Source: Acidobacteriales bacterium 59-55 (GTDB lineage Bacteria > Acidobacteriota > Terriglobia > Terriglobales > Acidobacteriaceae). From it: a stretch of 64,000 nt of DNA. The DNA is taken from contig MKSV01000007.1 in NCBI GenBank assembly GCA_001897435.1, positions 496,001 through 560,000 on the forward strand. Direction: 5' to 3'. This document shows, piece by piece, positions 1-64,000 of this stretch (the stretch's first letter is position 1; every line of letters begins with the position of its first letter). Made by a program: the position numbers and the translations under genes. Below the pieces are notes generated by a model, which did not search any database, had not been told where the DNA came from, and saw only the letters and a program-made list of their open reading frames with translations.

Positions 1-2108
1 GGATCGAAGGCTCCCAGCGTGACCAGGTTGGAGTTCGTCTCGGCGAAGTGGAAGGGCATAAAGACCTGCCCCGGCGCGACGATGCCGGTGATCCTCAGCT
101 CGATGTCTCTCACCGTGCTGCGCCGCGAGACAACGTTGACGCGATCATGCGGACGAAGTTCCAGCCTGGCGGCGTCGATGGGATTCATCTCCAGCCAGGC
201 GTTCGGCACCATGTTGTCGAGCATCTTCACCTCCGCCGTCTTGGTGCGGGTGTGCCAGTGCTCGACGGTGCGGCCGGTGTTGAAGATCAGGTCGTACTCC
301 TCATTCGGCTGCTCGACGAAGGGCAGGCAGGGAACGCTGTAGAGAGCAGCCTTGCCGGTAGCGGTAGGGAATACGCCGTCTGCGTACAGGCGGTCGCCGC
401 CCCATTGTGCGCCGCCTTCGTCTTCAAGCTGCTGCCATGTGAACTTGCTGTAGTCGCACATCCGGCCCTCGGAGACACGCTGCCACTCCCTGAAGGCATC
501 GTGCGTCGATTGCCAGCCGGGATATAGCTCCTCTCTCACGCCGAGCTTCTCTGCGAGCGCAAGGAAGATATCGAAGTCGGTGCGCGCCTCGCCCGGCGGT
601 ACAACCACGGGGTTGACCTTGCTGACGCGGCGCTCGGAGTTGGTGTAGGTTCCTTCCTTCTCGCCCCAGATGGCAGCCGGAAGAACAAGGTGCGCAAATT
701 CGCTGGTAGGCGTGGGATGAAAGCCATCCTGCACAACCAGAAAATCGACGCTCTCAAGCGCCTGCACCAGCACGGAATAGTTGGGAAACGAGACGACGGG
801 ATTGGTGGCGATGAACCACAGCGCCTTAACTTTGCCATTGACAGCGGCCTCGATAATATCCGGGTAGGCGAGACCGCGAGCCGTGGGAATGCGGTTGGCG
901 TCGATATTCCAGATGCGGGCAAGGTCTTCGCGGTCCTGCGGCTTCTCGAATTTGCGGTAGCCCGGCAGCGCCGAGGTGAAGCTGCTCTCGCGGCTGCCCA
1001 TGGCGTTGCACTGACCGGTAATGGAGAAAGGCGCGGCTCCGGCGCGTCCAATGTTGCCGGTGATGAGCGAAAGGTTGTTGATCGCGGTGACAGTAGCCGC
1101 GCCCTGCGTGGAGTGGTTGACGCCCATGGTCCAGCCGATGAAGGCAGCCTTCGCCTTGCCGTAGAGATACGCGGTATTAATGATGGTCTCTTCGCTGAGG
1201 CCGGTGACTTGGGCAACATGCTCGGGCGTGAACTCCGCAACAAAGGCAGCGAACTCTTCGAAGCCGGTGGTATGCCGCTCTATATAGTCTCGGTCGATGT
1301 GTCCGTCGCGAATAAGCAGATGCGCGATGCCGTTCAGCAGGGCGATATCTCCGCGCGGCTTGATGGGGAGATGAATGTCCGCCATCATGGCCGTCTTGGT
1401 CACGCGCGGATCGACGACGATCACGGTGGAGTCGGGGTTGTTGATGCGATTGCGTTCGAGACGCTGGCAGAGAATCGGATGGTTGTCGGCGATGTTCGCG
1501 CCGATCAGCAGAATGACATCGGCGGTCTCCATGTCGGCATACGAACCGGGCGGCCCGTCGCTGCCGAAGGTAAGTTTGTAGCCTGAAACGGCGGAGGCCA
1601 TGCACAGCGTCGTGTTGCCGTCGTAGTTGCGGCTGCCGAAGCCAAGCTGAACCAGCTTGCCCAGCGTGTAGAACTCTTCCGTGACAAGCTGGCCCGTGCT
1701 GATGACGCCGAGCGCATCGTTGCCGTATCTTCGCTGAACGACAGAGATCTTTTCAATCATCACGGTAAGGGCTTCGTCCCACGAGACCGGAACGAGCTTG
1801 CCATTCTTGCGCAGCAGCGGTAGCTTGGCGCGGCCGGGAGCATCGAGGATGTGGTGTTCGCTCAGGCCCTTGGGGCAGAGCTTGCCGCGATTGACAGGAT
1901 GATCGGGATTGCCGCGCACGGTGACGGCTTTGTTGTCCTTGACGCCCACCAGCATGCCGCAGCCGACCGAGCAGTAGCCGCACGTCGTCTTCACCCAGCG
2001 GTCGGCGACGCGCGTCGCGGCGATGTGGCCGAAGCGCGGATCGTGCTCGAAGGTGTACTCGGATTGGCGGGTGTCGATGCCGAGAGCCCGGCGGATGCGT
2101 GTCCACAT
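1..2108 (-). CDS. nasA: Assimilatory-type nitrate reductase, molybdopterin catalytic subunit (C-terminus beyond left edge)
   Basis: Reading the minus strand from the ATG at 2108 gives an open frame of 702 codons to the window edge with no stop, so the gene is 3'-partial. The N-terminus carries the [4Fe-4S] motif CGYCSVGC (Cys43, 46, 50) with the fourth Cys near 78, and the Nap/Nas-type molybdenum-ligand context TTLCMASAVSGYK (Cys about 169). No twin-arginine or other export signal is visible, so a cytoplasmic enzyme reducing nitrate to nitrite with Mo-bis-MGD is expected. The start lies 2 bp after the stop of the DmsBC-like gene, so they are co-transcribed. A formate dehydrogenase-like oxidoreductase is the alternative, but the neighbouring nitrite reductase favours nitrate. 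Symbol by family, not proven. Confidence 0.85.
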   Translation of the reverse strand, partial: MWTRIRRALGIDTRQSEYTFEHDPRFGHIAATRVADRWVKTTCGYCSVGCGMLVGVKDNKAVTVRGNPDHPVNRGKLCPKGLSEHHILDAPGRAKLPLLRKNGKLVPVSWDEALTVMIEKISVVQRRYGNDALGVISTGQLVTEEFYTLGKLVQLGFGSRNYDGNTTLCMASAVSGYKLTFGSDGPPGSYADMETADVILLIGANIADNHPILCQRLERNRINNPDSTVIVVDPRVTKTAMMADIHLPIKPRGDIALLNGIAHLLIRDGHIDRDYIERHTTGFEEFAAFVAEFTPEHVAQVTGLSEETIINTAYLYGKAKAAFIGWTMGVNHSTQGAATVTAINNLSLITGNIGRAGAAPFSITGQCNAMGSRESSFTSALPGYRKFEKPQDREDLARIWNIDANRIPTARGLAYPDIIEAAVNGKVKALWFIATNPVVSFPNYSVLVQALESVDFLVVQDGFHPTPTSEFAHLVLPAAIWGEKEGTYTNSERRVSKVNPVVVPPGEARTDFDIFLALAEKLGVREELYPGWQSTHDAFREWQRVSEGRMCDYSKFTWQQLEDEGGAQWGGDRLYADGVFPTATGKAALYSVPCLPFVEQPNEEYDLIFNTGRTVEHWHTRTKTAEVKMLDNMVPNAWLEMNPIDAARLELRPHDRVNVVSRRSTVRDIELRITGIVAPGQVFMPFHFAETNSNLVTLGAFD

Positions 2109-2110
2109 GA

Positions 2111-3706
2111 TCAGTGCGCTCCCCCGCGAGTGAAGGTAAGTGCCATGTTGAGCGGAACCACGGAGACGAAGAAGAGATAGCGGGCAAGGATGACCGCGGC
2201 AACTGCGGCGAGCGTGGCGAAGGTGAATGCTCCGCACAAAGGGAGCAACCCGGCGGCGGCGGGCAGGGCAAAGGAGGCAATGACGACAGGTCGAAGATCC
2301 TGTGTGTTCATCAGCGCCGCTGCGGCGCGGTCTTCAAAGAGGCTCGAACGATTAAGGCGAACGAGCCTGACGGTCTGGTTCGCAATCCACGCAACGGCGG
2401 CGAGACCCGGCAGCCAATGCGGATACGTTGCCGTCGCCTGTAGGTGAAACGGTTGCAGCAGCGCAAGTCGGCTGAACGCACCAGCGATCCGGTCAAGAGT
2501 CACAGGTAGCGTCGAGCCGATAAGCAGGCCGCTGAGAAGAAAGTCGATGGGAGTATGCGCCATATTCCAAGCCGGGCGGGCAGGCACGAGATAGATGTAC
2601 GCGCTGGCAATCGTACCGGCGATGCCAAGCGCAACGGCCATCCAGCCGATAGCCGCGAGTAGTGGAGGTGCAAGCACGATCAGTCTGAGATGTTGCAGCC
2701 ACACGGCAAATGTGAAGGCAGCGATGGCGCAGAAGAAGAGACCGAAGAGCAGAACCTCGCGGCTGAGCCACGAGCGCCGCCACATCTTCATCGCTCGCCA
2801 GGCGTAGGCCGGACGGCCCAGGTGGAAGACGGAGATATTGAGCGCGATGCTGGTGATAACGAGGAGCAGAGCCAGCAGCATCGGCTGCGCGCCGTCAAAG
2901 AGCAGTGCAAAGAGCAGCGAGCCGGTGACCGACTGGATCAGCGTCGTCATAAAGACGAGCGACAGGTGCGCATGCTCCGGCTGGATGCGCCCTGTGTCGA
3001 CGCGCTCAAGCTGCGTTGTGCTGTTGAGAGGAAGTGTAATGCGCGTCGTCGAGATAGTGTGGCCGGCGGCGGGCATGCCGGGAGATTCAGCGGCAGCGTA
3101 GTCCACGCGCCACGCGGCGGTGTTCACAATCTCGATCTCGATGGCAGCCTCGGGGCAGGAGTTGACGCACGCCGGCTCGCGCCCGTCGGTCAGGCGCCCG
3201 TGGCACATGTCGCACTTGCCGACGACACCGCGCTCGGCATTGAACTGCGGAACCGAGTAGGGGCAGTTCCACACACAGTACTGGCAGCCGATACAGGCAG
3301 TGGCGGAGTGGAGAACGATTCCGGTGACGGGGTCTTTGGTGTACGCATCGACCGGACAGCCCTTGACGCACTCGGCGTCGAGGCAGTGGTTGCAGCCCAT
3401 GGAGAGATAGTGTCGAAGCGTGTTGGGATAGGTGCCGCCTTCAATCTCGCCGACACGGCGCCAATGAATGTCGGCGGGGTTGCCGTTCTGCTCGTTGCAC
3501 GCAATCTCGCAGGAGCGGCAGCCGATGCACTTGGTCATGTCGAAGTGGAAGCGGTACTGCTCTCCGGCTTCGAGCGAGCGCGAGGGAATAAGCGATGTGA
3601 CGACTGTCGCCACCGGCGCGGAGGGTTGACCGAGGTCGGCAAAGGCCATGCGCACGATGGACTCGGCGGTGGCCGACTCTGCGAGTTCCTGCAGGGGTAG
3701 AGACAC
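2111..3706 (-). CDS. Fused DmsB-DmsC: four-cluster iron-sulfur protein joined to a membrane anchor
   Basis: 531 residues. Residues about 50-210 are a DmsB-type ferredoxin with four cysteine groups (KCIGCRSCEIAC, GCNHCLDAEC, CIGCQYCVWNC and KCDMC...CVNSC), each fit for a [4Fe-4S] cluster. The remainder, from about residue 250, is a DmsC-type anchor of about eight hydrophobic helices (PF04976-like), the part that oxidises quinol in DMSO reductase. DmsB and DmsC are normally separate; here they are one chain. Start is GTG at 3706, 6 nt after AAAGGAGGG. It directly precedes the nitrate reductase gene, so the inferred job is moving electrons from the quinol pool to that enzyme. No Tat signal is present, implying a cytoplasm-facing complex. 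Confidence 0.85.
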   Translation of the reverse strand: MSLPLQELAESATAESIVRMAFADLGQPSAPVATVVTSLIPSRSLEAGEQYRFHFDMTKCIGCRSCEIACNEQNGNPADIHWRRVGEIEGGTYPNTLRHYLSMGCNHCLDAECVKGCPVDAYTKDPVTGIVLHSATACIGCQYCVWNCPYSVPQFNAERGVVGKCDMCHGRLTDGREPACVNSCPEAAIEIEIVNTAAWRVDYAAAESPGMPAAGHTISTTRITLPLNSTTQLERVDTGRIQPEHAHLSLVFMTTLIQSVTGSLLFALLFDGAQPMLLALLLVITSIALNISVFHLGRPAYAWRAMKMWRRSWLSREVLLFGLFFCAIAAFTFAVWLQHLRLIVLAPPLLAAIGWMAVALGIAGTIASAYIYLVPARPAWNMAHTPIDFLLSGLLIGSTLPVTLDRIAGAFSRLALLQPFHLQATATYPHWLPGLAAVAWIANQTVRLVRLNRSSLFEDRAAAALMNTQDLRPVVIASFALPAAAGLLPLCGAFTFATLAAVAAVILARYLFFVSVVPLNMALTFTRGGAH

Positions 3707-4040
3707 GGGTGCCCTCCTTTCGTCGAGGTGATGTACAGCCTTTGTTCAGAGTTGGAGAACCTCTGATTGAGCCGGTTCTGTTAAGGGCACATCTTCAGCC
3801 GTGCCGAAGGTGATTGCCATTTATGCGTCTTTAGAGACCGCGAACAACTCTGGTTCCGTCGAAGAAAAACTCTAGTTTGGTTGAAACAACTCTGGATCTG
3901 TTAAAGGAAAACTCTGGTTCGATTTGCGGAAACAACTCTGGTTCTGTTAAGGGCACGGCTTCAGCCGTGCCATCAGTGCGTCACTTTCAATGGGGGCTTT
4001 AGCCCCTGAGGGCATGTTGGGAAACACAATCTAGTCTTCC
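3707..4040. repeat. 334-bp gap with family A repeat and a five-unit 'aactctgg' array
   Basis: No gene seen. Read on the minus strand, 4012-3934 holds a family A element: the palindrome around ggggctttagcccc, then ggcacggcttcagccgtgcc, then a run resembling ttaacagaacc. A second partial copy lies at 3770-3802. Between them, 3846-3941 carries five imperfect tandem units centred on 'aactctgg' (at 3846, 3868, 3888, 3910, 3934; spacing 20-24 bp). The gap separates nirA-cysJ from the dmsBC-nasA pair, so the second pair may need its own promoter or readthrough across the repeats. Confidence 0.75.
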
Positions 4041-5849
4041 CTAGTACACGTCGCGGTGATAGCGGTGGTCGTCCTTGAGCGTCTGGACGTATTCGGTTGC
4101 GGCTTCCGCGTCGAGGCGGCCCTGTTTTTCTACGATGGCGTGCAGCGTGGCATCGACATCCTTGGCCATGCGGGCGGCGTCGCCGCAGACATAGATGCTG
4201 GCGCCCTCCTCCAGCCATGACCAGAACAGCGGCGCCTGTTCGAGCATCCTGTCCTGCACGTAGACCTTGTGCTCCTGGTCGCGCGAGAAGGCGAGATCGA
4301 GGCGGCTGAGGTGCTTGTCCTTCACCATGGACTCAAGTTCGTCGCGGTAAAGAAAGTCAGTGGCCGCGCTGCGTTCGCCGAAGAAGAGCCAGTTCTTTCC
4401 CGTGGCGGAGAGTGCGCGGCGCTGGTGCAGAAAGGCGCGGAAGGGCGCGATGCCTGTGCCGGGACCGATCATGATGATGGGCGCGTCGTTCTGCCGGGGC
4501 AGGCGGAACTTCTTGTTCGGTTGAATATAGATAGGGCGCCGTTCGCCTGTATTGGTGCGGTCGGCGAGCAGGGTGGAGCATACGCCGCCGCGCTCGCGAT
4601 TGTGCGCGCGATAGCGGACGACGGCGACAGTCGTGTGAACCTCGCCCGCGTGCGCATAGGGGCTCGACGAGATGGAGTAGAGGCGCGGCGCGAGCTTCGG
4701 CAGCATGGCGACCAGGTCGGCGGGGTCGTGCAGCACGCCGGGATAGTCGTGCAGCAGATCGACCAGTCCGCGATCGTAGGTGTATTTTTCGAGATGCGCC
4801 TGCTGCTCGGGAACCAGCAGGCCGAACAGCGGCTTGCAGTTGCCGATGGTGGCGTAGGCCTCGATCATCCTGCGGGTGAGTCGTGTGATCTGTAGATGGT
4901 TGGTGAGAGCGTCGACGAGCGTGGTCGCGCCGGATTTAGGGAGCTGCACAGGCGCCTGGGGACTGAAGTTCAGCATGGTAATGATGTCATCGACAAGCTG
5001 GCGATCGTTCTCGGGAACAACGCCGCAGGCATCTCCGGCCTCGTACTTCAGGTTCGAGTCGGCGATGGAGAAGGCCATGTGCAGCGTCAGCTTACTCGAA
5101 ACCTCGCGGGTGAGCGGGTGCTTGTCCACAAGCGGCGCAAGAAATGGATTGTCGCGCGTGTAGGTAGATGTACTGCTTTCGGCCGCAATGGTTTTGACAG
5201 AAGCCGCAGTCACCTTAGCCGGTACCGCAGCGTTCTTCGGCGGCCGCGTGGAGACGATGGACTCGAGGCGCGAGTACAGGTTCTGCTTCCAGCCTGCGAA
5301 ACCTTCGTCGAGGTCGACATCGCAATCGATGCGCTCGCACAGACGCACGGCGCCGAGCGAGTCCAGCTTGTGATCGAGGTCGATGCCGAACTTGCAGAAG
5401 TGTTCGTAGTGCGAGTCGCCGAGAGCGAGCACGGCGTAGGAGAGATCCTGATAGCGAGGGAAGTGCTCGACGCAGAGCTTCTCGTAGAAGGGCTTCACCG
5501 CATCGGGCGCGTCGCCGTCGCCGTAAGTGCTGGCGATAAGGATGGCGTAGCGCTCCTCGGCGAGCGCGGCCGGCGTGTAGCCTTCGAGCGAGATGAGCGA
5601 GGCGATGTGGCCTTTGGACTTCAACTCTTTGGCGACCTTGCGAGCGAGGCCTTCCGAGGTTCCGGACTGCGAGGCATAGAGAACCGCAATCTTCAGCGAC
5701 AGCGCAGCCTCGGCGACGACCGCAGGCTGCGCCGAGGAGAAGATGCCCGCGAGGAAGCCGTTGAGCCACGCGCGCTGATCGTCATTGAAGGGCGCATTGT
5801 CGGGGATGTAGGGCACGAGCGTCGAAAGATTGGCGGTCTGTGTCGTCAT
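4041..5849 (-). CDS. cysJ: CysJ-type diflavin reductase (sulfite/nitrite reductase flavoprotein)
   Basis: 602 residues in the order of CysJ and P450 reductase: flavodoxin/FMN domain (about 50-195, ASQSGTSEG and STYGDGDAPD), FAD-binding domain (about 230-430, RLYSISSSP) and NADPH-binding domain (GPGTGIAPFRAF onward), ending in the family's usual aromatic C-terminus HRDVY. It would pass electrons from NADPH via FAD and FMN to a siroheme reductase. Its ATG overlaps the nirA stop by 4 bp, so translation is coupled, and the partner is most likely the nitrite reductase rather than sulfite reductase. Residues about 17-32 (FNDDQRAWLNGFLAG) resemble the N-terminus of that partner. Assignment to nitrite is inferred from context. 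Confidence 0.88.
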   Translation of the reverse strand: MTTQTANLSTLVPYIPDNAPFNDDQRAWLNGFLAGIFSSAQPAVVAEAALSLKIAVLYASQSGTSEGLARKVAKELKSKGHIASLISLEGYTPAALAEERYAILIASTYGDGDAPDAVKPFYEKLCVEHFPRYQDLSYAVLALGDSHYEHFCKFGIDLDHKLDSLGAVRLCERIDCDVDLDEGFAGWKQNLYSRLESIVSTRPPKNAAVPAKVTAASVKTIAAESSTSTYTRDNPFLAPLVDKHPLTREVSSKLTLHMAFSIADSNLKYEAGDACGVVPENDRQLVDDIITMLNFSPQAPVQLPKSGATTLVDALTNHLQITRLTRRMIEAYATIGNCKPLFGLLVPEQQAHLEKYTYDRGLVDLLHDYPGVLHDPADLVAMLPKLAPRLYSISSSPYAHAGEVHTTVAVVRYRAHNRERGGVCSTLLADRTNTGERRPIYIQPNKKFRLPRQNDAPIIMIGPGTGIAPFRAFLHQRRALSATGKNWLFFGERSAATDFLYRDELESMVKDKHLSRLDLAFSRDQEHKVYVQDRMLEQAPLFWSWLEEGASIYVCGDAARMAKDVDATLHAIVEKQGRLDAEAATEYVQTLKDDHRYHRDVY

Positions 5850-7636
5850 ACAAGCTCCTTGATTGCGCAGAAGGACTGAAGTTCGGCGATGGAGTGCCGC
5901 CGTGTGAAACCGAGGAACGTCTCCTCCTCATGGCGTCGCGTGGTGTAAGAGTCGAAGAGTTGCTCCATGACCGGCGGAAGATCGCTGAATTTAATTGCTG
6001 GAATCAGCTCGCGCGCGATGCTCTGGTCGCTATCCGAGCCGCCGCCGATAACGACCTGGTAGCCCTCCTCGCCGCCGACCTTGACGCCCATCAGCCCAAT
6101 GTCGCCGACGTAGTGCTGCGCGCAGGAGTGAGGGCAGCCGGTAACGTGCAGGTTGACGGGCTGCACGATGTTGAAGCGGTTATCGAGCAGCCGGGCCAGC
6201 GTCACCGCGTGCGTCTTGGTATCGGTCGCGGCATAACGGCAGCCCTTGTTTCCTGTGCACGCGACGGTTCCGCTCATCACGGTACCGGCCTCGAAGGAAA
6301 GCCCGGCAGCGAGGATCGCCGCCTTCGCCGCTTCTAGCTTCGCCGTGGGAATGTTGGGGAGGATCAGGTTCTGCCAGACGGTAAGCCGCACTTCGCCCGT
6401 GCCGCAACTCTCCGCGATCTCCGCAACAGCAAGCATCTGATCGACGGGCAGACGACCAACGGGCACCGAGACGCCAATGTAGTGGAGACCGGGCTGCGAC
6501 TGCGGATGCACGCCGATGTGCCCGGCGCGGTCGATGGGCCTGCGCGGCTCGCATGCCGACGCAGGCACGCGGATGAGCGGGAAGGCAAGCAGTTTTTCTG
6601 CTTTGGCGACAAACTTTTCGGTACCCCATCTGTCGACGAGATATTTGAGGCGCGCCTTCTTGCGGTCGGTGCGGTCGCCGCGTTCGGCGAAGACACGGAT
6701 CATGGCTGCCGCTACGGCGACGGTCTGGTCGGGGTGCAGAAGCACTCCGCAGTCGGTGGCAAACTGTTTGTGCCCGGTGATGCCGCACAGCAGCACGCGG
6801 AAGTAGACTCCGGCGGGAATGCCGTGGCCGTCGTTGACCTGCACAGCGACGAAGCCGATATCGTTGGTGTCGGCCAGCACGCTGATGGAGCCTCCGCCAT
6901 CGAATGCCACGTTGAACTTGCGCGGCAGGCCATACATATCGCGCGAGTTGAGTATGTAGCGGTTGAGCGCGTCGGCCAGCGGAGCCACGTCGTACAGCTC
7001 TTCCGGATCGATACCGGTGACAGGAGATGCGGTGATGTTGCGAATGTTGTCCGCGCCCGAACCGCGCGAAGTCATGCCGAGGTCCTGCACCTTTGACAAC
7101 ACGCGGACGATATCTTTGGGCTGAAACTCGCGTATCTGAACGTTGCTGCGCGTGGTCAGGTCGGCGCGTCCGCAGCCCCAGTCGGCAGCCATCTGTGCGA
7201 GGCCGCGAAGCTGGTGTGCGCTGAGGATGCCGCCGGGCACGCGCAGGCGAAGCATAAATGAGTCCTGCGCCGGAGCGACGTAGAAGAGGCCGTGAAATTT
7301 GAAGCGGAAGAGATCGTCAGGCGCAGGCGCCTTGTCTTCATTGGCGTGCGCGACGAGCTTCTCCCAGATGTCGAGCGCGTTCTCTTCCTGCTTCCAGCGC
7401 TCCTCCCTGCACAGCTCGGAGAGCGGAGTGCCGAACCACATCGGCTCCGCCTCCTCGGCAGCTTGATTGGCTGCACCGGAGGTTGCACTGTTGGCGATCT
7501 GACCGCCCGCAGTTTGGCCGGCGAAGGGCATGACGCCGCGCTGCGCCACGCCCGCGAAGAAGCCCTGCAGGTACTGTTGCTGAGCGATGGAAAACCCCGG
7601 CATGTCGATCAGGGCTGTGTTGTTCTGCGTTTCCAT
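5846..7636 (-). CDS. nirA: NirA-type siroheme nitrite reductase
   Basis: 596 residues from ATG 7636, which has AAGGAG 8 nt upstream; an in-frame ATG at 7780 exists but the extra 48 residues are not family-like. Two nitrite/sulfite reductase half-domains are followed by the siroheme/[4Fe-4S] ligands CTGNKGC (Cys460, 466) and TGCPHSCAQH (Cys501, 505). The second motif and the ending EETFLGFTRRH resemble assimilatory NirA proteins more than CysI. It reduces nitrite to ammonium with six electrons. First gene of a nirA-cysJ operon, 4-bp overlap. Cytoplasmic, no signal peptide. Sulfite reductase hemoprotein is the alternative, but a separate sir-type gene lies at 56.0-57.8 kb. Confidence 0.85.
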   Translation of the reverse strand: METQNNTALIDMPGFSIAQQQYLQGFFAGVAQRGVMPFAGQTAGGQIANSATSGAANQAAEEAEPMWFGTPLSELCREERWKQEENALDIWEKLVAHANEDKAPAPDDLFRFKFHGLFYVAPAQDSFMLRLRVPGGILSAHQLRGLAQMAADWGCGRADLTTRSNVQIREFQPKDIVRVLSKVQDLGMTSRGSGADNIRNITASPVTGIDPEELYDVAPLADALNRYILNSRDMYGLPRKFNVAFDGGGSISVLADTNDIGFVAVQVNDGHGIPAGVYFRVLLCGITGHKQFATDCGVLLHPDQTVAVAAAMIRVFAERGDRTDRKKARLKYLVDRWGTEKFVAKAEKLLAFPLIRVPASACEPRRPIDRAGHIGVHPQSQPGLHYIGVSVPVGRLPVDQMLAVAEIAESCGTGEVRLTVWQNLILPNIPTAKLEAAKAAILAAGLSFEAGTVMSGTVACTGNKGCRYAATDTKTHAVTLARLLDNRFNIVQPVNLHVTGCPHSCAQHYVGDIGLMGVKVGGEEGYQVVIGGGSDSDQSIARELIPAIKFSDLPPVMEQLFDSYTTRRHEEETFLGFTRRHSIAELQSFCAIKELV

Positions 7637-7829
7637 GCTGAATCTCCTTGTGCGACTTCCAGTGCGTGAGGACTGAAAGTTACAGGTGCGCAATCCGGAC
7701 AGGTGCGGCCAGAAACAGTGCCCAGATACGGTGCCAGATAAACATCGCGTTGCGACAAGCTCAAAGGGCGATGGATTCAAGGCTCGTCAGGGAGCATGAA
7801 ATTTGTAAGTGGAGTTTCAGCCCGGAACA

Positions 7830-7842
7830 CGGCATGGTGCCG
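7830..7842 (-). promoter_or_regulatory. Short hairpin in the nirA leader
   Basis: CGGCA-CCA-TGCCG, a perfect 5-bp stem downstream of the other leader hairpins. No T-run follows, so it is not a standard intrinsic terminator. Confidence 0.3.
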
Positions 7843-7862
7843 GACTCGCTGCCGAAGGACTC

Positions 7863-7926
7863 AGAGCGGTAGCTCTTCGGGGGCCTTCGATGAACTGATC
7901 GTACTGCGTGCTTTGCGAGACTGCAA
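7863..7926 (-). promoter_or_regulatory. Stacked small hairpins in the nirA leader (candidate RNA regulatory element)
   Basis: Within about 305 nt of untranslated leader, the minus strand has TTGC-AGTCTC-GCAA (7926-7913), 11 nt of linker, CGAT-CAGTTC-ATCG (7901-7888), then AGAGC-TACC-GCTCT (7876-7863). Two consecutive hexaloop hairpins are the general layout of ANTAR targets, but the known loop rule (A at position 1, G at position 4) is not met, and the stems are only 4 bp. Reported as a candidate only, because an ANTAR regulator gene lies 2 kb away. Confidence 0.25.
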
Positions 7927-7947
7927 GAGGCTGGCGCGCAATTGCGG

Positions 7948-7976
7948 GGTATAAACAAAAAATCGATGCACCGCAA
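7948..7976 (-). promoter_or_regulatory. Candidate promoter of the nirA operon
   Basis: Minus strand TTGCGG (7976-7971), 17-nt spacer, TATACC (7953-7948). Match to the housekeeping sigma consensus is moderate. Transcription from here would give an unusually long leader of about 305 nt before nirA. The 597-bp gap 7637-8233 otherwise shows no gene; short open frames in it lack ribosome sites and family resemblance. Confidence 0.3.
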
Positions 7977-8233
7977 AAGCTTTCGTTATAGGGCTCGTCA
8001 TTTCTTGCTCTGTTGCGGGCCGCAATGCTACAAACCTGTAACAACTCCCATAAATTACAGGCACCTCGACGTGCCGCCCGGCCTGAACCGGATCCAACCA
8101 TCGTTGCTCTCCGCCTGAGCAAACTACGCCAATCTGTCATCCATCCGCGGCCTCTTCGAGCCGGATGCATCCCTGTTCCTCAAAGGTGCCGGTTTGCAAT
8201 TCGACGACGGCCGCATTCACAAGGGAGAAATAA

Positions 8234-9073
8234 ATGAGACTTCTTATTCTGATCGTTCTTTTTATGGCGGAAGCGCTCTGCGGCTCGATGAGTGTCGCAC
8301 AGAAGAACTTTTTTGCTCAGTGGCAGGACAGGGTGCGAAAGACATCTTCCCAACAGCCGGGCTGGGCAGTGCCGGTGGTCACGCCGTCGTCCGGCATCGT
8401 GCAACTGGCTCGCGTCGATGTGCTGCATCAATGGGCTTCGACCGGCTCTTCGACGTGGAACTACGGCAACAGCAAGGGCTTCAACTTCATCCCGTACTAC
8501 AGGACGGAGATTGACGTAAACCTTCCGCCGTATGTTCAACACAACAGCCCGAAGGCGGCAGACGGCGCAGGCGACTTTTCGATGGTGCTGAAGTATCGTC
8601 CGTTCGCCGGAAACGCGGAGGGGGGAAATTACTCGACGGCCTTCCAGATCGCGGCGACCGGAGCGACGGGAAGCTATAAGAACGGAACCGCGAGAGCCAC
8701 CATCAATCCGACGCTGATCGTAGGCAAGGGGTTCGGCAGGTTCGATATTCAGTCGAGCCTGGGAGGCACCTTGCCGGTCGGCTCGGTTCACGCAATTGGA
8801 AGAACGATTGTATGGAATACCGTCGCGCAGTATCAGGTGGGCAAGATCTTCTGGCCCGAGATCGAGGTGAACTCGAACTTCTACCACCTGGGGCCGAACG
8901 ATGGAAAGAATCAGACCTTCATCACGCCGGGCCTGATGGTGAGCAGGATCAAGCTGCGCAGAGACCCGACGGACAGGCTGGGGCTGGTATTTGGCGGAGG
9001 CATGCAGATCGCTACCTCGACCTTCCATGCCTATAACCACGGCCTCGTATTGACTGGCCGGCTTACGTTTTAG
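8234..9073 (+). CDS. Putative outer-membrane beta-barrel protein
   Basis: 279 residues. ATG 8234 follows AAGGGAG. A hydrophobic N-terminus of about 20 residues ending near SVAQ reads as a signal peptide. The rest alternates polar and hydrophobic residues with many aromatic and glycine positions and ends in a phenylalanine (GRLTF), the usual C-terminal signature of barrels inserted by the BAM complex. Similar acidobacterial proteins are loosely called transporters. It is transcribed divergently from nirA and just ahead of the HemD-GAF-ANTAR regulator, so a role in nitrate or nitrite passage across the outer membrane is possible, but that is context only; no substrate can be read from the sequence. 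Confidence 0.6.
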   Translation: MRLLILIVLFMAEALCGSMSVAQKNFFAQWQDRVRKTSSQQPGWAVPVVTPSSGIVQLARVDVLHQWASTGSSTWNYGNSKGFNFIPYYRTEIDVNLPPYVQHNSPKAADGAGDFSMVLKYRPFAGNAEGGNYSTAFQIAATGATGSYKNGTARATINPTLIVGKGFGRFDIQSSLGGTLPVGSVHAIGRTIVWNTVAQYQVGKIFWPEIEVNSNFYHLGPNDGKNQTFITPGLMVSRIKLRRDPTDRLGLVFGGGMQIATSTFHAYNHGLVLTGRLTF

Positions 9074-9095
9074 CGAAAGAAAAAGGGCGATTTTA

Positions 9096-9131
9096 TTAGC
9101 GGCTTTGTGATTGTCGATACAAAGCCGCTAA
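9096..9131. terminator. 13-bp perfect hairpin between the OMP and regulator genes
   Basis: TTAGCGGCTTTGT (9096-9108), 10-nt loop, ACAAAGCCGCTAA (9119-9131). It begins 22 bp after the outer-membrane gene and ends 62 bp before the regulator start. The following bases on the plus strand (AATTATGG) are a poor T-run, so this may be a weak terminator, a leader structure of the regulator mRNA, or a dyad for a DNA-binding protein. Confidence 0.6.
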
Positions 9132-9193
9132 AATTATGGATAACAGCCCGGCTCAAAGACGTTCGCAATCGCAGTTCGGGCTGGGGGAGATGA

Positions 9194-10846
9194 ATGACTC
9201 ACGCGAGCTTTGACGGACTGCGGGTTCTATCGCTTGAATCGCGACGCGCAAAAGAGGTCGCGAAGCTGATCCGCACCTATGGCGGCGAGCCATTTGTCGT
9301 ACCCGCCATGCGCGAGGCGTCTCTCGAATCCAACGAGCAGGCGCTGGCCTTTGCCGAGGGCCTGCTGCACGGGAAGTTCGATCTGGTCATCTTTCTGACC
9401 GGAGTCGGCATTCGCTCGCTGCTGGAGATCGTTGAGACGAAATACAAGCGCGAGGAATTTCTCGAAGCGCTGCGCTCGGTCAGCATTGGAGCGCGCGGAC
9501 CCAAGCCGGTTGCCGCTCTCAAGGATTTGAAGGTGCCGGTGACGGTGACGGCGCCCGAGCCCAATACCTGGCGCGAGATGATGCACGCGCTCGAGGCAGA
9601 GTTTGGCGAGCGCCTGGGCGGGATGCGGGTAGCGGTGCAAGAGTACGGCGCGTCGAACCCCGAATTTCTTTCGGAACTGACGGTAAAGTGCGGCGAGGTC
9701 ACCAAGGTTCCCGTCTACCAGTGGGCGCTGCCCGAGGATATAGGGCCGCTGCGTGAGTGCGTTCTGGGCGTGGCCAACGCCAGTGTCGACGTAGTGTTGT
9801 TCATGACGGCCGTGCAGGTCATTCATCTCTTCCAGGTAGCCGAAGAGATGAGCCTGCGCGAAGAACTGGCGGCCGGCCTGCGCTCGATGGTGGTGGTCTC
9901 AATTGGGCCGACGACGTCGGAAGAACTGGCTCACTACGGCATCACTCCGGACTTCGAGCCGTCGCATCCGAAGATGGGCTTTCTGGTCAACGAGGCAGCA
10001 CAGTACTCCGGCAAGATTCTGGAGCGGAAACGAAGCGGCAACACGAACGCGACACCGCCTACTCCCGCGAAGGCGACTGAGCCTCCATCGAAAGTACGCC
10101 GCGTCGCTCCGTCGACGCCGAACATGGCTGGATTCCGCGATGGCCTGACCTCGATCGACTTTCTGCATGAGATCAGCAGCCGGCTGGCGGCGGCGGACTC
10201 CTTCCATGTGGTACTCGGCAGCATCGTCGACTTCGTGACGACGGTGATCCCCTGCGACTCGTGCTTTATCTATGTCATGGAGAATGACAAGCTCGTTCTT
10301 CGCGCCTCGAAGAATCCCCACGCCGATCTGGTGGACAACCTCGGGATGCATCTGGGGCAGGGAATTACCGGCTGGGTGGCCGAACACCGCGAGCCGGTGT
10401 CGATCGTCTCCGGAGCATCGAACGACCCGCGATTCGTCATGTTCCGCAACCTGCCCGAGGACCACTTCGAGGCGATCCTGTGCACGCCCATCCTCTGCGC
10501 GAGCAAGGTGGTCGGCGTCATCAATCTACAGCACCAGATGAGCTATCAACATACTGCCAACGAGATTCGTTTGCTCTCGATGCTTGGATTTCTGGTAGGC
10601 GCGGAGATCGAGCGCACACGTCTGGAGACGGAAAATCTGCAACTGGCCGGACGGCTGGAGACGCGCAAGGCGGTCGATCGGGCCAAGGGAATTCTTCAGC
10701 GCGATCTGGCGATGAGCGAGGACGAGGCCTATCGCACCATGCAGCGCGAGAGCCGCCAGCGACGCATCTCCATGCGCGAGATCGCCGACGCCATTGTGCT
10801 GGGCGACGATCTGAAGAAGTCGCAGACGGCCGCCGAACAACGATAA
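9194..10846 (+). CDS. HemD-GAF-ANTAR fusion regulator
   Basis: 550 residues; ATG 9194 follows GGGGGAG. Residues about 8-275 are a uroporphyrinogen-III synthase (HemD/HEM4) fold, starting GLRVLSLESRRAKEVAKLI. A variable linker (about 280-320) leads to a GAF domain (about 325-465; FLHEISSRLA, then GQGITGWVAEHREPV), and residues about 477-537 are an ANTAR RNA-binding domain with the family core RKAVDRAKGILQRDLAMSEDEAYRTM. ANTAR proteins bind tandem hairpins in mRNA leaders and prevent termination. HemD domains on regulators are known in actinobacterial NnaR, tied to nitrite assimilation, but with a DNA-binding output. The inferred role is antitermination of the neighbouring nir/nas genes in response to a tetrapyrrole or GAF ligand. 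Whether the HemD part is catalytic is unknown. Confidence 0.85.
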   Translation: MTHASFDGLRVLSLESRRAKEVAKLIRTYGGEPFVVPAMREASLESNEQALAFAEGLLHGKFDLVIFLTGVGIRSLLEIVETKYKREEFLEALRSVSIGARGPKPVAALKDLKVPVTVTAPEPNTWREMMHALEAEFGERLGGMRVAVQEYGASNPEFLSELTVKCGEVTKVPVYQWALPEDIGPLRECVLGVANASVDVVLFMTAVQVIHLFQVAEEMSLREELAAGLRSMVVVSIGPTTSEELAHYGITPDFEPSHPKMGFLVNEAAQYSGKILERKRSGNTNATPPTPAKATEPPSKVRRVAPSTPNMAGFRDGLTSIDFLHEISSRLAAADSFHVVLGSIVDFVTTVIPCDSCFIYVMENDKLVLRASKNPHADLVDNLGMHLGQGITGWVAEHREPVSIVSGASNDPRFVMFRNLPEDHFEAILCTPILCASKVVGVINLQHQMSYQHTANEIRLLSMLGFLVGAEIERTRLETENLQLAGRLETRKAVDRAKGILQRDLAMSEDEAYRTMQRESRQRRISMREIADAIVLGDDLKKSQTAAEQR

Positions 10847-10865
10847 CCTTCGCCGTTTTCTTGCT

Positions 10866-10890
10866 TGTCATTCCCGAAGGTAATCCGCGT
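10866..10890 (-). repeat. Family C repeat, single copy
   Basis: Reverse-orientation copy of the 'attcccttcgggaatgac' motif (here gtcattcccgaaggtaatcc), just downstream of the regulator gene. Confidence 0.6.
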
Positions 10891-10938
10891 TTCGCTCGAA
10901 TCGCCAAGCCCCCTCTGGAACAGAACCGCTCGAAACGC

Positions 10939-10990
10939 ATGTCATCTTGACCGAAGGCCTGAAGGGCCGCAACGGAGAGACCCCTGTATT
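10939..10990 (-). repeat. Family B hairpin repeat
   Basis: Reverse-orientation copy with conserved ends (tgtcatcttgacc and ggagagacccctgtatt) and a central stem GGCC/GGCC. It lies between the regulator and modC, both of which are transcribed toward it. Confidence 0.7.
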
Positions 10991-11035
10991 GCCATTTGCC
11001 GAACCCGCGCTTTGTCCATGATGCGGAGGCTCGAT

Positions 11036-11788
11036 TCAAGCCTTGCGAACGCCCCCGCCCGAGAGTTGATCGAGCAGCCGTTCCCGTTCTTCGGCCAGCA
11101 CCGCTTCCACAGGCCCCTGCTGCAGGACTCGACCATCGGCGAACTTGATGACCTCGGCTCCCAACTGAAATGCCTCGCCCACGTCGTGAGTCACCGACAG
11201 CACCGGGGTGTGCGTCTCGGCGAGCCAACTCCGCAGGTCCCGCAGCAGATCGTCGCGCAAGCGAAGGTCCAGCCCGGCGAACGGCTCGTCGAGCAGCAGC
11301 AGACCGCTGCCGCCCAGCGTCGTCGCCGACGCGGCGGCGCGAGCTACCGCCGTTCGCTGCCGCTCTCCTCCCGAGAGCTTCCACGGCATCGTCTCCGCCA
11401 GCCTCTCCAGATGAAACCGCTGCAAGGTTTCATCGACGACTTCCATGGCGGCGGGTGGAACGCCGTAAGCGATGTTCTCCTGCACCGTCATATTGGGGAA
11501 GAGCGTCGCTACCTGTGCGGCGAGCCGGACGCCGCGCCGATGCGCGGGCATATAGATCCCTTCGGTGCGATCGAACAAGACCCTGGCCGGCGCGAATCCC
11601 AGAACGATTCGCCCTGTCGCCGGACGCATCAGGCCGGCGATCGCCCGCAGCACCGTCGTCTTTCCGCTGCCCGATGGGCCAAACAGGACCGTCCACGGCC
11701 GGGTCAGCTCGAAGGCCGCATCGAAGGCGAGCGTGCCCTGCCGATGCTGCATCGTGAGACTCAGGTGCGTCGGCTCAGACAAGTTCAC
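11036..11788 (-). CDS. modC: Molybdate ABC transporter ATP-binding protein
   Basis: 250 residues with Walker A GPSGSGKTT, signature LSGGERQRTAVARA, Walker B LLLLDEPFAGLD and switch histidine in SVTHD. It hydrolyses ATP to drive molybdate import through ModB. The protein ends soon after the nucleotide-binding domain, so the C-terminal MOP (molybdate-sensing) domain of E. coli ModC is missing. It overlaps modB by 14 bp. Specificity is inferred from the adjacent ModB and ModA; tungstate or sulfate-type transport would look similar. A molybdate supply fits the molybdoenzymes nearby (nitrate reductase, MsrP). Confidence 0.85.
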   Translation of the reverse strand: MNLSEPTHLSLTMQHRQGTLAFDAAFELTRPWTVLFGPSGSGKTTVLRAIAGLMRPATGRIVLGFAPARVLFDRTEGIYMPAHRRGVRLAAQVATLFPNMTVQENIAYGVPPAAMEVVDETLQRFHLERLAETMPWKLSGGERQRTAVARAAASATTLGGSGLLLLDEPFAGLDLRLRDDLLRDLRSWLAETHTPVLSVTHDVGEAFQLGAEVIKFADGRVLQQGPVEAVLAEERERLLDQLSGGGVRKA

Positions 11789-12449
11789 CTCGCCCCAGCC
11801 CGCTGCCGCGCCGCGAATAGATCACAATTAATGCCGCCAGCGAGATAATCACCAACGCCAGCGCCGTCCGGTTGGCGGCGGCGTAGTTGAAGTCCTGCAC
11901 CTGATCGTAGAGCGAGATGGAGAGCGTCTGCGTCGCGCCGGGGATGTTGCCGCCCAGCATCAGCACCACGCCAAACTCGCCCACCGTGTGCGTGAACGCC
12001 AGCACCGCGCTGGTCAGCAGGGAGCCGCGCGTCAAGGGCATCACCACGGTGCGAAAGGTTCGCCACGGCGAAGCTCCCAGGCCCGCCGCCGCTTCTGTAT
12101 ATCCGCGGTCCACCGATCCGAATCCCGCCACCAGCGGCTGCACCGCGAAGGGCAGGCTATAGATCACCGATCCCACCAGCAGGCCGGAGAAGCTGAATGC
12201 CAGCGAGTGTCCGAAGAGACGGATCAGCAGCCGCCCCGGAGCCGTCAACGGCCCGAGCATCACCAGCAGATAGAATCCCACCACGGTTGGCGGCAGCACC
12301 AGCGGCAACGCGACCAGCGCCTGTACGACGGCCCGCCCCGCGCCTCTGCCCGAGGCGATCCACCACGCCAGCGGAAGCCCGGCCACCAGCAGAATCGCAG
12401 TGGTGCCGGCAGCCAGTCGCAACGTCAGCCAAAGCGCCTCAAAATCCAT
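11775..12449 (-). CDS. modB: Molybdate ABC transporter permease
   Basis: 224 residues, about five membrane helices, with the ModB-type cytoplasmic loop GEFGVVLMLGGNIPG that docks on the ATPase. First gene of modBC as read here; the 3' end overlaps modC by 14 bp. The binding-protein gene modA lies upstream on the same strand, separated by an unrelated small gene and a parS-like site, so the usual modABC operon is split. Confidence 0.87.
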   Translation of the reverse strand: MDFEALWLTLRLAAGTTAILLVAGLPLAWWIASGRGAGRAVVQALVALPLVLPPTVVGFYLLVMLGPLTAPGRLLIRLFGHSLAFSFSGLLVGSVIYSLPFAVQPLVAGFGSVDRGYTEAAAGLGASPWRTFRTVVMPLTRGSLLTSAVLAFTHTVGEFGVVLMLGGNIPGATQTLSISLYDQVQDFNYAAANRTALALVIISLAALIVIYSRRGSGLGRGELV

Positions 12450-12607
12450 ACAGCGCCAGTCTACCGTTTTAGGGCTCGCAATCCCGGGCGGGTTCAGATT
12501 GAAGAGAGAGAAATGCTGCCGGGTGAGCTTGCGTCTCTATTTTGAAGCATCAATTTTCGGCAGGTTGGAGCAAAAAAGTTTGCGAATTTTAGCATAAATT
12601 TGTCAAT

Positions 12608-12623
12608 TGTTCCACGTGGAACA
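12608..12623. promoter_or_regulatory. parS: parS-like ParB binding site
   Basis: TGTTCCACGTGGAACA, a perfect 16-bp palindrome identical in its core to parS sites known from pseudomonads and close to the general consensus TGTTTCACGTGAAACA. It sits in the gap between modB and the small nuclease-like gene. ParB loads at such sites for chromosome segregation, and they cluster near the replication origin. I saw only this copy in the window. Confidence 0.75.
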
Positions 12624-12645
12624 TTCGGTGGTGGGTCAGGTCCAA

Positions 12646-13122
12646 TTATTTCGGTAAGGTTTTCCACTCGCCATATGGCGATACCGAATATGGCGAAGCC
12701 ACGTTGAAGGCGAATCCCGTCACACGGTAATCGTCTGCTTTACTTCGCTTGTTCAAATTATCCTGAATGAGTTGCATTGTCTGTTGCTGTGTCATGATGA
12801 AGAACTGGTTCGGTTCATTTTGAGGCACATAGGCAAGCACGTAGTACAGGTCTTCCCGTTGAAGCTTTCGGTTGATAAGCCAGGGATTCTTCCGATATAG
12901 CCCCTTCACATCTACGAGGAACATTTTTTTCGCTATCGGACTAACGACCATGAGATCTGCAACGGGTGTCGTATGTCCAGAGGTGAAGGCAACCTCATAG
13001 CCTCGCTTGCACAGCTCGCTTGCTACAGCAAATTGTGCAGCCCACTGGGTTTGGTGGCCCCGATCCTTTATGCCAGTCGATTTCACCGCAGTCGACAATC
13101 CTTGATTCTTCATGGGAGCCAT
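12646..13122 (-). CDS. Small PD-(D/E)XK nuclease-like protein, function unknown
   Basis: 158 residues; ATG 13122 follows AAGGTGAG. The N-terminal helix has GHQTQWAAQFAVASELCKR, then a short strand region with ADLMVVS and FLVDVKG. The spacing of Asp in ADL and the D-x-K of VDVKG matches the PD-(D/E)XK nuclease core (acidic, then E/D-x-K), as in small resolvase-like or restriction-like proteins. The codon usage and base composition look more AT-rich than the neighbours, which hints at acquisition. It interrupts the molybdate transporter genes between modA and modB. It could be a DNA repair or defence nuclease, or an inactive relative; nothing adjacent tells which. Confidence 0.6.
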   Translation of the reverse strand: MAPMKNQGLSTAVKSTGIKDRGHQTQWAAQFAVASELCKRGYEVAFTSGHTTPVADLMVVSPIAKKMFLVDVKGLYRKNPWLINRKLQREDLYYVLAYVPQNEPNQFFIMTQQQTMQLIQDNLNKRSKADDYRVTGFAFNVASPYSVSPYGEWKTLPK

Positions 13123-13226
13123 CGTACGCTCACCTTGCCAGGGGACGAATGCCGGCCCCTTTGCCGAATTTCAGGGGGACCGGCGTATCTTTTCGAGCCT
13201 GAATGAAGCATCAAACAGGCAACAGC

Positions 13227-13274
13227 GAAATACAGAGGTCTCTCCACTTCGCTTCGCTCCGGTCGAGATGGCGT
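13227..13274 (+). repeat. Family B hairpin repeat
   Basis: Copy beginning gaaatacagaggtctctcc and ending ggtcgagatggcg, between the nuclease-like gene and modA. The centre (cgcttcgc) is short. Confidence 0.7.
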
Positions 13275-13311
13275 GGCCTTGTGGAGTGGCGGCACAAAAA
13301 GGAAGATCGGA

Positions 13312-14247
13312 TTATCTCACCGCCGCCAGCCCCAGGTTGCTGAGGTTTCCCTGTACGGCGGGTGTCAATAGCCAGTCGAGGAAGGCGTGCGCGTCGGCGC
13401 GTTTGTCTGACTTTGCCATCACCACGGCGCACTGCCGCAGCTCCGGGTAGACGGTGGGCACTCGAACGTAGGTTCCAATCTGCTTGAAGTGCTCCGTGCT
13501 TGCGGCGGTCAATGAGATCAGGCCAAGCTGCGCGTTCCCGGACTCGGCGAACTGTGCCGCCTGGGCGATGTTCTCGGCGACCACCAGCTTTGCCGAGACC
13601 TGATCGTAGATCTTCAGCTTTTTCAGCGCGGCCACCGCTGCACGGCCATAGGGAGCGTGAAGCTCGTTGGCGATGGCGATACGCTTCACGCGCGGGTCGG
13701 TCAGGCGATCCATGCTGAGCGGCTGCAAGGGAGAGTCCTTGCGCGCCCACAGGACGAGCGCGCCCTTCGCATAAGCGACCGGAGCCTTCATATCTGCCAG
13801 CCCGGCGGCGACGACTTTTTCCGGGAAGACGAAATCTGCCGCGAGGAAGATGTCCATCGGCGCGCCGTTCAGAATCTGCGTGGTCAATGTTGCGGAGGAA
13901 CCGTAGCTGACCACCAGCTTGATTCCGGTGGCGTGCTCATAGGCCGTGGCCAGGGTCGGCATCACCGGTTGCAGGTCGGCCGCCGCCGCTACATGCAGCT
14001 CCTTCTGTGCCTGCGCTGTCCCTGCTACGAAGAACCCGCTTAGCACGGTCAGACAGATAAGTAGCTTAAAAGCGGTCCAGAAACTGTGCTTGCCTGTGAG
14101 GGAGCGGTGCTGGCATGAGGGGAAAAGCGAAATACAGGGGTCTCTCCACTGCGCCGCGCGATAAAGCCGCGCGGCTCCGGTCGAGATGACGTGTGTTTGG
14201 GTTGGGCAAGAGATTTTTTTATAGTTTATGGAGAGGTTCTTCTTCAT
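13312..14247 (-). CDS. modA: Molybdate-binding periplasmic protein with a repeat-derived N-terminus
   Basis: The conserved protein begins near residue 60 with a signal peptide (FKLLICLTVLSGFFVAGTAQAQ) followed by the ModA fold (ELHVAAAADLQPV, SYGSSATLTTQI, GAPMDIFLAAD). It captures molybdate for ModBC. The start is a problem: the only in-frame ATG is at 14247, and no ATG, GTG or TTG follows until inside the signal peptide core. The intervening codons 14192-14129 are a family B repeat read as protein (HVISTGAARLYRAAQWRDP). So either ModA is made with a roughly 55-residue extension, or a non-standard codon near 14105 is used, or the insertion damaged the gene. The 3' part is intact. Confidence 0.8.
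   Translation of the reverse strand: MKKNLSINYKKISCPTQTHVISTGAARLYRAAQWRDPCISLFPSCQHRSLTGKHSFWTAFKLLICLTVLSGFFVAGTAQAQKELHVAAAADLQPVMPTLATAYEHATGIKLVVSYGSSATLTTQILNGAPMDIFLAADFVFPEKVVAAGLADMKAPVAYAKGALVLWARKDSPLQPLSMDRLTDPRVKRIAIANELHAPYGRAAVAALKKLKIYDQVSAKLVVAENIAQAAQFAESGNAQLGLISLTAASTEHFKQIGTYVRVPTVYPELRQCAVVMAKSDKRADAHAFLDWLLTPAVQGNLSNLGLAAVR
14129..14192 (+). repeat. Family B hairpin repeat inside the modA 5' region
   Basis: Conserved ends around a perfect 8-bp stem GCCGCGCG/CGCGCGGC. It lies within the only available modA reading frame, ahead of the signal peptide. Confidence 0.8.
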
Positions 14248-14289
14248 CTTTGGCTCGCTCCGCTCGATTACGGTAACCTAGAGAGAACA

Positions 14290-15681
14290 ATGAAAGCTGC
14301 AACTCATAATCTTAGATGTACAGAGTGCGGGGCCGTGATTACCGGCGACGCCGTTAACAGCATATTCCGCTGCCCGGACTGCAACGGCCTCTACGACGTC
14401 ATCTATCCCTGGTCGCCGAACGGCTCGACCGCGATCTCGAACGACAATCTGCCCAATGCCAGCGCGCTTCGCTGGCTCTGGCAGGAGCGCCGCACTTCGA
14501 CCCTGCCGGTCGATCAAAGCGGCGTCTGGCGCTTCCGCGACCTGCTTCCCATCGTCGAAGACCCGGAAAATATCGTTACCCTGCGTGAGGGCAACACGCC
14601 GCTCTACGAGATGCCGCGCTGCGCCAAGGCCGTCGGCCTGGACTGGCTGCTGGCCAAGCATCAGGGCATGAATCCGACCGGCTCCTTTAAAGATACCGGC
14701 ATGACGGCAGCGCTTTCGGTCGCCGCCGACCGCAAGTTCGAGTGGGTCGCCTGCGCGTCGACGGGCAATACCTCGGCTGCCATGGCCGCTTATGCCGCCC
14801 GCGCCGGGCTGCGCTGCATCGTCTTTATTCCCGAGGGCAAGATCGCGTGGGGCAAGCTCTCGCAGTCGATGGACTACGGCGCGTTCACGGTTCAGCTCAA
14901 GACGGACTTCGATGGCTGCGTCCGCATTCTTACGGATCTGGTAACGCGCTTTCCTATCTACCTGCTCAACTCGGTGAATCCTTATCGCCTTGAAGGGCAG
15001 AAGACGCCCGCCTTCGAGATTCTCGAACAGCTCGACTGGCAGGTGCCCGACCATATCATCGTTCCCGGCGGCAACCTGGCAAACTCCTCCGCGCTGGGCA
15101 AGGGCTTCATCGAGATGCACCGGCTTGGGCTGATCCAACGGATTCCGAAGGTCAGCATTATTCAGGCCGAGGGTGCTAATCCTCTTTACCGCTGGTTCAT
15201 TGATGAGAACCGCGTGATGCGGCCGGTCAAGGCCGACACCCGAGCCACGGCGATCCGCATTGGCAATCCCGCCTCGTGGCGCAAGGCTGCTAACGTCATC
15301 GACGCGCTCGGGGGTTGGTGTGAGCAGGTCTCAGAGCAGGAGATTGCTCTGGCGAAGGCCCAGATCGGCGCGGAGGGAATCGGCTGCGAACCGGCATCGG
15401 CCGTCACCTTTGCGGGGCTGAAGAAGCTGGTTGCGCTGGGGAAGGTTCAGCGCGAGGAACGCACCGTTCTGATTTTGACCGGGCATACACTCAAGGACTC
15501 GCAGTACACCATCGACTACCATCGCGGGGAACTGTTGACCGAGGCCGAGAAGGCGCAGATCGGCGAGGCAGATCAGGCCCGGCATGAGGCTTTGCGAAAG
15601 CCTCCGATCGTCCTCGAAGCCGACTCCGATGTCGTCCTTCATGCGCTTGAATCGCACATGAAGATGACCCAGCACGTATGA
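14290..15681 (+). CDS. thrC: Threonine synthase
   Basis: 463 residues from ATG 14290 (AGAGAG upstream). An N-terminal zinc ribbon (CTEC at about 11-14, CPDC at about 30-33) precedes the PLP-dependent fold, with the PLP lysine in NPTGSFKDTG and the phosphate-binding loop STGNTSA. It converts O-phosphohomoserine to threonine. thrB follows with a 4-bp ATGA overlap, so the last two steps of threonine synthesis are translationally coupled. The gene starts only 43 bp from the modA frame on the other strand, so the promoter region is short or shared. Confidence 0.95.
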   Translation: MKAATHNLRCTECGAVITGDAVNSIFRCPDCNGLYDVIYPWSPNGSTAISNDNLPNASALRWLWQERRTSTLPVDQSGVWRFRDLLPIVEDPENIVTLREGNTPLYEMPRCAKAVGLDWLLAKHQGMNPTGSFKDTGMTAALSVAADRKFEWVACASTGNTSAAMAAYAARAGLRCIVFIPEGKIAWGKLSQSMDYGAFTVQLKTDFDGCVRILTDLVTRFPIYLLNSVNPYRLEGQKTPAFEILEQLDWQVPDHIIVPGGNLANSSALGKGFIEMHRLGLIQRIPKVSIIQAEGANPLYRWFIDENRVMRPVKADTRATAIRIGNPASWRKAANVIDALGGWCEQVSEQEIALAKAQIGAEGIGCEPASAVTFAGLKKLVALGKVQREERTVLILTGHTLKDSQYTIDYHRGELLTEAEKAQIGEADQARHEALRKPPIVLEADSDVVLHALESHMKMTQHV

Positions 15682-16583
15682 CGGCGACTGCGAGCCCTCT
15701 GCATCTTCGCCTGCCGGCGACCTCGGCCAACCTCGGCCCGGGCTTCGACGCCCTGGGGCTGGCGATGGCGTTTTATCTCACCATCGACGCCGTGGCTGCG
15801 GACGACTTTCATATTGAGGCAAGGGGACGGAACGCCGATCTTTGCGGCGACGCCGGCAACAGCCTGATTCTCACGACTTATGCCAGCGTGCTAGGGGCGA
15901 ACGGTCGTCCGGTCACACCGCTTCATCTTGACCTCGACAATCAAATTCCGCTGGGAATGGGCTGCGGCTCGAGCGCGGCTGCGCTGCTGACCGGGGTTCT
16001 GCTGGCCGATCATTTCGGGGATATTGGCTGGACGGACCAGCAGATTCTTGAAGAAGCCTGCCGCCGCGAGGGGCATCCGGACAATGTCGCTGCCTGTTTC
16101 TTGGGCGGGATGACGGCTTCATCCGAAGTTGAAGGCCATGTTGTTACAGCTACTTGCGGTAAGAACCTCGCGTGGAGCTTCTTTGTTGCGCTGCCGTCGG
16201 CCAGTCTTGCAACGGAAAAGGCGCGGGCGCTGCTGCCGCCGAGCTATAGCCGGGCCGATGCGGTTGCGAATGTGCAGAATACGGCGCTGCTGGTCTCCGC
16301 GTTCGCGCTCGACCGCGGCGACCTGCTGCGCACGGCGATGCAGGACCGCATCCACCAGCCTTACCGGATGGAGGCCTGTCCGCTGCTGCCCCGTCTGCTG
16401 CCGCTGGCTGGAAGTCGCGGTGTGCTTGGAGTTGCCCTGAGCGGGGCAGGGCCGTCGGTGCTCGTGATCGCGGAGAGCGGCGCGGCCGATGCTTTACCCG
16501 GCATCATTCGAGCGGCTGCGGGCGATCCCGGGCTGGAGATCATCCAGACTACGATTGCCGGGGGCGCTTTCGTTCAGAGGTAA
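15678..16583 (+). CDS. thrB: Homoserine kinase
   Basis: 301 residues. GHMP kinase: N-terminal LPATSANLGPGFDALGLA and the ATP loop PLGMGCGSSAAAL, C-terminal GGAFV. It phosphorylates homoserine, feeding ThrC. ATG overlaps the thrC stop. A strong intrinsic terminator follows about 100 bp downstream. Confidence 0.95.
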   Translation: MTATASPLHLRLPATSANLGPGFDALGLAMAFYLTIDAVAADDFHIEARGRNADLCGDAGNSLILTTYASVLGANGRPVTPLHLDLDNQIPLGMGCGSSAAALLTGVLLADHFGDIGWTDQQILEEACRREGHPDNVAACFLGGMTASSEVEGHVVTATCGKNLAWSFFVALPSASLATEKARALLPPSYSRADAVANVQNTALLVSAFALDRGDLLRTAMQDRIHQPYRMEACPLLPRLLPLAGSRGVLGVALSGAGPSVLVIAESGAADALPGIIRAAAGDPGLEIIQTTIAGGAFVQR

Positions 16584-16685
16584 CAACCGGGTAATCTCTC
16601 AATGAGTTACCTAAGATTTCTTTACCTTTTGCCGATTCGCCCGTAACTTATCCCCTGTGGGCAGTTCTGGGGAGGGCTGCTACGC

Positions 16686-16728
16686 CGCCCGTTGACCTCT
16701 TTCATTAGAGGTCCGGGCGTTTGCTTTT
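16686..16728 (+). terminator. Intrinsic terminator of thrCB
   Basis: Two-part stem CGCCCG/CGGGCG and GACCTCT/AGAGGTC separated by a TT bulge, loop TTCATT, then TTTGCTTTT. The rest of 16584-16839 shows no gene. Confidence 0.8.
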
Positions 16729-16839
16729 GGGGGTGGCTTTTGTGGGGGCCCTTCGACCGGTCTGAAACTCTCCGTGCCCTTCAGCATCTATTATTGTGAA
16801 GGCTACTTTAGAACGGCAGAACACCCCGGAGGGAAGTAC

Positions 16840-17172
16840 ATGGCAGGACAGTTCATAACGAATATCAACGATGCATCCTTTGAAAAAGAGGTCCTTCAGT
16901 CGGACCAACCCGTACTGGTCGATTTCTGGGCCGCGTGGTGTGGCCCCTGTCGCGCGCTTGGCCCGATCGTCGATGAGGTTGCTAACTCTTATCAGGGCAA
17001 GCTCAAGGTGATGAAGATGGACGTCGACGCCAACACCGCGACGCCCGCGCGTTACGGCATCCGCGGCATTCCCGCGCTGCTGATCTTCAAGGGCGGACAG
17101 GTCGCCGAACAGATCGTGGGTTACGTTCCCAAGGAGACCATCGACAAGTCGGTGCTCAAGGTCCTCGCCTAA
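16840..17172 (+). CDS. trxA: Thioredoxin
   Basis: 110 residues from ATG 16840 with GGAGGGAAG upstream. Active site WCGPC at about residues 30-34, cis-proline in GIPALLIF, GYVPKE near the end: a standard cytoplasmic thioredoxin. It is a general dithiol donor, and could also serve MsrP-independent methionine sulfoxide reductases. Monocistronic, bounded by terminators on both sides. Confidence 0.95.
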   Translation: MAGQFITNINDASFEKEVLQSDQPVLVDFWAAWCGPCRALGPIVDEVANSYQGKLKVMKMDVDANTATPARYGIRGIPALLIFKGGQVAEQIVGYVPKETIDKSVLKVLA

Positions 17173-17195
17173 GTTTGGATTTTGTGTGTGGCCCG

Positions 17196-17230
17196 GCCCG
17201 GAGAGCCTCCTCTCCGGGCTGTTTCTTTTT
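17196..17230 (+). terminator. Intrinsic terminator of trxA
   Basis: Perfect 10-bp stem GCCCGGAGAG/CTCTCCGGGC with loop CCTC, followed by TGTTTCTTTTT. Confidence 0.92.
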
Positions 17231-17296
17231 GCTGCGTTGTCTCAGCTTTGCAGTCAGGTGGCGGCACGGCTGAAGATCCGTGGCGTGAAGGATCGT

Positions 17297-17373
17297 ACCT
17301 CAGGGGCTAAAGCCCCACGGCAAACAAAGCACTTTCGACACGGCTGAAGCCGTGTCCTTAAACAAAACAGAGG
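17297..17373 (+). repeat. Family A repeat
   Basis: acctcaggggctaaagcccc, then gacacggctgaagccgtgtc and ccttaaacaaaac. Part of the 438-bp gap 17173-17610, which contains only the terminator and repeats. Confidence 0.8.
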
Positions 17374-17448
17374 CAACGGCCGCACATCTGAAGCGGCGTT
17401 CTTAAGGTGGTTCCTCCAGAGGTAGCCTTGGCGAGTCGAGCTAAACGC

Positions 17449-17560
17449 GGATTCCCTTCGGGAATGACAACAAAGAAGGTTGCACGAGGATTCCCTTCGG
17501 GAATGACAACAAAGAAGGCTACACGAGGCTTTCCTTCGGGAATGACAAACAAGGAAGGCT
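17449..17560 (+). repeat. Family C repeat, three tandem units of 39 bp
   Basis: Units begin at 17449, 17488 and 17527, each with ggattcccttcgggaatgac (third unit ggctttccttcgggaatgac) and a spacer of the type aacaaagaaggttgcacga. The only tight tandem cluster of this family in the window. Confidence 0.85.
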
Positions 17561-17610
17561 AAAGATTTCAAGGGGCGGACAACGGGCCGTCCTGCCGTAC
17601 ACTTTCCTTA

Positions 17611-19002
17611 ATGCCCGAATGGATGCTCTTCCGCACGATCTTGGTGGCCTTTTTTATTCTGGCCAACAGCTTCTTCGTCGCCGCTGAGTTCGCTCTCGTC
17701 AGCGTCCGCGAGACGCGCATCCAGCAATTAATCGCGCTGGGGAGGCCCGGCGCCCGCACCGCGCTTCAGCTCAAGCACAATATTGACGAGTTTCTTCCGG
17801 CCGTGCAGTTCGGCGTTACGCTGGCCGCGCTCGCACTGGGCTGGATCGGCGAGCCTGCCGTCGCGCAGATGATTCTTCAGTTCGCCCACAGATGGGTCAG
17901 CGTTCTTCCCGCGCATGCGGTCATCTATGCCCACACCATCGCCGTGATTATCGCGTTCGCGCTGATTACCTACCTGGAAGTGCTGCTCGGGGAGTTGGTT
18001 CCCAAATCGCTGGCGTTGCAGCGGGCGGAGCGCATCGCGCTTGCCGTCGCCGGGCCGATGGACGTCTTTATCCGCATCACGCGGCCGGCGGTGAAGCTGA
18101 TGAACCACTCCGCCGCGCTGGTGCTGAAGCTCTTTCGCGCTCCGCTGCATGGCGAAGGAGCCGTACACTCGCCGGAAGAGATCAAGCTCATCGCCACGGC
18201 CACGCGCCGCATGGGGCTGCTGCCTGCCTTTCAGGAGGAGATCATCCATCGCGCCATCGAATTGAACCACGTGATCGTTCGCGAGATCATGACGCCGCGG
18301 GGAAAGATCTTTTCGCTGCCCGCCGACCTCGCCGTGGAACAGGCCAGCGCGCGCATCGTCGAGGAGCAGCACTCGCGCATTCCCATCTATGATCCCGCGG
18401 GAGGGCCGGAGAATATCATCGGCATCGTCTACTCGAAGGACATCTCGCGGCTGATGCACTTTCGCAGCGTGGCGCTGGCGCTGGGAGGCAAGGGCGAGTC
18501 CGGCCTGACGCTGCGCCAGGTGATGCACCGGCTGACGGTGGTGCCTGAGACCAAGCTCGCCGTCGAACTGCTACAGGAGTTTCAGGAGCGGCGGCGGCAG
18601 ATGGCCATCGTCGTCGACGAGTTTGGATCAACCGTCGGGATCGTGACTGCCGAGGATGCGTTGGAGCAGATCGTCGGCGAGTTGGAGGACGAGTTCGACA
18701 TCGCACCGCGCAGCCATCTGCTGAGTTCGACCGGGGCCATGTCTCTGGAGGGAAGCACCAATCTGCGCGATCTAAGCACGCAGCTTCACTGGGAGTTTCC
18801 CCGCGAGGCGGGAGTCGAGACGCTGGCAGGATTCATCCTCGCCCACCTCGGACACATTCCCACGGTGGGCGAGAGTGTAGAGGACAACGGCCGCCGCTAC
18901 ACGGTTGCGGAGATGGCTGGACGCCGCATCAATCGCGTCACTGTTCAGACCCACGCGCCCGCCGACGCGCTTGAATCCGAAGGCGGGGAAGCGACGGCAT
19001 GA
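17611..19002 (+). CDS. CorC/HlyC (CNNM-type) membrane protein with CBS pair
   Basis: 463 residues: DUF21 membrane domain with about four helices (1-190), two CBS domains (about 210-350, containing MTPRGKIFSLP and the VDEFGSTVGIVT loop) and a C-terminal CorC_HlyC domain (about 365-450). The family is linked to Mg2+/Co2+ handling; older 'hemolysin' names are historical. Its stop overlaps the following permease start by 4 bp, although no functional link between the two is evident. Confidence 0.9.
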   Translation: MPEWMLFRTILVAFFILANSFFVAAEFALVSVRETRIQQLIALGRPGARTALQLKHNIDEFLPAVQFGVTLAALALGWIGEPAVAQMILQFAHRWVSVLPAHAVIYAHTIAVIIAFALITYLEVLLGELVPKSLALQRAERIALAVAGPMDVFIRITRPAVKLMNHSAALVLKLFRAPLHGEGAVHSPEEIKLIATATRRMGLLPAFQEEIIHRAIELNHVIVREIMTPRGKIFSLPADLAVEQASARIVEEQHSRIPIYDPAGGPENIIGIVYSKDISRLMHFRSVALALGGKGESGLTLRQVMHRLTVVPETKLAVELLQEFQERRRQMAIVVDEFGSTVGIVTAEDALEQIVGELEDEFDIAPRSHLLSSTGAMSLEGSTNLRDLSTQLHWEFPREAGVETLAGFILAHLGHIPTVGESVEDNGRRYTVAEMAGRRINRVTVQTHAPADALESEGGEATA

Positions 19003-19946
19003 AGCCCGCCCTGTGGAATCCTGTCCGCCGAATTCTGCTCACGCTGCCGGTGATCTGGGTGGTGGTGTCGGTGGTCTTTCTGCTGATTCATCTGGTGCCC
19101 GGCGACCCGATTGTGCAGATGCTGGGCGAGGGTGCGAATGCCGCCGACATCTCGGCGCTGCGGCACGCTTACGGCTTCGACGCGCCGCTGGGCGAGCAGT
19201 ATGTACATTATTGGCGCGGGATTTTTCACGGCGATCTTGGCCAGTCGCTGCGGCTTCACGACTCGGTGACGCACCTTGTGCTGCAACGCTATCCGTACAC
19301 GCTGGCGCTGACGCTGGCCGCCCTCATCATTGGCATAGGATTCTCGGTTCCAGCAGGGATATTCTCGGCGCTGCATCCCAACCGCTGGCAGGATCGCGTG
19401 CTCGGCGTTGTGTCGCTGGCGGGGCTCTCGTTTCCTAACTTTGCCCTTGGGCCTATTTTGATTCTGGTGTTCTCCATTTATTTTGGCTGGCTGCCGGTCT
19501 CGACCGCGGGGACTGGCGGCGTAGGCGAGTTTCTGCTGCATCTGATTCTGCCGGCGATTACGCTGGGCCTGGGGCTGGCGGCGATCCTCACGCGCATGGT
19601 TCGCACGGCGATGCTTGAGGAACTGGGGCAGGACTACATCCGCACGGCGCGCGCGAAGGGACTGGGCGAGAACAGGATTGTCTATCGACACGCGCTGCGC
19701 AATGCGCTGATTCCGGTGCTGACTGTTGTTGGTTTGCAATTCGGTTCGCTGCTGTCGGGGGCTATTGTTACGGAGACGATCTTCAGTTGGCCGGGCATTG
19801 GCCGGCTTACGCTGTCGGCGATCTCGAATCGCGACTATGCGCTGGTGCAGGGGTGCATCCTCGCCGTGGGGCTGACTTACGTCGCTATCAATCTTCTTAC
19901 CGACGTCGCGTATACGATTGCCAATCCGCGCATGCGCAGCCAGTAA
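18999..19946 (+). CDS. DppB/OppB-type peptide ABC transporter permease
   Basis: 315 residues, six predicted membrane helices, N-terminal helix with the family's periplasmic segment HLVPGDPIVQMLG, and the cytoplasmic loop DYIRTARAKGLGENRIVYRHALRNALIPV that contacts the ATPase. Imports di- or oligopeptides or nickel together with a DppC-type partner. The probable partner gene is at 21239-22108 on the opposite strand, and no binding protein or ATPase gene lies nearby, so the operon has been broken up. Starts within the corC stop (ATGA). Confidence 0.9.
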   Translation: MKPALWNPVRRILLTLPVIWVVVSVVFLLIHLVPGDPIVQMLGEGANAADISALRHAYGFDAPLGEQYVHYWRGIFHGDLGQSLRLHDSVTHLVLQRYPYTLALTLAALIIGIGFSVPAGIFSALHPNRWQDRVLGVVSLAGLSFPNFALGPILILVFSIYFGWLPVSTAGTGGVGEFLLHLILPAITLGLGLAAILTRMVRTAMLEELGQDYIRTARAKGLGENRIVYRHALRNALIPVLTVVGLQFGSLLSGAIVTETIFSWPGIGRLTLSAISNRDYALVQGCILAVGLTYVAINLLTDVAYTIANPRMRSQ

Positions 19947-19965
19947 CGATTATGGAAGCAGATCG

Positions 19966-20126
19966 ACGATTCGGGCTTCCAGCAACTAAACAGGCTAGCG
20001 TACCTCAGGGGCTAAAGCCCCATGGTAAACGAAGCACTTATGGCACGGCTGAAGCCGTGCCCTTAACAAAACCGGACTTAATCAAAGGTTTCCTAAGAGA
20101 GCAACTCTACGATTCGGGCTTCCAGC
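19966..20126. repeat. Family A repeat flanked by an 18-bp direct repeat
   Basis: ACGATTCGGGCTTCCAGC occurs at 19966-19983 and 20109-20126. Between them lies a family A element (20001-20090: acctcaggggctaaagcccc, ggcacggctgaagccgtgcc, cttaacaaaaccgg). The right copy is the 3' coding end of the phosphodiesterase gene, so the left copy looks like a duplicated target or recombination product. Confidence 0.85.
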
Positions 20127-20551
20127 TTTTCTTTTGACAAGGTCACGAGAGCTACTGTTACCGGCAGATTGAACCGCCGCGGGCCGGCGCTGCCGGGATT
20201 CAGGAACATCACGCCGTCCCGGGAGTGGACGGAGGGCTTGTGCGAATGACCGCTGACCACCGCCGCAACCTCGGCGACGACGGGATTGATATCCAGATCG
20301 GTGACCGAATGCACCAGGTAAAACAGCCTTCCGCCGAGCTCGACGGCATCGGTTGGCGGAAGGTCGGCGCAGTCTCCCCAGGAATCGACGTTGCCGCGAA
20401 TCGCCGTTACCGGGGCGATCTTTTCGAGCGTGTCGAGAATGCTTGGGTCGCCAACGTCTCCGGCATGAAGAATGTGCTCGACTCCGGCCAGCGCGGTGAG
20501 CGCTTCGGGCCGCAGCAGTCCGTGCGTATCGGAGATGACGCCGATGAGCAT
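20093..20551 (-). CDS. YfcE/MJ0936-family metallophosphodiesterase
   Basis: 152 residues with the calcineurin-like motifs in order: SDTHG (about 7-11), HAGDVGD (about 30), GNVD (about 52), VHSV (about 80) and GHSHKP (about 101). These place two metal ions for hydrolysis of phosphodiesters; physiological substrate unknown. Second gene of a pair, 5 bp after the hypothetical gene upstream. Its last codons overlap the right copy of an 18-bp direct repeat that brackets a family A element. Confidence 0.9.
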   Translation of the reverse strand: MLIGVISDTHGLLRPEALTALAGVEHILHAGDVGDPSILDTLEKIAPVTAIRGNVDSWGDCADLPPTDAVELGGRLFYLVHSVTDLDINPVVAEVAAVVSGHSHKPSVHSRDGVMFLNPGSAGPRRFNLPVTVALVTLSKEKLEARIVELLS

Positions 20552-20556
20552 CGCGA

Positions 20557-21048
20557 TCAGGCCAGCCGCAGGCTTTGGAGCGAGGCATAGTGCCGGCTCT
20601 GTTTGGAGTCGTGGCTGCGGTCGGGATCGATCTTCAACTCCATCACCGTCACCCCGTCGAGCGCCACGGTATAGTCTTCGATCTCTTCGGTCGATCCACC
20701 TGGACTGAAGGTGAATTGCTGGCGTACGACCTCGCGCAGTTCTGCCACTGTACCCGCGTAGATGGCAAATTCCTGCGACCGCTCCGCCTCGCGCTCGATG
20801 AAGTGCAACTGAATGCGGTGGATTGCGAGAGGCTCATCGAAGTGCAGCCGAATGATCTGAGGCCCGGTGGCCGAGGCTCGCCAGCCTGTCGACTCGGTTC
20901 TGTCCAGCGCATGTTCGATGGGAAAGGCCTCGTCTTCGGAGGTGATTTCGACGCGCGCAATCCGCTCGAGATCGCGCCAGAGATCCGGAATGGGAGTTGA
21001 CGCCACGGGCGAAGGTGAAACGATACTCTTACGCATAAACGCTTCCAA
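20557..21048 (-). CDS. Hypothetical protein, F5/8-type-C-like carbohydrate-binding fold possible
   Basis: 163 residues, no signal peptide and no membrane helix. The middle (EHALDRTESTGWRASATGPQ, then IIRLHFDEPLAIHRIQLHFIE) resembles the opening of discoidin/galactose-binding domains, where an exposed loop with 'tgWra' is followed by a beta strand of the type 'qwi.idlg'. No catalytic motif. ATG 21048 or ATG 21036 could start it. It precedes the phosphodiesterase by 5 bp, so they are co-transcribed. Function not recognised. Confidence 0.6.
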   Translation of the reverse strand: MEAFMRKSIVSPSPVASTPIPDLWRDLERIARVEITSEDEAFPIEHALDRTESTGWRASATGPQIIRLHFDEPLAIHRIQLHFIEREAERSQEFAIYAGTVAELREVVRQQFTFSPGGSTEEIEDYTVALDGVTVMELKIDPDRSHDSKQSRHYASLQSLRLA

Positions 21049-21126
21049 GCCTCAGATCTCAGCATATCCGATTATCCGCAGAGTGGGCGAAGTGGCGGCA
21101 TGTGGGATTGTATGCACGGCAAAGAG

Positions 21127-21190
21127 GAAATACAGGGGTCTCTCCACTGCGCCACGCGATGATACCGCGCGGCTCCGGTCGAGATGACGT
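21127..21190 (+). repeat. Family B hairpin repeat
   Basis: Conserved ends around GCCACGCG...CGCGCGGC (one A-C mismatch in the stem), in the gap between the hypothetical gene and the DppC-type permease. A further ggccgagatggcgt fragment follows. Confidence 0.75.
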
Positions 21191-21238
21191 CGTTTGTGGG
21201 TTGGCCGAGATGGCGTGGTTTATGGGGTGGTCGAGGCG

Positions 21239-22108
21239 CTATAGGCCCGTTTCCATCTTCGTCCGCGGATCGAGGTAATCGCGCAGCGCGTCTCCGATGA
21301 AGTTGAAAGACAGTACGCAAAGCATCACCGCCACTGCGGGAAAGAAGACCAGGTGGGGCGAGTCGAAGAGATGCGAGCGCGCGTCGTTGAGCATCGAGCC
21401 CCAGCTTGCCGCCGGGGGCGGAACTCCCAGCCCGAGGAAGCTGAGCGTAGCCTCGGCGAGCACGGCGCCGGCCATGCCGATGGCTCCCTGCACGATCAGC
21501 GGCTGAACGATGTTGGGCAGGATGTGTCGCCAGAGCAGGCGCAGGTCGGAGGCCCCAAGCGCACGCGCTGCCTCCACAAACTCGCGTTCCTTGACCGCCA
21601 TGACCTGTCCGCGCACGAGCCGCGCATAGCCGACCCAGCCGGAGATGGCGAGCGCCAGAATGACGTTGGCGAGTCCCGGCCCCATAAAGGCGACGAATGC
21701 AATTGCCAGCAGAATTCCGGGCAGCGACATGAAGGCGTTGGTCACGTAGATGTTGAGGATGGTGTCGGTGATGCCGCCGTAGAAGCCTGCGAGGCATCCG
21801 GCGACCAGCCCTACTGCCAGCGACAGGCCCACGACGCTGACGGCGACGATCATGGAGATGCGCGCGCCGAAGATGGTGCGCGAGAGAATGTCCCGGCCCA
21901 GCTCGTCGGTGCCGAACCAGTGCGCCGCGCTCGGTCCCATCAGGCGGCTGGCCAGGTTTAACTGTGCGGGATCGTACGGGGCCAGCCACGGCGCGAACAG
22001 TGCGCAGACCAGGAACAGCGCCAGCAGGACAATCCCCAGCGCAGCCAGCGGCTGCTGCTTCGAGCGTTGCAGCAGGCTGGTCTTTGCGGTAATTACGTCA
22101 GCGTCCAT
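21239..22108 (-). CDS. DppC/OppC-type peptide ABC transporter permease
   Basis: 289 residues with the DppC N-terminal segment (PLAALGIVLLALFLVCALFAP), the extracytoplasmic HWFGTDELGRDILSR motif and the ATPase-contact loop EFVEAARALGASDLRLLWRHILPN. It would pair with the DppB-type permease at 18999-19946, but the two genes are on opposite strands with two unrelated genes between them. No dpp ATPase or binding protein is visible here. Confidence 0.9.
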   Translation of the reverse strand: MDADVITAKTSLLQRSKQQPLAALGIVLLALFLVCALFAPWLAPYDPAQLNLASRLMGPSAAHWFGTDELGRDILSRTIFGARISMIVAVSVVGLSLAVGLVAGCLAGFYGGITDTILNIYVTNAFMSLPGILLAIAFVAFMGPGLANVILALAISGWVGYARLVRGQVMAVKEREFVEAARALGASDLRLLWRHILPNIVQPLIVQGAIGMAGAVLAEATLSFLGLGVPPPAASWGSMLNDARSHLFDSPHLVFFPAVAVMLCVLSFNFIGDALRDYLDPRTKMETGL

Positions 22109-22418
22109 TGAATCTCAGCATGAGGCTTGAGGGCATATTGGCGCAAGGGCACAGAGTAATTTGTTGCCTTAAAGCAACAATGCAGCTTTTGACTTCATCG
22201 GCGCAGCGGCAAAGAAATAAATACAGGGGTCTCTCCACTGCGGCCCTGCGGGCCTTCGGTCGAGATGACGTTTATAAAGGTTGCCCGGTCGAGATGACGT
22301 TTTCATGAGGACTGCTCTAGTCGAGTCAGAGTTTTCGGAGCTTCCGGACAGCTTCCCAAAGGTAAAATCGAATCAAAGCACAAAGAAGGCATTCTAATTT
22401 CGGCCATAAAGGAACAGT
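22109..22418. repeat. 310-bp gap with family B repeat
   Basis: No gene seen. 22219-22271 is a family B copy with stem GGCCC-TGC-GGGCC, followed by an extra partial end (ccggtcgagatgacgtt, 22287-22303). The gap divides the divergent permease and glycosyltransferase genes, so promoters for both should be here. Confidence 0.7.
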
Positions 22419-23651
22419 TTGCGAATACTGATCTACGGGCTTAACTATGCTCCGGAGCTGACCGGCATCGGCAAGTATACCGGCGAGATGTCCTCATGGC
22501 TGGCCTCACGAGGGCACGAGGTTCGCGTGGTGACCGCTCCGCCGTACTATCCGGCATGGAGCATCCGCGAGGACTATCGCGGCAGGCTCTACCGCACGGA
22601 GAAGATTGTGGGCGAGCCGATCGTCTATCGCACGCCGCTCTACGTCCCGGCGAAGCCTACCGGCCTCAAACGCATGGCGCACCTCTTCTCATTTATGCTG
22701 GGCAGCCTACCGGTGATGCTTCGCCAGATATTCTGGAAGCCTCAGATCGTCTTTACCGTAGAGCCTACGTTTTTTGGCGCGCCGCTGGCGCTGCTGGTGG
22801 CGCAGGCCGCCGAGTCGGCTTCGTGGCTCCACGTGCAGGACTTCGAGGTGGACGCTGCCTTCGACCTTGGCCTGCTGCCGGCGAAAGGACCGGTGCATGC
22901 GCTCGCGCTTGGACTGGAGGAGTTCTTCACGCAGTCGTTTACGCGCGTCTCCAGCATCTCGCACAAGATGGTCGAACGCGCTCTGGGCAAGGGCGTTCCT
23001 GTAGCTCGCACGATTCTTTTTCCTAACTGGGTGGACGTCGATGCTATCCGGCCTCAACCGCTGGGAGCTTCCAACAGCTTCCGGGAGGAGCTTGGGCTGG
23101 AGGAGAAGATCGTCATTCTCTACTCCGGCAATATGGGCGCGAAACAGGGGCTCGAATTGCTTGCGCCTCTGGCTGAGGCGTTTGAGAACGACGGTCGCGT
23201 TCACTTTCTCTTCTGCGGGGACGGAGCGTTTCGTCCGCAGCTTGAGACGCTGGTAGGCCATCGCCCCAACGTGACGCTGCTGCCGTTGCAGCCTTTTGCG
23301 CGGCTGAACGATCTCTTGAACGCTGCCGATATTCACCTGTTGCCGCAGCGTGCCGGAGCCGCCGATCTGGTGATGCCTTCGAAACTGACCGGGATGCTCT
23401 CAAGCGGGCGGCCCGTGATTGCTACCGCCGATGCGGGCACGCAGGTGGCGCATGTTGTCGAGGGCTGCGGGCTGGTGGTTCCTGCCGAGGACGCGCTGGC
23501 GCTCAATGCTGCGGTGCAGCGGCTTATCGATGATGAATCGCTACGGCGACAGTTGGGTGAAGCGGCCCGGGTCTATGCTGTCGAGCATCTGGGGAAAGAA
23601 CAGGTGCTGGAAGAGTTCGAGCGCAATTTGCGGATGCTTGTTCAAGGGTAG
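22419..23651 (+). CDS. WcaI-type glycosyltransferase (GT4 fold)
   Basis: 410 residues from TTG 22419 with AAAGGA upstream. N-terminal GLNYAPELTGIGKYTGEM is the hallmark of WcaI-family glycosyltransferases; the C-terminal Rossmann half has YSGNMGAKQGLE and a nucleotide-sugar region (LLPQRAGAADLVMPSKLTGM). It transfers a sugar to a lipid-linked exopolysaccharide intermediate at the inner membrane face in known relatives. No other polysaccharide genes adjoin, so the polymer is unknown. Confidence 0.87.
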   Translation: MRILIYGLNYAPELTGIGKYTGEMSSWLASRGHEVRVVTAPPYYPAWSIREDYRGRLYRTEKIVGEPIVYRTPLYVPAKPTGLKRMAHLFSFMLGSLPVMLRQIFWKPQIVFTVEPTFFGAPLALLVAQAAESASWLHVQDFEVDAAFDLGLLPAKGPVHALALGLEEFFTQSFTRVSSISHKMVERALGKGVPVARTILFPNWVDVDAIRPQPLGASNSFREELGLEEKIVILYSGNMGAKQGLELLAPLAEAFENDGRVHFLFCGDGAFRPQLETLVGHRPNVTLLPLQPFARLNDLLNAADIHLLPQRAGAADLVMPSKLTGMLSSGRPVIATADAGTQVAHVVEGCGLVVPAEDALALNAAVQRLIDDESLRRQLGEAARVYAVEHLGKEQVLEEFERNLRMLVQG

Positions 23652-23733
23652 ATTTCTGTTTGAGGGATCTGTCTTCGACCGTGCCCTCAGCGGTTAATGC
23701 CGGAATTAATTGGAAGTTTCCAAAGGCGAAGGC

Positions 23734-23781
23734 GAAATACAGGGGTCTCTCCACTTCGCTTCGCTCCGGTCGAGATGACGT
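23734..23781 (+). repeat. Family B hairpin repeat
   Basis: gaaatacaggggtctctcc ... ggtcgagatgacgtg with a short centre, between the convergent glycosyltransferase and response regulator genes. Confidence 0.75.
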
Positions 23782-23801
23782 GATTTTAGGAGGGAGCGCG
23801 A

Positions 23802-24547
<746 letters not shown>

Positions 24548-24551
<4 letters not shown>

Positions 24552-25474
24552 GGAAGTTCGGGGCCTGTCGCGGGCGCGGCAAGAGGCAGCGTAAAGGTGA
24601 CGGTGGTGCCGAGGCCGGGGCCGGGGCTGGATGCCTTGACGTGGCCGCTGTGCTGGCGGACGATGTTGCGCACGAGGAAGAGGCCGAGGCCGGTGCCCCT
24701 GATCCTGGCCGTCGAGCGGCCGGGCACGCGATAGAAGCGGCGGAAGATGCGCTTGTCCTGATTCTCCGGAAGGCCCATGCCGCGGTCCGCGATGCGCAGC
24801 GTCATCGAGTTGGGGCGCGCGATGGCCAGCGAGCAGCGGACATGCACGCCGTCGGGCGAGTACTTTACCGCGTTGTCGAGCACATTGATGATGGCGGTGC
24901 GCAGGTCTTCGGCGATGCCGAGAACGCGCAGAGGCGCGTCTTCGGGGGCGGCATCGAGGGTGATGCTTTCAGGAGCGAGATGGTATCGCTGTAGCGTGAC
25001 CTGGATGCAGTCGGCGAGCAGAGGCTCGATCTCGACAAGGGTGCGGTTTTGCTGGCGATGGCGCTGACCCAGTTCGCCGGCCTTGAGCACCTGTTCGACG
25101 GTGGCGAGCAGACGGTCCGAGTCGGCGAGCATGATCTTGTAGAACTGCTGTCGCTGCTCTTCTTCGACGGGACGCCGCTGTAGCGTTTCAAGGTAAAGCC
25201 GCGTCGAGGCGATTGGGGTCTTAAGCTCGTGGCTGACGGCGTTCAGGAAGGAGTCCTGCCGCTCGTTGCGTCGGATCTCGCGCACCAGAAAGACGGTGTT
25301 GAGCACAACGCCTGCGATCAGCAGGCTGAAGAGGATGACGCCGACGACCGCCAATGCAACGGCGCGGTCGTTGAGGATGATCCAGCCGAAGCTGAGTCCC
25401 ACCGAGAGGCCGACGAGCAACGCGCCCAGCGTGATGAAGAAGGCGATAGCTCCGCGGCGTCGGTTAATATTCAT
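24548..25474 (-). CDS. Sensor histidine kinase
   Basis: 308 residues: two membrane helices near the N-terminus (about 8-30 and 38-62) with almost no periplasmic loop, then a HisKA domain with SHELKTPI, and an HATPase_c domain with the N box NVLDNAVKYSP and G boxes (DRGMGLP, GTGLGLFLV). The tiny periplasmic part means that it probably senses membrane state or an internal signal. Partner of the response regulator immediately downstream. Confidence 0.93.
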
Positions 25475-25511
25475 GAGCGTTGCTGAAAGTATAGCGGGGC
25501 GAGGCGATGTG

Positions 25512-25554
25512 CCGGAGCGGGAGCTTCTCCTTTTGGAATTGCCGCTCCGGTTTT
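25512..25554. terminator. 9-bp hairpin between DUF3011 and kinase genes
   Basis: CCGGAGCGG (25512-25520) pairs with CCGCTCCGG (25542-25550), followed by TTTT on the plus strand. Both flanking genes are on the minus strand, so its role is unclear. Confidence 0.45.
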
Positions 25555-25650
25555 GAACATTCCCTCAGGGGCTAAAGCCCCATTGCGAACAGAGCGCTTG
25601 CGGCACGGCTAAAGCCGTGCCCTTAACAGAACCGGGTTTAATCAGAGGCT
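25555..25650 (+). repeat. Family A repeat
   Basis: gaacattccctcaggggc, taaagccccattgcg, ggcacggctaaagccgtgcc and aacagaaccgggtttaatc, adjacent to the 3' end of the DUF3011 gene. Confidence 0.85.
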
Positions 25651-25653
25651 CCC

Positions 25654-26421
25654 CTAGCGGCCGACCTGGAACTCGGCGCGGCAGCCTTTATCGACCCAAA
25701 GGCCGCGGCGGTCAACGCCCCAGGTCTGATTCTGAATGCAGGCGGATCCGCTGATCTGGCGCGTCATTCCGACACGGTTGCGATTGATGCCATTAGGCAG
25801 GGAGCAGTAATTCCTGCGGCCATCGTCGGAGGAGCAGGTAATGATCTGCGAGCGGGATTGACCTCTCCACATCCCCGAACCGTTGCCGCCACGGCTGGCG
25901 AACTCGGCGCGGCAGCCTTTGTCGACCCAGAGGCCGCGGCGGTCGACACCCCAGGTCTGCCCCTGAACGCAGGGGGAGCCGCTGATCTGACGCGTCATTG
26001 CGATGCTGTTGGGATTGACGCCGGTCGGGATTCCGCAATAATTCCTGCGGCCGTTATCGGAGGAGCAGGTAATGATCTGTGCCTGCTGCTGCTGCCATGG
26101 CCGTCCCTGGGTGCCTCCGCCCGTGAAGAACTCGGCGCGGCAGCCGCGGTCGACCCAGACGCCGCGGCGATCATAGCCCCAGGTCTGCCCCTGAATGCAG
26201 GCCGAGCCGCTGATCTGACGGCTCATCTGGACGCCTCGGCTGGTGTCGATGTTGCAGTAGTGGCGATTGCCGTCGTTGGAGGAGCAGGTAATGGTCTGGC
26301 CGCCCTGGTTGTAGCCCTGAAAGGCCGCCGCGGCCGGTGCTGCGGCGGCTGGGGTTGGAAGACATGCGGCGCAAAGGGTAAAGATCGCTGCGATCAGAAG
26401 TGACTTCGTTATGCGTGTCAT
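25654..26421 (-). CDS. Secreted protein with three DUF3011 repeats
   Basis: 255 residues. A signal peptide (about 1-28, ending PAAAA) is followed by three tandem modules of about 70 residues (about 41-100, 115-180, 193-253), each running ITCSS..GRRNYC, then MTRQISGS.CIQ.QTWG, then GLWVD.GCRAEF, with four conserved cysteines likely to form disulfides. That pattern is DUF3011, whose molecular role is not established; related domains occur in secreted proteins of soil bacteria. The second and third modules are the most alike. A family A repeat abuts the stop codon. Confidence 0.88.
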   Translation of the reverse strand: MTRITKSLLIAAIFTLCAACLPTPAAAAPAAAAFQGYNQGGQTITCSSNDGNRHYCNIDTSRGVQMSRQISGSACIQGQTWGYDRRGVWVDRGCRAEFFTGGGTQGRPWQQQQAQIITCSSDNGRRNYCGIPTGVNPNSIAMTRQISGSPCVQGQTWGVDRRGLWVDKGCRAEFASRGGNGSGMWRGQSRSQIITCSSDDGRRNYCSLPNGINRNRVGMTRQISGSACIQNQTWGVDRRGLWVDKGCRAEFQVGR

Positions 26422-26527
26422 CGTGCCTCTTTTTCGTGGAGAAATTTTATCTCTGGCGAGATCAATCCTGCTGCCGTAGGGTTAGATACGATTTCCGCCG
26501 AAAAGGATACTCTGCACGACCGCGCTT

Positions 26528-26567
26528 AACAAGCAAAAGGCGCGGAGTTTCGCGCCTTTTGCTTGTT
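26528..26567. terminator. 17-bp perfect hairpin terminator downstream of the desaturase
   Basis: AACAAGCAAAAGGCGCG / CGCGCCTTTTGCTTGTT with loop GAGTTT. Its A/T-rich outer arms fit a bidirectional intrinsic terminator. Confidence 0.8.
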
Positions 26568-26637
26568 GAATGATGCCGGATCTGGTGTCGCGAGCGGTTC
26601 TCTTCCCGAAGCCGCCTTGATGATGCGAGCAAAACGC

Positions 26638-26705
26638 AGATTCCCTTCGGGAATGACTAACCAAAGAAAGCTGCACCTCAGGAGATTCCCTTCGGGATGA
26701 CAAAC
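26638..26705 (+). repeat. Family C repeat, two copies
   Basis: gattcccttcgggaatgac at 26638 and gattcccttcgggatgac at about 26684, linked by aaccaaagaaagctgcacc. Confidence 0.75.
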
Positions 26706-26730
26706 CAAAGCAGAGGAGTCCTGTAAGAGT

Positions 26731-27717
26731 TCAGGCGCCTGCCGGTTTGGGATCGTGCGGATCGAACTTGGCGATCTGGATCTTCTTCGCGAGGCCTATC
26801 TTCGAGAGCAGCCAGATGCCGTAGTAGTTCACGTCAAACTCGTACCAGGCAAGGCCGTGACGCGCGCTGACCGGGTGGGCGTGGTGGTTGTTGTGCCAGC
26901 CCTCGCCGCCGGTGAGCAGAGCGACCCACCAGTTGTTGCGGGAGTCGTCCTTGGTCTGGAAGCGGCGCTTGCCCCACATGTGCGTGGCGGAGTTGACCAG
27001 CCACGTGGCATGGAGGCCGACCGTGACGCGCAGGAAGGTGCCCCAGAGGATCATGCTGATGCCGCCCATCACGCTGTGCGTGGCGAGGCCGCCGATAACG
27101 CCGAGCAGGATTCCGGAGATGGTCAGGGGAACCCAGTGATATTTACTGAGCCAGACGTGCACGGGATCGCGGGTCAGGTCGGGAGCATAGCGTCCCAGCA
27201 GAGCAGTCTCGGAGTGCAGGGCGCGTCCGGAGAGAATCCAGCCGGCATGTGCCCACCAGCTTCCGTCGTGCGGAGTGTGGGGGTCGCCCTCATCATCGGA
27301 GTTCTGATGGTGAACGCGGTGCGTGGCCACCCAGAAGATCGGGCCGCCCTCGAGCGCGAGCGTTCCGCACATCGTCAGGAAGTACTCGACCCACTTGGGT
27401 GTCTTGTAGCCGCGATGCGTCAACAGGCGGTGATAGGCCATGCCGATGCCGACGTTGATGGCAAAGAAATACATGACGGCGAACGCAAGCAGATTTTTCC
27501 AGCTAAAGAAGAACAGCGCTGCGATGGCGCCGACGTGGAACAGGCCCATGGCGATGGTGGTGATCCAGTTGATGCGGCCTTGCTGATAAGCGCGGCCCAT
27601 GCGGAGGTCTTGCTTCACCTTCTGACGGACTTCGGCGACGGCGGGGATGACGCGGGGATGAGCAGCGGCGGCCGCTTGGGTCGTCGTCGTTTCTTCGGGA
27701 GTAAGCATGGGTGTCAT
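26731..27717 (-). CDS. Acyl-CoA/acyl-lipid fatty acid desaturase
   Basis: 328 residues, four membrane helices and the three histidine boxes of delta-9 desaturases: HRLLTHRG (about 113-120), HRVHHQNSD (about 150) and HNNHHAHP (about 275), which hold the di-iron centre. It introduces a double bond into acyl chains in the inner membrane, using O2 and an electron donor not encoded here. Divergent from the propeller/phosphoesterase gene; their 153-bp shared control region carries repeated TGTAA-type motifs. Confidence 0.92.
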   Translation of the reverse strand: MTPMLTPEETTTTQAAAAAHPRVIPAVAEVRQKVKQDLRMGRAYQQGRINWITTIAMGLFHVGAIAALFFFSWKNLLAFAVMYFFAINVGIGMAYHRLLTHRGYKTPKWVEYFLTMCGTLALEGGPIFWVATHRVHHQNSDDEGDPHTPHDGSWWAHAGWILSGRALHSETALLGRYAPDLTRDPVHVWLSKYHWVPLTISGILLGVIGGLATHSVMGGISMILWGTFLRVTVGLHATWLVNSATHMWGKRRFQTKDDSRNNWWVALLTGGEGWHNNHHAHPVSARHGLAWYEFDVNYYGIWLLSKIGLAKKIQIAKFDPHDPKPAGA

Positions 27718-27773
27718 GGGTGCAATCAGTCCTTTTTACTGCTGATTTCAACGCTATCAGTGTTGGAGCGCAC

Positions 27774-27862
27774 TGGTTGTAAGACTTTTGTAATGCACCC
27801 CATATCGCACCGATTTCGTCTGTAAAAGTTTTGTAATGCTGCCTGAACGCTGTGGTTGTAAG
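27774..27862. promoter_or_regulatory. Direct-repeat operator-like motifs in a divergent promoter region
   Basis: TGTAAGACTTTTGTAATGC at 27778-27796 and TGTAAAAGTTTTGTAATGC at 27821-27839 (17 of 19 identical, 43 bp apart), with TGGTTGTAAG also repeated at 27774 and 27853. The spacing is four helical turns. The binding factor is unknown. Confidence 0.5.
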
Positions 27863-27870
27863 GTGTATGG

Positions 27871-30708
27871 ATGATGCGAGCCAATGTATTTGCGGTTGCA
27901 ACGATGATGATGGGTGCAGTAGCCGTTTGGGGGCAGGCGATTGACCTGCCCAGCAGCAAGGTAATCGTGAAGCCCGTGCCGGGAAGCCCGCAGCGGCTCA
28001 ACAGCCTTCCGATTTCGATGGCCGTGTCACCGGACGGCCGCTATGTGGTTACCGTGAACGCGGGCTATGGAACATTCGAGTCCGGATACATGCAGTCGCT
28101 GGCGGTGATGGACACCGAGACCGGCAAGGTTGCCGACTTTCCCGACGACCGCACGCTGGTAGGGGCGCAGCAGACGCTCTATTCGGGCCTGGCCTTCAGC
28201 CGCGACGGGCGGCACATTTTTGCCAGCATGGGCTCGACTACCGATCCCACTGGCGAGCGTGCCGACGATACCGGCAACGGCGTCGTCGTGTACGGCTTCA
28301 GCGACGGAAAGATCGTCCGCGAGCGCATGATCAAGATTCCCTTGCAGCAGTTGGCAGGCGCGCGCCGGACCATGCTGGTTGGGGGGATCGAGGGCGATAA
28401 GGGGATTCCATTTCCGGCGGCGATTGCCGTGGTGGGCAGCGCCGGCGCTGAAAAACTTCTGATCGCGGACAATCTCTCCGACGACGTACTGCTGATCGAT
28501 GCAGCCACCGGCGCCGCCCTGAAGCGCTTTGACCTGTCGGAGAGCGATGCCGTGCCTTCGACCTATCCTGTGGCCCTGGCCGTTTCGACGGATGGCTCGC
28601 GTGCATTTGTCGCGCTGTGGAACGCGTCCGAGGTGGTAGAGCTGGACCTCAAGCGCGGTGTCGTCGGCCGCAAGCTCGCGCTGCTGAAGCCGAGCGTGGC
28701 CACCGCGCCGGGAACGCATCCCTGCGCACTGGTGATCTCTCCCGACGGGCAGACGATGTATGTCGCCCTCTCGAACCGCGATGCCGTGGCGGCAGTCAAC
28801 GTGAAGGCGAACCAGTTCTCGGTGAAGGGTTACTTCGATACGCGGCTGCCGCGCCAGAGTTACTTCGGCGCGGAGCCGGAGGCGCTGGCCCTCAGCGCGG
28901 ATGGCCGCCGCCTCTATGCCGCCAATCTCGGCTCGGACGCGGTTGCCGTGATGGATACCGCGAAGCTGACGGCGCGCGCGGCGAAGAAGGGAATGGTGGA
29001 GCCGATCGGTTTCGTGCCCACGGAGTGGCAGCCGATGAGCATGGCCGTCACGCGGGGCAAGCTCTACCTTGCGACGGCGAAGGGGAAGGGGACCGGGCCA
29101 AACAAGGCTCCGCAGCGGAGGACGGAGCAGACCGACGCTGCGAAGAAGTTGCAAGGAGCCACTACCTACATCGCAACCCTGCTATACGGTTCGATGGTGT
29201 CGCTGGACATGACTGTGATGGAGAAAGACCTGCCGCGATGGACGGCAGAGGTGATCGACTCCAACCGCATGAAGGCGGCGCAGCAGAAGATTCAGTTCGC
29301 CAACGGCTCGGCTTCGGGCGCGGGGCCGATCAAGCACGTGATCTACATCATCAAGGAGAACCGCACCTACGATCAGTTGTTCGGCGACCTCCGGCAGGAC
29401 GGCAAGCCAGTCGGCAACGGCGACCCCAGCCTGACCATGTATGGCGCGGACATTACGCCCAACCAGCATCGGATGGCGCTCCAGTTCGGCGTGATCGACA
29501 ATTTCTATGATTCGGGCGAAGTCTCCGGGCAAGGGCACGTCTGGTCGAACGCCGCCATCGGCACCGACTACCTGGAGAAGACGTGGGAGCAGAACTATCG
29601 CAGTGGCCAGCGGACCTATGACTTTGAAGGCATGGTGGCGGACGGCTATCCCATTCTGCAGAACATCCCCGACGTCAACGAGCCGTCGAGCGGATATATG
29701 TGGGGCAACCTCGCGGCCCACGGCAAGACTCTCTATCACTTCGGCGAGTACATCTCCTCGACCTTCTGCGACGAGAAAAACGCCATGAAAACCATTAATT
29801 CGCAGCAGGGAGCGATGTCCGGCGCGACCAAAGTTTGCGTGCCGAAGGAGATCGAGCCGGGCGGGAAGATTCCCGAGGTCTGGGGCGGCGGGGTGAACAA
29901 GTGGCCATGGGCGATTCCCCTGCTCGCGCGCAATGTGGCCACCAAGCCCGAACTGGTAGGTCACTTTGCGGAGGAGCAGCCGGACTTCAACCTGCGCATC
30001 CCCGACCAGATTCGCGTCGAGGTGTTTCTGCGGCACTTCAATCAGTGGGTCGCCGACCGCAAGGCAGGCAAGGACACCATGCCCAACTTTGTGCTGCTGC
30101 GGATGCCCGACGATCACACGGCGGGGACGACGCCCGGCGGACCGACTCCGAGATCTTCCGTTGCCGACAACGATCTGGCCATTGGCCGTGCGGTCGATGC
30201 GGTTTCGCACTCCGAGTATTGGAACGATACGGCGTTCTTCATCCTGGAAGACGATGCGCAGAATGGCGGCGACCACGTGGACGCGCATCGCAGCATGGCG
30301 TTGGTCATCAGCAAATATGCTCCCCGGGCGGCGGATGGCAAGGCGTTTGTCGACAGCCGCTTCTACACGACAGTTTCCATGGTGCGGACGATGGAGATGG
30401 TGCTTGGGCTTCCGCCAATGAATAATAACGACGCCTTCAGCAGCGCGATGACGCCCGAATTTACCGGGCCCGGAGACCAGCCCCCTTTCACGGCGGATTA
30501 TGTGAATCGTGACAATGGACTGATCTATACCGCCAACAAGAAGACCGCTCCCGGAGCGCAGGAGAGCATGAAGATGGACTTTCGCCACGCCGACCGCGCC
30601 GATGCGGCGAAGTTGAACGTTATCCTGTGGAAGGACGCGATGGGCGACCGGCCGGTTCCGGCGGTTCTGCTCCACCCTGTCAAATCCAAAGAGGATGACG
30701 ACGACTAG
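27871..30708 (+). CDS. Exported YVTN beta-propeller fused to a phosphoesterase-family domain
   Basis: 945 residues. Signal peptide (about 1-22, ending VWGQA), then a seven-bladed YVTN/YncE-type propeller (about 30-440; repeated 'a.SpDGr.vyva' blades such as LAFSRDGRHIFAS and LALSADGRRLYAAN), then a phosphoesterase domain of the PF04185 type (about 475-900) opening IKHVIYIIKENRTYDQLFGD, with downstream metal-site stretches (FFILEDDAQNGGDHVDAHR). That domain is shared by phospholipase C and acid phosphatases. Likely periplasmic or secreted; substrate unknown. The propeller may bind the substrate or a partner. Confidence 0.88.
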   Translation: MMRANVFAVATMMMGAVAVWGQAIDLPSSKVIVKPVPGSPQRLNSLPISMAVSPDGRYVVTVNAGYGTFESGYMQSLAVMDTETGKVADFPDDRTLVGAQQTLYSGLAFSRDGRHIFASMGSTTDPTGERADDTGNGVVVYGFSDGKIVRERMIKIPLQQLAGARRTMLVGGIEGDKGIPFPAAIAVVGSAGAEKLLIADNLSDDVLLIDAATGAALKRFDLSESDAVPSTYPVALAVSTDGSRAFVALWNASEVVELDLKRGVVGRKLALLKPSVATAPGTHPCALVISPDGQTMYVALSNRDAVAAVNVKANQFSVKGYFDTRLPRQSYFGAEPEALALSADGRRLYAANLGSDAVAVMDTAKLTARAAKKGMVEPIGFVPTEWQPMSMAVTRGKLYLATAKGKGTGPNKAPQRRTEQTDAAKKLQGATTYIATLLYGSMVSLDMTVMEKDLPRWTAEVIDSNRMKAAQQKIQFANGSASGAGPIKHVIYIIKENRTYDQLFGDLRQDGKPVGNGDPSLTMYGADITPNQHRMALQFGVIDNFYDSGEVSGQGHVWSNAAIGTDYLEKTWEQNYRSGQRTYDFEGMVADGYPILQNIPDVNEPSSGYMWGNLAAHGKTLYHFGEYISSTFCDEKNAMKTINSQQGAMSGATKVCVPKEIEPGGKIPEVWGGGVNKWPWAIPLLARNVATKPELVGHFAEEQPDFNLRIPDQIRVEVFLRHFNQWVADRKAGKDTMPNFVLLRMPDDHTAGTTPGGPTPRSSVADNDLAIGRAVDAVSHSEYWNDTAFFILEDDAQNGGDHVDAHRSMALVISKYAPRAADGKAFVDSRFYTTVSMVRTMEMVLGLPPMNNNDAFSSAMTPEFTGPGDQPPFTADYVNRDNGLIYTANKKTAPGAQESMKMDFRHADRADAAKLNVILWKDAMGDRPVPAVLLHPVKSKEDDDD

Positions 30709-30822
30709 AGCAAGTATCCTGTAGGTGTATGGAGAGAGTTCAGAGTCATGGCTGTTTTCTTTAAAAGAAAAACGGCGCTCCTCGGCATTTTCTGCTTCAC
30801 AGTAACAGGAGGATTGCCTTAG

Positions 30823-31734
30823 ATGACGAGCTTGAAGGTATCAGCGCCCTTTCGTTTGAAGCCGTGGTTCAGCGAGCGTGTCTGGGGCAAAAGCGATCTG
30901 CGACCGTGGTACGAGTCGACCGGAACCGACGCGGCCGTCGGCGAGGCATGGCTGACCGGCCCTGCGTGCGTGGTCGAGACGGGCACTTTCGCCGGGCGAA
31001 TGCTCGCGGATATCTCAGCGGAGATCGGCGGCGAGTTTCCCCTGCTGGTCAAGATTCTCTTTCCCAACGACAAGCTCTCGGTCCAGGTGCATCCCAACGA
31101 CGCGCAGGCCCGGGCTGTGGGAGAGGCCCGCGGCAAGACAGAGTGCTGGTACGTGCTCGAAGCCGAGCCCGGCGCGGCCGTCTCGCTGGGACTGAAGGGC
31201 GGAGCGGGCGCGGACGAAGTTGCCGCTGCTGTTGCCGATGGAACTTTGGAAGAGCTGCTGGAGCAGGTGCCGGTCTCCGTGGGCGATATGATCTTCGTCG
31301 ATGCCGGGACGGTCCACGCCATCGGGCCTGGCGTGGTGCTGCTTGAAACCCAGCAGACCAGCGACATTACCTATCGGCTCTACGATTATGGGCGGCCTCG
31401 CGAGTTGCATCTGGAACGGGGGCTGGCCGTCATCAAGGCAAAGACAGACGCGGGCAAGGTCGAGCCGCGAACCATGGATGGCTTCGTGCGCCTGATCGAG
31501 CAGAAGTATTTCACGGTGGACCGCTTTGATGTTCCCTTCGGTGAGACCGTCATCGATATCGACGGTCCAACCTGTCTCGTCGGCCTCTCCGGCAATGGGA
31601 CTGTAAGGAATGACAGCGGCGCGGCAGGGCTGAAGCGAGGACAGGCAATTGTGCTGGCCTCGGGATCGCAGAGTGTGATTGTGGATGCCGCGGAGAGGCT
31701 CTCCTTCATGCGATGCGCAGCTCCGCCACGATGA
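30823..31734 (+). CDS. manA: Class I mannose-6-phosphate isomerase
   Basis: 303 residues, cupin fold. Zn-site regions: VQVHPND (about 87-93), KTECWYVL, and DAGTVHAIGPG (about 164). It interconverts mannose-6-phosphate and fructose-6-phosphate, feeding GDP-mannose for surface polysaccharide. AGGAGG precedes the ATG at 30823. The protein is shorter than E. coli ManA (391), as is usual for the short firmicute/acidobacterial type. Confidence 0.9.
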   Translation: MTSLKVSAPFRLKPWFSERVWGKSDLRPWYESTGTDAAVGEAWLTGPACVVETGTFAGRMLADISAEIGGEFPLLVKILFPNDKLSVQVHPNDAQARAVGEARGKTECWYVLEAEPGAAVSLGLKGGAGADEVAAAVADGTLEELLEQVPVSVGDMIFVDAGTVHAIGPGVVLLETQQTSDITYRLYDYGRPRELHLERGLAVIKAKTDAGKVEPRTMDGFVRLIEQKYFTVDRFDVPFGETVIDIDGPTCLVGLSGNGTVRNDSGAAGLKRGQAIVLASGSQSVIVDAAERLSFMRCAAPPR

Positions 31735-31814
31735 TTGAGATGGAACGGAATCCTGTTCACTCTCAAGAGCGATTGCACGAATGGCATAGAGTCTTTCCGG
31801 TTCAACGAAGAGAT

Positions 31815-31882
31815 GAAATACAGGGGGCTCTCCACTGCGCAACGAACGATAAAACTGTCCGTTGCTTCGGTCGAGATGACGT
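31815..31882 (+). repeat. Family B hairpin repeat
   Basis: gaaatacagggggctctcc ... ggtcgagatgacgtgc around stem GCAACG/CGTTGC, a different stem sequence from the other copies. Confidence 0.8.
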
Positions 31883-31935
31883 GCTTCTTTTGGTCACAGA
31901 AATACTGAAATGCTTTATAGCTCCCGCAAAAAAGA

Positions 31936-32799
31936 TCAACGCAAAAATACGCTCAGCTCATTGGCTGCGTTACGCAGATGCGGGAGAAACCTCGTTTGCA
32001 TATCCATTGCCGTCATCCGCTGGGCGTTGCCGCTGAGGTTGATCGTTGCCACGGCTCGTCCCGATGGCGAGTACACCGGCACCGCCAGCGATCGCAGCCC
32101 CACCTCATATTCCTGGTCGCAGATGGCGTAGCCGCTGCGTCGTATATTGCGCAGATGCAGCCGCAGCTTCTCGAGCGAGTTCACAGTCCGCGTCGTAAAC
32201 GGCGTCAGCACCACTTTGGACAGGTAGCTCTCCAACTGGTCGGCGGGCAGATACGCCAGCAGGACTCGCCCCATGCTGGTGCAGTACGCCGGCAGGCGGC
32301 TGCCGATGTGCAGGTCCACGGCCATCACGCGGCTGACCGTGGTGCGCGCGATGTAGACGATGTCTTCGCCATCGAGCGTCGCCACGGAGAAGGACTCACG
32401 CAGCGCCGACGACATGCGTTCGAGGATGGGCTGGGCCGCGCTCGAAAGCGTGTTGGACGCCGTATAGGTATGGGAGAGCGTCAACATGCGCGGCCGCAGC
32501 GAATAGCGCGAGCCGTCTTCGGCGCCGGCGAAACCGAGCTTCGTCAGGGTATAGAGACAGCGACGCACGGCAGCTCGCGAGAGGCCGGTCCTGATGCTGA
32601 GTTGAGAGATGGTCATCTGCGGAGACTGCTGCGTGAAGGCCTGGATGACGATGAGGCCGCGCGCCAGGGAGGTCATGAAGTTCGGGTCGCCGGTATAGAC
32701 ATCGAGTGAAGCGGCGGGGGTCGTTTTCGGCGCGTCGGGAAGAGAAACAGGCGCGTTCAGTGTAAGAGGAGGCGCGGAGGGAGAGGCGACGAGAGCCAT
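31936..32799 (-). CDS. IclR-family (PcaR/PobR-like) transcriptional regulator
   Basis: 287 residues: an unstructured N-terminal 38 residues, a winged helix (about 40-105, ARGLIVIQAF, ISQLSIRTGLSRAAVRRCLYTL), then an effector-binding IclR domain (about 120-285; GSRLPAYCTSMGRVLLAYL). The DPNFMTSLARGL start of the helix-turn-helix is typical of the branch that controls aromatic catabolism, but no such genes adjoin. It is divergent from the sugar-phosphate isomerase gene, 131 bp away, which it might regulate. Confidence 0.9.
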   Translation of the reverse strand: MALVASPSAPPLTLNAPVSLPDAPKTTPAASLDVYTGDPNFMTSLARGLIVIQAFTQQSPQMTISQLSIRTGLSRAAVRRCLYTLTKLGFAGAEDGSRYSLRPRMLTLSHTYTASNTLSSAAQPILERMSSALRESFSVATLDGEDIVYIARTTVSRVMAVDLHIGSRLPAYCTSMGRVLLAYLPADQLESYLSKVVLTPFTTRTVNSLEKLRLHLRNIRRSGYAICDQEYEVGLRSLAVPVYSPSGRAVATINLSGNAQRMTAMDMQTRFLPHLRNAANELSVFLR

Positions 32800-32930
32800 G
32801 CGAGATCCTTTCCATGCCGGCGGTCGCGGGGAAAGGCAGGGGCGATAGCCGGACTATCTATACGATAAACGCACATTTCTTCCAGCGCAAGAGGATGCCA
32901 GGGAAACAGGCGCTGTGAGAAGATACACCC

Positions 32931-34634
32931 GTGAACATTCAATCTTCTCTTCCCGACGATTTAGTGCGTGGTCTGCAGGCAGCACAGGCGGACTGGAAGG
33001 CTAACAACAAGCCGGCGCGCCTCTGGGCGAAGGATGCCAGCCTCTGGACCAATGACGACGAGGGCAAGTGGCTCGGCTGGCTGGATATCGTGGAGCGCGA
33101 GCAGGCGGACCTTGCGACGCTGACTGCGTTGAGCCAGGACGTGAAGGCCGCAGGGTTCGAACATGCGCTTCTTCTGGGGATGGGCGGGTCGAGCCTGTGT
33201 CCCGAGGTGCTCTCGCTGACCTATGGCAAGCAGGCGGGCTATCCATCGTTGCACATTGTGGACTCCACCGATCCTGCGCAGGTGCTGGCCGCGGAGAAGG
33301 CTGTCGATCTGACGAAGACCGTCTGCATTGTGGCGAGCAAGTCGGGATCGACGCTGGAGCCGAATATTCTGAAGGACTATTTCTTCGAGCAGATGAAGAA
33401 GGCTGTAGGCGCCGACAAGGCTGGAAGCCACTTCATCGCCATCACCGATCCGGGCAGCAAGATGGAGCAGGTGGCGAAGGCGGACGGTTTTCGACATACC
33501 TACTACGGCGATCCCGCGATTGGTGGGCGGTTCTCCGCGCTGTCGAAGTTCGGGCTGGTTCCGGCGGCTGTAGCGGGGCTCGATCTAGAGCGATTTTTGG
33601 CGTCGGCCGCAAGCGGCGTCGCGGCTGCCAAGACGCCGGACGTGGAGACGAATGCGGCGGCTACCCTGGGCCTGATTCTCGGAACTGCGCACAACTCCGG
33701 GCGGAACAAGATCACCTTCTTCACATCGCCGGAGATCTTTGACCTCGGCGCATGGCTGGAGCAGTTGATTGCCGAGTCGACCGGAAAGCTGGGCAAAGGA
33801 ATTACGCCGGTCGATCGCGAGACCATCGGCGCGCCGTCGGTCTATGGCGACGACCGCGTGTTCGCCTATATTCGGCTGAAGGGCGGCGACAACGCCGCGC
33901 TCGATGCCGGGGTTGCGGCTCTGGAGAAGGCAGGCCAGCCTGTCGTCCGGTTTGAGATTGAGGATGTCTACGGTCTGCCCGCGCAGTTCTTTACCTGGGA
34001 GTTTGCAGTCGCGGTTGCAGGCAGCGTGATGGGCATCAACACTTTCAATCAGCCGGATGTCGAGGCGGCGAAGGTGGCGACGCGCGCGCTGACCGATGCC
34101 TACGCCAAGACCGGCAAATTGGAGGAGCATACACCGCTGGTCGAGACGGATGGCATCAAGGTCTTTGCGGACGCGAAGTACGCCGCGACGCTGGGCAAGC
34201 AGGCGGATGTGGCGGGTTATATCAAGGCTCACCTGGCGCAGATCAAGGCGCACGATTACTTTGCGACGCTGGCTTACATCCAGAACAACGCCGCGCATGA
34301 GAGCGAGATTCAGAGCTTCCGCATGAAGGTGCGCGATAGGAAAAAGGTAGCGACCTGTCTCGGGTTCGGGCCGCGGTTTTTGCATTCGACCGGGCAGGAC
34401 TATAAGGGCGGGCCGAATACAGGAGTGTTTCTGCAGATCACCGCGGATCATGCTGTCGATGTTGCGATTCCGGGAGCGAAGTATACCTTTGGCGTGGTTA
34501 TCGACGCACAGGCGGCGGGAGATCTTACCGTACTCGAAGAACGTGGACGGCGAGCCCTGCGAGTTCATCTTGGCAAGGATGTCGCGGCGGGATTGAAGAA
34601 GTTAGATGGGTTAGTTTCCAGCGCGTTGGCATAA
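32931..34634 (+). CDS. pgi: Glucose-6-phosphate isomerase, stand-alone TalPgi C-terminal type
   Basis: 567 residues from GTG 32931. SIS-type isomerase motifs: LLGMGGSSLCPEV (about 80), IVASKSGSTLEPN (about 137) and FAITDPGS-like phosphate loop. The whole sequence matches the isomerase half of bifunctional transaldolase/phosphoglucose isomerase (about 950 residues) rather than the usual Pgi. No transaldolase domain is fused or adjacent: upstream is the divergent IclR gene. It interconverts glucose-6-phosphate and fructose-6-phosphate. The weak ribosome site leaves some doubt about the first codon. An intrinsic terminator follows. Confidence 0.87.
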   Translation: MNIQSSLPDDLVRGLQAAQADWKANNKPARLWAKDASLWTNDDEGKWLGWLDIVEREQADLATLTALSQDVKAAGFEHALLLGMGGSSLCPEVLSLTYGKQAGYPSLHIVDSTDPAQVLAAEKAVDLTKTVCIVASKSGSTLEPNILKDYFFEQMKKAVGADKAGSHFIAITDPGSKMEQVAKADGFRHTYYGDPAIGGRFSALSKFGLVPAAVAGLDLERFLASAASGVAAAKTPDVETNAAATLGLILGTAHNSGRNKITFFTSPEIFDLGAWLEQLIAESTGKLGKGITPVDRETIGAPSVYGDDRVFAYIRLKGGDNAALDAGVAALEKAGQPVVRFEIEDVYGLPAQFFTWEFAVAVAGSVMGINTFNQPDVEAAKVATRALTDAYAKTGKLEEHTPLVETDGIKVFADAKYAATLGKQADVAGYIKAHLAQIKAHDYFATLAYIQNNAAHESEIQSFRMKVRDRKKVATCLGFGPRFLHSTGQDYKGGPNTGVFLQITADHAVDVAIPGAKYTFGVVIDAQAAGDLTVLEERGRRALRVHLGKDVAAGLKKLDGLVSSALA

Positions 34635-34654
34635 GTAAGATCCACTAAGTTACA

Positions 34655-34707
34655 TTCCCGGATTGATATTGCGTGCTTATGTTTTCATGCAGTATCGTCC
34701 GGGTTTT
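34655..34707 (+). terminator. Intrinsic terminator of pgi
   Basis: CCCGGA/TCCGGG outer stem, GATATTGC/GCAGTATC inner stem, then TTTTT. Confidence 0.85.
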
Positions 34708-34786
34708 TATTCATTAAACTCAGCATAATCATTCATGTTGACTTAGTTGTTATCGACCTGCGAAGCTCATCTCTGGAGATAATTCG

Positions 34787-35671
34787 ATGAGCTTTATCAC
34801 AGGTTCGACTTACGATGATTCATTAACTTCGACTTACAATCCGCACGGGCCCGTTCTTACTTCTTTTCTGATGTGCGCTCCCACGCTCTATGACGTGACC
34901 TATGTCATCAATCCGTGGATGGCGGGCAACGTTCATAGCTCCTCGCGGGAGAAGGCCGCAGAGCAGTGGCGGCATCTCTATGAAGCGGTGACACAGCTTG
35001 CAGACGTCGTTCTCGTCGAGCCGCTGCCGGGCCTGCCCGACATGGTCTTTACCGCCAATGCGGGTCTCGAACGAGATGGGACGGTCGTTCTCAGCAGGTT
35101 CTTCCACCCTGAGCGTCAGGGCGAAGAGCCGCACTTTCGCCGATGGTTCCAGCAGGCCGGATACAAGGTCGTGAGCCTTCCGCGCGAAACTCCCTTTGAA
35201 GGCGAGGGCGATGCGCTCTTCGCAAAAGACGGCTCCTGTCTGTGGGCAGGCTATGGACAGCGTACTCATCCAGCGAGTCATACAGTGCTGCGCGAGGCAT
35301 GGAAGATCGAGGTCGCTTCGCTTCATCTGATCGATCCGCGCTTCTACCATCTGGATACCTGCTTTGCGCCGCTGGATGGCGGCTATGTCATGTACTATCC
35401 GCAGGCCTTCGACGGCGCTTCCGTTAAGAAGATCGAAGCCTTCTATCCGGAGAGGAAGCGCCTTATTGTTGCGGAAGCTGACGCCGTGCGGTTCGCCTGT
35501 AATGTGATTAATGTGGGCCGTACCGTGATCCTTAACAAGGTCAGCGGAGAATTGGGCGGCCAACTCAGATCGAAGGGCTTTCAAGTTGTCGAGGTGGCTC
35601 TCAGCGAGTTTCTCAAAGCGGGCGGGGCTGCAAAGTGCCTGGTGATGGGGCTGAGCGGGGCGATCGACTGA
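34787..35671 (+). CDS. DDAH/amidinotransferase-superfamily hydrolase
   Basis: 294 residues; GGAGAT before ATG 34787. Guanidine-modifying fold: substrate loop PDMVFTANAGL (about 85), FEGEGDALF, histidine in FYHLDTCF (about 185) and a C-terminal catalytic Cys in GGAAKCLVMG (about 284). Family members hydrolyse dimethylarginine, or convert arginine to ornithine or citrulline. Free-standing gene, so which arginine derivative is used cannot be said; an arginine dihydrolase role (as in cyanobacterial AgrE) is an alternative to DDAH. Confidence 0.85.
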   Translation: MSFITGSTYDDSLTSTYNPHGPVLTSFLMCAPTLYDVTYVINPWMAGNVHSSSREKAAEQWRHLYEAVTQLADVVLVEPLPGLPDMVFTANAGLERDGTVVLSRFFHPERQGEEPHFRRWFQQAGYKVVSLPRETPFEGEGDALFAKDGSCLWAGYGQRTHPASHTVLREAWKIEVASLHLIDPRFYHLDTCFAPLDGGYVMYYPQAFDGASVKKIEAFYPERKRLIVAEADAVRFACNVINVGRTVILNKVSGELGGQLRSKGFQVVEVALSEFLKAGGAAKCLVMGLSGAID

Positions 35672-35683
35672 AGTCGTTGGCCG

Positions 35684-38521
35684 CTACGCCGTGAGTTTGA
35701 TCCCTACACTCGCCAGCATGTCTTTCGTGATTCGTTGTTTCAGTGATGGCATCGACTTCCATGGGTCGGCCTTCAATCGGACTTTCCACTCGTCAAAGTC
35801 CGCTACACGAAAGACCGGCCGCTGCGGCAACTTCAGATCTGTCCACTTGAGCGGCAGAGAGACAGGGCCTCCTGTCCTTGCTCGCGGTGAGAATGGAGCT
35901 ACCGAGGTAGCCCCGCGCTCATTGCGCAGATAGTCCAGATAGATCTTTCCTTTGCGGGCTGCCTTCGTCATCTTTGTCAGATAGAGTTCAGGATGCGATT
36001 TCTCCATGGCACTTACAAACCCATGCGCAAACTCCTTGAGGTCGGCCCACCCCAGTTCCGGCGCAATGGGCGCGACGACGTGCAGGCCTTTGCCTCCCGT
36101 TGTCTTCAAAAAGCTTTCGAGGCCAATCGCCTTGAGGCGCTTTCGCACCTCGGCGGCTGCTTCCGTCAAAACATGCCATCCCAGTTCCTCGTCAGGATCG
36201 AGGTCGAAGATCAACCGGTCGGCATGTTCGAGATCTTCATTCCGCGAGCCCCAGGGATGCACTTCCAGCACGCCCATCTGCGCCAGGCCCGCCAGCGCCT
36301 CCGCGGTTGAAAGCGTAATGTAGGGCTCGACCTTTCCACTTTTGTCCGCTACATCGACACTGCCGACTCCTTCAGGCAGCGCATGGCTTGCGTGCTTCTG
36401 ATAGAAGCATGGCTTTCCCGCTCCCTCGGGGCATCGAACCAGGCTCAGCGGCCTGTCGGCAATATGCGGCAGCATCTCCGATGCGACAGTCCAGTAATAG
36501 TCGGCAAGCATCTGCTTGGTGAGCCCTGATTCAGCGTCCAGTATCTTCTCCGGATGTGTCAGCCGGGTCGGCGCGTGTCGCATCGACGCCGGATTCTTTG
36601 CCGCTCCCTGCTGCTTCACCCGGTACGCGGCACGTGCGCTTACGGGAGAATTATGCACTGAAGCTTTCTTCTCATCGTTCTTGGGACGAGGTGCGATGGT
36701 AGCCTCCTCGCGGACTACTTCTTCCGCATTCTTGTCTTCACGCACGCCGAGAAACGCTGCCTGCCGAATCAGGTTGTCCGCGGTCCAGGTGGCGAACCGC
36801 ACCTGAACAACAAGCTTCGGCTCGACCCAATTGGCTCCGCGTCTTGTGTCGACAGGGGTTTTCGCGAAGGGCATTGCAGTCTGGACCAAGCTCTCCAGTT
36901 TGTCCCGAAGCAGCTTGTGCGTCTTCTGCGTGAATCCTGTCCCTGTCCGCCCCGCATAGACCAGCTTGCCTTCATTGTAGTAACCGAGCAGCAGCGCGCC
37001 GACGCCGTGAATTCCATTCGATGGCAGCGTGAATCCGCCGACGACAAACTCCTGTTCATGCAGGCACTTCATCTTGAGCCAGTCGCTGCCGCGCCCTGAG
37101 GCATAGCGCCCCGTCGCTTTCTTGGAGATGATGCCTTCGGCGTGCAACTCGCACGCTTTGCGAAATAGCTCGCCGCCGTCTGTCTCCAGATGCTCGCTCA
37201 ACCGCAATACGTCGTTGTCCGCTTCGGCCAGCACGCCGCCCAGCATCTCCTTTCGTTGACGCAGCGGAAGCTCACGCACGTTATGCCCGTCCACATGCAG
37301 AAGGTCGAAGCAGAAGTAGGTGAGCATGTTCTTCGTGCCATTCTGAAATGCTGCCTGTAAGTCGGCAAAGCTCGTCGTTCCATTTTCCGCGAGTACGACA
37401 ACCTCGCCGTCGAGCGTAACTTTATCCACCGCGAGCTTTGCCACTTCATTCGCGACCGCGCGAACCCGTGCCGTCCAATCCAATCCCTTCCGCGTCAGCA
37501 TCTGTACGCCGGAGCCGTCTTTGCGTGCCTGCATCCGGTAGCCGTCGAGCTTCAACTCATGCAGCCAACCCTCGCCCGCAGGGGGCGATATGGACTGCAA
37601 GGCCAGCTGAGGAGTGACAAATTCCGGCTGGCTTTCTTTCGGCAACTCGCGCAAGCTATTTTCAAAGGCGCTGACCGTCATGGCGCGTTTCTTTGTTGCT
37701 GAAGGGCCGCGCCGATTTTGAGAGGGCAGAGCGTCAGATGGCTTGCCCGCCTGTCTGTACCAGGCCTTTCCCTTCGCCGTATCCTTCGAGTTCCAGACGT
37801 GGTCTTCGTTGCGGGCAATCTGCTCGATGGTACGTCCCGTGACCACGCTGTCGGGCTCTTCCACGGTCACACAGGGGTCGTCCTTGCCGCGCTCGAAGTC
37901 GTCATGTTCCTTGATAAGCAGCCAATTCGGCTTGCGCTCGTTCGCGGCCTTTCCGCCCATGCGGACGAGCGCCCATTTGCCCTTGATCTTTGTGCCATAC
38001 ATGACGAACTTCAGGCTGCCGTCGCGTAATCCCTTGTCTACATCCTGGCCCGGCTGCGGCTCCCATGTTCCCTGATCCCACAGCATCACGGTGCCGCCGC
38101 CGTACTGCCCCGCTGGGATGATGCCTTCGAAGCCGCCATACTCCATCGGGTGATCTTCCACCTGGACGGCCAGCCGCTTGTCGCCGGTAAAGTAGCTCGG
38201 GCCCTTCGCCACCGCCCAGCTTTTAAGGACTCCATTCCACCCCAGCCGAAAGTCGTAGTGCAGATGCGAGGCAGCGTGCTTCTGAATGCAGAACGGAAGC
38301 CCTTCCGTCTTGTGCTTCCTCTTGCCGCTCGCGCCGCTCGGCTCTGCCGTGACATGGAAGTCACGCATCGACCGGTATCGCGCCAACTGCTCATCGACGG
38401 CGTCCGCGGCTTTGCCAAAGTGCGGGGCCATTATTTTTTTGGTTGCCGCCTTTGCAGGGTTCTTCTTTGCAGTTGACTTCCGGGCTGTAGTCTTCCTGAC
38501 TGGCTTTTTCGCTGCTGCCAT
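35684..38521 (-). CDS. ligD: Multifunctional NHEJ DNA ligase D
   Basis: 945 residues. Lysine/alanine-rich basic tail (1-30), then 3'-phosphoesterase domain (about 75-200; HAASHLHYDFRLGWNG), ATP-dependent ligase domain (about 305-600; adenylated Lys in LHELKLDGYRMQAR) and primase-polymerase domain (about 655-940; FDLDPDEELGW). Order PE-LIG-POL differs from POL-PE-LIG in mycobacteria but is common elsewhere. With Ku it rejoins broken DNA ends, trimming and filling them first. Lies 24 bp after ku on the same strand, so they are co-expressed. Confidence 0.95.
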   Translation of the reverse strand: MAAAKKPVRKTTARKSTAKKNPAKAATKKIMAPHFGKAADAVDEQLARYRSMRDFHVTAEPSGASGKRKHKTEGLPFCIQKHAASHLHYDFRLGWNGVLKSWAVAKGPSYFTGDKRLAVQVEDHPMEYGGFEGIIPAGQYGGGTVMLWDQGTWEPQPGQDVDKGLRDGSLKFVMYGTKIKGKWALVRMGGKAANERKPNWLLIKEHDDFERGKDDPCVTVEEPDSVVTGRTIEQIARNEDHVWNSKDTAKGKAWYRQAGKPSDALPSQNRRGPSATKKRAMTVSAFENSLRELPKESQPEFVTPQLALQSISPPAGEGWLHELKLDGYRMQARKDGSGVQMLTRKGLDWTARVRAVANEVAKLAVDKVTLDGEVVVLAENGTTSFADLQAAFQNGTKNMLTYFCFDLLHVDGHNVRELPLRQRKEMLGGVLAEADNDVLRLSEHLETDGGELFRKACELHAEGIISKKATGRYASGRGSDWLKMKCLHEQEFVVGGFTLPSNGIHGVGALLLGYYNEGKLVYAGRTGTGFTQKTHKLLRDKLESLVQTAMPFAKTPVDTRRGANWVEPKLVVQVRFATWTADNLIRQAAFLGVREDKNAEEVVREEATIAPRPKNDEKKASVHNSPVSARAAYRVKQQGAAKNPASMRHAPTRLTHPEKILDAESGLTKQMLADYYWTVASEMLPHIADRPLSLVRCPEGAGKPCFYQKHASHALPEGVGSVDVADKSGKVEPYITLSTAEALAGLAQMGVLEVHPWGSRNEDLEHADRLIFDLDPDEELGWHVLTEAAAEVRKRLKAIGLESFLKTTGGKGLHVVAPIAPELGWADLKEFAHGFVSAMEKSHPELYLTKMTKAARKGKIYLDYLRNERGATSVAPFSPRARTGGPVSLPLKWTDLKLPQRPVFRVADFDEWKVRLKADPWKSMPSLKQRITKDMLASVGIKLTA

Positions 38522-38545
38522 CCTGCCTCCGCTCGATTCAGCCAG

Positions 38546-39484
38546 CTAGGCCGACTTACGCTTCCTGCCGGTTGCAGGAGGCTTCACCAGGGAGATTCCT
38601 TCCTTTTGAACTCCTTTAGCTTGATCGCCTTTAACGGAGGCCGCAGGCTTCTTCTTCGTCACCGACACTTCTTCGCCGCTCACGCTCTTTCGCAGGGCAT
38701 CCATCAGGTTGATGACCTTGCCGCGCTTCGGCGTTGCAGACTCTTCCTTGGGTATTGAGGCATGGTTGACCTTCGCCTCTACCAGTTCCTTCAGGGCAGC
38801 TTCGTATCCATCGGCAAATTTACCGGGATCGAACTTCGCGGCCTTCTTCTTGATGAGGGTTTCTGCGAGTTCAAGAGAGTCCTCATTGATCGCAACTTTC
38901 TTGATCTCGCTGAAGTACTCGGCTGGATCGCGCAGCTCTTCCTGATAGCGCATGGTGTAGGCCATCATGCCGGGAAGTTTGTCGTCAGCTGGAGCGGTGA
39001 TTGCGAGCACATGCTCCCGCCCGCTGAATGCGATCTTGCCCAACGCGGCCTTCTTCGTCTTCTGCAGCGCCTTGCGCACCACGGCGAAGGCCTCGGCCTG
39101 CACATCATTTTCGGGGACGACGAAGTAGGGCTTTTCCAGGTACTCCGGCTCCAGTTCGTCGATCCCTACAAACTGGGTTACCTCGATGGTGTGCTTGGAG
39201 GGCACGCGCAACTGCTCGATCTCGCTGGGCTCGATGGTGACGTACTGCCCCTTGGTGTACTCGTAGCCCTTGACGATCTCGTCCTTTTCGACCGGAGCGG
39301 CAGCGTCGTTGGGAGCGTCTTCGACTGCGGAAGAGAGCACCTTCTGGTGGCGTATGCGCTCGCCTGTTTTACGGCTTATCTGGTGAAAACGAATCTCGCT
39401 TTTGGCTTCGGTGGCGACATAGAGCTTTACGCCAAACGACACCAGCGATATCTGAATCTGCCCGGACCAATAGGGACGCGCCAA
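38546..39484 (-). CDS. ku: Bacterial Ku protein
   Basis: 312 residues from TTG 39484. Core begins RPYWSGQIQISLVSFGVKL and covers the Ku70/80 beta-barrel ring (about 1-255); a lysine-rich C-terminal tail (about 260-312, ending TGRKRKSA) is the part that usually recruits LigD and slides on DNA. It forms a homodimeric ring on DNA ends. Upstream lies a 9-bp inverted repeat. Confidence 0.95.
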   Translation of the reverse strand: MARPYWSGQIQISLVSFGVKLYVATEAKSEIRFHQISRKTGERIRHQKVLSSAVEDAPNDAAAPVEKDEIVKGYEYTKGQYVTIEPSEIEQLRVPSKHTIEVTQFVGIDELEPEYLEKPYFVVPENDVQAEAFAVVRKALQKTKKAALGKIAFSGREHVLAITAPADDKLPGMMAYTMRYQEELRDPAEYFSEIKKVAINEDSLELAETLIKKKAAKFDPGKFADGYEAALKELVEAKVNHASIPKEESATPKRGKVINLMDALRKSVSGEEVSVTKKKPAASVKGDQAKGVQKEGISLVKPPATGRKRKSA

Positions 39485-39496
39485 AGGGAACCTCGC

Positions 39497-39516
39497 AAGG
39501 CGGAGAACTCCGCCTT
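39497..39516. promoter_or_regulatory. 9-bp inverted repeat just upstream of ku
   Basis: AAGGCGGAG-AA-CTCCGCCTT, ending 12 bp before the ku start codon. It could be an operator, a leader hairpin, or a terminator remnant of the preceding hydratase gene. Confidence 0.5.
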
Positions 39517-39582
39517 CACTTGGATTCGTTGTGGGCCGTCAAAGATGCCAGATGAATGCCGGGATTTACACCGGGATTCAGA

Positions 39583-40377
39583 CTAATCCGGTAACTCGGA
39601 GCCTTCGACTCCAAATCGCAGGCCGACCTTGCCGGCGGTCGAGAACTGAACGTCGACCGCGTCGCCCGCCGCAGCCAGCTCAACTCCGGTCCAGCTTCCC
39701 GTGGTGATCCACTCGCCGCGCCGGATGCCACCGGTTCGCGCCGCGCCTTCATTGGCGAGGAAGGGAAGCAGGCGCAGGAGATCGCCCGAGGTGTTCGAGC
39801 CGGTGCGCTCCACCCGTACCGCACCATCAATGGCCAGGGTGACGCGCTCCTGCGAGAAGTCGATGCGTTGCCAGTCGGGGCAGGCCGGTCCGTAGACGAA
39901 GCCGCCATGCATCTGCATATCGCCTATCATGGACAGGCGCGCAACCTTGGTCGGGTCAGCGAACGCACTCTCGAGCACTTCAATCGCCGGGTGACAGCTT
40001 TCGATTGCGCCCAGAACCTCTTCGCGCGTGTAGGGGGTCTTCTTTGCAGGCAGATCCTCTCCGATCAGAAAGGCGATCTCCGCCTCCAGGCCGCGGTAGC
40101 GGTGCGTATGCCCGCGCATCTCGCATCCGCTGCAGGAGATCCACGCCAGCGGCATGGGCGCGAACATGGGGGTGGCATCGGCCGACGGAGCGCCGACCTT
40201 CCATCCGCCGATGGCCTCATAGGCGAGCGCCATCCTGTCCTGCACGCAGTAAGCCTCTTCCATGGTCTGCGGCTGCAGATCGGCGGGAAGATCCATGATC
40301 GGTTTGTTGGTCCTGCGTGCGTCGAGCAGCCTGTCCGCTGCGTCAAACATCTGCCGTTGCTGAGCGCCGGTTATCAT
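39583..40377 (-). CDS. 2-keto-4-pentenoate hydratase-like protein (FAH superfamily)
   Basis: 264 residues from ATG 40377 (MITGAQQ); the frame is open upstream but the extra residues are not family-like. FAH-fold motifs: GWKVGAPS (about 60), YRGLEAEIAFLIGEDL (metal-binding acids), CHPAIEVLESAF and GEWITTGSWTG near the C-terminus. MhpD-type enzymes hydrate dienoates in aromatic catabolism, but no pathway genes are adjacent, and specificity cannot be read. Transcribed in the same direction as ku-ligD, about 100 bp ahead. Confidence 0.82.
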   Translation of the reverse strand: MITGAQQRQMFDAADRLLDARRTNKPIMDLPADLQPQTMEEAYCVQDRMALAYEAIGGWKVGAPSADATPMFAPMPLAWISCSGCEMRGHTHRYRGLEAEIAFLIGEDLPAKKTPYTREEVLGAIESCHPAIEVLESAFADPTKVARLSMIGDMQMHGGFVYGPACPDWQRIDFSQERVTLAIDGAVRVERTGSNTSGDLLRLLPFLANEGAARTGGIRRGEWITTGSWTGVELAAAGDAVDVQFSTAGKVGLRFGVEGSELPD

Positions 40378-40628
40378 GCAGACCAGTTTGCACCAATTCA
40401 CCCTATCTTGTCTTGTTTCAGTAGGAGTGTAGCCATATCGGCCGGATGTCATCTAATCATTGTGGGCAGGGAGTTGTGTGAGGTGGATTGACTGCATTCG
40501 GTTATCCGGCAGGGTTTTCCGTCGTCAAATTCAGGGAGACGCATCTAAAACGGCGGTCCGGACGTACTCTAGGTAGCAGTAACTTGCGGCATCGGGAGCC
40601 TCCAGCCGCAAGGGAAGGGAACAGCGTC

Positions 40629-41618
40629 ATGATTCTGCGCGACTCCAACTCGCTTGGCCCCAGCATTCCCTCCTCCGACATTACGCCGAAGGAAGCGTTC
40701 GAACAGCATCGGCGGGATCGCCGCCGCTTCCTCACCGGAGCGGCCGCCCTGGGGGCCGGGGCCATCGCTGCTACCCGGTTTTCCGGCCTCTTCGATCCCG
40801 ACCGGGAGGTTCATGCCGCGACGCAGCTCCAGACGGTCCCCAGCAAGTACACCGTTCCCGACGCGCAGACGCCTATCGGTAAAGCTACGCATTACAACAA
40901 CTTCTATGAGTTCGGCACGGAGAAATCCGATCCGGCGCGCAACGCCCATACCCTGCGCACCCGTCCCTGGACGGTGAAGGTCGATGGACTGGTGAAGAAG
41001 CCCCAGACTCTCGATATCGACGCCATCATGCGCTATCGGCCCATCGAAAGCCGCGTCTATCGCCATCGCTGTGTCGAGGCGTGGTCGATGGTGATTCCAT
41101 GGGACGGCTACTCGCTGTCGGAACTCATCAACTTCTGCGAGCCCCTGCCCAGCGCTAAGTATGTGGAGTTCACGACGCTGCTCGATCGCAAACAGATGCC
41201 TGACCTGCCTGGCGGCTTCGACTGGCCTTATACCGAAGGCCTGCGCATGGATGAGGCGATGAATCCGCTCGCCCTGCTCACCTTCGGCTGCTACGGGCAG
41301 GACCTGCCCAATCAGAACGGGGCGCCCATCCGCGTGATTCTTCCGTGGAAGTATGGATTCAAGAGCTGCAAATCCATCGTCAAGATCAGCTTCAAGAAAA
41401 ATCAGCCGGACACGCTTTGGAATGAGATGGCCCCGCGGGAGTACGGCTTTTATTCCAACGTCAATCCCCATGTCGATCATCCCCGCTGGAGCCAGGCCCG
41501 GGAGCGCCGCATCGACTCCAGCGCCTTTCCCCGCACCATTCCCACACTGATGTTCAATGGCTATGGAGATCAGGTGGCCAGCCTTTATGCCGGCATGGAC
41601 CTCAAAAAGTATTACTGA
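40629..41618 (+). CDS. msrP: Periplasmic methionine sulfoxide reductase, molybdopterin subunit
   Basis: 329 residues from ATG 40629 with AAGGGAAGGGAA upstream. A Tat signal ([18 protein letters not shown], about 33-50) is followed by the sulfite-oxidase-type molybdopterin fold; the Mo-ligand Cys lies in [15 protein letters not shown] (about 145). MsrP repairs oxidised methionine in periplasmic proteins, taking electrons from the heme membrane protein MsrQ, encoded next. It is a second user of molybdenum in the window. A long hairpin sits in the gap before msrQ. Confidence 0.94.
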
Positions 41619-41685
41619 TTTGCCGCACAGTTTTTCCAATTGCTTTATTTGTATTTTTTATTGCTAGGCCAAAGGTTCTTTCCAG

Positions 41686-41739
41686 GCTACGCCCTCCAAA
41701 CCGGACCCGAATCTCGGAATCCGGAGAAGAGGGCGTAGC
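41686..41739 (+). other. Nested hairpin between msrP and msrQ
   Basis: GCTACGCCCTC (41686-41696) pairs with GAGGGCGTAGC (41729-41739), enclosing CCGGA/TCCGG. No T-run follows. It may stabilise or process the msrP-msrQ transcript. Confidence 0.6.
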
Positions 41740-41793
41740 AGAGTTCAACATCCCGATCAATCATCCCCATAAACGATCCCCGATCAACCATCT

Positions 41794-42510
41794 ATGTCAA
41801 AACGATCCATCGCCGCGCTCAAGGTTCTGCTCCATCTGCTTTGCCTTGCTCCCTTCGCTTACCTGCTTCACCTGTACCGGAGCGGCGCCCTCGCTCTCGA
41901 CCCCGACCCGGTCAACTACATCACCCACTTCACCGGCAACTGGACGCTCTACCTTCTGCTTGCGACGCTGGCCATTACCCCGCTTCGCCGTCTCTCCACA
42001 CGAATCGGTTTTATCGTCCGCTTCCGCCGTATGATCGGCCTCTATGCGTTCTTCTATGCGACGCTGCACCTGGCAACCTACATCTTTCTCTTCTCCGGGT
42101 ATGACGTGATTACGGCCCTGGCCGGCATCCGCGCGGATCATCCCGGCGAGATTGTCACGCAATGGAAGCTGATATGGCCGAGCATCGCGGACGATCTACT
42201 GAAGCGCCGCTTCATCCAGGTGGGACTCTTCGCCTGGGTGATTCTCTTTGCACTTGCCGTGACCTCGCCCGCGTTCATCATGCGCGCCATGGGCGGCAAA
42301 AACTGGCGGCGGCTTCACAGCCTCATCTATGTTGCCGCTATCGCGGGAGTGATCCACTACTGGTGGCTGGTCAAGACCGGCGTCCGCACTCCGTGGAAGG
42401 ACACGGCGGTTCTGGCGGTCTTGCTGATGGCGCGGGTCGCCTACACTGCAGCCAAGCGTCGCCGCAAACCTGCGCCTGCCCGGACGGATGCTGTTATCAG
42501 CGGTAGATAG
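41794..42510 (+). CDS. msrQ: MsrQ heme-binding membrane subunit
   Basis: 238 residues, about six membrane helices, ferric-reductase-like family. Helix histidines (YATLHLATY, RLHSLIYVAAI, GVIHYWWL) are the likely b-heme ligands. It carries electrons from the quinol pool or flavin to periplasmic MsrP. Start ATG 41794 lacks a strong ribosome site. The gene lies 175 bp downstream of msrP. Confidence 0.92.
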   Translation: MSKRSIAALKVLLHLLCLAPFAYLLHLYRSGALALDPDPVNYITHFTGNWTLYLLLATLAITPLRRLSTRIGFIVRFRRMIGLYAFFYATLHLATYIFLFSGYDVITALAGIRADHPGEIVTQWKLIWPSIADDLLKRRFIQVGLFAWVILFALAVTSPAFIMRAMGGKNWRRLHSLIYVAAIAGVIHYWWLVKTGVRTPWKDTAVLAVLLMARVAYTAAKRRRKPAPARTDAVISGR

Positions 42511-42628
42511 CCGCAGGTTACGGATGGCCGTCTCTATTTCATTGAAGAACATGGACGAATCAGGCTGCGCGCCGTAGAATCGTCTGCGAATCCCTTCCTC
42601 ATTCCATCCCTGCGTCGAAAGGCAGTCC

Positions 42629-43648
42629 ATGACATCTCCCGCTTCAGCTCCTGTTACGCCTGAACGAATTATGCAGTTTGCCTGGTCCTATATTCCGCCT
42701 CTGGCGCTTGAAGCGGCCATCAAGCACCGCGTCTTCGACGTTCTCGACGAAGGCCCCAAAGATCTCGAGCAGGTGCACGAGGCTACCGGCGCCTCTCAGC
42801 GCGGTCTGGCGGTCCTGATGAACATGCTCGTTGGCCTTAACTTCCTTGCGAAGGACGATCAGGGCGTCTACTCGCTGGCGCCGGAGAGCGCCGCGTTCCT
42901 GGTCAGCACCAAGCCCGGATTTCAGGGTGGCATCCTTCGCCACACCAGCCGGCAGTTGATCCCTAATTGGCTGCACCTCACCGAGGTCGTCGCTACCGGC
43001 AAGCCTGTCTCGGCTGTGAACCAGCAAGGCGAAGGCAGCGACTTCTTTCAGCAATTTGTTACCGACATCTTTCCCATGTCCTATCCCGCGGCGCAGGTAC
43101 TGGCCGGTCATCTGAATCTCGGTGCGCTGCAAAGTTCCAGTGCTCTCGATCTCGCCGCAGGGTCCGGCGTCTGGGGCATTGCGCTTGCGCAGAGCGCTCC
43201 CAATCTCCACGTCACCGCCGTCGATTGGCCGGATGTTCTGCCAGTGACGCGGAAGACAGCCGCGAAGTTCGGCGTCGACGACCGCTTCTCCTTTGTCGCC
43301 GGAGATCTGCTCGAAGCCGACTTCGGCACCGGGCACACCGTCGCTACCCTTGGGCATATTCTTCACAGCGAAGGCGAGCAGCGCAGCCGGGCTTTGCTGG
43401 CCAAGACCTTCAAGGCGCTGGCTCCGGGCGGAACCATCGCCATCGCCGAGTTCCTCGTCAACGCGGATCGCCGAGGGCCGGTTATGGGGCTGTTCTTCGC
43501 CGGCAATATGCTTGTCAATACCGAACAGGGCGGTACCTACTCTTTTGAGGAGATCAGCGCATGGCTGACGGAAGCGGGCTTTGAGAATCCGCGCACTCTG
43601 CAAGCGCCGGGGCCGTCTCCGCTTATTCTCGCCACCAGGCCTTCGTAG
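42629..43648 (+). CDS. Class I SAM-dependent methyltransferase, O-methyltransferase type
   Basis: 339 residues. N-terminal winged-helix dimerisation domain (about 15-105; HRVFDVLDEGPKDLEQV), then a Rossmann fold with SAM loop LDLAAGSGVWGIALAQ (about 172) and DWPDVL. Plant-caffeate/hydroxyneurosporene-type O-methyltransferases share this layout. The substrate is not evident; the position usually holding the catalytic His falls in LGHILHSEGE. Not obviously operonic with msrPQ. Confidence 0.85.
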   Translation: MTSPASAPVTPERIMQFAWSYIPPLALEAAIKHRVFDVLDEGPKDLEQVHEATGASQRGLAVLMNMLVGLNFLAKDDQGVYSLAPESAAFLVSTKPGFQGGILRHTSRQLIPNWLHLTEVVATGKPVSAVNQQGEGSDFFQQFVTDIFPMSYPAAQVLAGHLNLGALQSSSALDLAAGSGVWGIALAQSAPNLHVTAVDWPDVLPVTRKTAAKFGVDDRFSFVAGDLLEADFGTGHTVATLGHILHSEGEQRSRALLAKTFKALAPGGTIAIAEFLVNADRRGPVMGLFFAGNMLVNTEQGGTYSFEEISAWLTEAGFENPRTLQAPGPSPLILATRPS

Positions 43649-43707
43649 CCTGGCGGCGAGTTTTTGCATCTCATCTTAGGTCGTTTCGCAGTGGCTGGAA
43701 GGACCAG

Positions 43708-44145
43708 ATGAACGGTAAAGAAAATGAGTTGCGCTGTGCCACGTCGAAAGACCGGTTTGGCCATTTCGCCGCAAGTGCTTCTACCTGTCTCGGCTCGCGC
43801 TGGGCCTTCGCTACCGCGATCGCCGTCATCCTGGTCTGGGCGATCACAGGCCCCATCTACCACTATTCGGACACATGGCAGCTTCTCATCAACACGGGCA
43901 CGACGATCGTCACCTTTCTGATGGTATTTCTGATCCAGAACACCCAGAATCGCGATGCGCGCGCCATCAACCTGAAGCTCGATGAGCTGATTCACTCCAT
44001 TTCCACCGCGAAGAATCAGATGATCAACATTGAACATCTATCCGACGAAGATCTGGATTTGATCGCTGAGAAATATAAGCTGATTCAATCCGAGCCGGAT
44101 GCCCCGCCGCAGACTGAAGACGCTAAGGAAACAACCGCTCCTTAA
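43708..44145 (+). CDS. Low-affinity iron permease family protein
   Basis: 145 residues with two membrane helices (about 32-50, 60-82), the family core GTTIVTFLMVFLIQNTQNRDA and KLDELI, and an acidic C-terminal tail. PF04120 proteins were named after yeast Fet4, but bacterial members are small and their transport activity is unproven. The 3' end overlaps the convergent pdxH gene by 23 bp. Confidence 0.85.
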   Translation: MNGKENELRCATSKDRFGHFAASASTCLGSRWAFATAIAVILVWAITGPIYHYSDTWQLLINTGTTIVTFLMVFLIQNTQNRDARAINLKLDELIHSISTAKNQMINIEHLSDEDLDLIAEKYKLIQSEPDAPPQTEDAKETTAP

Positions 44146-44740
44146 CCCATTCCTGATCTCTCCTCGAAAACAGGAAGCGGTCGTGGAGCCGCTCCTCGCG
44201 GTTGATCCAGAACTCGATGCGCTCCGGTCGCAGGACATATCCGTGCCAGTTATCAGGTCGGGGGATGATCTCGGGATAGCGTTCGGCAGCCGCCCGAACC
44301 GACTTCTCCAGAGCCTCGCGGCTGAGCAGCGGTCTGCTCTGCAACGAAGCCACGGCCCCAAGCTGGCTTCCACGCGCCCGGCTATGGAAGTAAGCGTCGG
44401 ACTCGGTATCCGGCAGCGAGGTGACATTGCCTTCCACCCGAACCTGTCGGCGCAGCGACTTCCAGTGGAAGCACATCGCCGCTCGCGGATTCTCGGCCAG
44501 TTCTATGCCCTTGCGGCTCTCGGCATTCGTGTAGAACGCGAATCCGCGCTCGTCGAGACCCTTCAGCAAGACCATGCGCACACTGGGCGCGGCATCTGCC
44601 GTGGCGGTCGCCAGCGCCACCGCGTTGGGATCGTTCGGCTCGGCCACCTCGGCCTCGCGCAGCCATGCGCGAAACAGCGGAATCGGGTCCGTGGCCGCCT
44701 CCACGTCTTTGGAAATCGCACCTGGGTTCATCGTCTGCAC
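44123..44740 (-). CDS. pdxH: Pyridoxamine 5'-phosphate oxidase
   Basis: 205 residues. FMN-binding split barrel with MVLLKGLDERGFAFYTN (about 57), CFHWKSLRRQVRVEG and the C-terminal signature IEFWINREERLHDR. It oxidises pyridoxamine or pyridoxine phosphate to PLP, the cofactor used by ThrC. Last gene of the rpsP-to-pdxH series, 8 bp after the PIG-L gene. Convergent with, and overlapping, the iron-permease-like gene. Confidence 0.94.
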   Translation of the reverse strand: MQTMNPGAISKDVEAATDPIPLFRAWLREAEVAEPNDPNAVALATATADAAPSVRMVLLKGLDERGFAFYTNAESRKGIELAENPRAAMCFHWKSLRRQVRVEGNVTSLPDTESDAYFHSRARGSQLGAVASLQSRPLLSREALEKSVRAAAERYPEIIPRPDNWHGYVLRPERIEFWINREERLHDRFLFSRRDQEWVKERLFP

Positions 44741-44748
44741 CGGGAGAG

Positions 44749-45480
44749 TTACCCCTCCAGTCCTGCGAAGAGGTCTGTCTCCTGCCGGGCAGGCTGCGTT
44801 CCCGCCGCCGCGATCAGCGTGTAGAACTCCTCCACGCCGAACTTTTCGAAGAGCTCCTTTGTCTGCTCGACGAGCGGAACCTGCGAGGCGTGCTGCCGGA
44901 AGGCCTCTGCCTTGCGCGCCTGCACGGAACGGATATCGAGCGTGACGGTCCAGGGCGCGGGCTTCGGCTCCTGCCTCCCCGGGATGAAGAAGTTTGTAGT
45001 CAGGTAAAAGAGCCGCTGCGGGCTGTACACCGCGCCCAGTTCGGGATAGCGCTTCGACTGCCCCGACCAGTGAAACGCCGCCGTCGTCAGCATGGAGACG
45101 AGCATATGGTCGGGATGCGTATTCAGTCCGCCGTCTCCGCCGAACGTAATTACGACGTCGGGTTGAAATTGCCGTATTCGTTCCACCAGCCGTCCCGCGG
45201 CCTTTGAGAAATCGACTGTCACCAGCTTGCCGTCCTGATAGTCCAGTACCTCATGTCGGGTGATGCCAAGCGTCTTGCACGACGCGGCAAACTCCTCGCG
45301 CCGCATCTTTCCCAACTCTTCGCCGGAGGCGGCTCCGGCCCGGTACGAGCCAGCCTGCCCATCGGTCAGGCAGATCACATAAGTCTCGATTCCTCGATCC
45401 GCGGCCAGCGCCAGCGCTCCGCCAAATCCGAAACACTCATCATCCGGGTGTGCGATAACGCACATCAATTTCAAGCCCAC
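44749..45480 (-). CDS. PIG-L deacetylase (BshB1/LmbE-type)
   Basis: 243 residues with zinc motif AHPDDE at the N-terminus (about 10-15), ICLTDGQAG and the distal His in THPDHMLVS (about 126). Family enzymes deacetylate GlcNAc derivatives; the closest resemblance is to BshB1, which makes GlcN-malate for bacillithiol, a thiol found in Acidobacteriota. bshA and bshC are not in the window. Overlaps the rnhB stop by 10 bp. Confidence 0.82.
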   Translation of the reverse strand: MGLKLMCVIAHPDDECFGFGGALALAADRGIETYVICLTDGQAGSYRAGAASGEELGKMRREEFAASCKTLGITRHEVLDYQDGKLVTVDFSKAAGRLVERIRQFQPDVVITFGGDGGLNTHPDHMLVSMLTTAAFHWSGQSKRYPELGAVYSPQRLFYLTTNFFIPGRQEPKPAPWTVTLDIRSVQARKAEAFRQHASQVPLVEQTKELFEKFGVEEFYTLIAAAGTQPARQETDLFAGLEG

Positions 45481-46238
45481 TCTGCCCCCTCTTCCAATTC
45501 GAAATCGTCAAACAACAACTCACTCGCAACCTTCTCTTCGAGAGCTGTGTTTCGGTCGACCGCGCGTACCGGCGCGAACGTTCGCCGGTGCAGGGCGCAG
45601 GGGCCATGCTCGGCCAGCGCCCGCCGATGCTCCGGCGTTCCATATCCCTTGTGAGAAGCCAGACCGTAACCGGGATGCACCAGGTCGAGGTCGCGCATCA
45701 GTGCGTCGCGATGCACCTTGGCCACCACGGAAGCGGCGGCAATTGAAAGGCTCAGCGCGTCTCCGTAGATCAACTTGGTCTGCCTGCAGGGATGATCCAG
45801 CCGCATGGCGTCGATCAGCAGATGATCGGGAGCCACCTGCAGGCCCTGAACGGCGGCCAGCATCGCCATCCGCGTCGCCTGATAGATGTTCACCCGGTCG
45901 ATGGTGGCCGCGTCGATCTCGGCGACGCAGACTGCAATTGCCATCCGCCGGATGCGCTTATTCAAAATTTCGCGCTGCTCGCGGGTAAGTTGCTTGGAGT
46001 CGGTCAGCCCAGCTCGGGCCAGTCCGCTCAGGCGTTCGGGAAGAATCACCGCAGCAGCCACAACCGGGCCAAACAGAGCGCCTCGTCCTACCTCGTCGAC
46101 CCCCGCAATGCTGCGAAAGCCGTGGTAGCGCAGAGCCTGTTCCGGCGCATCGCTGCAGACAAGTTGTTTGAGCATCCGCTGCTTCGCAGTCGCCGCGGTA
46201 ACTGTCTTCGAGATTCGGATCGACGCAACAGAGGCCAT
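45471..46238 (-). CDS. rnhB: Ribonuclease HII
   Basis: 255 residues if started at ATG 46238; an upstream ATG at 46271 is also possible. Catalytic acids: Asp and Glu in GVDEVGRG, DSKQL, and Asp in VHRD; substrate motif KGYGTPEHRRAL. It removes RNA from DNA, including single ribonucleotides. Follows rplS after a hairpin, as in the classic rpsP-rimM-trmD-rplS-rnhB order. Confidence 0.93.
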   Translation of the reverse strand: MASVASIRISKTVTAATAKQRMLKQLVCSDAPEQALRYHGFRSIAGVDEVGRGALFGPVVAAAVILPERLSGLARAGLTDSKQLTREQREILNKRIRRMAIAVCVAEIDAATIDRVNIYQATRMAMLAAVQGLQVAPDHLLIDAMRLDHPCRQTKLIYGDALSLSIAAASVVAKVHRDALMRDLDLVHPGYGLASHKGYGTPEHRRALAEHGPCALHRRTFAPVRAVDRNTALEEKVASELLFDDFELEEGAEWA

Positions 46239-46276
46239 ACGCTTCAACACGAGTGTATAACCACCGCACAAAACGA

Positions 46277-46298
46277 AGCCACGACCGGAGTCGTGGCT
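46277..46298 (-). terminator. Hairpin between rplS and rnhB
   Basis: AGCCACGAC/GTCGTGGCT with a 4-base loop, followed on the minus strand by TCGTTTTG: a weak terminator that could reduce transcription into rnhB. Confidence 0.55.
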
Positions 46299-46340
46299 CT
46301 GTGTAAAACATCTTGTGTACGACGAAGGGAAGAGAATCGC

Positions 46341-46697
46341 CTACTTGACGCGCTCGACCTCGCGCAGACGGGCAGCCTTGCCGCGCAGGGCGCGCAGGTA
46401 AAACAGCTTCGAGCGGCGAACTTCGTAGGAGCGAACCTTGGTGACCTTATCGACGACCTTGGAGTTGTACGGGAAGATGCGCTCGACGCCCTGACCGAAG
46501 CTCATCTTGCGAACGGTGAAGGTGCCCTGGACTCCCCGGCGGCAAGCAATCACCATGCCTTCAAAGGCCTGCAGGCGCTCTTTCTCGCCCTCGCGGATCT
46601 TCACTTGTACGCGGACGGTATCGCCAGGGGCAAACTCGGGTAGATCGGTCCGCTCCAACTTGGCGGCCAGCTTCTGCATGATGGGATTGATCGACAT
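46341..46697 (-). CDS. rplS: 50S ribosomal protein L19
   Basis: 118 residues; family signatures [13 protein letters not shown] and [22 protein letters not shown], ending in the conserved [18 protein letters not shown]. Sits at the 30S-50S interface. Follows trmD in the operon. Confidence 0.97.
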
Positions 46698-46758
46698 GAC
46701 AACTTTCCTGTTTTTGGACTAGAGCTTTTAGTGTACACGAAAAGCGCCCTCTAAGTCC

Positions 46759-47583
46759 CTATTCACGCCCATTTTCCAAGTTCAGGCGAAGCTCCGCGAG
46801 CATCTCCCGGTCTTCGTCGCTGATCGCGATTCGATCGAGCAGGTCGGGCCGGTTCCTGAGCGTCTTGCCCAGTGCCATCCGCCGCCGCCATCGCCGGATC
46901 GCCTCATGATCGCCGCCTCGCAGAGCCTCAGGAATCGACACGCCGCGAAACTCCGCCGGCCTCGTATAGTGCGGGTAATCGAGCAGCCCGCCGGCTCCGT
47001 AGGTGCTGCGGGGAACTCCATCGGCCGATGCACCCTCCTGCGGCGCGTCATCGGCTCCGAAGCTCTCGAAACGGGAAGAGTCGGGATTTCCGAGCGCCCC
47101 CGGCAGCAGCCGGACCACGGTATCGACGATCACGGCGGCCGCCAGCTCGCCGCCCGAGAGAACATAATCGCCGATCGAGATCTCGCGGTCGCACAGCATC
47201 TCGTTGACCCGCTCGTCCACGCCTTCGTAACGTCCGCAGATCATAACGATCCGGTCCGTGGCCGCTAGTTCCTGTGCGATTGACTGTGTAAACGGTCGTC
47301 CCTGCGCCGAGAGCAGGATGACCGTCTCCTGCTTGGGCTGCCGCTCTAACTTGGGAGCGACGTCCAGCGAAGTAACCGCATCGAAGAGCGGCTCCGGCTT
47401 GAGGACCATGCCCTCGCCGCCGCCGAAGGGGCGGTCGTCCACCGTCCGGTGCCGGTCATGTGTAAAGTTGCGCAGGTCATGGGTGGCCACTTCGACCAGC
47501 CCTGCCTTGCGGGCGCGGCTAAGAATCCCATAGTCCAGGGGGCTGTCGAAGAATCCGGGGAAGATGGTGATGATATCGAAGCG
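46759..47583 (-). CDS. trmD: tRNA (guanine37-N1)-methyltransferase
   Basis: 274 residues from ATG 47583 (MRFDIITIFPGFF). SPOUT trefoil knot: ICGRYEGVDERV and IGDYVLSGGELAA bind SAM. It makes m1G37 to prevent frameshifting. A poorly conserved acidic/glycine insert follows the knot. Lies between rimM and rplS as usual. Confidence 0.96.
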   Translation of the reverse strand, partial: RFDIITIFPGFFDSPLDYGILSRARKAGLVEVATHDLRNFTHDRHRTVDDRPFGGGEGMVLKPEPLFDAVTSLDVAPKLERQPKQETVILLSAQGRPFTQSIAQELAATDRIVMICGRYEGVDERVNEMLCDREISIGDYVLSGGELAAAVIVDTVVRLLPGALGNPDSSRFESFGADDAPQEGASADGVPRSTYGAGGLLDYPHYTRPAEFRGVSIPEALRGGDHEAIRRWRRRMALGKTLRNRPDLLDRIAISDEDREMLAELRLNLENGRE

Positions 47584-47630
47584 CATAGGGGAGTCAGTTC
47601 CGTGCCAGTCTGTATCAGTCTGCACCAAGC

Positions 47631-48266
47631 CTATCGCGTAGGCTCCTCCGGAGCATCTTCGTCGCCAGTCGCGCCCGGAGTGCGATTCACGTCCACCAGA
47701 CCTTTCGGAAGGGTCATCTCGACACGCTTCGCCTTGGTGTCCACACGGATCAGGAATGCCTTTGCGAAGGGAATGAGGATATCTTCGCCATCGCCGGAGG
47801 TAACCTCGAGCAGGGGAGCGGCCTCCTCCAGCCGTCGCGAACCGTCCGCCGTGGTGGGGAATTGAACGTCGACGATGACGCCAATCGCCACCGTGCTGTC
47901 GTAGACGGTGCAGCCGATCAGTTCGCTGGTGTACACGGCGTCCTCGTCGAGGGGCATGCGGTCTTCGCCGCGCACCAGCACATCGAGCCCGGCCAGACCT
48001 TCTGCCTGGGTAATGCTGTCTACGCCCGCGAACTGCAGCACGATGCGCCCCTGGTTCTTGCCCACTGGCAGCCAGAACGACACGACCTCCGCAGAACGCG
48101 CCTGTTCTTCCAGGCCATCGAAGCCTGAGGGCGCAAGAGATACCTGTTTATGTTCTCGGAATCGATCGGGAAAGTCGGTGAACAACTCCGCGAGCAGCTC
48201 GCCCTTACGGCCCTGAGGCCGCAGCAGGTGCGCCAGCACGATCCACGAAGCCGGTTGTGCCGTCAT
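47631..48266 (-). CDS. rimM: 16S rRNA processing protein RimM
   Basis: 211 residues: N-terminal RimM domain (VLAHLLRPQGRKGELLAE) and C-terminal PRC barrel (about 105-190, IGCTVYD and DILIPFAKAFL). Assists 30S head maturation and binds S19. A variable acidic tail follows residue 195. It lies 24 bp after khpA. Confidence 0.94.
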   Translation of the reverse strand: MTAQPASWIVLAHLLRPQGRKGELLAELFTDFPDRFREHKQVSLAPSGFDGLEEQARSAEVVSFWLPVGKNQGRIVLQFAGVDSITQAEGLAGLDVLVRGEDRMPLDEDAVYTSELIGCTVYDSTVAIGVIVDVQFPTTADGSRRLEEAAPLLEVTSGDGEDILIPFAKAFLIRVDTKAKRVEMTLPKGLVDVNRTPGATGDEDAPEEPTR

Positions 48267-48290
48267 AGGCCCGATACTGCCCGCATCGTG

Positions 48291-48584
48291 TCAGGACGCT
48301 CCGTTCTCTTCGACGATGTCCAGAGAAAATCGCCGTTTGAGCTTCATGCTGGCCGCGCTGAGCACTGTGCGTACCGAACGCGCCGTTCTGCCCTGCTTGC
48401 CGATCACCTTGCCTACGTCGCTGGGTGCGACATGCAGCCGCAGCAGCACACCCTCGCCGTCCTGGATGACCTCGACGGCAACCTCGTCCGGCTTGTCTAC
48501 CAACGCACGAGCAAGCTCGGCCACGAGTCCGCTCATTTGCTTCTCGGAATGGTCACCTGATGCCAATTGCACGGCTTCTTCCAT
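48291..48584 (-). CDS. khpA: KH-domain RNA-binding protein KhpA
   Basis: 97 residues from ATG 48584, with AAGAGGTG upstream. One KH domain with the GxxG loop in VIGKQGRTARSVRTVL (about 60-75). KhpA/KhpB-type proteins bind many RNAs and affect cell division and elongation. Placed between rpsP and rimM as in many bacteria. Confidence 0.93.
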   Translation of the reverse strand: MEEAVQLASGDHSEKQMSGLVAELARALVDKPDEVAVEVIQDGEGVLLRLHVAPSDVGKVIGKQGRTARSVRTVLSAASMKLKRRFSLDIVEENGAS

Positions 48585-48608
48585 ATACACACACCTCTTG
48601 GGAGTCAC

Positions 48609-48893
48609 GATGAAACGCTCCTACTCAAACCTCTTGTCTCGTCTGATGCGAGATCTTTCAGGTTTGGGTTGAAACGAGCGCAACCTCGGTCGACAGGCAA
48701 GCCTGGACACGAACCCAGAGCATTTGCCGAGCCTTTGCACCGCCGATCCAACGGCGATGCAATAGAGAAAGTCTACGTGAGTATGTACAGGATGCGATAT
48801 AGAAGGAATCGATTGCGTCAAGAATCTTTGGGAACCTTTACGATGTTCCCAAAGATTCAGGAGACTGGTGACCTGAGCCTAAACTGCGCCGGG
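48609..48893 (-). other. 285-bp gap inside the ribosomal operon
   Basis: No gene recognised. It contains a 14-bp hairpin near rpsP; the remaining 200 bp show no clear feature. Confidence 0.5.
48822..48858. terminator. 14-bp perfect hairpin between rpsP and khpA
   Basis: GAATCTTTGGGAAC / GTTCCCAAAGATTC with a 9-base loop. The minus-strand sequence after it is not T-rich, so RNA processing or attenuation is as likely as termination. Confidence 0.65.
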
Positions 48894-49148
48894 CTAAGCC
48901 GCGGTTGCGGTTTCAGCCGCCGCCGGAGCCTGTGCGAGCAGCTTGCCCACGCGGTCCGACAACTGTGCTCCATTGCCCACCCAGTAGTCGATGCGGTCGC
49001 GCTTCAGATCGACCGTCGCCGGGTTCGTGCGCGGATTGTAGGTGCCCACGACTTCAACCGACCGGCCATTGCGGGCGCGATCCTTTTCAATAACAACGAC
49101 GCGGTAGTGGGGTTGCTTACGCGCTCCAACGCGCGCCAAACGGATCAT
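48894..49148 (-). CDS. rpsP: 30S ribosomal protein S16
   Basis: 84 residues (MIRLARVGARKQPHYRVVV). The start could instead be GTG 49154, which has AAAGG at a better distance. Ends in an alanine-rich tail. Leads the rpsP-khpA-rimM-trmD-rplS series; ffh, often found before it, is absent here. Confidence 0.96.
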   Translation of the reverse strand: MIRLARVGARKQPHYRVVVIEKDRARNGRSVEVVGTYNPRTNPATVDLKRDRIDYWVGNGAQLSDRVGKLLAQAPAAAETATAA

Positions 49149-49353
49149 CAACACTAGGAATGCCTTTCAAGAGCTTTGATTTTGAGCAAACGTCCGCGCC
49201 CTTCACGGCGAGCAGATCGATAGGTCCCAACAACTAAGTATGGCCGAAAATCCGGCTTTTCGCAATGTCCTGCCGCCTCTTTTCACGTGACCGCCGCTTT
49301 CCCCGGCTCCGGAGAATCCTGCCTCATCGTCTGTCTACAATAGAGACAGCCGA

Positions 49354-50064
49354 ATGAACCGCGAATATCACAAATGGTTGTCGCCTGCCCTTGGACGGGA
49401 GATGGAGCTGCTTGTCTTTGGGCACGCCGGAATTCCCGCACTCGCCTTTCCCACCTCCTGCGGGCGCTTCTTCGACTTTGAGAACTTCGGCATGGTCGGC
49501 GCCGTTCAGGGCAAGATCGAGCGCGGCCATCTCCAGCTTTTCTGCGTGGATACGGTCGATGCGGAGAGTTGGTACAACCGCACCGTCATTCCCCGGGCGC
49601 GGGTCGCCCGCCACCTCCGCTACGAGCGCTATCTGCTCGACGAAGTCGTTCCTTTTGTGCGATATCGAAACGACCTGCCGAGCATCTCCGCGGTCGGGTG
49701 CAGCTTTGGCGGCTACCATGCCCTGAACCTTGCCCTGCGGAATCCGGGCATCTTTACCAGGATTTTGTCGATGGGAGGAGCGTTCGACCCGTCGCGCTTC
49801 CTCTCCGGCTACTACGACCAGGACTGCTACTTCAACCTGCCCACCCACTACATGCCGAATATGCGCGATGGCCGCTATCTCGACCTCTATCGCCGCAATA
49901 CGTGCATCCTCGCCACGGCCGTCAACGATATGTGCCGCGAGGTCAACCAGCAGATGGCCCATATCCTGCACGGCGCGGAGATTCCGTGCCGGCTCGATGT
50001 GTGGGGCGACAACGCCGGTCATGACTGGGCGACGTGGCAGCGAATGATGCAGGCGTACCTATAA
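49354..50064 (+). CDS. Alpha/beta-hydrolase esterase (COG4947-like), paired with an ATP-grasp gene
   Basis: 236 residues, no signal peptide. Nucleophile elbow GCSFGGYHA (Ser about 113), late acid in DVWGDNAG, and His in GHDWATW near the C-terminus complete a hydrolase triad. The N-terminal part (GREMELLVFGHAGIPALAFPTS) matches a family annotated as putative esterase with unknown substrate. The ATP-grasp gene follows 66 bp later with the same orientation, suggesting a two-enzyme pathway. Confidence 0.82.
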   Translation: MNREYHKWLSPALGREMELLVFGHAGIPALAFPTSCGRFFDFENFGMVGAVQGKIERGHLQLFCVDTVDAESWYNRTVIPRARVARHLRYERYLLDEVVPFVRYRNDLPSISAVGCSFGGYHALNLALRNPGIFTRILSMGGAFDPSRFLSGYYDQDCYFNLPTHYMPNMRDGRYLDLYRRNTCILATAVNDMCREVNQQMAHILHGAEIPCRLDVWGDNAGHDWATWQRMMQAYL

Positions 50065-50130
50065 AAAAGAGAGATTTCAACATAAAAAGCGAGAAGGTCG
50101 GGACGGCACTCGCAGGTTAAGGAGAATGAT

Positions 50131-51168
50131 TTGAAGAAGATAGGCGTTTTGTTCGGGGTGGAAAATACCTTCCCCAGCGCTTTGGTCGATTGCATCAATT
50201 CGATGGAAGTCGATGATGTGCGGGCCGAGTTCGTCCATGTCGGCGGTGTTCGCATGGACGAACCCTCGGGTTATGCCGTCATCGTCGACCGCATCTCGCA
50301 CGAGATGCCGTTCTACCGCGCGTGGCTCAAGAGTGCCATGCTGGCCGGCACCGAGGTCATCAACAATTCTTTCTGGTCGTCCGCCGACGACAAGTTCTTC
50401 AACTATGCCCTGGCCGCAAAGCTCGGCGTCGCCGTGCCTCGGACGGTGTTGTTGCCGCACAAGCAGTTTCCTCCGCAGATCAATACTCGTTCCGTCCGTA
50501 ACCTCGAATATCCCCTCGACTGGGACGGCATCTTCGAGCACGTCGGCTTTCCCGCCTTCCTGAAGCCCTATAACGGCGGCGGCGGACGGGACGTCTTCGA
50601 GGTCCGCAATCGCGACGAGTTCTTCCATGCTTACGACCAGAGCGGCGATCTCTGCATGACCCTTCAGACCGCGATCAAGCATCAGGAGTACTTTCGCTGC
50701 TTCGTCGTCGGCCAGTCCGAGGTGCGCGTCATGACCTACGATCCGGCCAAGCCCTACGGGCAGTCCTACGATCTCGACCCCCCGAGCTGCGATCCGGAAC
50801 TTCTGCGACGCATGGAGCGGGATGCGGTTACGCTCTGCCAGGCTCTCGGCTACGACCTGAACACCGTCGAGTTTGCCGTCGAAGGGGGCATTCCCTACGC
50901 CATCGATTTCATGAACCCGGTTCCGGACGCCGATCTGCACTCGGTCGGCGAGCCCCACTTCCGCTGGATCGTCGAGGCCATGGCAAGACTGGCGGTAAAG
51001 AAGGCGCAGGCCGCATCTCCTACGAATGGCGCTTGTCTGCCTGAGATGCCCTGGGCTGCATTTCTCGCCGGTGCTCCTGCAAAGAAGACAAAGGCTAAAT
51101 CCGTCTCCAAAAAGACCGCGGTAAAGAGCGCGGCAAAGAAGCGCAAACCGGCCGGGAGCCGACCCTGA
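50131..51168 (+). CDS. ATP-grasp ligase-like protein with lysine-rich tail
   Basis: 345 residues from TTG 50131, 7 nt after AAGGAG. Residues about 100-285 form a RimK-like ATP-grasp: FLKPYNGGGGRDVFEV is the phosphate/glycine-rich loop, TLQTAIK follows, and TVEFAVEGGIPYAIDFMNPVPDAD holds the metal-binding acid/asparagine pair. Such enzymes join a carboxylate to an amine or thiol using ATP. The last 30 residues are almost all K, A, S and T, as in histone H1-like tails. The acceptor is unknown; the adjacent esterase may process substrate or product. Confidence 0.85.
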   Translation: MKKIGVLFGVENTFPSALVDCINSMEVDDVRAEFVHVGGVRMDEPSGYAVIVDRISHEMPFYRAWLKSAMLAGTEVINNSFWSSADDKFFNYALAAKLGVAVPRTVLLPHKQFPPQINTRSVRNLEYPLDWDGIFEHVGFPAFLKPYNGGGGRDVFEVRNRDEFFHAYDQSGDLCMTLQTAIKHQEYFRCFVVGQSEVRVMTYDPAKPYGQSYDLDPPSCDPELLRRMERDAVTLCQALGYDLNTVEFAVEGGIPYAIDFMNPVPDADLHSVGEPHFRWIVEAMARLAVKKAQAASPTNGACLPEMPWAAFLAGAPAKKTKAKSVSKKTAVKSAAKKRKPAGSRP

Positions 51169-51230
51169 GAAGCTGTTTCAAAACTTCATGGCGAGTGATG
51201 CTTATGCGTCGCCGAAGCAGCCCAGGGCAA

Positions 51231-51289
51231 GAAATACAGGGTCTCTCCACTACTGCGGCAAAAGCGCCGCCTCCGGTCGAGATGACGTG
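51231..51289 (+). repeat. Family B hairpin repeat
   Basis: gaaatacagggtctctcc ... ggtcgagatgacg around stem GCGGC/GCCGC. Confidence 0.8.
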
Positions 51290-51415
51290 CTTCTTTGGGG
51301 CTGCGGGCCGTCGTTCCGAAGAAACCTCTGGAGGAGCGCAAGACGGGTGCGATAGACTCCTGTATGTTAGCTAACGGGCCCAGGTACGGTCGTGGAGCCC
51401 GGTGAAGGAGGATGA

Positions 51416-51742
51416 GTGAGCCAGCGGTCCAAGCCGATTGGAGATAATCCAGTTCGTAACGCAGTGCGTTTTCCTATGAGACTGGCTATTCACATCCACA
51501 CCGATGACGGTGAGATCGAAGCTGTGACCGAGAATATCTCGGCAAACGGTCTGCTTTTTGTCAGCGAACACCTTCCCGATGTTGACAGCAAAATTGAGTT
51601 CACCATCGCCATGCCCTCAGCCGTTATGGGATCCGCTACCGACGTGACCATCCATTGCAGGGGACGTGTTGTACGCCACTCTCTACAGAACTCCGAGAAA
51701 AAGGCCGCTGCCGTGATCGACGAATACTTTCTAAAGGCCTGA
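51416..51742 (+). CDS. PilZ-domain protein
   Basis: 108 residues from GTG 51416 (GAAGGAGG upstream; a nearby ATG is out of frame). Contains the c-di-GMP binding pattern: RFPMR (RxxxR, about 18-22) and NISANG (NxSxxG, about 41-46). The gene sits 4 bp before a NarL-type regulator, so c-di-GMP sensing may feed that regulator's output. Confidence 0.88.
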   Translation: MSQRSKPIGDNPVRNAVRFPMRLAIHIHTDDGEIEAVTENISANGLLFVSEHLPDVDSKIEFTIAMPSAVMGSATDVTIHCRGRVVRHSLQNSEKKAAAVIDEYFLKA

Positions 51743-51746
51743 TTTT

Positions 51747-52541
51747 ATGACGGTTGTACATTTCGACAAAACCCGACCCCAAGAGGAAGCACCGGACGAT
51801 GGCGCGCTGGAGGAGAGCGCTGGCCAATCCGGCATCCGCGTCATCCTGGCCGATTCCCAGGCCATCTATCGCGTTGGAATCCGAAAGATCTTTGCCCTCG
51901 AAGACGATATTCGCGTCGTGGCGCAGGTAGAAAATCTGACCAATCTTTATCTCGCCTTGCAGCGGTATCCTACGGATGTGGTGGTTCTCGAAGGACAGTT
52001 GATCGCAGGCACCATCGACGCTATTCCGGAACTGGTGCGCAAGGCGCCGGACGCGAAGCTGATTGTCCAGGTTACCGAAACCGACGAATCGAATACGGTC
52101 GAGCTCTACCGCAGAGGCGTGCGCGGTGTGGTTCCGCGTTCGATCTCTCCCGACCTTCTGGTCAAGTGCGTCCGCAAGATCGCGGACGGCGAGACCTGGA
52201 TCGACAACCAGTCCATTAGCTGGGTTATTGAGGCCTACCGCGCGCAGGCCACCACGCTGACCGACCCCAAGGTTCAGCCCAAGCTGTCGAAGAAAGAACT
52301 GGCGATTATCAGTTGCATCACGCGCGGAATGCGGAATAAAGAGATCGCCTATCAGATTGGAACGACGGAACAGGTTATCAAGAACTATCTTCGCAAGGTC
52401 TATGACAAGCTGGGCGTCTCCGACCGGCTGGAGCTTGCGCTCTATTGCCTGCATCATGAGCTGTTGAAGAAATATACGCAGGAACTGAACGGCACGGCAG
52501 CCACGACCGAGCCTTCGCAACCGCTGCGGGCGAAGATGTAA
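51747..52541 (+). CDS. NarL/LuxR-type regulator with degenerate receiver domain
   Basis: 264 residues: a disordered start (1-28), a receiver-like domain (about 29-150) and a LuxR helix-turn-helix (about 188-250; LSKKELAIISCITRGMRNKEIAYQIGTT). In the receiver the phosphoacceptor Asp position reads VVVLEGQL, with Glu in place of Asp, and the usual LK near the end reads PR (GVVPRSIS). So it probably cannot be phosphorylated; Glu may mimic the phosphorylated state. Coupled to the PilZ gene (4-bp gap). Confidence 0.87.
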   Translation: MTVVHFDKTRPQEEAPDDGALEESAGQSGIRVILADSQAIYRVGIRKIFALEDDIRVVAQVENLTNLYLALQRYPTDVVVLEGQLIAGTIDAIPELVRKAPDAKLIVQVTETDESNTVELYRRGVRGVVPRSISPDLLVKCVRKIADGETWIDNQSISWVIEAYRAQATTLTDPKVQPKLSKKELAIISCITRGMRNKEIAYQIGTTEQVIKNYLRKVYDKLGVSDRLELALYCLHHELLKKYTQELNGTAATTEPSQPLRAKM

Positions 52542-52571
52542 GCGAGCGACATCGATCAAACGCCGCTCGCT
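52541..52571. terminator. Possible terminator between convergent genes
   Basis: AGCGAGC (52541-52547) pairs with GCTCGCT (52565-52571), then a T-rich stretch on the plus strand. Confidence 0.45.
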
Positions 52572-52579
52572 GCGGTTGT

Positions 52580-53167
52580 TTACTTTTGTTTGTCGATCTC
52601 CACGTCGATCGTGAACTTTACATCGTTGCCGACAACGACACCCGGAGTATTCGGCGCGAAGTTGAAATCGCTTCGCTTCAACAGGCCCGTGGCCGAGAAG
52701 CCGCTGCGAACCTTCCCATCCTTGCCGGTCTCAGGCGCGCTCGGTCCGTCCATGTCGAAGGTGACGCTCCTGGTCACGCTGTTCAGGGTCAGGTCGCCGG
52801 TGAGCTGGAGTTTGCCGTTGGATCGGCTCAGCGAGGTCGACTTGAAGGTTATCTGCGGGTATTTTTCAATGTCGAAGAAGTGAGGCGACTTCAGATCCTT
52901 GTCGCGGGCCGCGACCCCGGTCCAGACCGTGGTGGTGTCAATGGTCGCCTCGACGGTGGATTTGGTGATGTCTGCATCATTAAGGACGATGGTGCCTTTG
53001 ACGCCAGTGAGCGAGCCATGGACGTTGCTGACACCCATATGGCGGACCTGGAACTGGACGCTGGAGTGGTTGGGGTCGATGGACCAGGTAGAGGTCTGGG
53101 CCTGAATCGTAGCTCCGGCGAGAGTGAGCCCGGCCACGGCCATAGTCAATAGGAGTCTGCTGCGCAT
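52580..53167 (-). CDS. Periplasmic YceI-family lipid-binding protein
   Basis: 195 residues from ATG 53167 (GAGGGA upstream). Signal peptide (about 1-23, ending TIQAQ), then the YceI lipocalin-like barrel: WSIDPNHSSVQFQVRHMGVSN at the start and VGNDVKFTIDVEIDK at the end. Related proteins bind polyisoprenoids such as quinones; role here unknown. Confidence 0.92.
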   Translation of the reverse strand: MRSRLLLTMAVAGLTLAGATIQAQTSTWSIDPNHSSVQFQVRHMGVSNVHGSLTGVKGTIVLNDADITKSTVEATIDTTTVWTGVAARDKDLKSPHFFDIEKYPQITFKSTSLSRSNGKLQLTGDLTLNSVTRSVTFDMDGPSAPETGKDGKVRSGFSATGLLKRSDFNFAPNTPGVVVGNDVKFTIDVEIDKQK

Positions 53168-53517
53168 AATTTTTCCCTCGTGCTTTTTAGAGAAGACGGT
53201 TGCTGCCTGAAGTTCTGAACTGCGGCATGCGGTAAAGAGTGCTACCAAAGTAGCAGATAACAGCTGAGTGCAATAGAGCGGGCGGCGAGCGCGTCTTCAC
53301 TGCAAAGAAATTGCTTTTGTGTGCATCTATTCGCAAACATGCAAAGTTTTGCTTACAAAAGCGAACTCGGTGGGTACGAAAGGCGGCTTTGTGGGCTGCT
53401 GCGGCGGAGATAGTATGCGATTTCTCCCTATAAATAGTAGAAAGTAAGCATTTTGGGTGTATGGCCTTCTGATTGCTTCATTCAGGGCGAGCGACATTTC
53501 GCTCAAGGGCTCTGATC
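53168..53517. other. 350-bp gap upstream of divergent yceI and PEP-CTERM genes
   Basis: No gene seen. The last 30 bp before the PEP-CTERM gene contain a small stem GAGCG-ACATTT-CGCTC (53489-53504), which could affect its translation. Promoters for both genes must lie here; none was clear. Confidence 0.5.
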
Positions 53518-54174
53518 ATGCGTCGTCGATTGTTCTTACTCCTGGTCATCGTGCTTCTGATCACTGGATCAGCAACGGGCGTTCACGCATCGACGGATTG
53601 TCAGCGCTGGTTCATCGCATACAAGCATGAACTGGCGCAGTCGCAGGCTGCAAAGCGCCTGCGCGCGGCCAGGGCCCGAGCACGCCGTTATGCACGCATG
53701 AAACTGGCCGGATACGTCAAGCCCAAGCCTGTCGTCAAGCACCGCCCTCGCCGCCGTGCACATCCTCGTCCGAGAATGACTCGGGAAGAGCTTCTGCGCC
53801 GCCTTGACCTGGCCTGCGGCGTCCTGCCGGAGAGAGAGTCAGATCAGCCGATCATCAGGGAGGAGACGATCGCGGACTTCCTTCCGCATCGTCCCCTGGG
53901 CTACGTTCCGCTGGTTCCCTCCGACAACGAACCGCTGCTCGCCTACAATGAGCCGCCTTCTTTGCCGGGGGCAGACAGACCTGTACCGGACGGACCTCCC
54001 GGCGGCGGCTATCCCGGCGTCCCCAGCTTCTTCCTGCCTCCGGGGCCTCCGCCTCCACCGTCCACGCCACCGATCACCCCGGTTCCCGAGCCGGAGAGCC
54101 TTGTTCTTTTGCTGACGGGGCTGGCCGGCGGCGCGGCAGTGATACGGAGGAAGATTCAGGCGTCGCGTTCTTAG
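53518..54174 (+). CDS. PEP-CTERM sorting-signal protein, proline-rich
   Basis: 218 residues from ATG 53518. Signal peptide (MRRRLFLLLVIVLLITG, ending VHAS), an Arg/Ala-rich helix (about 35-75), a proline-rich spacer (about 130-190), and a C-terminal tripartite PEP-CTERM signal: VPEPESLVLLLTG, hydrophobic stretch, then RRK. Exosortase cleaves such proteins and ties them to the exopolysaccharide; exosortase is not in the window. Only two cysteines, and no catalytic motif, so a structural envelope protein is likely. Confidence 0.75.
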   Translation: MRRRLFLLLVIVLLITGSATGVHASTDCQRWFIAYKHELAQSQAAKRLRAARARARRYARMKLAGYVKPKPVVKHRPRRRAHPRPRMTREELLRRLDLACGVLPERESDQPIIREETIADFLPHRPLGYVPLVPSDNEPLLAYNEPPSLPGADRPVPDGPPGGGYPGVPSFFLPPGPPPPPSTPPITPVPEPESLVLLLTGLAGGAAVIRRKIQASRS

Positions 54175-54194
54175 GGGAGGTTTGATTAAGTCCT

Positions 54195-54480
54195 GAACAT
54201 TCCCTCAGCGGCTAAAGCTGTTCCCCTTCATGTGTAGTCATGCAAGCCCGGAAGAGACGCAGATTCCCTTCGGGAATGACAACAAAACAGGGCAAACATG
54301 ATCCGATAAAGAGTTACACCTGTAGGAGAATTGCTCTAAGGAGGGTCTAGTCCCCGAACATTCCCTCAGCGGCTAAAGCCGCATTGCAGACAAGTCATTT
54401 ATGGCATCCTTCGGCTTCGCTCAGGACAGGCTCTGAAGTCGTGCTCTTAACAAAACCGGACTTAATCAGAGGTTCTTTAG
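54195..54480 (+). repeat. Family A repeats with a family C copy between (54175-54512 gap)
   Basis: Partial family A at 54195-54230 (gaacattccctcagcggc), a family C motif at 54252-54285, and a longer family A at 54355-54480. The second family A copy has ccttcggcttcgctcaggac inserted near its centre. The 338-bp gap contains no gene. Confidence 0.75.
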
Positions 54481-54512
54481 AGTATTTTTCCTGTAGACAG
54501 GGGTCCCGAAGG

Positions 54513-55283
54513 TCAGCGGACCTGGATCGCCTTGCCCACCAGCAGGATCACCGGCGCCGGGCCAATGGCGTCGTTCTCGATCGAGCCGAGCGTCGCGGCG
54601 TGGACGTGCTCGGCGGAAGTGCTGGCCTTGGATACGGCGACGCATGGCGTCTCGGGCGCAATGCCGGAGCCGATCAGGTCATCGGCCAGCGACCTGAAGT
54701 TGCGTCCCGGCATGTAGATGACCAATGTCGCATCCTGGGGAAACATGCCCGCCCATTGCGGCGTGAGTTGCACCTTTCCCGCTGCGTGGTGGGCGGTGGC
54801 AAAGATGAGCTTCGATGCCGAGCTGCGGTCGGTGAGCGGCGTTTTGAGCGCCGCGGCCACGGCAAATCCAGTGGTAATGCCGGGGACGATCTCGAAGGGA
54901 ATACCAGCCTCGGAGAGCGCCTGGATCTCTTCTCCGGCGCGGCCGAAGATCAGCGGATCGCCCGATTTGAGCCGCAGAACCGATCTGCCCGCCCGAGCAC
55001 CTTCGAGCATGAGAACGTGAATCTCTGTCTGGGTAATGCGCGGCTGGCCACAGCGCTTGCCTACCGGGATGATCTCCGCGCCCTGGTGCGCGAGGTCAAG
55101 AATCTCGCTCGATACAAGGTCATCGGGAAGTATCAGGTCGGCAGTTTCAAGCAGGCGGACAGTACGCACCGTAAGGTAGTCCGGCTCTCCCGGACCCGCG
55201 CCGGCAAGATAGACGTGACCGGGTTGAGCCGGGGCCGAGACGGTCCTTTTTGGCGCAATCGCGGTCTCGTCGGGTGCGCTCAC
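54513..55283 (-). CDS. cobA: Uroporphyrinogen-III C-methyltransferase
   Basis: 256 residues from GTG 55283, which overlaps the previous stop by 4 bp and has AAGGACAAGG upstream. SAM-binding VYLAGAGPGEPDYLTVRT, then VLRLKSGDPLIFGRAGEE and GITTGFAVAAALKTPLT. It methylates uroporphyrinogen III twice to make precorrin-2, the first step of siroheme synthesis. Co-transcribed with sir and the precorrin-2 dehydrogenase. Confidence 0.93.
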   Translation of the reverse strand: MSAPDETAIAPKRTVSAPAQPGHVYLAGAGPGEPDYLTVRTVRLLETADLILPDDLVSSEILDLAHQGAEIIPVGKRCGQPRITQTEIHVLMLEGARAGRSVLRLKSGDPLIFGRAGEEIQALSEAGIPFEIVPGITTGFAVAAALKTPLTDRSSASKLIFATAHHAAGKVQLTPQWAGMFPQDATLVIYMPGRNFRSLADDLIGSGIAPETPCVAVSKASTSAEHVHAATLGSIENDAIGPAPVILLVGKAIQVR

Positions 55284-55942
55284 GCCTTGTCCTTGGATGA
55301 ATCCCCGGCTGAATCTCTGGCTGGATTGAGTTTGGCGTGCTCCCGGGCCAGCAGGCGCGACGGGCAATTATCGTAGCCGCAGACCTCGCGCTCGGCAAGC
55401 TGGTGTAGCAGCCATCTTCGTTCGTCGTTGAGAGGCTCGGCAGCAACCACCTCGCGGCGCAGATTGCCGAGATCGGTCAGCCACTCTCCGGCGTCGAGCG
55501 GAAGCTGCGCGTTGATCTCCTTGCGAAGCTTCTGCGCCAGGGCCGGGCTGGCGCCCGCGGTGGAGATGGCGATTTGAAGATCGCCGCGCCGGACGACGGA
55601 AGGGAAGTAGAAGTCGCAGAAGGGAGGATCGTCGACGGCGTTGCACAGTACGCCCTTCTCCGTTGCCTCTCGAAAGACGGCGCGATTGACTGCGGGCACG
55701 TTGGTGGCCGCCACGACGAGGAAGCTTCCTGTAAGGTCGCCTTCGGCGTAGGGGCGCTGATGGTATTGAATCTCCCCGGCCGCGGCGAGGCTGCGGATGC
55801 GCTCGCTGGCCTCGGGCGCAATGACCGTAATCTCGGCGTTTGCAGCCCTCAGCGACTCGATCTTCGATTCGGCGAGATGGCCTGCGCCGATGACGGTGCA
55901 GGGACGGGCGGCGAGTTTGAGGAAGATAGGAAAGAGAGACAT
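55280..55942 (-). CDS. Precorrin-2 dehydrogenase / sirohydrochlorin ferrochelatase
   Basis: 220 residues from ATG 55942 (MSLFPIFLKL). NAD-binding CTVIGAGHLAESKIESLRAA, then AVDDPPFCDFYFPSVVRRGDLQIAISTAGASPALA, the CysG-N/Met8 signature with the catalytic Asp in VDDP. It oxidises precorrin-2 and inserts iron to give siroheme. In E. coli it is fused to CobA as CysG; here separate but overlapping. Confidence 0.92.
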   Translation of the reverse strand: MSLFPIFLKLAARPCTVIGAGHLAESKIESLRAANAEITVIAPEASERIRSLAAAGEIQYHQRPYAEGDLTGSFLVVAATNVPAVNRAVFREATEKGVLCNAVDDPPFCDFYFPSVVRRGDLQIAISTAGASPALAQKLRKEINAQLPLDAGEWLTDLGNLRREVVAAEPLNDERRWLLHQLAEREVCGYDNCPSRLLAREHAKLNPARDSAGDSSKDKA

Positions 55943-56037
55943 AGGTCTTGCTTCGATGATAGCGAAGGCACGGGCGTGCTCACGGAACCCGTGCTGCCCA
56001 TGCCGCCGCTTCATCTGATATCGGCTATAAGCCCTGC

Positions 56038-57768
56038 TTACTCGCCTGCCGCGAGGCGGCCTGCTCCTACCGGGGGAGCGTCGCGCTCGACCGGATCGAT
56101 GGCCTCGCCGTTGAGTACCGTGCGAAGCGAAGCGTCGTCGGTGCGGGCAAAGTAGGCGCGGAGATCTTCCTCCGGCTGACGGTCGGCGAGATAGGCGCGC
56201 AACAGGCGCTCGATGGCGTCGGGAACATCCTCGGCCGCGGCGCGATAACCCAACGGACGCGAGGTGGCGGCGTACTTACCGATGGCTCCGCCGACGCAGA
56301 ACTGAAAGGCGTCGACGAGCTTGCCGTCCTTCTTCATCTTCTTGCCTTCGAGGCCGATGTCGGCGAGCCAGTGCTGGCCGCAGGAGTTGGTGCAGCCGGT
56401 GACGTGGAGCTTGATCTGCTGATCAAATCCGGGGAGCCGCTCTTCCATCTCGCCTACGACCCACTTGGCGAAGCCCTTGGTCTCGGTGATGGCAAGCTTG
56501 CAGAACTCGGTGCCGGTGCAGGCGATGGCACCGCGCCAGAAGGACGAGACGTCTACCTGTAGTCCCAGTGTGTTCAACTCGACGACGAGAGCGGCGGTCT
56601 TCTCATTGGGCACGTTGGGGATGAGGATGTTCTGCATGATGGTGGTGCGAAGTTCGCCGTTACCGTACTTGTCGGCGAGATTGGCGAGTTGCAGAAGCTG
56701 ATCGCCGGTGAGGCGTCCGGTGATGACGCTGGCACCGACCGAGGAGAGGCCGGGCTCGCGCTGCGGGTTGATGCCGATGTGGTCGCGGTAGATGTCGGCG
56801 GGGATGTTCTCATCCTCGTGAGCCGAGGGGATCAGCTTGTAGCCGAGCTTCTCTTCGAGGACTTCAAGATAGGACTCCGGGGTCCAGCCGAAGCGGAGGA
56901 AGAGGTACTTGGAGCGGGCACGCATGCGGTGTTCGCGCAGAATGTCTGCGTCGCGGAAGATCTCGGCGGAGGCGCGGATGACCTCAAAGGCCTGCTCCTG
57001 GCGGATGAAGGCAGGGATGCGGGTCGCCAGAAATGGCTCGGTGGAAAGGCCGCCGCCGACACGCAGCGTATAGCCAACCTCTTCCTTGCCGTCGACAACA
57101 TGCTTGATAGCGGTCAGCGCGACGTCGTTGACCTCGGGGTAGTTGCACCACAGCGGGCAACCGGTGACGGAGATCTTGAACTTGCGCGGCAGGTTGTGGA
57201 AGGCGTTATTGGAGCTGAGTTCGTGGACCACGCGGCGCGCCAGGGGAGAGGCGTCGATCAGCTCATCGTGATTGTGGCCGGCCAGCGGGCAGCCGGTGAC
57301 GTTGCGAACGACGTCGCCGCAGGCACCCTTGGGGGAGATGCCCATCTTGACCAGGGAGTCGACGATCTCCGGGATGGCCTCGATGGTGAGCCAGTGCAAC
57401 TGCAGATTCTGCCGGGTGGTGATGTCGATGTTGTTGCGAGCGTACTTTTTGGTGATGTCGCTGATGCCGCGAAGCTGTTCGCTGGTGAGCAGACCGTTAG
57501 GCAGCGCCAGGCGCATCATGAAGAACTCGGTGGCTTTGCCCTCGCCGCCCTTGCCGCCGGCCAGACCGTTGCCGTCGCCCTGCGAATAGATACCCCACCA
57601 GCGGAAGTAGAGCGCCCACTCTTCGGGGATCGAGCCGTGGCCGTCCCGCGCGAACTGGCGAATCTCGTCAAAGGATTCCCAGGGATTTTTGGCTGCCTTC
57701 AGGCGCTCGGTCTTCTGGGCTTTGGTTTCTTTGACAATCGGTACTACGGGTTCGGCGGGGGTTGGCAT
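56038..57768 (-). CDS. sir: Assimilatory sulfite (or nitrite) reductase, siroheme type
   Basis: 576 residues from ATG 57768 (AAAGGAT upstream). Two half-domains, with the siroheme/[4Fe-4S] cysteines in ACTGTEFCK (about 425-433) and TGCTNSCGQHWLADIGL (about 472). Operon partners cobA and precorrin-2 dehydrogenase supply siroheme. The family contains both ferredoxin-sulfite and ferredoxin-nitrite reductases, and the TGCTNSCGQH motif occurs in both; since nirA stands in the nitrate cluster, sulfite is favoured, moderately. Confidence 0.85.
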   Translation of the reverse strand: MPTPAEPVVPIVKETKAQKTERLKAAKNPWESFDEIRQFARDGHGSIPEEWALYFRWWGIYSQGDGNGLAGGKGGEGKATEFFMMRLALPNGLLTSEQLRGISDITKKYARNNIDITTRQNLQLHWLTIEAIPEIVDSLVKMGISPKGACGDVVRNVTGCPLAGHNHDELIDASPLARRVVHELSSNNAFHNLPRKFKISVTGCPLWCNYPEVNDVALTAIKHVVDGKEEVGYTLRVGGGLSTEPFLATRIPAFIRQEQAFEVIRASAEIFRDADILREHRMRARSKYLFLRFGWTPESYLEVLEEKLGYKLIPSAHEDENIPADIYRDHIGINPQREPGLSSVGASVITGRLTGDQLLQLANLADKYGNGELRTTIMQNILIPNVPNEKTAALVVELNTLGLQVDVSSFWRGAIACTGTEFCKLAITETKGFAKWVVGEMEERLPGFDQQIKLHVTGCTNSCGQHWLADIGLEGKKMKKDGKLVDAFQFCVGGAIGKYAATSRPLGYRAAAEDVPDAIERLLRAYLADRQPEEDLRAYFARTDDASLRTVLNGEAIDPVERDAPPVGAGRLAAGE

Positions 57769-57810
57769 GTGTGGAGATATCCTTTTTAGTGTGGAGCATA
57801 AACAAGAAGA

Positions 57811-57829
57811 GCCCACTGAGTTTGTGGGC
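57811..57829 (-). promoter_or_regulatory. Hairpin with T-rich tail in the sir leader
   Basis: On the minus strand GCCCAC / GTGGGC with a 7-base loop, followed by TCTTCTTGTTT, ending about 30 nt before the sir start. It may be an attenuator for sir, or the terminator of the anti-sigma gene 170 nt upstream. Confidence 0.5.
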
Positions 57830-57998
57830 GCTTATGACTTTGCTGAAATGTTCGGGACTTGTTGAATCAGTCTACGAAGCGGGGCAAAGGCGAAGGCGCA
57901 CGGAGTCGCAACAACACATGCAACAACGGTTTGCGCGAAATATCGCCATTGGTATTAGGATAATCTCCGGTCTGTTCCGCGTCAAGGGAAAAACGGTC

Positions 57999-58244
57999 TT
58001 AAGCTTTTTTGGCCTTTTTATTGCATTTCACCATGATGGCCGTGTGCAGGCGTTCGCGGAGTTCCCCGGAGAGCTCGTAGATCTCGTTGTCGCGATAGAC
58101 CTCGATGGTCTGCCGGGTAGTGTTCAGGACCACCTCACAGTGGCTGCACCCGGCGGTATGGGCGCGAACCTCTTCGAGCAGTTCGGGGCTGATCTGGCCG
58201 TCGAAGTAGTCGGTAAGCTGGCTGAGAAAGTCGGTGCAGGTCAT
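57999..58244 (-). CDS. Zinc-binding anti-sigma factor (ZAS/zf-HC2)
   Basis: 81 residues from ATG 58244. HTAGCSHC fits the HxxxCxxC zinc motif of anti-sigma factors that release ECF sigma on oxidation. No membrane helix. ATG overlaps the sigma stop by 4 bp. A lysine-rich tail (VKCNKKAKKA) ends it. Confidence 0.88.
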   Translation of the reverse strand: MTCTDFLSQLTDYFDGQISPELLEEVRAHTAGCSHCEVVLNTTRQTIEVYRDNEIYELSGELRERLHTAIMVKCNKKAKKA

Positions 58245-58864
58245 GCGGGACGACCCTCCTTTTTCTGGAAGTACCGGCTGAGGCGCTCGCGCAACTGGAG
58301 CCGGGCGCGCAGCAATCGCGATTTGACTGCCGGTACGCTCAAGCCAAGTGCCTCCGCAGTCTCTTCCGTGGAGAGGTTTTCGATGTCGCGCAGGGTGAAG
58401 ACGGTGCGGAAGCCGGGGGGAAGTCCCTGAATCGTCTTGCGCAGGATCTCGGCAAGCTCGGCCTGGTTGTAGTTCTGCTCGGGATTGGGCCGCCACTCGG
58501 CGAAGTCGCGAGGGATGGCTCCGTCTTCGGTCTGGACGTCGGCGTCCATGGAGACGGTCTTGCTGGTCTTGCGCTTGCGCAGCCGCATAAGGCTCTCGTT
58601 GACCGCGATGCGGACCAGCCAGGTCGAGAACTTCGAGTTGCCCTGAAACTGCTCCAGCTTCTCGTAGGCCTTGAGGAATGCGTCCTGCGTAATGTCTTCG
58701 GCGTCTTCACGGTTCTGAGTAATATGCTGCGCTACCCGGAAGATCTGGCGTTCGTACTGCCGCACAAGCTGCTCGAAAGCAGCCGTGTCCCCCTCCTTGG
58801 CGCGCGCTACAAGCGCCACATCGGGGTGAATCTCTTCCGTCGCTGGGGATTGGATGGCTGGCAT
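58241..58864 (-). CDS. ECF (RpoE-like) sigma factor
   Basis: 207 residues from ATG 58864 (MPAIQSP); a TTG at 58894 is an alternative. Sigma region 2 (about 30-95; DAEDITQDAFLKAYEKL) and region 4 (about 135-190; LPPGFRTVFTLRDIENLSTEETAEALGLSVPAVKSRLLRAR). Pairs with the zinc anti-sigma factor just downstream, so it is probably redox- or envelope-stress-responsive. Confidence 0.93.
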   Translation of the reverse strand: MPAIQSPATEEIHPDVALVARAKEGDTAAFEQLVRQYERQIFRVAQHITQNREDAEDITQDAFLKAYEKLEQFQGNSKFSTWLVRIAVNESLMRLRKRKTSKTVSMDADVQTEDGAIPRDFAEWRPNPEQNYNQAELAEILRKTIQGLPPGFRTVFTLRDIENLSTEETAEALGLSVPAVKSRLLRARLQLRERLSRYFQKKEGRPA

Positions 58865-59158
58865 GTGCAGAAAGGTTCGGAAACAAAGAACCAACTCCTG
58901 TCAGAGTCGGCGCTTCTATTCATAGTAAATGCACTTGAAAGGGAGAGCAATGCAGACACACCAGCAAATACTGGTGTCCGGCGTTTCCTGTCGGGAGGAC
59001 GTCTCTTGCGGCACACCTGAGGGCGAGTGACGAAAGAGACGTGGTTTCGTCACTATGGTGTACCTGTGTTGGTTCCGCTCACGCCTCGATGTTCCGGATG
59101 GGGACTCGCGCAGCTTAGAGTAAACGTAGATGGGAATAAAGAGCGGGTTGATAGCGAA

Positions 59159-61573
59159 TTGATACTGCGTACTTGGTTCAGAGGTTCGATAGCGGTTGTG
59201 GCCGGCGCTTTGCTGGCCGGCACGATGATGGTCCCCGGTCGGGACGCGGATGCGCAGACGGCTAAATCGTCCAGCCACTCCAAAACTGCTAAAAAGTCGA
59301 CAGCCAGGGCGACCGGCAAGAAGGCTCCTGCGAGACAAAGTAAGAGCGTGAAGAAGACAGCGTCCCGATCGACCACGAAGAAGAGGTCTTCCGCAAAGAA
59401 ATCCACGTCGAAAAAATCTACGGCCAGGAAGACGACTACCCGGCGAAAGCATCGCCCTGCTCCACGAGCGACCGCCGAGAGCATTAAGCTCACCAGCGCA
59501 TTCCGGGCGTCGGAGCGATTGCGGCCCATGGCGCAGCAGTTGGCTGCGACCCGCTCTCCCGCCGCGTATCGCGGAGTTGAGAGCTATGCCCACCAGCATC
59601 CGGGCGAGGGAGCCGCCGCCGCGTACCTCGCGCTGGGACACGCTTACGTGCTCGACCACAAGTACGACGACGCGGCCAGCGCCTATCGCCAGGCGGCAAA
59701 GAGCGGCAAGGCGCTCGACGACTATGCCGACTATCTCGGAGCACAGGCCTTGTTGCAGGCGAACCGTGGAGCCGACGCATCTGCGCTGCTCGACCACTTC
59801 GCCAACCGCCATCCGGCAAGTATCTTCGTCTCCGACGCGCCGGTGCTGCTGGCCAACACCTATCTGCAGCAGCTCAATCCGCAGGCGGCGTTGAAGGTGC
59901 TGCTGCCGCTCGGAGATACGCCGCAGGCCTCGCACGTCGGCTTCCGCTATGCGCTGGGCCGGGCCTACCAGATGTCGAACGACGCGACCCGCGCCGCTGC
60001 GATCTACCGCGGGATCTATCTCAAAGAACCCCTCAGCCCCGAGGCGGGGCAGGCGCGCACCCAGTTGCAGGCGATGGGGGTGCCGCTGACGGCGGCCGAG
60101 CGCAAAGCTCACGCCGACCAGCTCTTCAACGCGAAACAATATTCGGCGGCTGCCGGCGAGTATCAGGCCATCGCGCAGAACAGCACCGGCCTCAGCGCGG
60201 CCGATCTCGACGCGCTGAAGGTCTACTCCGCGGTCTGCGATATGAAGCTGAAGCGCATCAGCCGCAAGCAGGTCGAGCAGTTGCCGAATCTTGCGGGCGA
60301 CAGTGGCGCGCTCAAGCTATACATGCTGTCGGAGCTGTCGCGTAACGAGAACGACGAGGACGGCCACGATGCTCTGATCGCCCAGATGGTCGAGCGCTAT
60401 CCTGCCAGCCGCTGGCTGGAGGAGGCGCTCTACTCGGGCGGCAACATGTACCTGCTCAAGCACAACGCAAAAGAGGCGACCTATCACTATTCGCTGTTGG
60501 TGAAGCTGTTTCCGAACAGTGTCTATGCGCCTTCCGCGCACTGGCGCGCGGCGTGGATGAACTATCGGCTGCGCAACTACGCCGAAGCTGCGCGATTGAT
60601 GGACGAGCAGATCAGGATGTATCCCGCCGGAGCCGAGGTTTCGAGCGCCCTGTACTGGCGCGGGCGCATCTATGAAGACGAGGAGCACAACTTCGGCCAG
60701 GCGGTGAACTACTATCGCACGCTCGCGGAGACCTATCCCAACTACTACGACGCGGGGCTGGCCCGGCAGCGTCTTGCCGTGTTGAAGGCGCAGGTGCCCG
60801 CGCCACCCGCGCCGACGCTGAGCTCGGTGCCCGCCGCGCAGGTGCCGGAGTTGACTGGCGAGCTGCCGGAGAATGAGCCTCACCTCATCAAGGCGCGGCT
60901 GCTGGCCAATGCCGCTCTGAACGAGTACATCGGGCCGGAGATTCAGGCGAGTCCGACTGCGAACGAATGGGGAGCGCTGGCAGAGGCCGAGATCTATGCC
61001 TCCTACGGCGAGTACACGCGGTCAGTGCAGTCGATGAAGCACAGCGACATCTCGTTCTATGCGCTGCCGATCGACCAGGTTCCGAAGGTCTATTGGCATC
61101 TCCTGTTCCCGCAGCCCTACTGGGCCGACCTGGTCGCGCAATCGAAGAAGAATGGGCTGGACCCGTATTTTGTGGCATCGCTGATCCGGCAGGAGTCGGA
61201 GTTCAACGCTGGAGCAGTCAGTCGCGCTCATGCGTATGGTCTGATGCAACTGCTGCCATCAGTGGGAAAATCGATGGCGAGAAAAGAGAAGATCAGGCAC
61301 TTCAAGACGAGCGATCTGCTGAACCCGAAGATCAACCTTGAGCTGGGCACGGCGAACCTGAAGCAGGTGCTGGACCGGTTCGGCGGGCAGGCCGAATATG
61401 CGCTGGCCGCGTACAATGCAGGCGATACGCCGGTTCGGCGCTGGATGTCGAGCAACGATTACAAGGACATCCCGGAGTTTGTCCAGTCCATCCCTTACTC
61501 AGAGACGAGGAACTATGTTCAGGCGGTTCTGCGCAACCGGGAGATGTACAGGGTTCTGTATCCGGGCAAGTGA
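59159..61573 (+). CDS. Soluble lytic transglycosylase with basic linker and TPR-like helices
   Basis: 804 residues from TTG 59159; GTG 59027 is an upstream alternative. Signal peptide (ILRTWFRGSIAVVAGALLAG...), then a Lys/Ser/Thr-rich basic segment of about 75 residues, a long superhelical TPR-like region (about 110-600), and an SLT domain (about 670-800) with catalytic Glu in LIRQESEFNAGAVS, AYGLMQLLPS and ALAAYNAGDTPVRRW. It cleaves peptidoglycan glycan strands. The basic segment may hold it to the wall or to anionic polymer. Confidence 0.9.
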   Translation: MILRTWFRGSIAVVAGALLAGTMMVPGRDADAQTAKSSSHSKTAKKSTARATGKKAPARQSKSVKKTASRSTTKKRSSAKKSTSKKSTARKTTTRRKHRPAPRATAESIKLTSAFRASERLRPMAQQLAATRSPAAYRGVESYAHQHPGEGAAAAYLALGHAYVLDHKYDDAASAYRQAAKSGKALDDYADYLGAQALLQANRGADASALLDHFANRHPASIFVSDAPVLLANTYLQQLNPQAALKVLLPLGDTPQASHVGFRYALGRAYQMSNDATRAAAIYRGIYLKEPLSPEAGQARTQLQAMGVPLTAAERKAHADQLFNAKQYSAAAGEYQAIAQNSTGLSAADLDALKVYSAVCDMKLKRISRKQVEQLPNLAGDSGALKLYMLSELSRNENDEDGHDALIAQMVERYPASRWLEEALYSGGNMYLLKHNAKEATYHYSLLVKLFPNSVYAPSAHWRAAWMNYRLRNYAEAARLMDEQIRMYPAGAEVSSALYWRGRIYEDEEHNFGQAVNYYRTLAETYPNYYDAGLARQRLAVLKAQVPAPPAPTLSSVPAAQVPELTGELPENEPHLIKARLLANAALNEYIGPEIQASPTANEWGALAEAEIYASYGEYTRSVQSMKHSDISFYALPIDQVPKVYWHLLFPQPYWADLVAQSKKNGLDPYFVASLIRQESEFNAGAVSRAHAYGLMQLLPSVGKSMARKEKIRHFKTSDLLNPKINLELGTANLKQVLDRFGGQAEYALAAYNAGDTPVRRWMSSNDYKDIPEFVQSIPYSETRNYVQAVLRNREMYRVLYPGK

Positions 61574-61594
61574 GCGGGGTGCTCGTCGGAGAGC

Positions 61595-62239
61595 TTAGTG
61601 CTTCTCGGGCTTGTCGTGCTTCTCGTGGGGATAATGTGTGGGGATCACCCCGGCCTGTAGCTTAACCAGCTCCGGCTGGGCGAACCGGCTGGGTCCAAGC
61701 ACCGCGACCCTGGGCAGAACACCGCGCGCCATCGCCACTTCGTCGCAGGCATAGAGTCGCGGGCAGTTCTGGCAATCCTTGTAGATCTTGTCCGGCAGGG
61801 TAGTACGGTCGACCATCCGAAAGCCGTAGTGAAAGAAGAAATCGGGGATGCGGGTGAAGAGACTGACACAGACGACGCCCTGATCCTCGGCTTCGGCCAG
61901 CAGCGCCCGCAGTATCTTGCCGCCCGCGCCCTGTCCCTTGGCCTCCGGCTTCATGACGATGGAGCGAACCTCGGCCAGATGCGGCCCGTAAAGATGCAGT
62001 GCGCCGCAGCCGAGAAAGACTCCGCTCTCGGATTCGGCGACGGTGAAGTCGCGGACGTTCTCGCAGATCTCGGCGTAGCTCCGGCGCAGCAGCGTCCCAT
62101 CGCCGGAGAGAGAGTTCACCAGATCGAAGATATGAACGGCATCCTGCAATTTGGCTTTGCGTACCGTCGCTCCACCTACGCGGGGACGCGACGATGACGT
62201 CGAATCACTTACCGGCGCCAGTGGACTAAACACGGACAT
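61595..62239 (-). CDS. argA: Short-form N-acetylglutamate synthase (GNAT)
   Basis: 214 residues. GNAT core: VRSIVMKPEAKGQGAGGKILRALL (about 95-118, with acetyl-CoA loop KGQGAGG) and FTRIPDFFFHYGFRMVD. A cysteine-containing tail region (DCQNCPRLYAC) matches the short NAGS class of actinobacteria and acidobacteria. Start overlaps the argH stop by 1 bp, which supports a role at the first step of arginine synthesis. Exact substrate unproven. Confidence 0.82.
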   Translation of the reverse strand: MSVFSPLAPVSDSTSSSRPRVGGATVRKAKLQDAVHIFDLVNSLSGDGTLLRRSYAEICENVRDFTVAESESGVFLGCGALHLYGPHLAEVRSIVMKPEAKGQGAGGKILRALLAEAEDQGVVCVSLFTRIPDFFFHYGFRMVDRTTLPDKIYKDCQNCPRLYACDEVAMARGVLPRVAVLGPSRFAQPELVKLQAGVIPTHYPHEKHDKPEKH

Positions 62240-63645
62240 TATTGGTTCTCCCTAACCTCTCCTGCTTCGGCTTCGAGGCGCTGGCGGGTGTCTATCAGGG
62301 CCTGTCTGACCCGGTGTCGTGCCGTCCCGCCGATGACGTCGTGGCAATCGAGGGTTGCTTCTAGAGTAACCGATTCGTAGAAGTCTTCGCTGAACTCAGG
62401 ACCGAACTGGTTAAGTTCGGCGAGGGTGAGGTCGTTGAGTTCGCGTCCGGTTTCGAGAGCGAAACGGACGGCGTGGCCGATCTTCTCGTGCGCTTTGCGA
62501 AAGGGAACGCCCTTGTGCGTAAGGTAAGTCGCGGCGGCCATCGCGTTGAGATAACCGGCGGTTGCGGCAGCCTTCATGCGATCGTAGCGGAAGCGCAGGG
62601 AGGTGGTGAAGGCGGGAAGCAGCCTGAGGATGCCAAGCGTCGTTTCGGCGGCATCGAAGACCGGCTCCTGACCTTCCTGGAGGTCCTTGTTGTAGGCGAG
62701 GGGCAGGCCCTTGAGGAGCAGGGTGAGCGTCGCGGACGCGCCGAAGAGCCGGGCGGATTTGCCGCGAAGGAGCTCGGTGAGGTCGGGGTTCTTCTTCTGC
62801 GGCATCGCGCTCGAGCCGGTGGAGAAGGCTTCGGGCAGGTCGAGGAAGCCGAACTCGGCGGTGGAGAAGAGAGTGAGCTCTTCGGCAAAGCGGGAGATGT
62901 GCATGCCGAGAAGCGAGAGCGTCTGGGTGAACTCGATGGCGAAGTCGCGGTCGCTTGTGGCGTCCATGCTGTTGGCCGTCGGTGCATCAAAGTCCAGCGC
63001 TTTTGTTGCAATCGTCCTGTCGAGGGCGAGGGTTGCGCCGGCGATGGCTCCGGAGCCGAGAGGGCAGCGGCTCAAGCGCGCCTTCGCGTCTTCGAGGCGG
63101 GAGAGGTCGCGCTCGATCATGCCGACATAGGAGAGCAGCCAGTGGGCGACGAGGACAGGCTCCGCACGCTGGAGGTGGGTGTAGGAGGACATGACGGCTT
63201 CGCCCGCCTGCTCGGCCAGCGTGACGAGGGCGAGCGCCCACTGGCGAAGGCCGGAGAGGATGCGATCGGCGGAGTCGCGGACGTAGAGCCGCATGTCGGT
63301 GGCGATCTGCTCGTTGCGGCTGCGGCCGGTGTGGAGCTTGAGGGCGAGGTCGCCGATCTGCTTTGTGAGTTCGAGCTCGACGAAGTGATGGATGTCTTCG
63401 GCTTGCTCGTTACCGGCGATGTCTTCGAGTTTGGCTACGGCTCGGAGGCCCTGTTCCATCACGAGAAGCTCTTCGCCGGTGAGGATGCCGGCGGCCGCGA
63501 TGGCGCGGGCGTGCGCGATGCTGGCTTCGACCTCGTAGGGGAGGAGGCGATAGTCGAAGGGGAAGGAGCGCTGCCATTCCTCGAACTTTTCGTTGAGGGG
63601 TTCGCGGAAACGGCCGGACCACATTTTGGTGGGTTGGTTTGACAT
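62239..63645 (-). CDS. argH: Argininosuccinate lyase
   Basis: 468 residues. Fumarase/aspartase-superfamily fold; signature GSSAMPQKKNPDLTELLRGKSARLFG (catalytic Ser about 283), HTGRSRNEQIATDMRL and the N-terminal MWSGRFREPLNEKFEEW. It splits argininosuccinate to arginine and fumarate. Coupled to the argA-type gene. Confidence 0.96.
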   Translation of the reverse strand: MSNQPTKMWSGRFREPLNEKFEEWQRSFPFDYRLLPYEVEASIAHARAIAAAGILTGEELLVMEQGLRAVAKLEDIAGNEQAEDIHHFVELELTKQIGDLALKLHTGRSRNEQIATDMRLYVRDSADRILSGLRQWALALVTLAEQAGEAVMSSYTHLQRAEPVLVAHWLLSYVGMIERDLSRLEDAKARLSRCPLGSGAIAGATLALDRTIATKALDFDAPTANSMDATSDRDFAIEFTQTLSLLGMHISRFAEELTLFSTAEFGFLDLPEAFSTGSSAMPQKKNPDLTELLRGKSARLFGASATLTLLLKGLPLAYNKDLQEGQEPVFDAAETTLGILRLLPAFTTSLRFRYDRMKAAATAGYLNAMAAATYLTHKGVPFRKAHEKIGHAVRFALETGRELNDLTLAELNQFGPEFSEDFYESVTLEATLDCHDVIGGTARHRVRQALIDTRQRLEAEAGEVRENQ

Positions 63646-63668
63646 TTCTCTCCAGATTTACAAACTGC

Positions 63669-64000
63669 CTAATGGCTAGCTCTACTGATTTCCTTCTCGG
63701 ACTCAATGCTGTAAAGCACGCGATACGGTGGCGGCGTGTAATGTTTGTTTGGCCAAAAGTCGATAGAATCGGCAAATCGCTTTCCATCGTAGTCGCCACC
63801 TGCATGAAGTCTCACACAAGCTCCACTAACGTGCGGGGTTGGTTCGTACACGACTGATTCGATGCACGTCAGCACATAAGTGATCCGGCTTCCCGTGCGC
63901 CTAGTATCCACATAGCCCTCAATGGTGAATTCCCTTGAACTGCACTTTTGCGGATCGCAGTCCGTGAGATCTTCTTGACGAACCGAGGTGACATGGAAAG
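63669..64000 (-). CDS. Hypothetical protein, 5' end beyond the right edge
   Basis: The minus strand is open from 64000 to the TAG at 63669 (109 codons plus 2 bases). Inside it are DPQKCSSREFTIEGYVDT, THEN-like beta segments GSRITYVLTCIESVVYE, and VRLHAGGDYDGKRFADS; cysteines are spread singly. It is more AT-rich than its neighbours. No signal or family recognised. Lies 24 bp upstream of argH on the same strand. Confidence 0.6.
   Translation of the reverse strand, partial: FHVTSVRQEDLTDCDPQKCSSREFTIEGYVDTRRTGSRITYVLTCIESVVYEPTPHVSGACVRLHAGGDYDGKRFADSIDFWPNKHYTPPPYRVLYSIESEKEISRASH

Follow-up and report, generated by a model that had tools for sequence, protein, structure and literature searches.

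Genes at the locus

The window analysed here is the whole stretch of 64,000 nt, and near its left end a group of nitrate and nitrite genes on the minus strand faces a gene that encodes a HemD, a GAF and an ANTAR domain in one chain, which we call HGA. The preliminary description had read a single 550-residue frame with these three domains close to nirA-cysJ and dmsBC-nasA, and matches to Pfam and NCBIfam profiles bear that reading out.

1..2237, minus strand: nasA, molybdopterin oxidoreductase, assigned by synteny; crosses the left window edge, start uncertain
2111..3706, minus strand: dmsB-dmsC fusion adjoining nasA (Pfam/NCBIfam profile matches)
4041..5849, minus strand: cysJ-like NADPH flavoprotein (TIGR01931, 603.6 bits, below the cut-off of 668)
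5846..7636, minus strand: nirA, siroheme nitrite/sulfite reductase family, NirA family protein (NF007126, 834.5 bits, cut-off 523)
8234..9073, plus strand, the direction of HGA: open reading frame of 279 aa between nirA and HGA
9194..10846, plus strand: HGA, HemD-GAF-ANTAR regulator of 550 aa (open reading frame with ATG start; Pfam)
9254..9988, plus strand: HemD (HEM4) domain, residues 21-265 (Pfam E 1.1e-32, 113.5 bits)
10205..10609, plus strand: GAF domain, residues 338-472 (PF01590, E 9.2e-12)
10640..10798, plus strand: ANTAR domain, residues 483-535 (PF03861, E 6.2e-17)

HGA is thus transcribed divergently from nirA-cysJ-dmsBC-nasA. The cysJ-like flavoprotein is a possible electron donor of NirA. 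An MFS transporter sits just beyond the window edge, after nasA, and is presumably narK; this name and that of nasA are taken from the preliminary description and from context. Downstream of HGA, and convergent with it, lies modABC for molybdate uptake. The 279-aa frame has neither a Pfam nor an NCBIfam match, and we read its sequence as outer-membrane-like. It is probably co-transcribed with HGA, and its homolog adjoins HGA in 14 of the 46 fused loci listed below.

The HGA protein

All three domains of HGA exceed the curated Pfam cut-offs (61.6 bits against 27.3 for PF03861), and the ANTAR domain can be aligned with those of EutV, NasR, AmiR and Rv1626. HGA is the only ANTAR protein in the whole source genome (G000). 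The HEM4, GAF and ANTAR families are the only Pfam matches in the chain, which include neither an OmpR/PhoB winged-helix DNA-binding domain nor a NIT nitrate-sensing domain. In the AlphaFold model (mean pLDDT 82.2, pTM 0.53), the ANTAR domain is entered by a single long helix that spans residues 455-505. The Foldseek and VIA lists were filled with UROS and GAF chains, and the lack of an ANTAR structure in them carries no weight. Residues C354, D355 and C357 of the GAF domain are invariant in 59 aligned sequences, and the HemD domain has many invariant columns in another alignment. A proposal that GAF is the better conserved of the two was abandoned, because the 59-sequence alignment includes two HemD-less rows, which bar invariant HemD columns there.

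Distribution of the fusion and its link to nitrogen genes

Among 399 genomes of the class, at least 46 further copies of the full fusion were found, with 56-90% identity over at least 442 of the 550 residues. All 46 listed copies belong to the window's own family, and 45 of them are essentially full length. Other families of Terriglobia carry a 513-aa form of about 49% identity, with nasA nearby in loci L144, L149, L300 and L302-L304, and in L081-L085 the same HemD and GAF-ANTAR are split over two neighbouring genes. So many spanning copies, together with the 513-aa form elsewhere, argue that the HemD-GAF-ANTAR arrangement is no chance join.

The preliminary description proposed counting how often such fusions neighbour nir and nas genes. 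For 34 of the 46 listed class-sample loci, the fetched stretch includes a NirA ortholog (identity at least 55%). From a collection of named genomes, the best 80 of 251 relatives were taken and 12 partial, split or broken ones removed, leaving 68 fused copies, 43 of which are beside NirA or NasA (at least 55% identity) or DmsBC (at least 45%); the two sets overlap and are therefore not independent. The named hosts include Granulicella rosea, G. mallensis, Terriglobus roseus DSM 18391, T. albidus, Bryocella elongata and Acidipila rosea. Copies away from nitrogen genes number 12 of 46 and 25 of 68, and 11 of the latter 25 come from loci of 4.0-12.5 kb shortened by a contig end; a fusion that occurs mostly away from nitrogen genes, the outcome that would have spoken against the early reading, is not what these counts describe.

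The co-occurrence also holds at the level of whole genomes. All 34 nir-linked loci of the class sample have the NirA ortholog, whereas a search of 80 genomes that lack a nir-linked HGA found it in none, with identities of at most 37%. These 80 comprise 55 further family members that lack the fused HGA and a group of 25: 14 in which no fused HGA occurs, 6 whose sole copy lies away from nir and 5 of another family with the split or 513-aa forms. We also traced the link on a protein tree of 57 sequences, with 36 labelled as nitrogen-linked, 16 as unlinked and 5 in neither group. On this tree the label has to change 7 times, with 5 of these changes required by well-supported branches, against 13.9 times for shuffled labels, and under midpoint rooting the 513-aa branch is the deepest and is nitrogen-linked in its 4 labelled rows. 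From these label changes and the nitrogen-linked 513-aa branch, the association of HGA with nitrogen genes is probably old, and the unlinked copies probably have more than one origin.

A dual hairpin in the nirA leader

An alignment of nirA leaders has visible conserved blocks, and in the source genome these correspond to the following features.

7826..7841, minus strand: hairpin P1, GGCAC-CATGCC-GTGTT, with a C1/G4 hexaloop
7782..7795, minus strand: hairpin P2, GCTC-CCTGAC-GAGC, with a C1/G4 hexaloop
7733..7773, minus strand: terminator-like hairpin CATCGC..GCGATG followed by TTTATCTGGC, before nirA

P2 was found by a scan for hexaloop hairpins that required no more than G4 in the loop and at least 4 pairs in the stem. 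Its pattern, GCTC-CNNGWN-GAGC, occurs in 34 of 35 nirA leaders (the exception is L079) against a mean of 0.06 in Markov shuffles. When the loop was left free, 35 GCTC-N6-GAGC hairpins were recovered across 34 of the 35 leaders, and in these 35 loops G4 is present in all, C1 in 34 and A5 in 32, with positions 2 and 3 variable. P1, with the pattern AC-CNNGNN-GU, lies upstream of P2; with G4 as a requirement it was found in 19 of 35 sites, one of which (L038) has only three contiguous pairs. The loop-to-loop distance between P1 and P2 is 39-53 nt in 18 of these 19 sites and 69 nt in the remaining one, and the linker measures about 28-30 nt. With any loop allowed, 20 of 34 leaders have a hexaloop hairpin of at least 4 pairs at the P1 position, of which 17 carry G4 and 15 carry C1; some other leaders have P1 loops of 7 or 8 nt by eye, and L068-L075 have no recognisable P1 hairpin. 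The canonical tandem of A1/G4 hairpins with stems of at least 4 pairs was found in none of the 35 nirA leaders, and no Rfam family reached its gathering score within the 64,000-nt window. The conserved dual hairpin in the nirA leader is new here.

Pairing in P1 was examined across the 19 rows, which were preselected for forming the hairpin and in which two of the five pairs are invariant. Of the cells in these rows, 96.7% are paired against 89.5% when shuffled, and the covariation score of 0.376 exceeds the 0.227 of shuffles (0 of 500 as high) as well as the slid positions (at most 0.141). Some changes in P1 are compensatory. Double changes are the weaker measure, with 2 pairs (92 of 500 shuffles as high) and 5 cells (25 of 500).

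Paired hairpins of this kind invite the reading that they are inverted repeats in DNA, operators of a transcription factor, with HGA acting elsewhere. The cores GCTC-N6-GAGC and CAC-N6-GTG are palindromic and a divergent gene arrangement is typical for shared operators, but the loops are conserved asymmetrically and on one strand (C1, G4 and mostly A5, which are not mirror images), both strands of the intergenic region carry a copy, oriented in each case with the gene that it precedes, and the P1-P2 distance (39-53 nt in 18 of 19 sites) with a hairpin after P2 is what one would see in leader RNA. We regard operator DNA as improbable.

The region that follows P2 bears on how a leader RNA would work. 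Of the 25 leaders that were folded (of 35 sites), 10 form P2 by itself, and in 12 the 3′ arm of P2 is paired with sequence further downstream, only partly so in L077; mutual exclusion of P2 and the terminator-like hairpin is therefore no more than possible. The U tracts after the terminator-like hairpins are weak. A promoter and terminator scan gave 14 terminator-like sites against 10.7 in shuffles, and the nirA-leader hairpin is one of them in a scan that as a whole is not above shuffles. Weak U tracts and mixed folds would fit an ANTAR protein that binds the leader and affects translation or RNA stability, or that represses, with no antitermination, as would the position of P2 some 60-175 nt upstream of the start codon. 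That same distance is too great for masking of the ribosome site. Moreover, 13 of 14 aligned leaders contain a downstream GGC able to base-pair with the P2 arm (GAGCC/GCC), and a hairpin and a U-rich stretch lie between the two, an arrangement that resembles the attenuators of eut and nas genes. An effect of HGA other than antitermination therefore appears quite unlikely to us, if somewhat less so than DNA operators. The preliminary description held that the ANTAR end relieves termination in the nir leader; a conserved, ANTAR-like pair of hairpins does stand there, with a terminator-like hairpin after it, and the read-through itself is the part that we infer.

A second copy in the divergent leader

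A related pair of hairpins points the other way, towards the 279-aa frame and HGA.

8060..8075, plus strand: hairpin P1′, GGCAC-CTCGAC-GTGCC
8104..8122, plus strand: hairpin P2′, TTGCTC-TCCGCCT-GAGCAA, with a 7-nt loop

In relatives, P1′ reads GACAC-CTTGAT-GTGTC and P2′ follows the pattern GCTC-NNCGNNN-GAGC, with the two spaced 42-48 nt apart. P1′ occurs in 19 of 32 loci and P1′ together with P2′ in 8 of 32. This second copy of the element in the leader of the HGA operon itself suggests that the operon is autoregulated. A combined alignment of the nir, divergent and nirC elements (the last described below) mixed loops of 6 and 7 nt and so was not used for a model.

Specificity across genomes

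A covariance model was built from 18 leaders, with the nirA leader of the source genome as a training row. In G000 that leader scores E 2.1e-12 and the next best match 0.18; this match (C9:19708) and another in the same genome (C7:1341500, E 0.39) were set aside, since they fall inside long open frames of 1021 and 396 codons. Among 17 genomes with a nir-linked HGA that did not contribute to the model, the nirA leader is the best whole-genome match in 11 (E 2e-4 to 0.09) and not in the other 6. The best model matches in 14 HGA-lacking genomes have E 0.06-6, which overlaps with the 0.06-0.09 of some nirA leaders, so the weaker of the 11 matches count by their place and not by their E-value. One unrelated match (G126:C116:82104) reaches E 0.009. 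Among 18 stretches around other model matches, the strict motif was present in L210 only; L208, L209 and L210 are nirA/HGA loci.

Two strict patterns were then run over 12 whole genomes and gave 20 matches. Of these, 10 are nirA leaders, 7 are divergent leaders, 2 are leaders of nirC and 1 lies elsewhere (G310:C2:22937). Each of the 10 HGA genomes has one nirA leader among these, and the two HGA-lacking genomes have no match to the patterns. Reversed-pattern controls gave 0 and 1 matches. The ten nirA leaders are training rows, so that this search tests specificity and not sensitivity. In the whole of G000 exactly two sites match, the nirA leader and the divergent leader of the HGA operon, and hence no siroheme gene elsewhere in the genome carries the strict patterns.

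The nirC sites were traced from an extra model match in G218 that lies before a formate/nitrite transporter (FNT) gene. FNT genes in 55 genomes number 34 as listed, and 30 were fetched. A slightly looser form of the dual motif stands before 4 of 4 NirC-type genes (G310, G218, G239 and G284; 211-230 bits), one with a 7-nt P1 loop and one with hairpins just 30 nt apart, and before 0 of the 26 other FNT genes examined. Where dmsBC-nasA forms a separate operon, P2 lies upstream in 5 of 7 loci (L077, L079/L290 on one contig, L282, L288 and L293), and inspection of the region before dmsBC in L285 and L080 found none. Two loci of the 513-aa form, L303 and L304, have no strict element before dmsBC, with only about 130 nt available in L304. 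The element is nearly restricted to nitrogen-oxide genes and the HGA operon. This near restriction, like the domains, the synteny, the element itself and the co-occurrence with NirA, is a computed result.

The HemD domain, sensor or enzyme

The HemD domain of HGA fits the UROS fold and family profile, and the source genome encodes a second HemD that scores 209 bits against 116 for that of HGA. In 21 of 24 genomes with an HGA-type HemD (104-138 bits), a higher-scoring HemD of at least 158 bits is also present. Against curated HemD equivalogs, the HGA domain scores 130.6 bits (cut-off 233) and 129.4 bits (cut-off 273), and the other HemD of the genome also stays below the cut-offs, so that these scores carry little weight. 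The HemD of HGA matches NF005568 (PRK07239), which we take to be an NnaR-like model, at 129 bits, below the cut-off of 273. Arguments about catalysis from single residues were dropped, as a literature search on this point was unhelpful.

Could this domain instead be an active uroporphyrinogen III synthase, a local source of siroheme for NirA, with GAF alone controlling ANTAR in response to nitrate, nitrite, NO or another signal? The motifs TGVGxR, RGxK, QxYG and Y175 are shared with the Thermus thermophilus synthase (E 2e-9) and so is the fold, other Acidobacteriota have a HemD of this type joined to URO-D/HemE, and the C-D-x-C of the GAF domain is invariant. Set against this are the better-scoring HemD in 21 of 24 genomes, where the three exceptions (G348, G324 and G168) are genomes only 71-84% complete, and the case of NnaR, the closest characterised architecture, which is reported to lack HemD activity (PMC11162112, PMC6277429). 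We consider local synthesis unlikely.

In our own reading, the HemD of HGA, a second copy that resembles the one in NnaR, probably acts as a sensor and not as a supplier of uroporphyrinogen III. Its candidate ligand, which we rate somewhat below even odds, is a tetrapyrrole precursor, linear or cyclic. By analogy with NnaR, such a precursor is a plausible signal for HemD or GAF, and the GAF domain may sense the same signal or another one. The preliminary description went further and had nitrite reductase made only when siroheme precursors suffice, which is so far a hypothesis.

Comparison with characterised systems

NnaR has a HemD domain, described as inactive, fused to a DNA-binding one, and regulates the assimilation of nitrite; the role of its HemD is called unclear, and a sensor of HMB or uroporphyrinogen III is proposed (PMC11162112, PMC6277429). 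The HemD-OmpR architecture is described as confined to Actinomycetes (PMC11162112). HGA likewise has a HemD-like N-terminus that is a second HemD copy and stands beside nitrate/nitrite genes, but its output is an RNA-binding ANTAR domain with GAF in between, an OmpR-type domain was not found among its Pfam matches, and its host belongs to the Acidobacteriota. Full-text searches of open-access literature, with the listed papers judged by title or abstract opening, yielded no description of a HemD-ANTAR protein.

NasR combines ANTAR with NIT, a sensor of nitrate (PMC7496416). HGA resembles it as a one-component ANTAR protein with probable leader hairpins before nitrate/nitrite assimilation genes and differs in having no NIT domain, in its sensors, HemD and GAF, and in loops with C1/G4 and not A1/G4. 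Characterised ANTAR targets are reported to have hexaloops with A1 and G4, an eut linker of 5-12 nt and AC/GU closing pairs necessary in P1 for EutV (PMC3369931); work on the EutV-RNA structure reports G4 as the sole base-specific contact and a loss of EutV antitermination when the linker is extended by 20 nt (PMC8934654). The RNA element described here shares with that of EutV/EutW the dual hairpin, the G4 hexaloop, the AC/GU closing pairs of P1 and a P2 beside a terminator-like stem, whereas it has C1 for A1, a linker of about 28-30 against 5-12 nt and, in the divergent leader, a P2′ loop of 7 nt. At the protein level, HGA lacks the REC domain of EutV/EutW. By our mapping of the alignment, Arg521 of HGA, invariant in 59 sequences, takes the position of EutV Met172, which is reported to be essential. 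This replacement leads us to guess that the recognition surface of HGA may differ from that of EutV.

The NasT/NasS system of Proteobacteria also places nitrate assimilation under ANTAR-type control, with NasT held by the separate sensor NasS, whereas the presumed sensors of HGA lie in the same chain. NasT itself is a REC-ANTAR protein.

Proposed mechanism and significance

We think it probable, with good confidence, that HGA is a one-component antiterminator that acts through the dual hairpins on the nirA-cysJ-dmsBC-nasA operon and on its own operon. The ANTAR domain, probably dimeric through the long helix after GAF, would bind the dual hairpin in the nascent leader of either operon. Binding would keep P2 folded and block the subsequent terminator-like hairpin, so that the genes are read. 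RNA binding, antitermination, the direction of the effect and autoregulation are what we infer from the features above. A bolder and rather doubtful proposition, although a possible one, is that an RNA antiterminator has recruited what was once an enzyme of tetrapyrrole synthesis as its sensor. HemD would read hydroxymethylbilane, uroporphyrinogen III or siroheme, and through ANTAR it would license transcription of nirA and, by way of the second element, of its own operon, with a C1/G4 code and a long spacer, a solution independent of the one that NnaR has reached at the level of DNA.

The target code of ANTAR proteins would be extended by these leaders, with C1 instead of A1 and a long spacer, and searches for ANTAR regulons based on A1/G4 loops and short linkers would miss such sites. 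A fusion of HemD to an RNA switch, separate from NnaR and with a nearly unique RNA target, would offer a clean system for asking what HemD-like sensors read. For this soil bacterium, the arrangement suggests a possible new coupling of nitrate use to a cell signal.

Paralogs and Variant Loci

Fused HemD-GAF-ANTAR (HGA) proteins without nitrogen-gene neighbours were found at loci L053, L056-L061, L064-L067, L072, L254, L257, L259, L261, and L266 of relatives, and several genomes (e.g., G159, G230, G355, G111, G026, and G239) carry two copies, one nir-linked and one unlinked. Within the fetched stretches around the unlinked paralogs, the strict dual motif (paired leader hairpins P1 and P2 with C1/G4 loops) was absent. 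Other sites lie near the leaders and HGA:

Window 8025-8044: TTGTTACAGGTTTGTAGCA, an imperfect palindrome that separates the divergent leaders
L052:10991 (-): a lone additional C1/G4 hairpin with the sequence GCTC-CACGTC-GAGC, located some 70 nt ahead of HGA
L054:10751 (-): the same, about 70 nt upstream of HGA

The palindrome, which reads TGTTAC-N7-GTAACA in close relatives, is a possible transcription-factor site or promoter. The extra hairpin sits between HGA and a 279-aa-type gene. In the window, this gene (8234-9073, +) encodes a 279-aa protein that adjoins HGA in 14 of 46 fused loci and had no match in Pfam or NCBIfam; by eye its sequence looks outer-membrane-like. It is a candidate nitrate/nitrite porin.

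The HemD domain also occurs in other arrangements, including two fusions of about 700 aa:

L147:1609-3717 (-): HGA-type HemD with uroporphyrinogen decarboxylase (URO-D/HemE)
L148:2186-4285 (-): the same fusion

The genomes of these fusions, G192 and G053, also encode a second, separate HemD with a higher score. At L081-L085, a HemD-like gene and a GAF-ANTAR gene lie unfused, side by side; in L085 the pair has DAHP synthase downstream and SSF and MFS transporters upstream, with homologs of the synthase close to the pair, and of the transporters, in L081-L083.

The HGA frame appears broken in L076 (G284), where GAF-ANTAR is split over two overlapping pieces, and in L306 (Acidipila sp. EB88), where it starts late. 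An HGA copy with 63% identity lies on a contig labelled Rhodanobacteraceae (L268, CAJCHN010000107.1); mis-binning is likely, horizontal transfer the alternative.

In distant Terriglobia, a 513-aa HGA has nasA upstream in L300, L302, L303, and L304, with dmsBC too in L302-L304. No strict element was found before dmsBC in L303 or L304 (only about 130 nt to inspect in L304), and the RNA code in these bacteria may differ.
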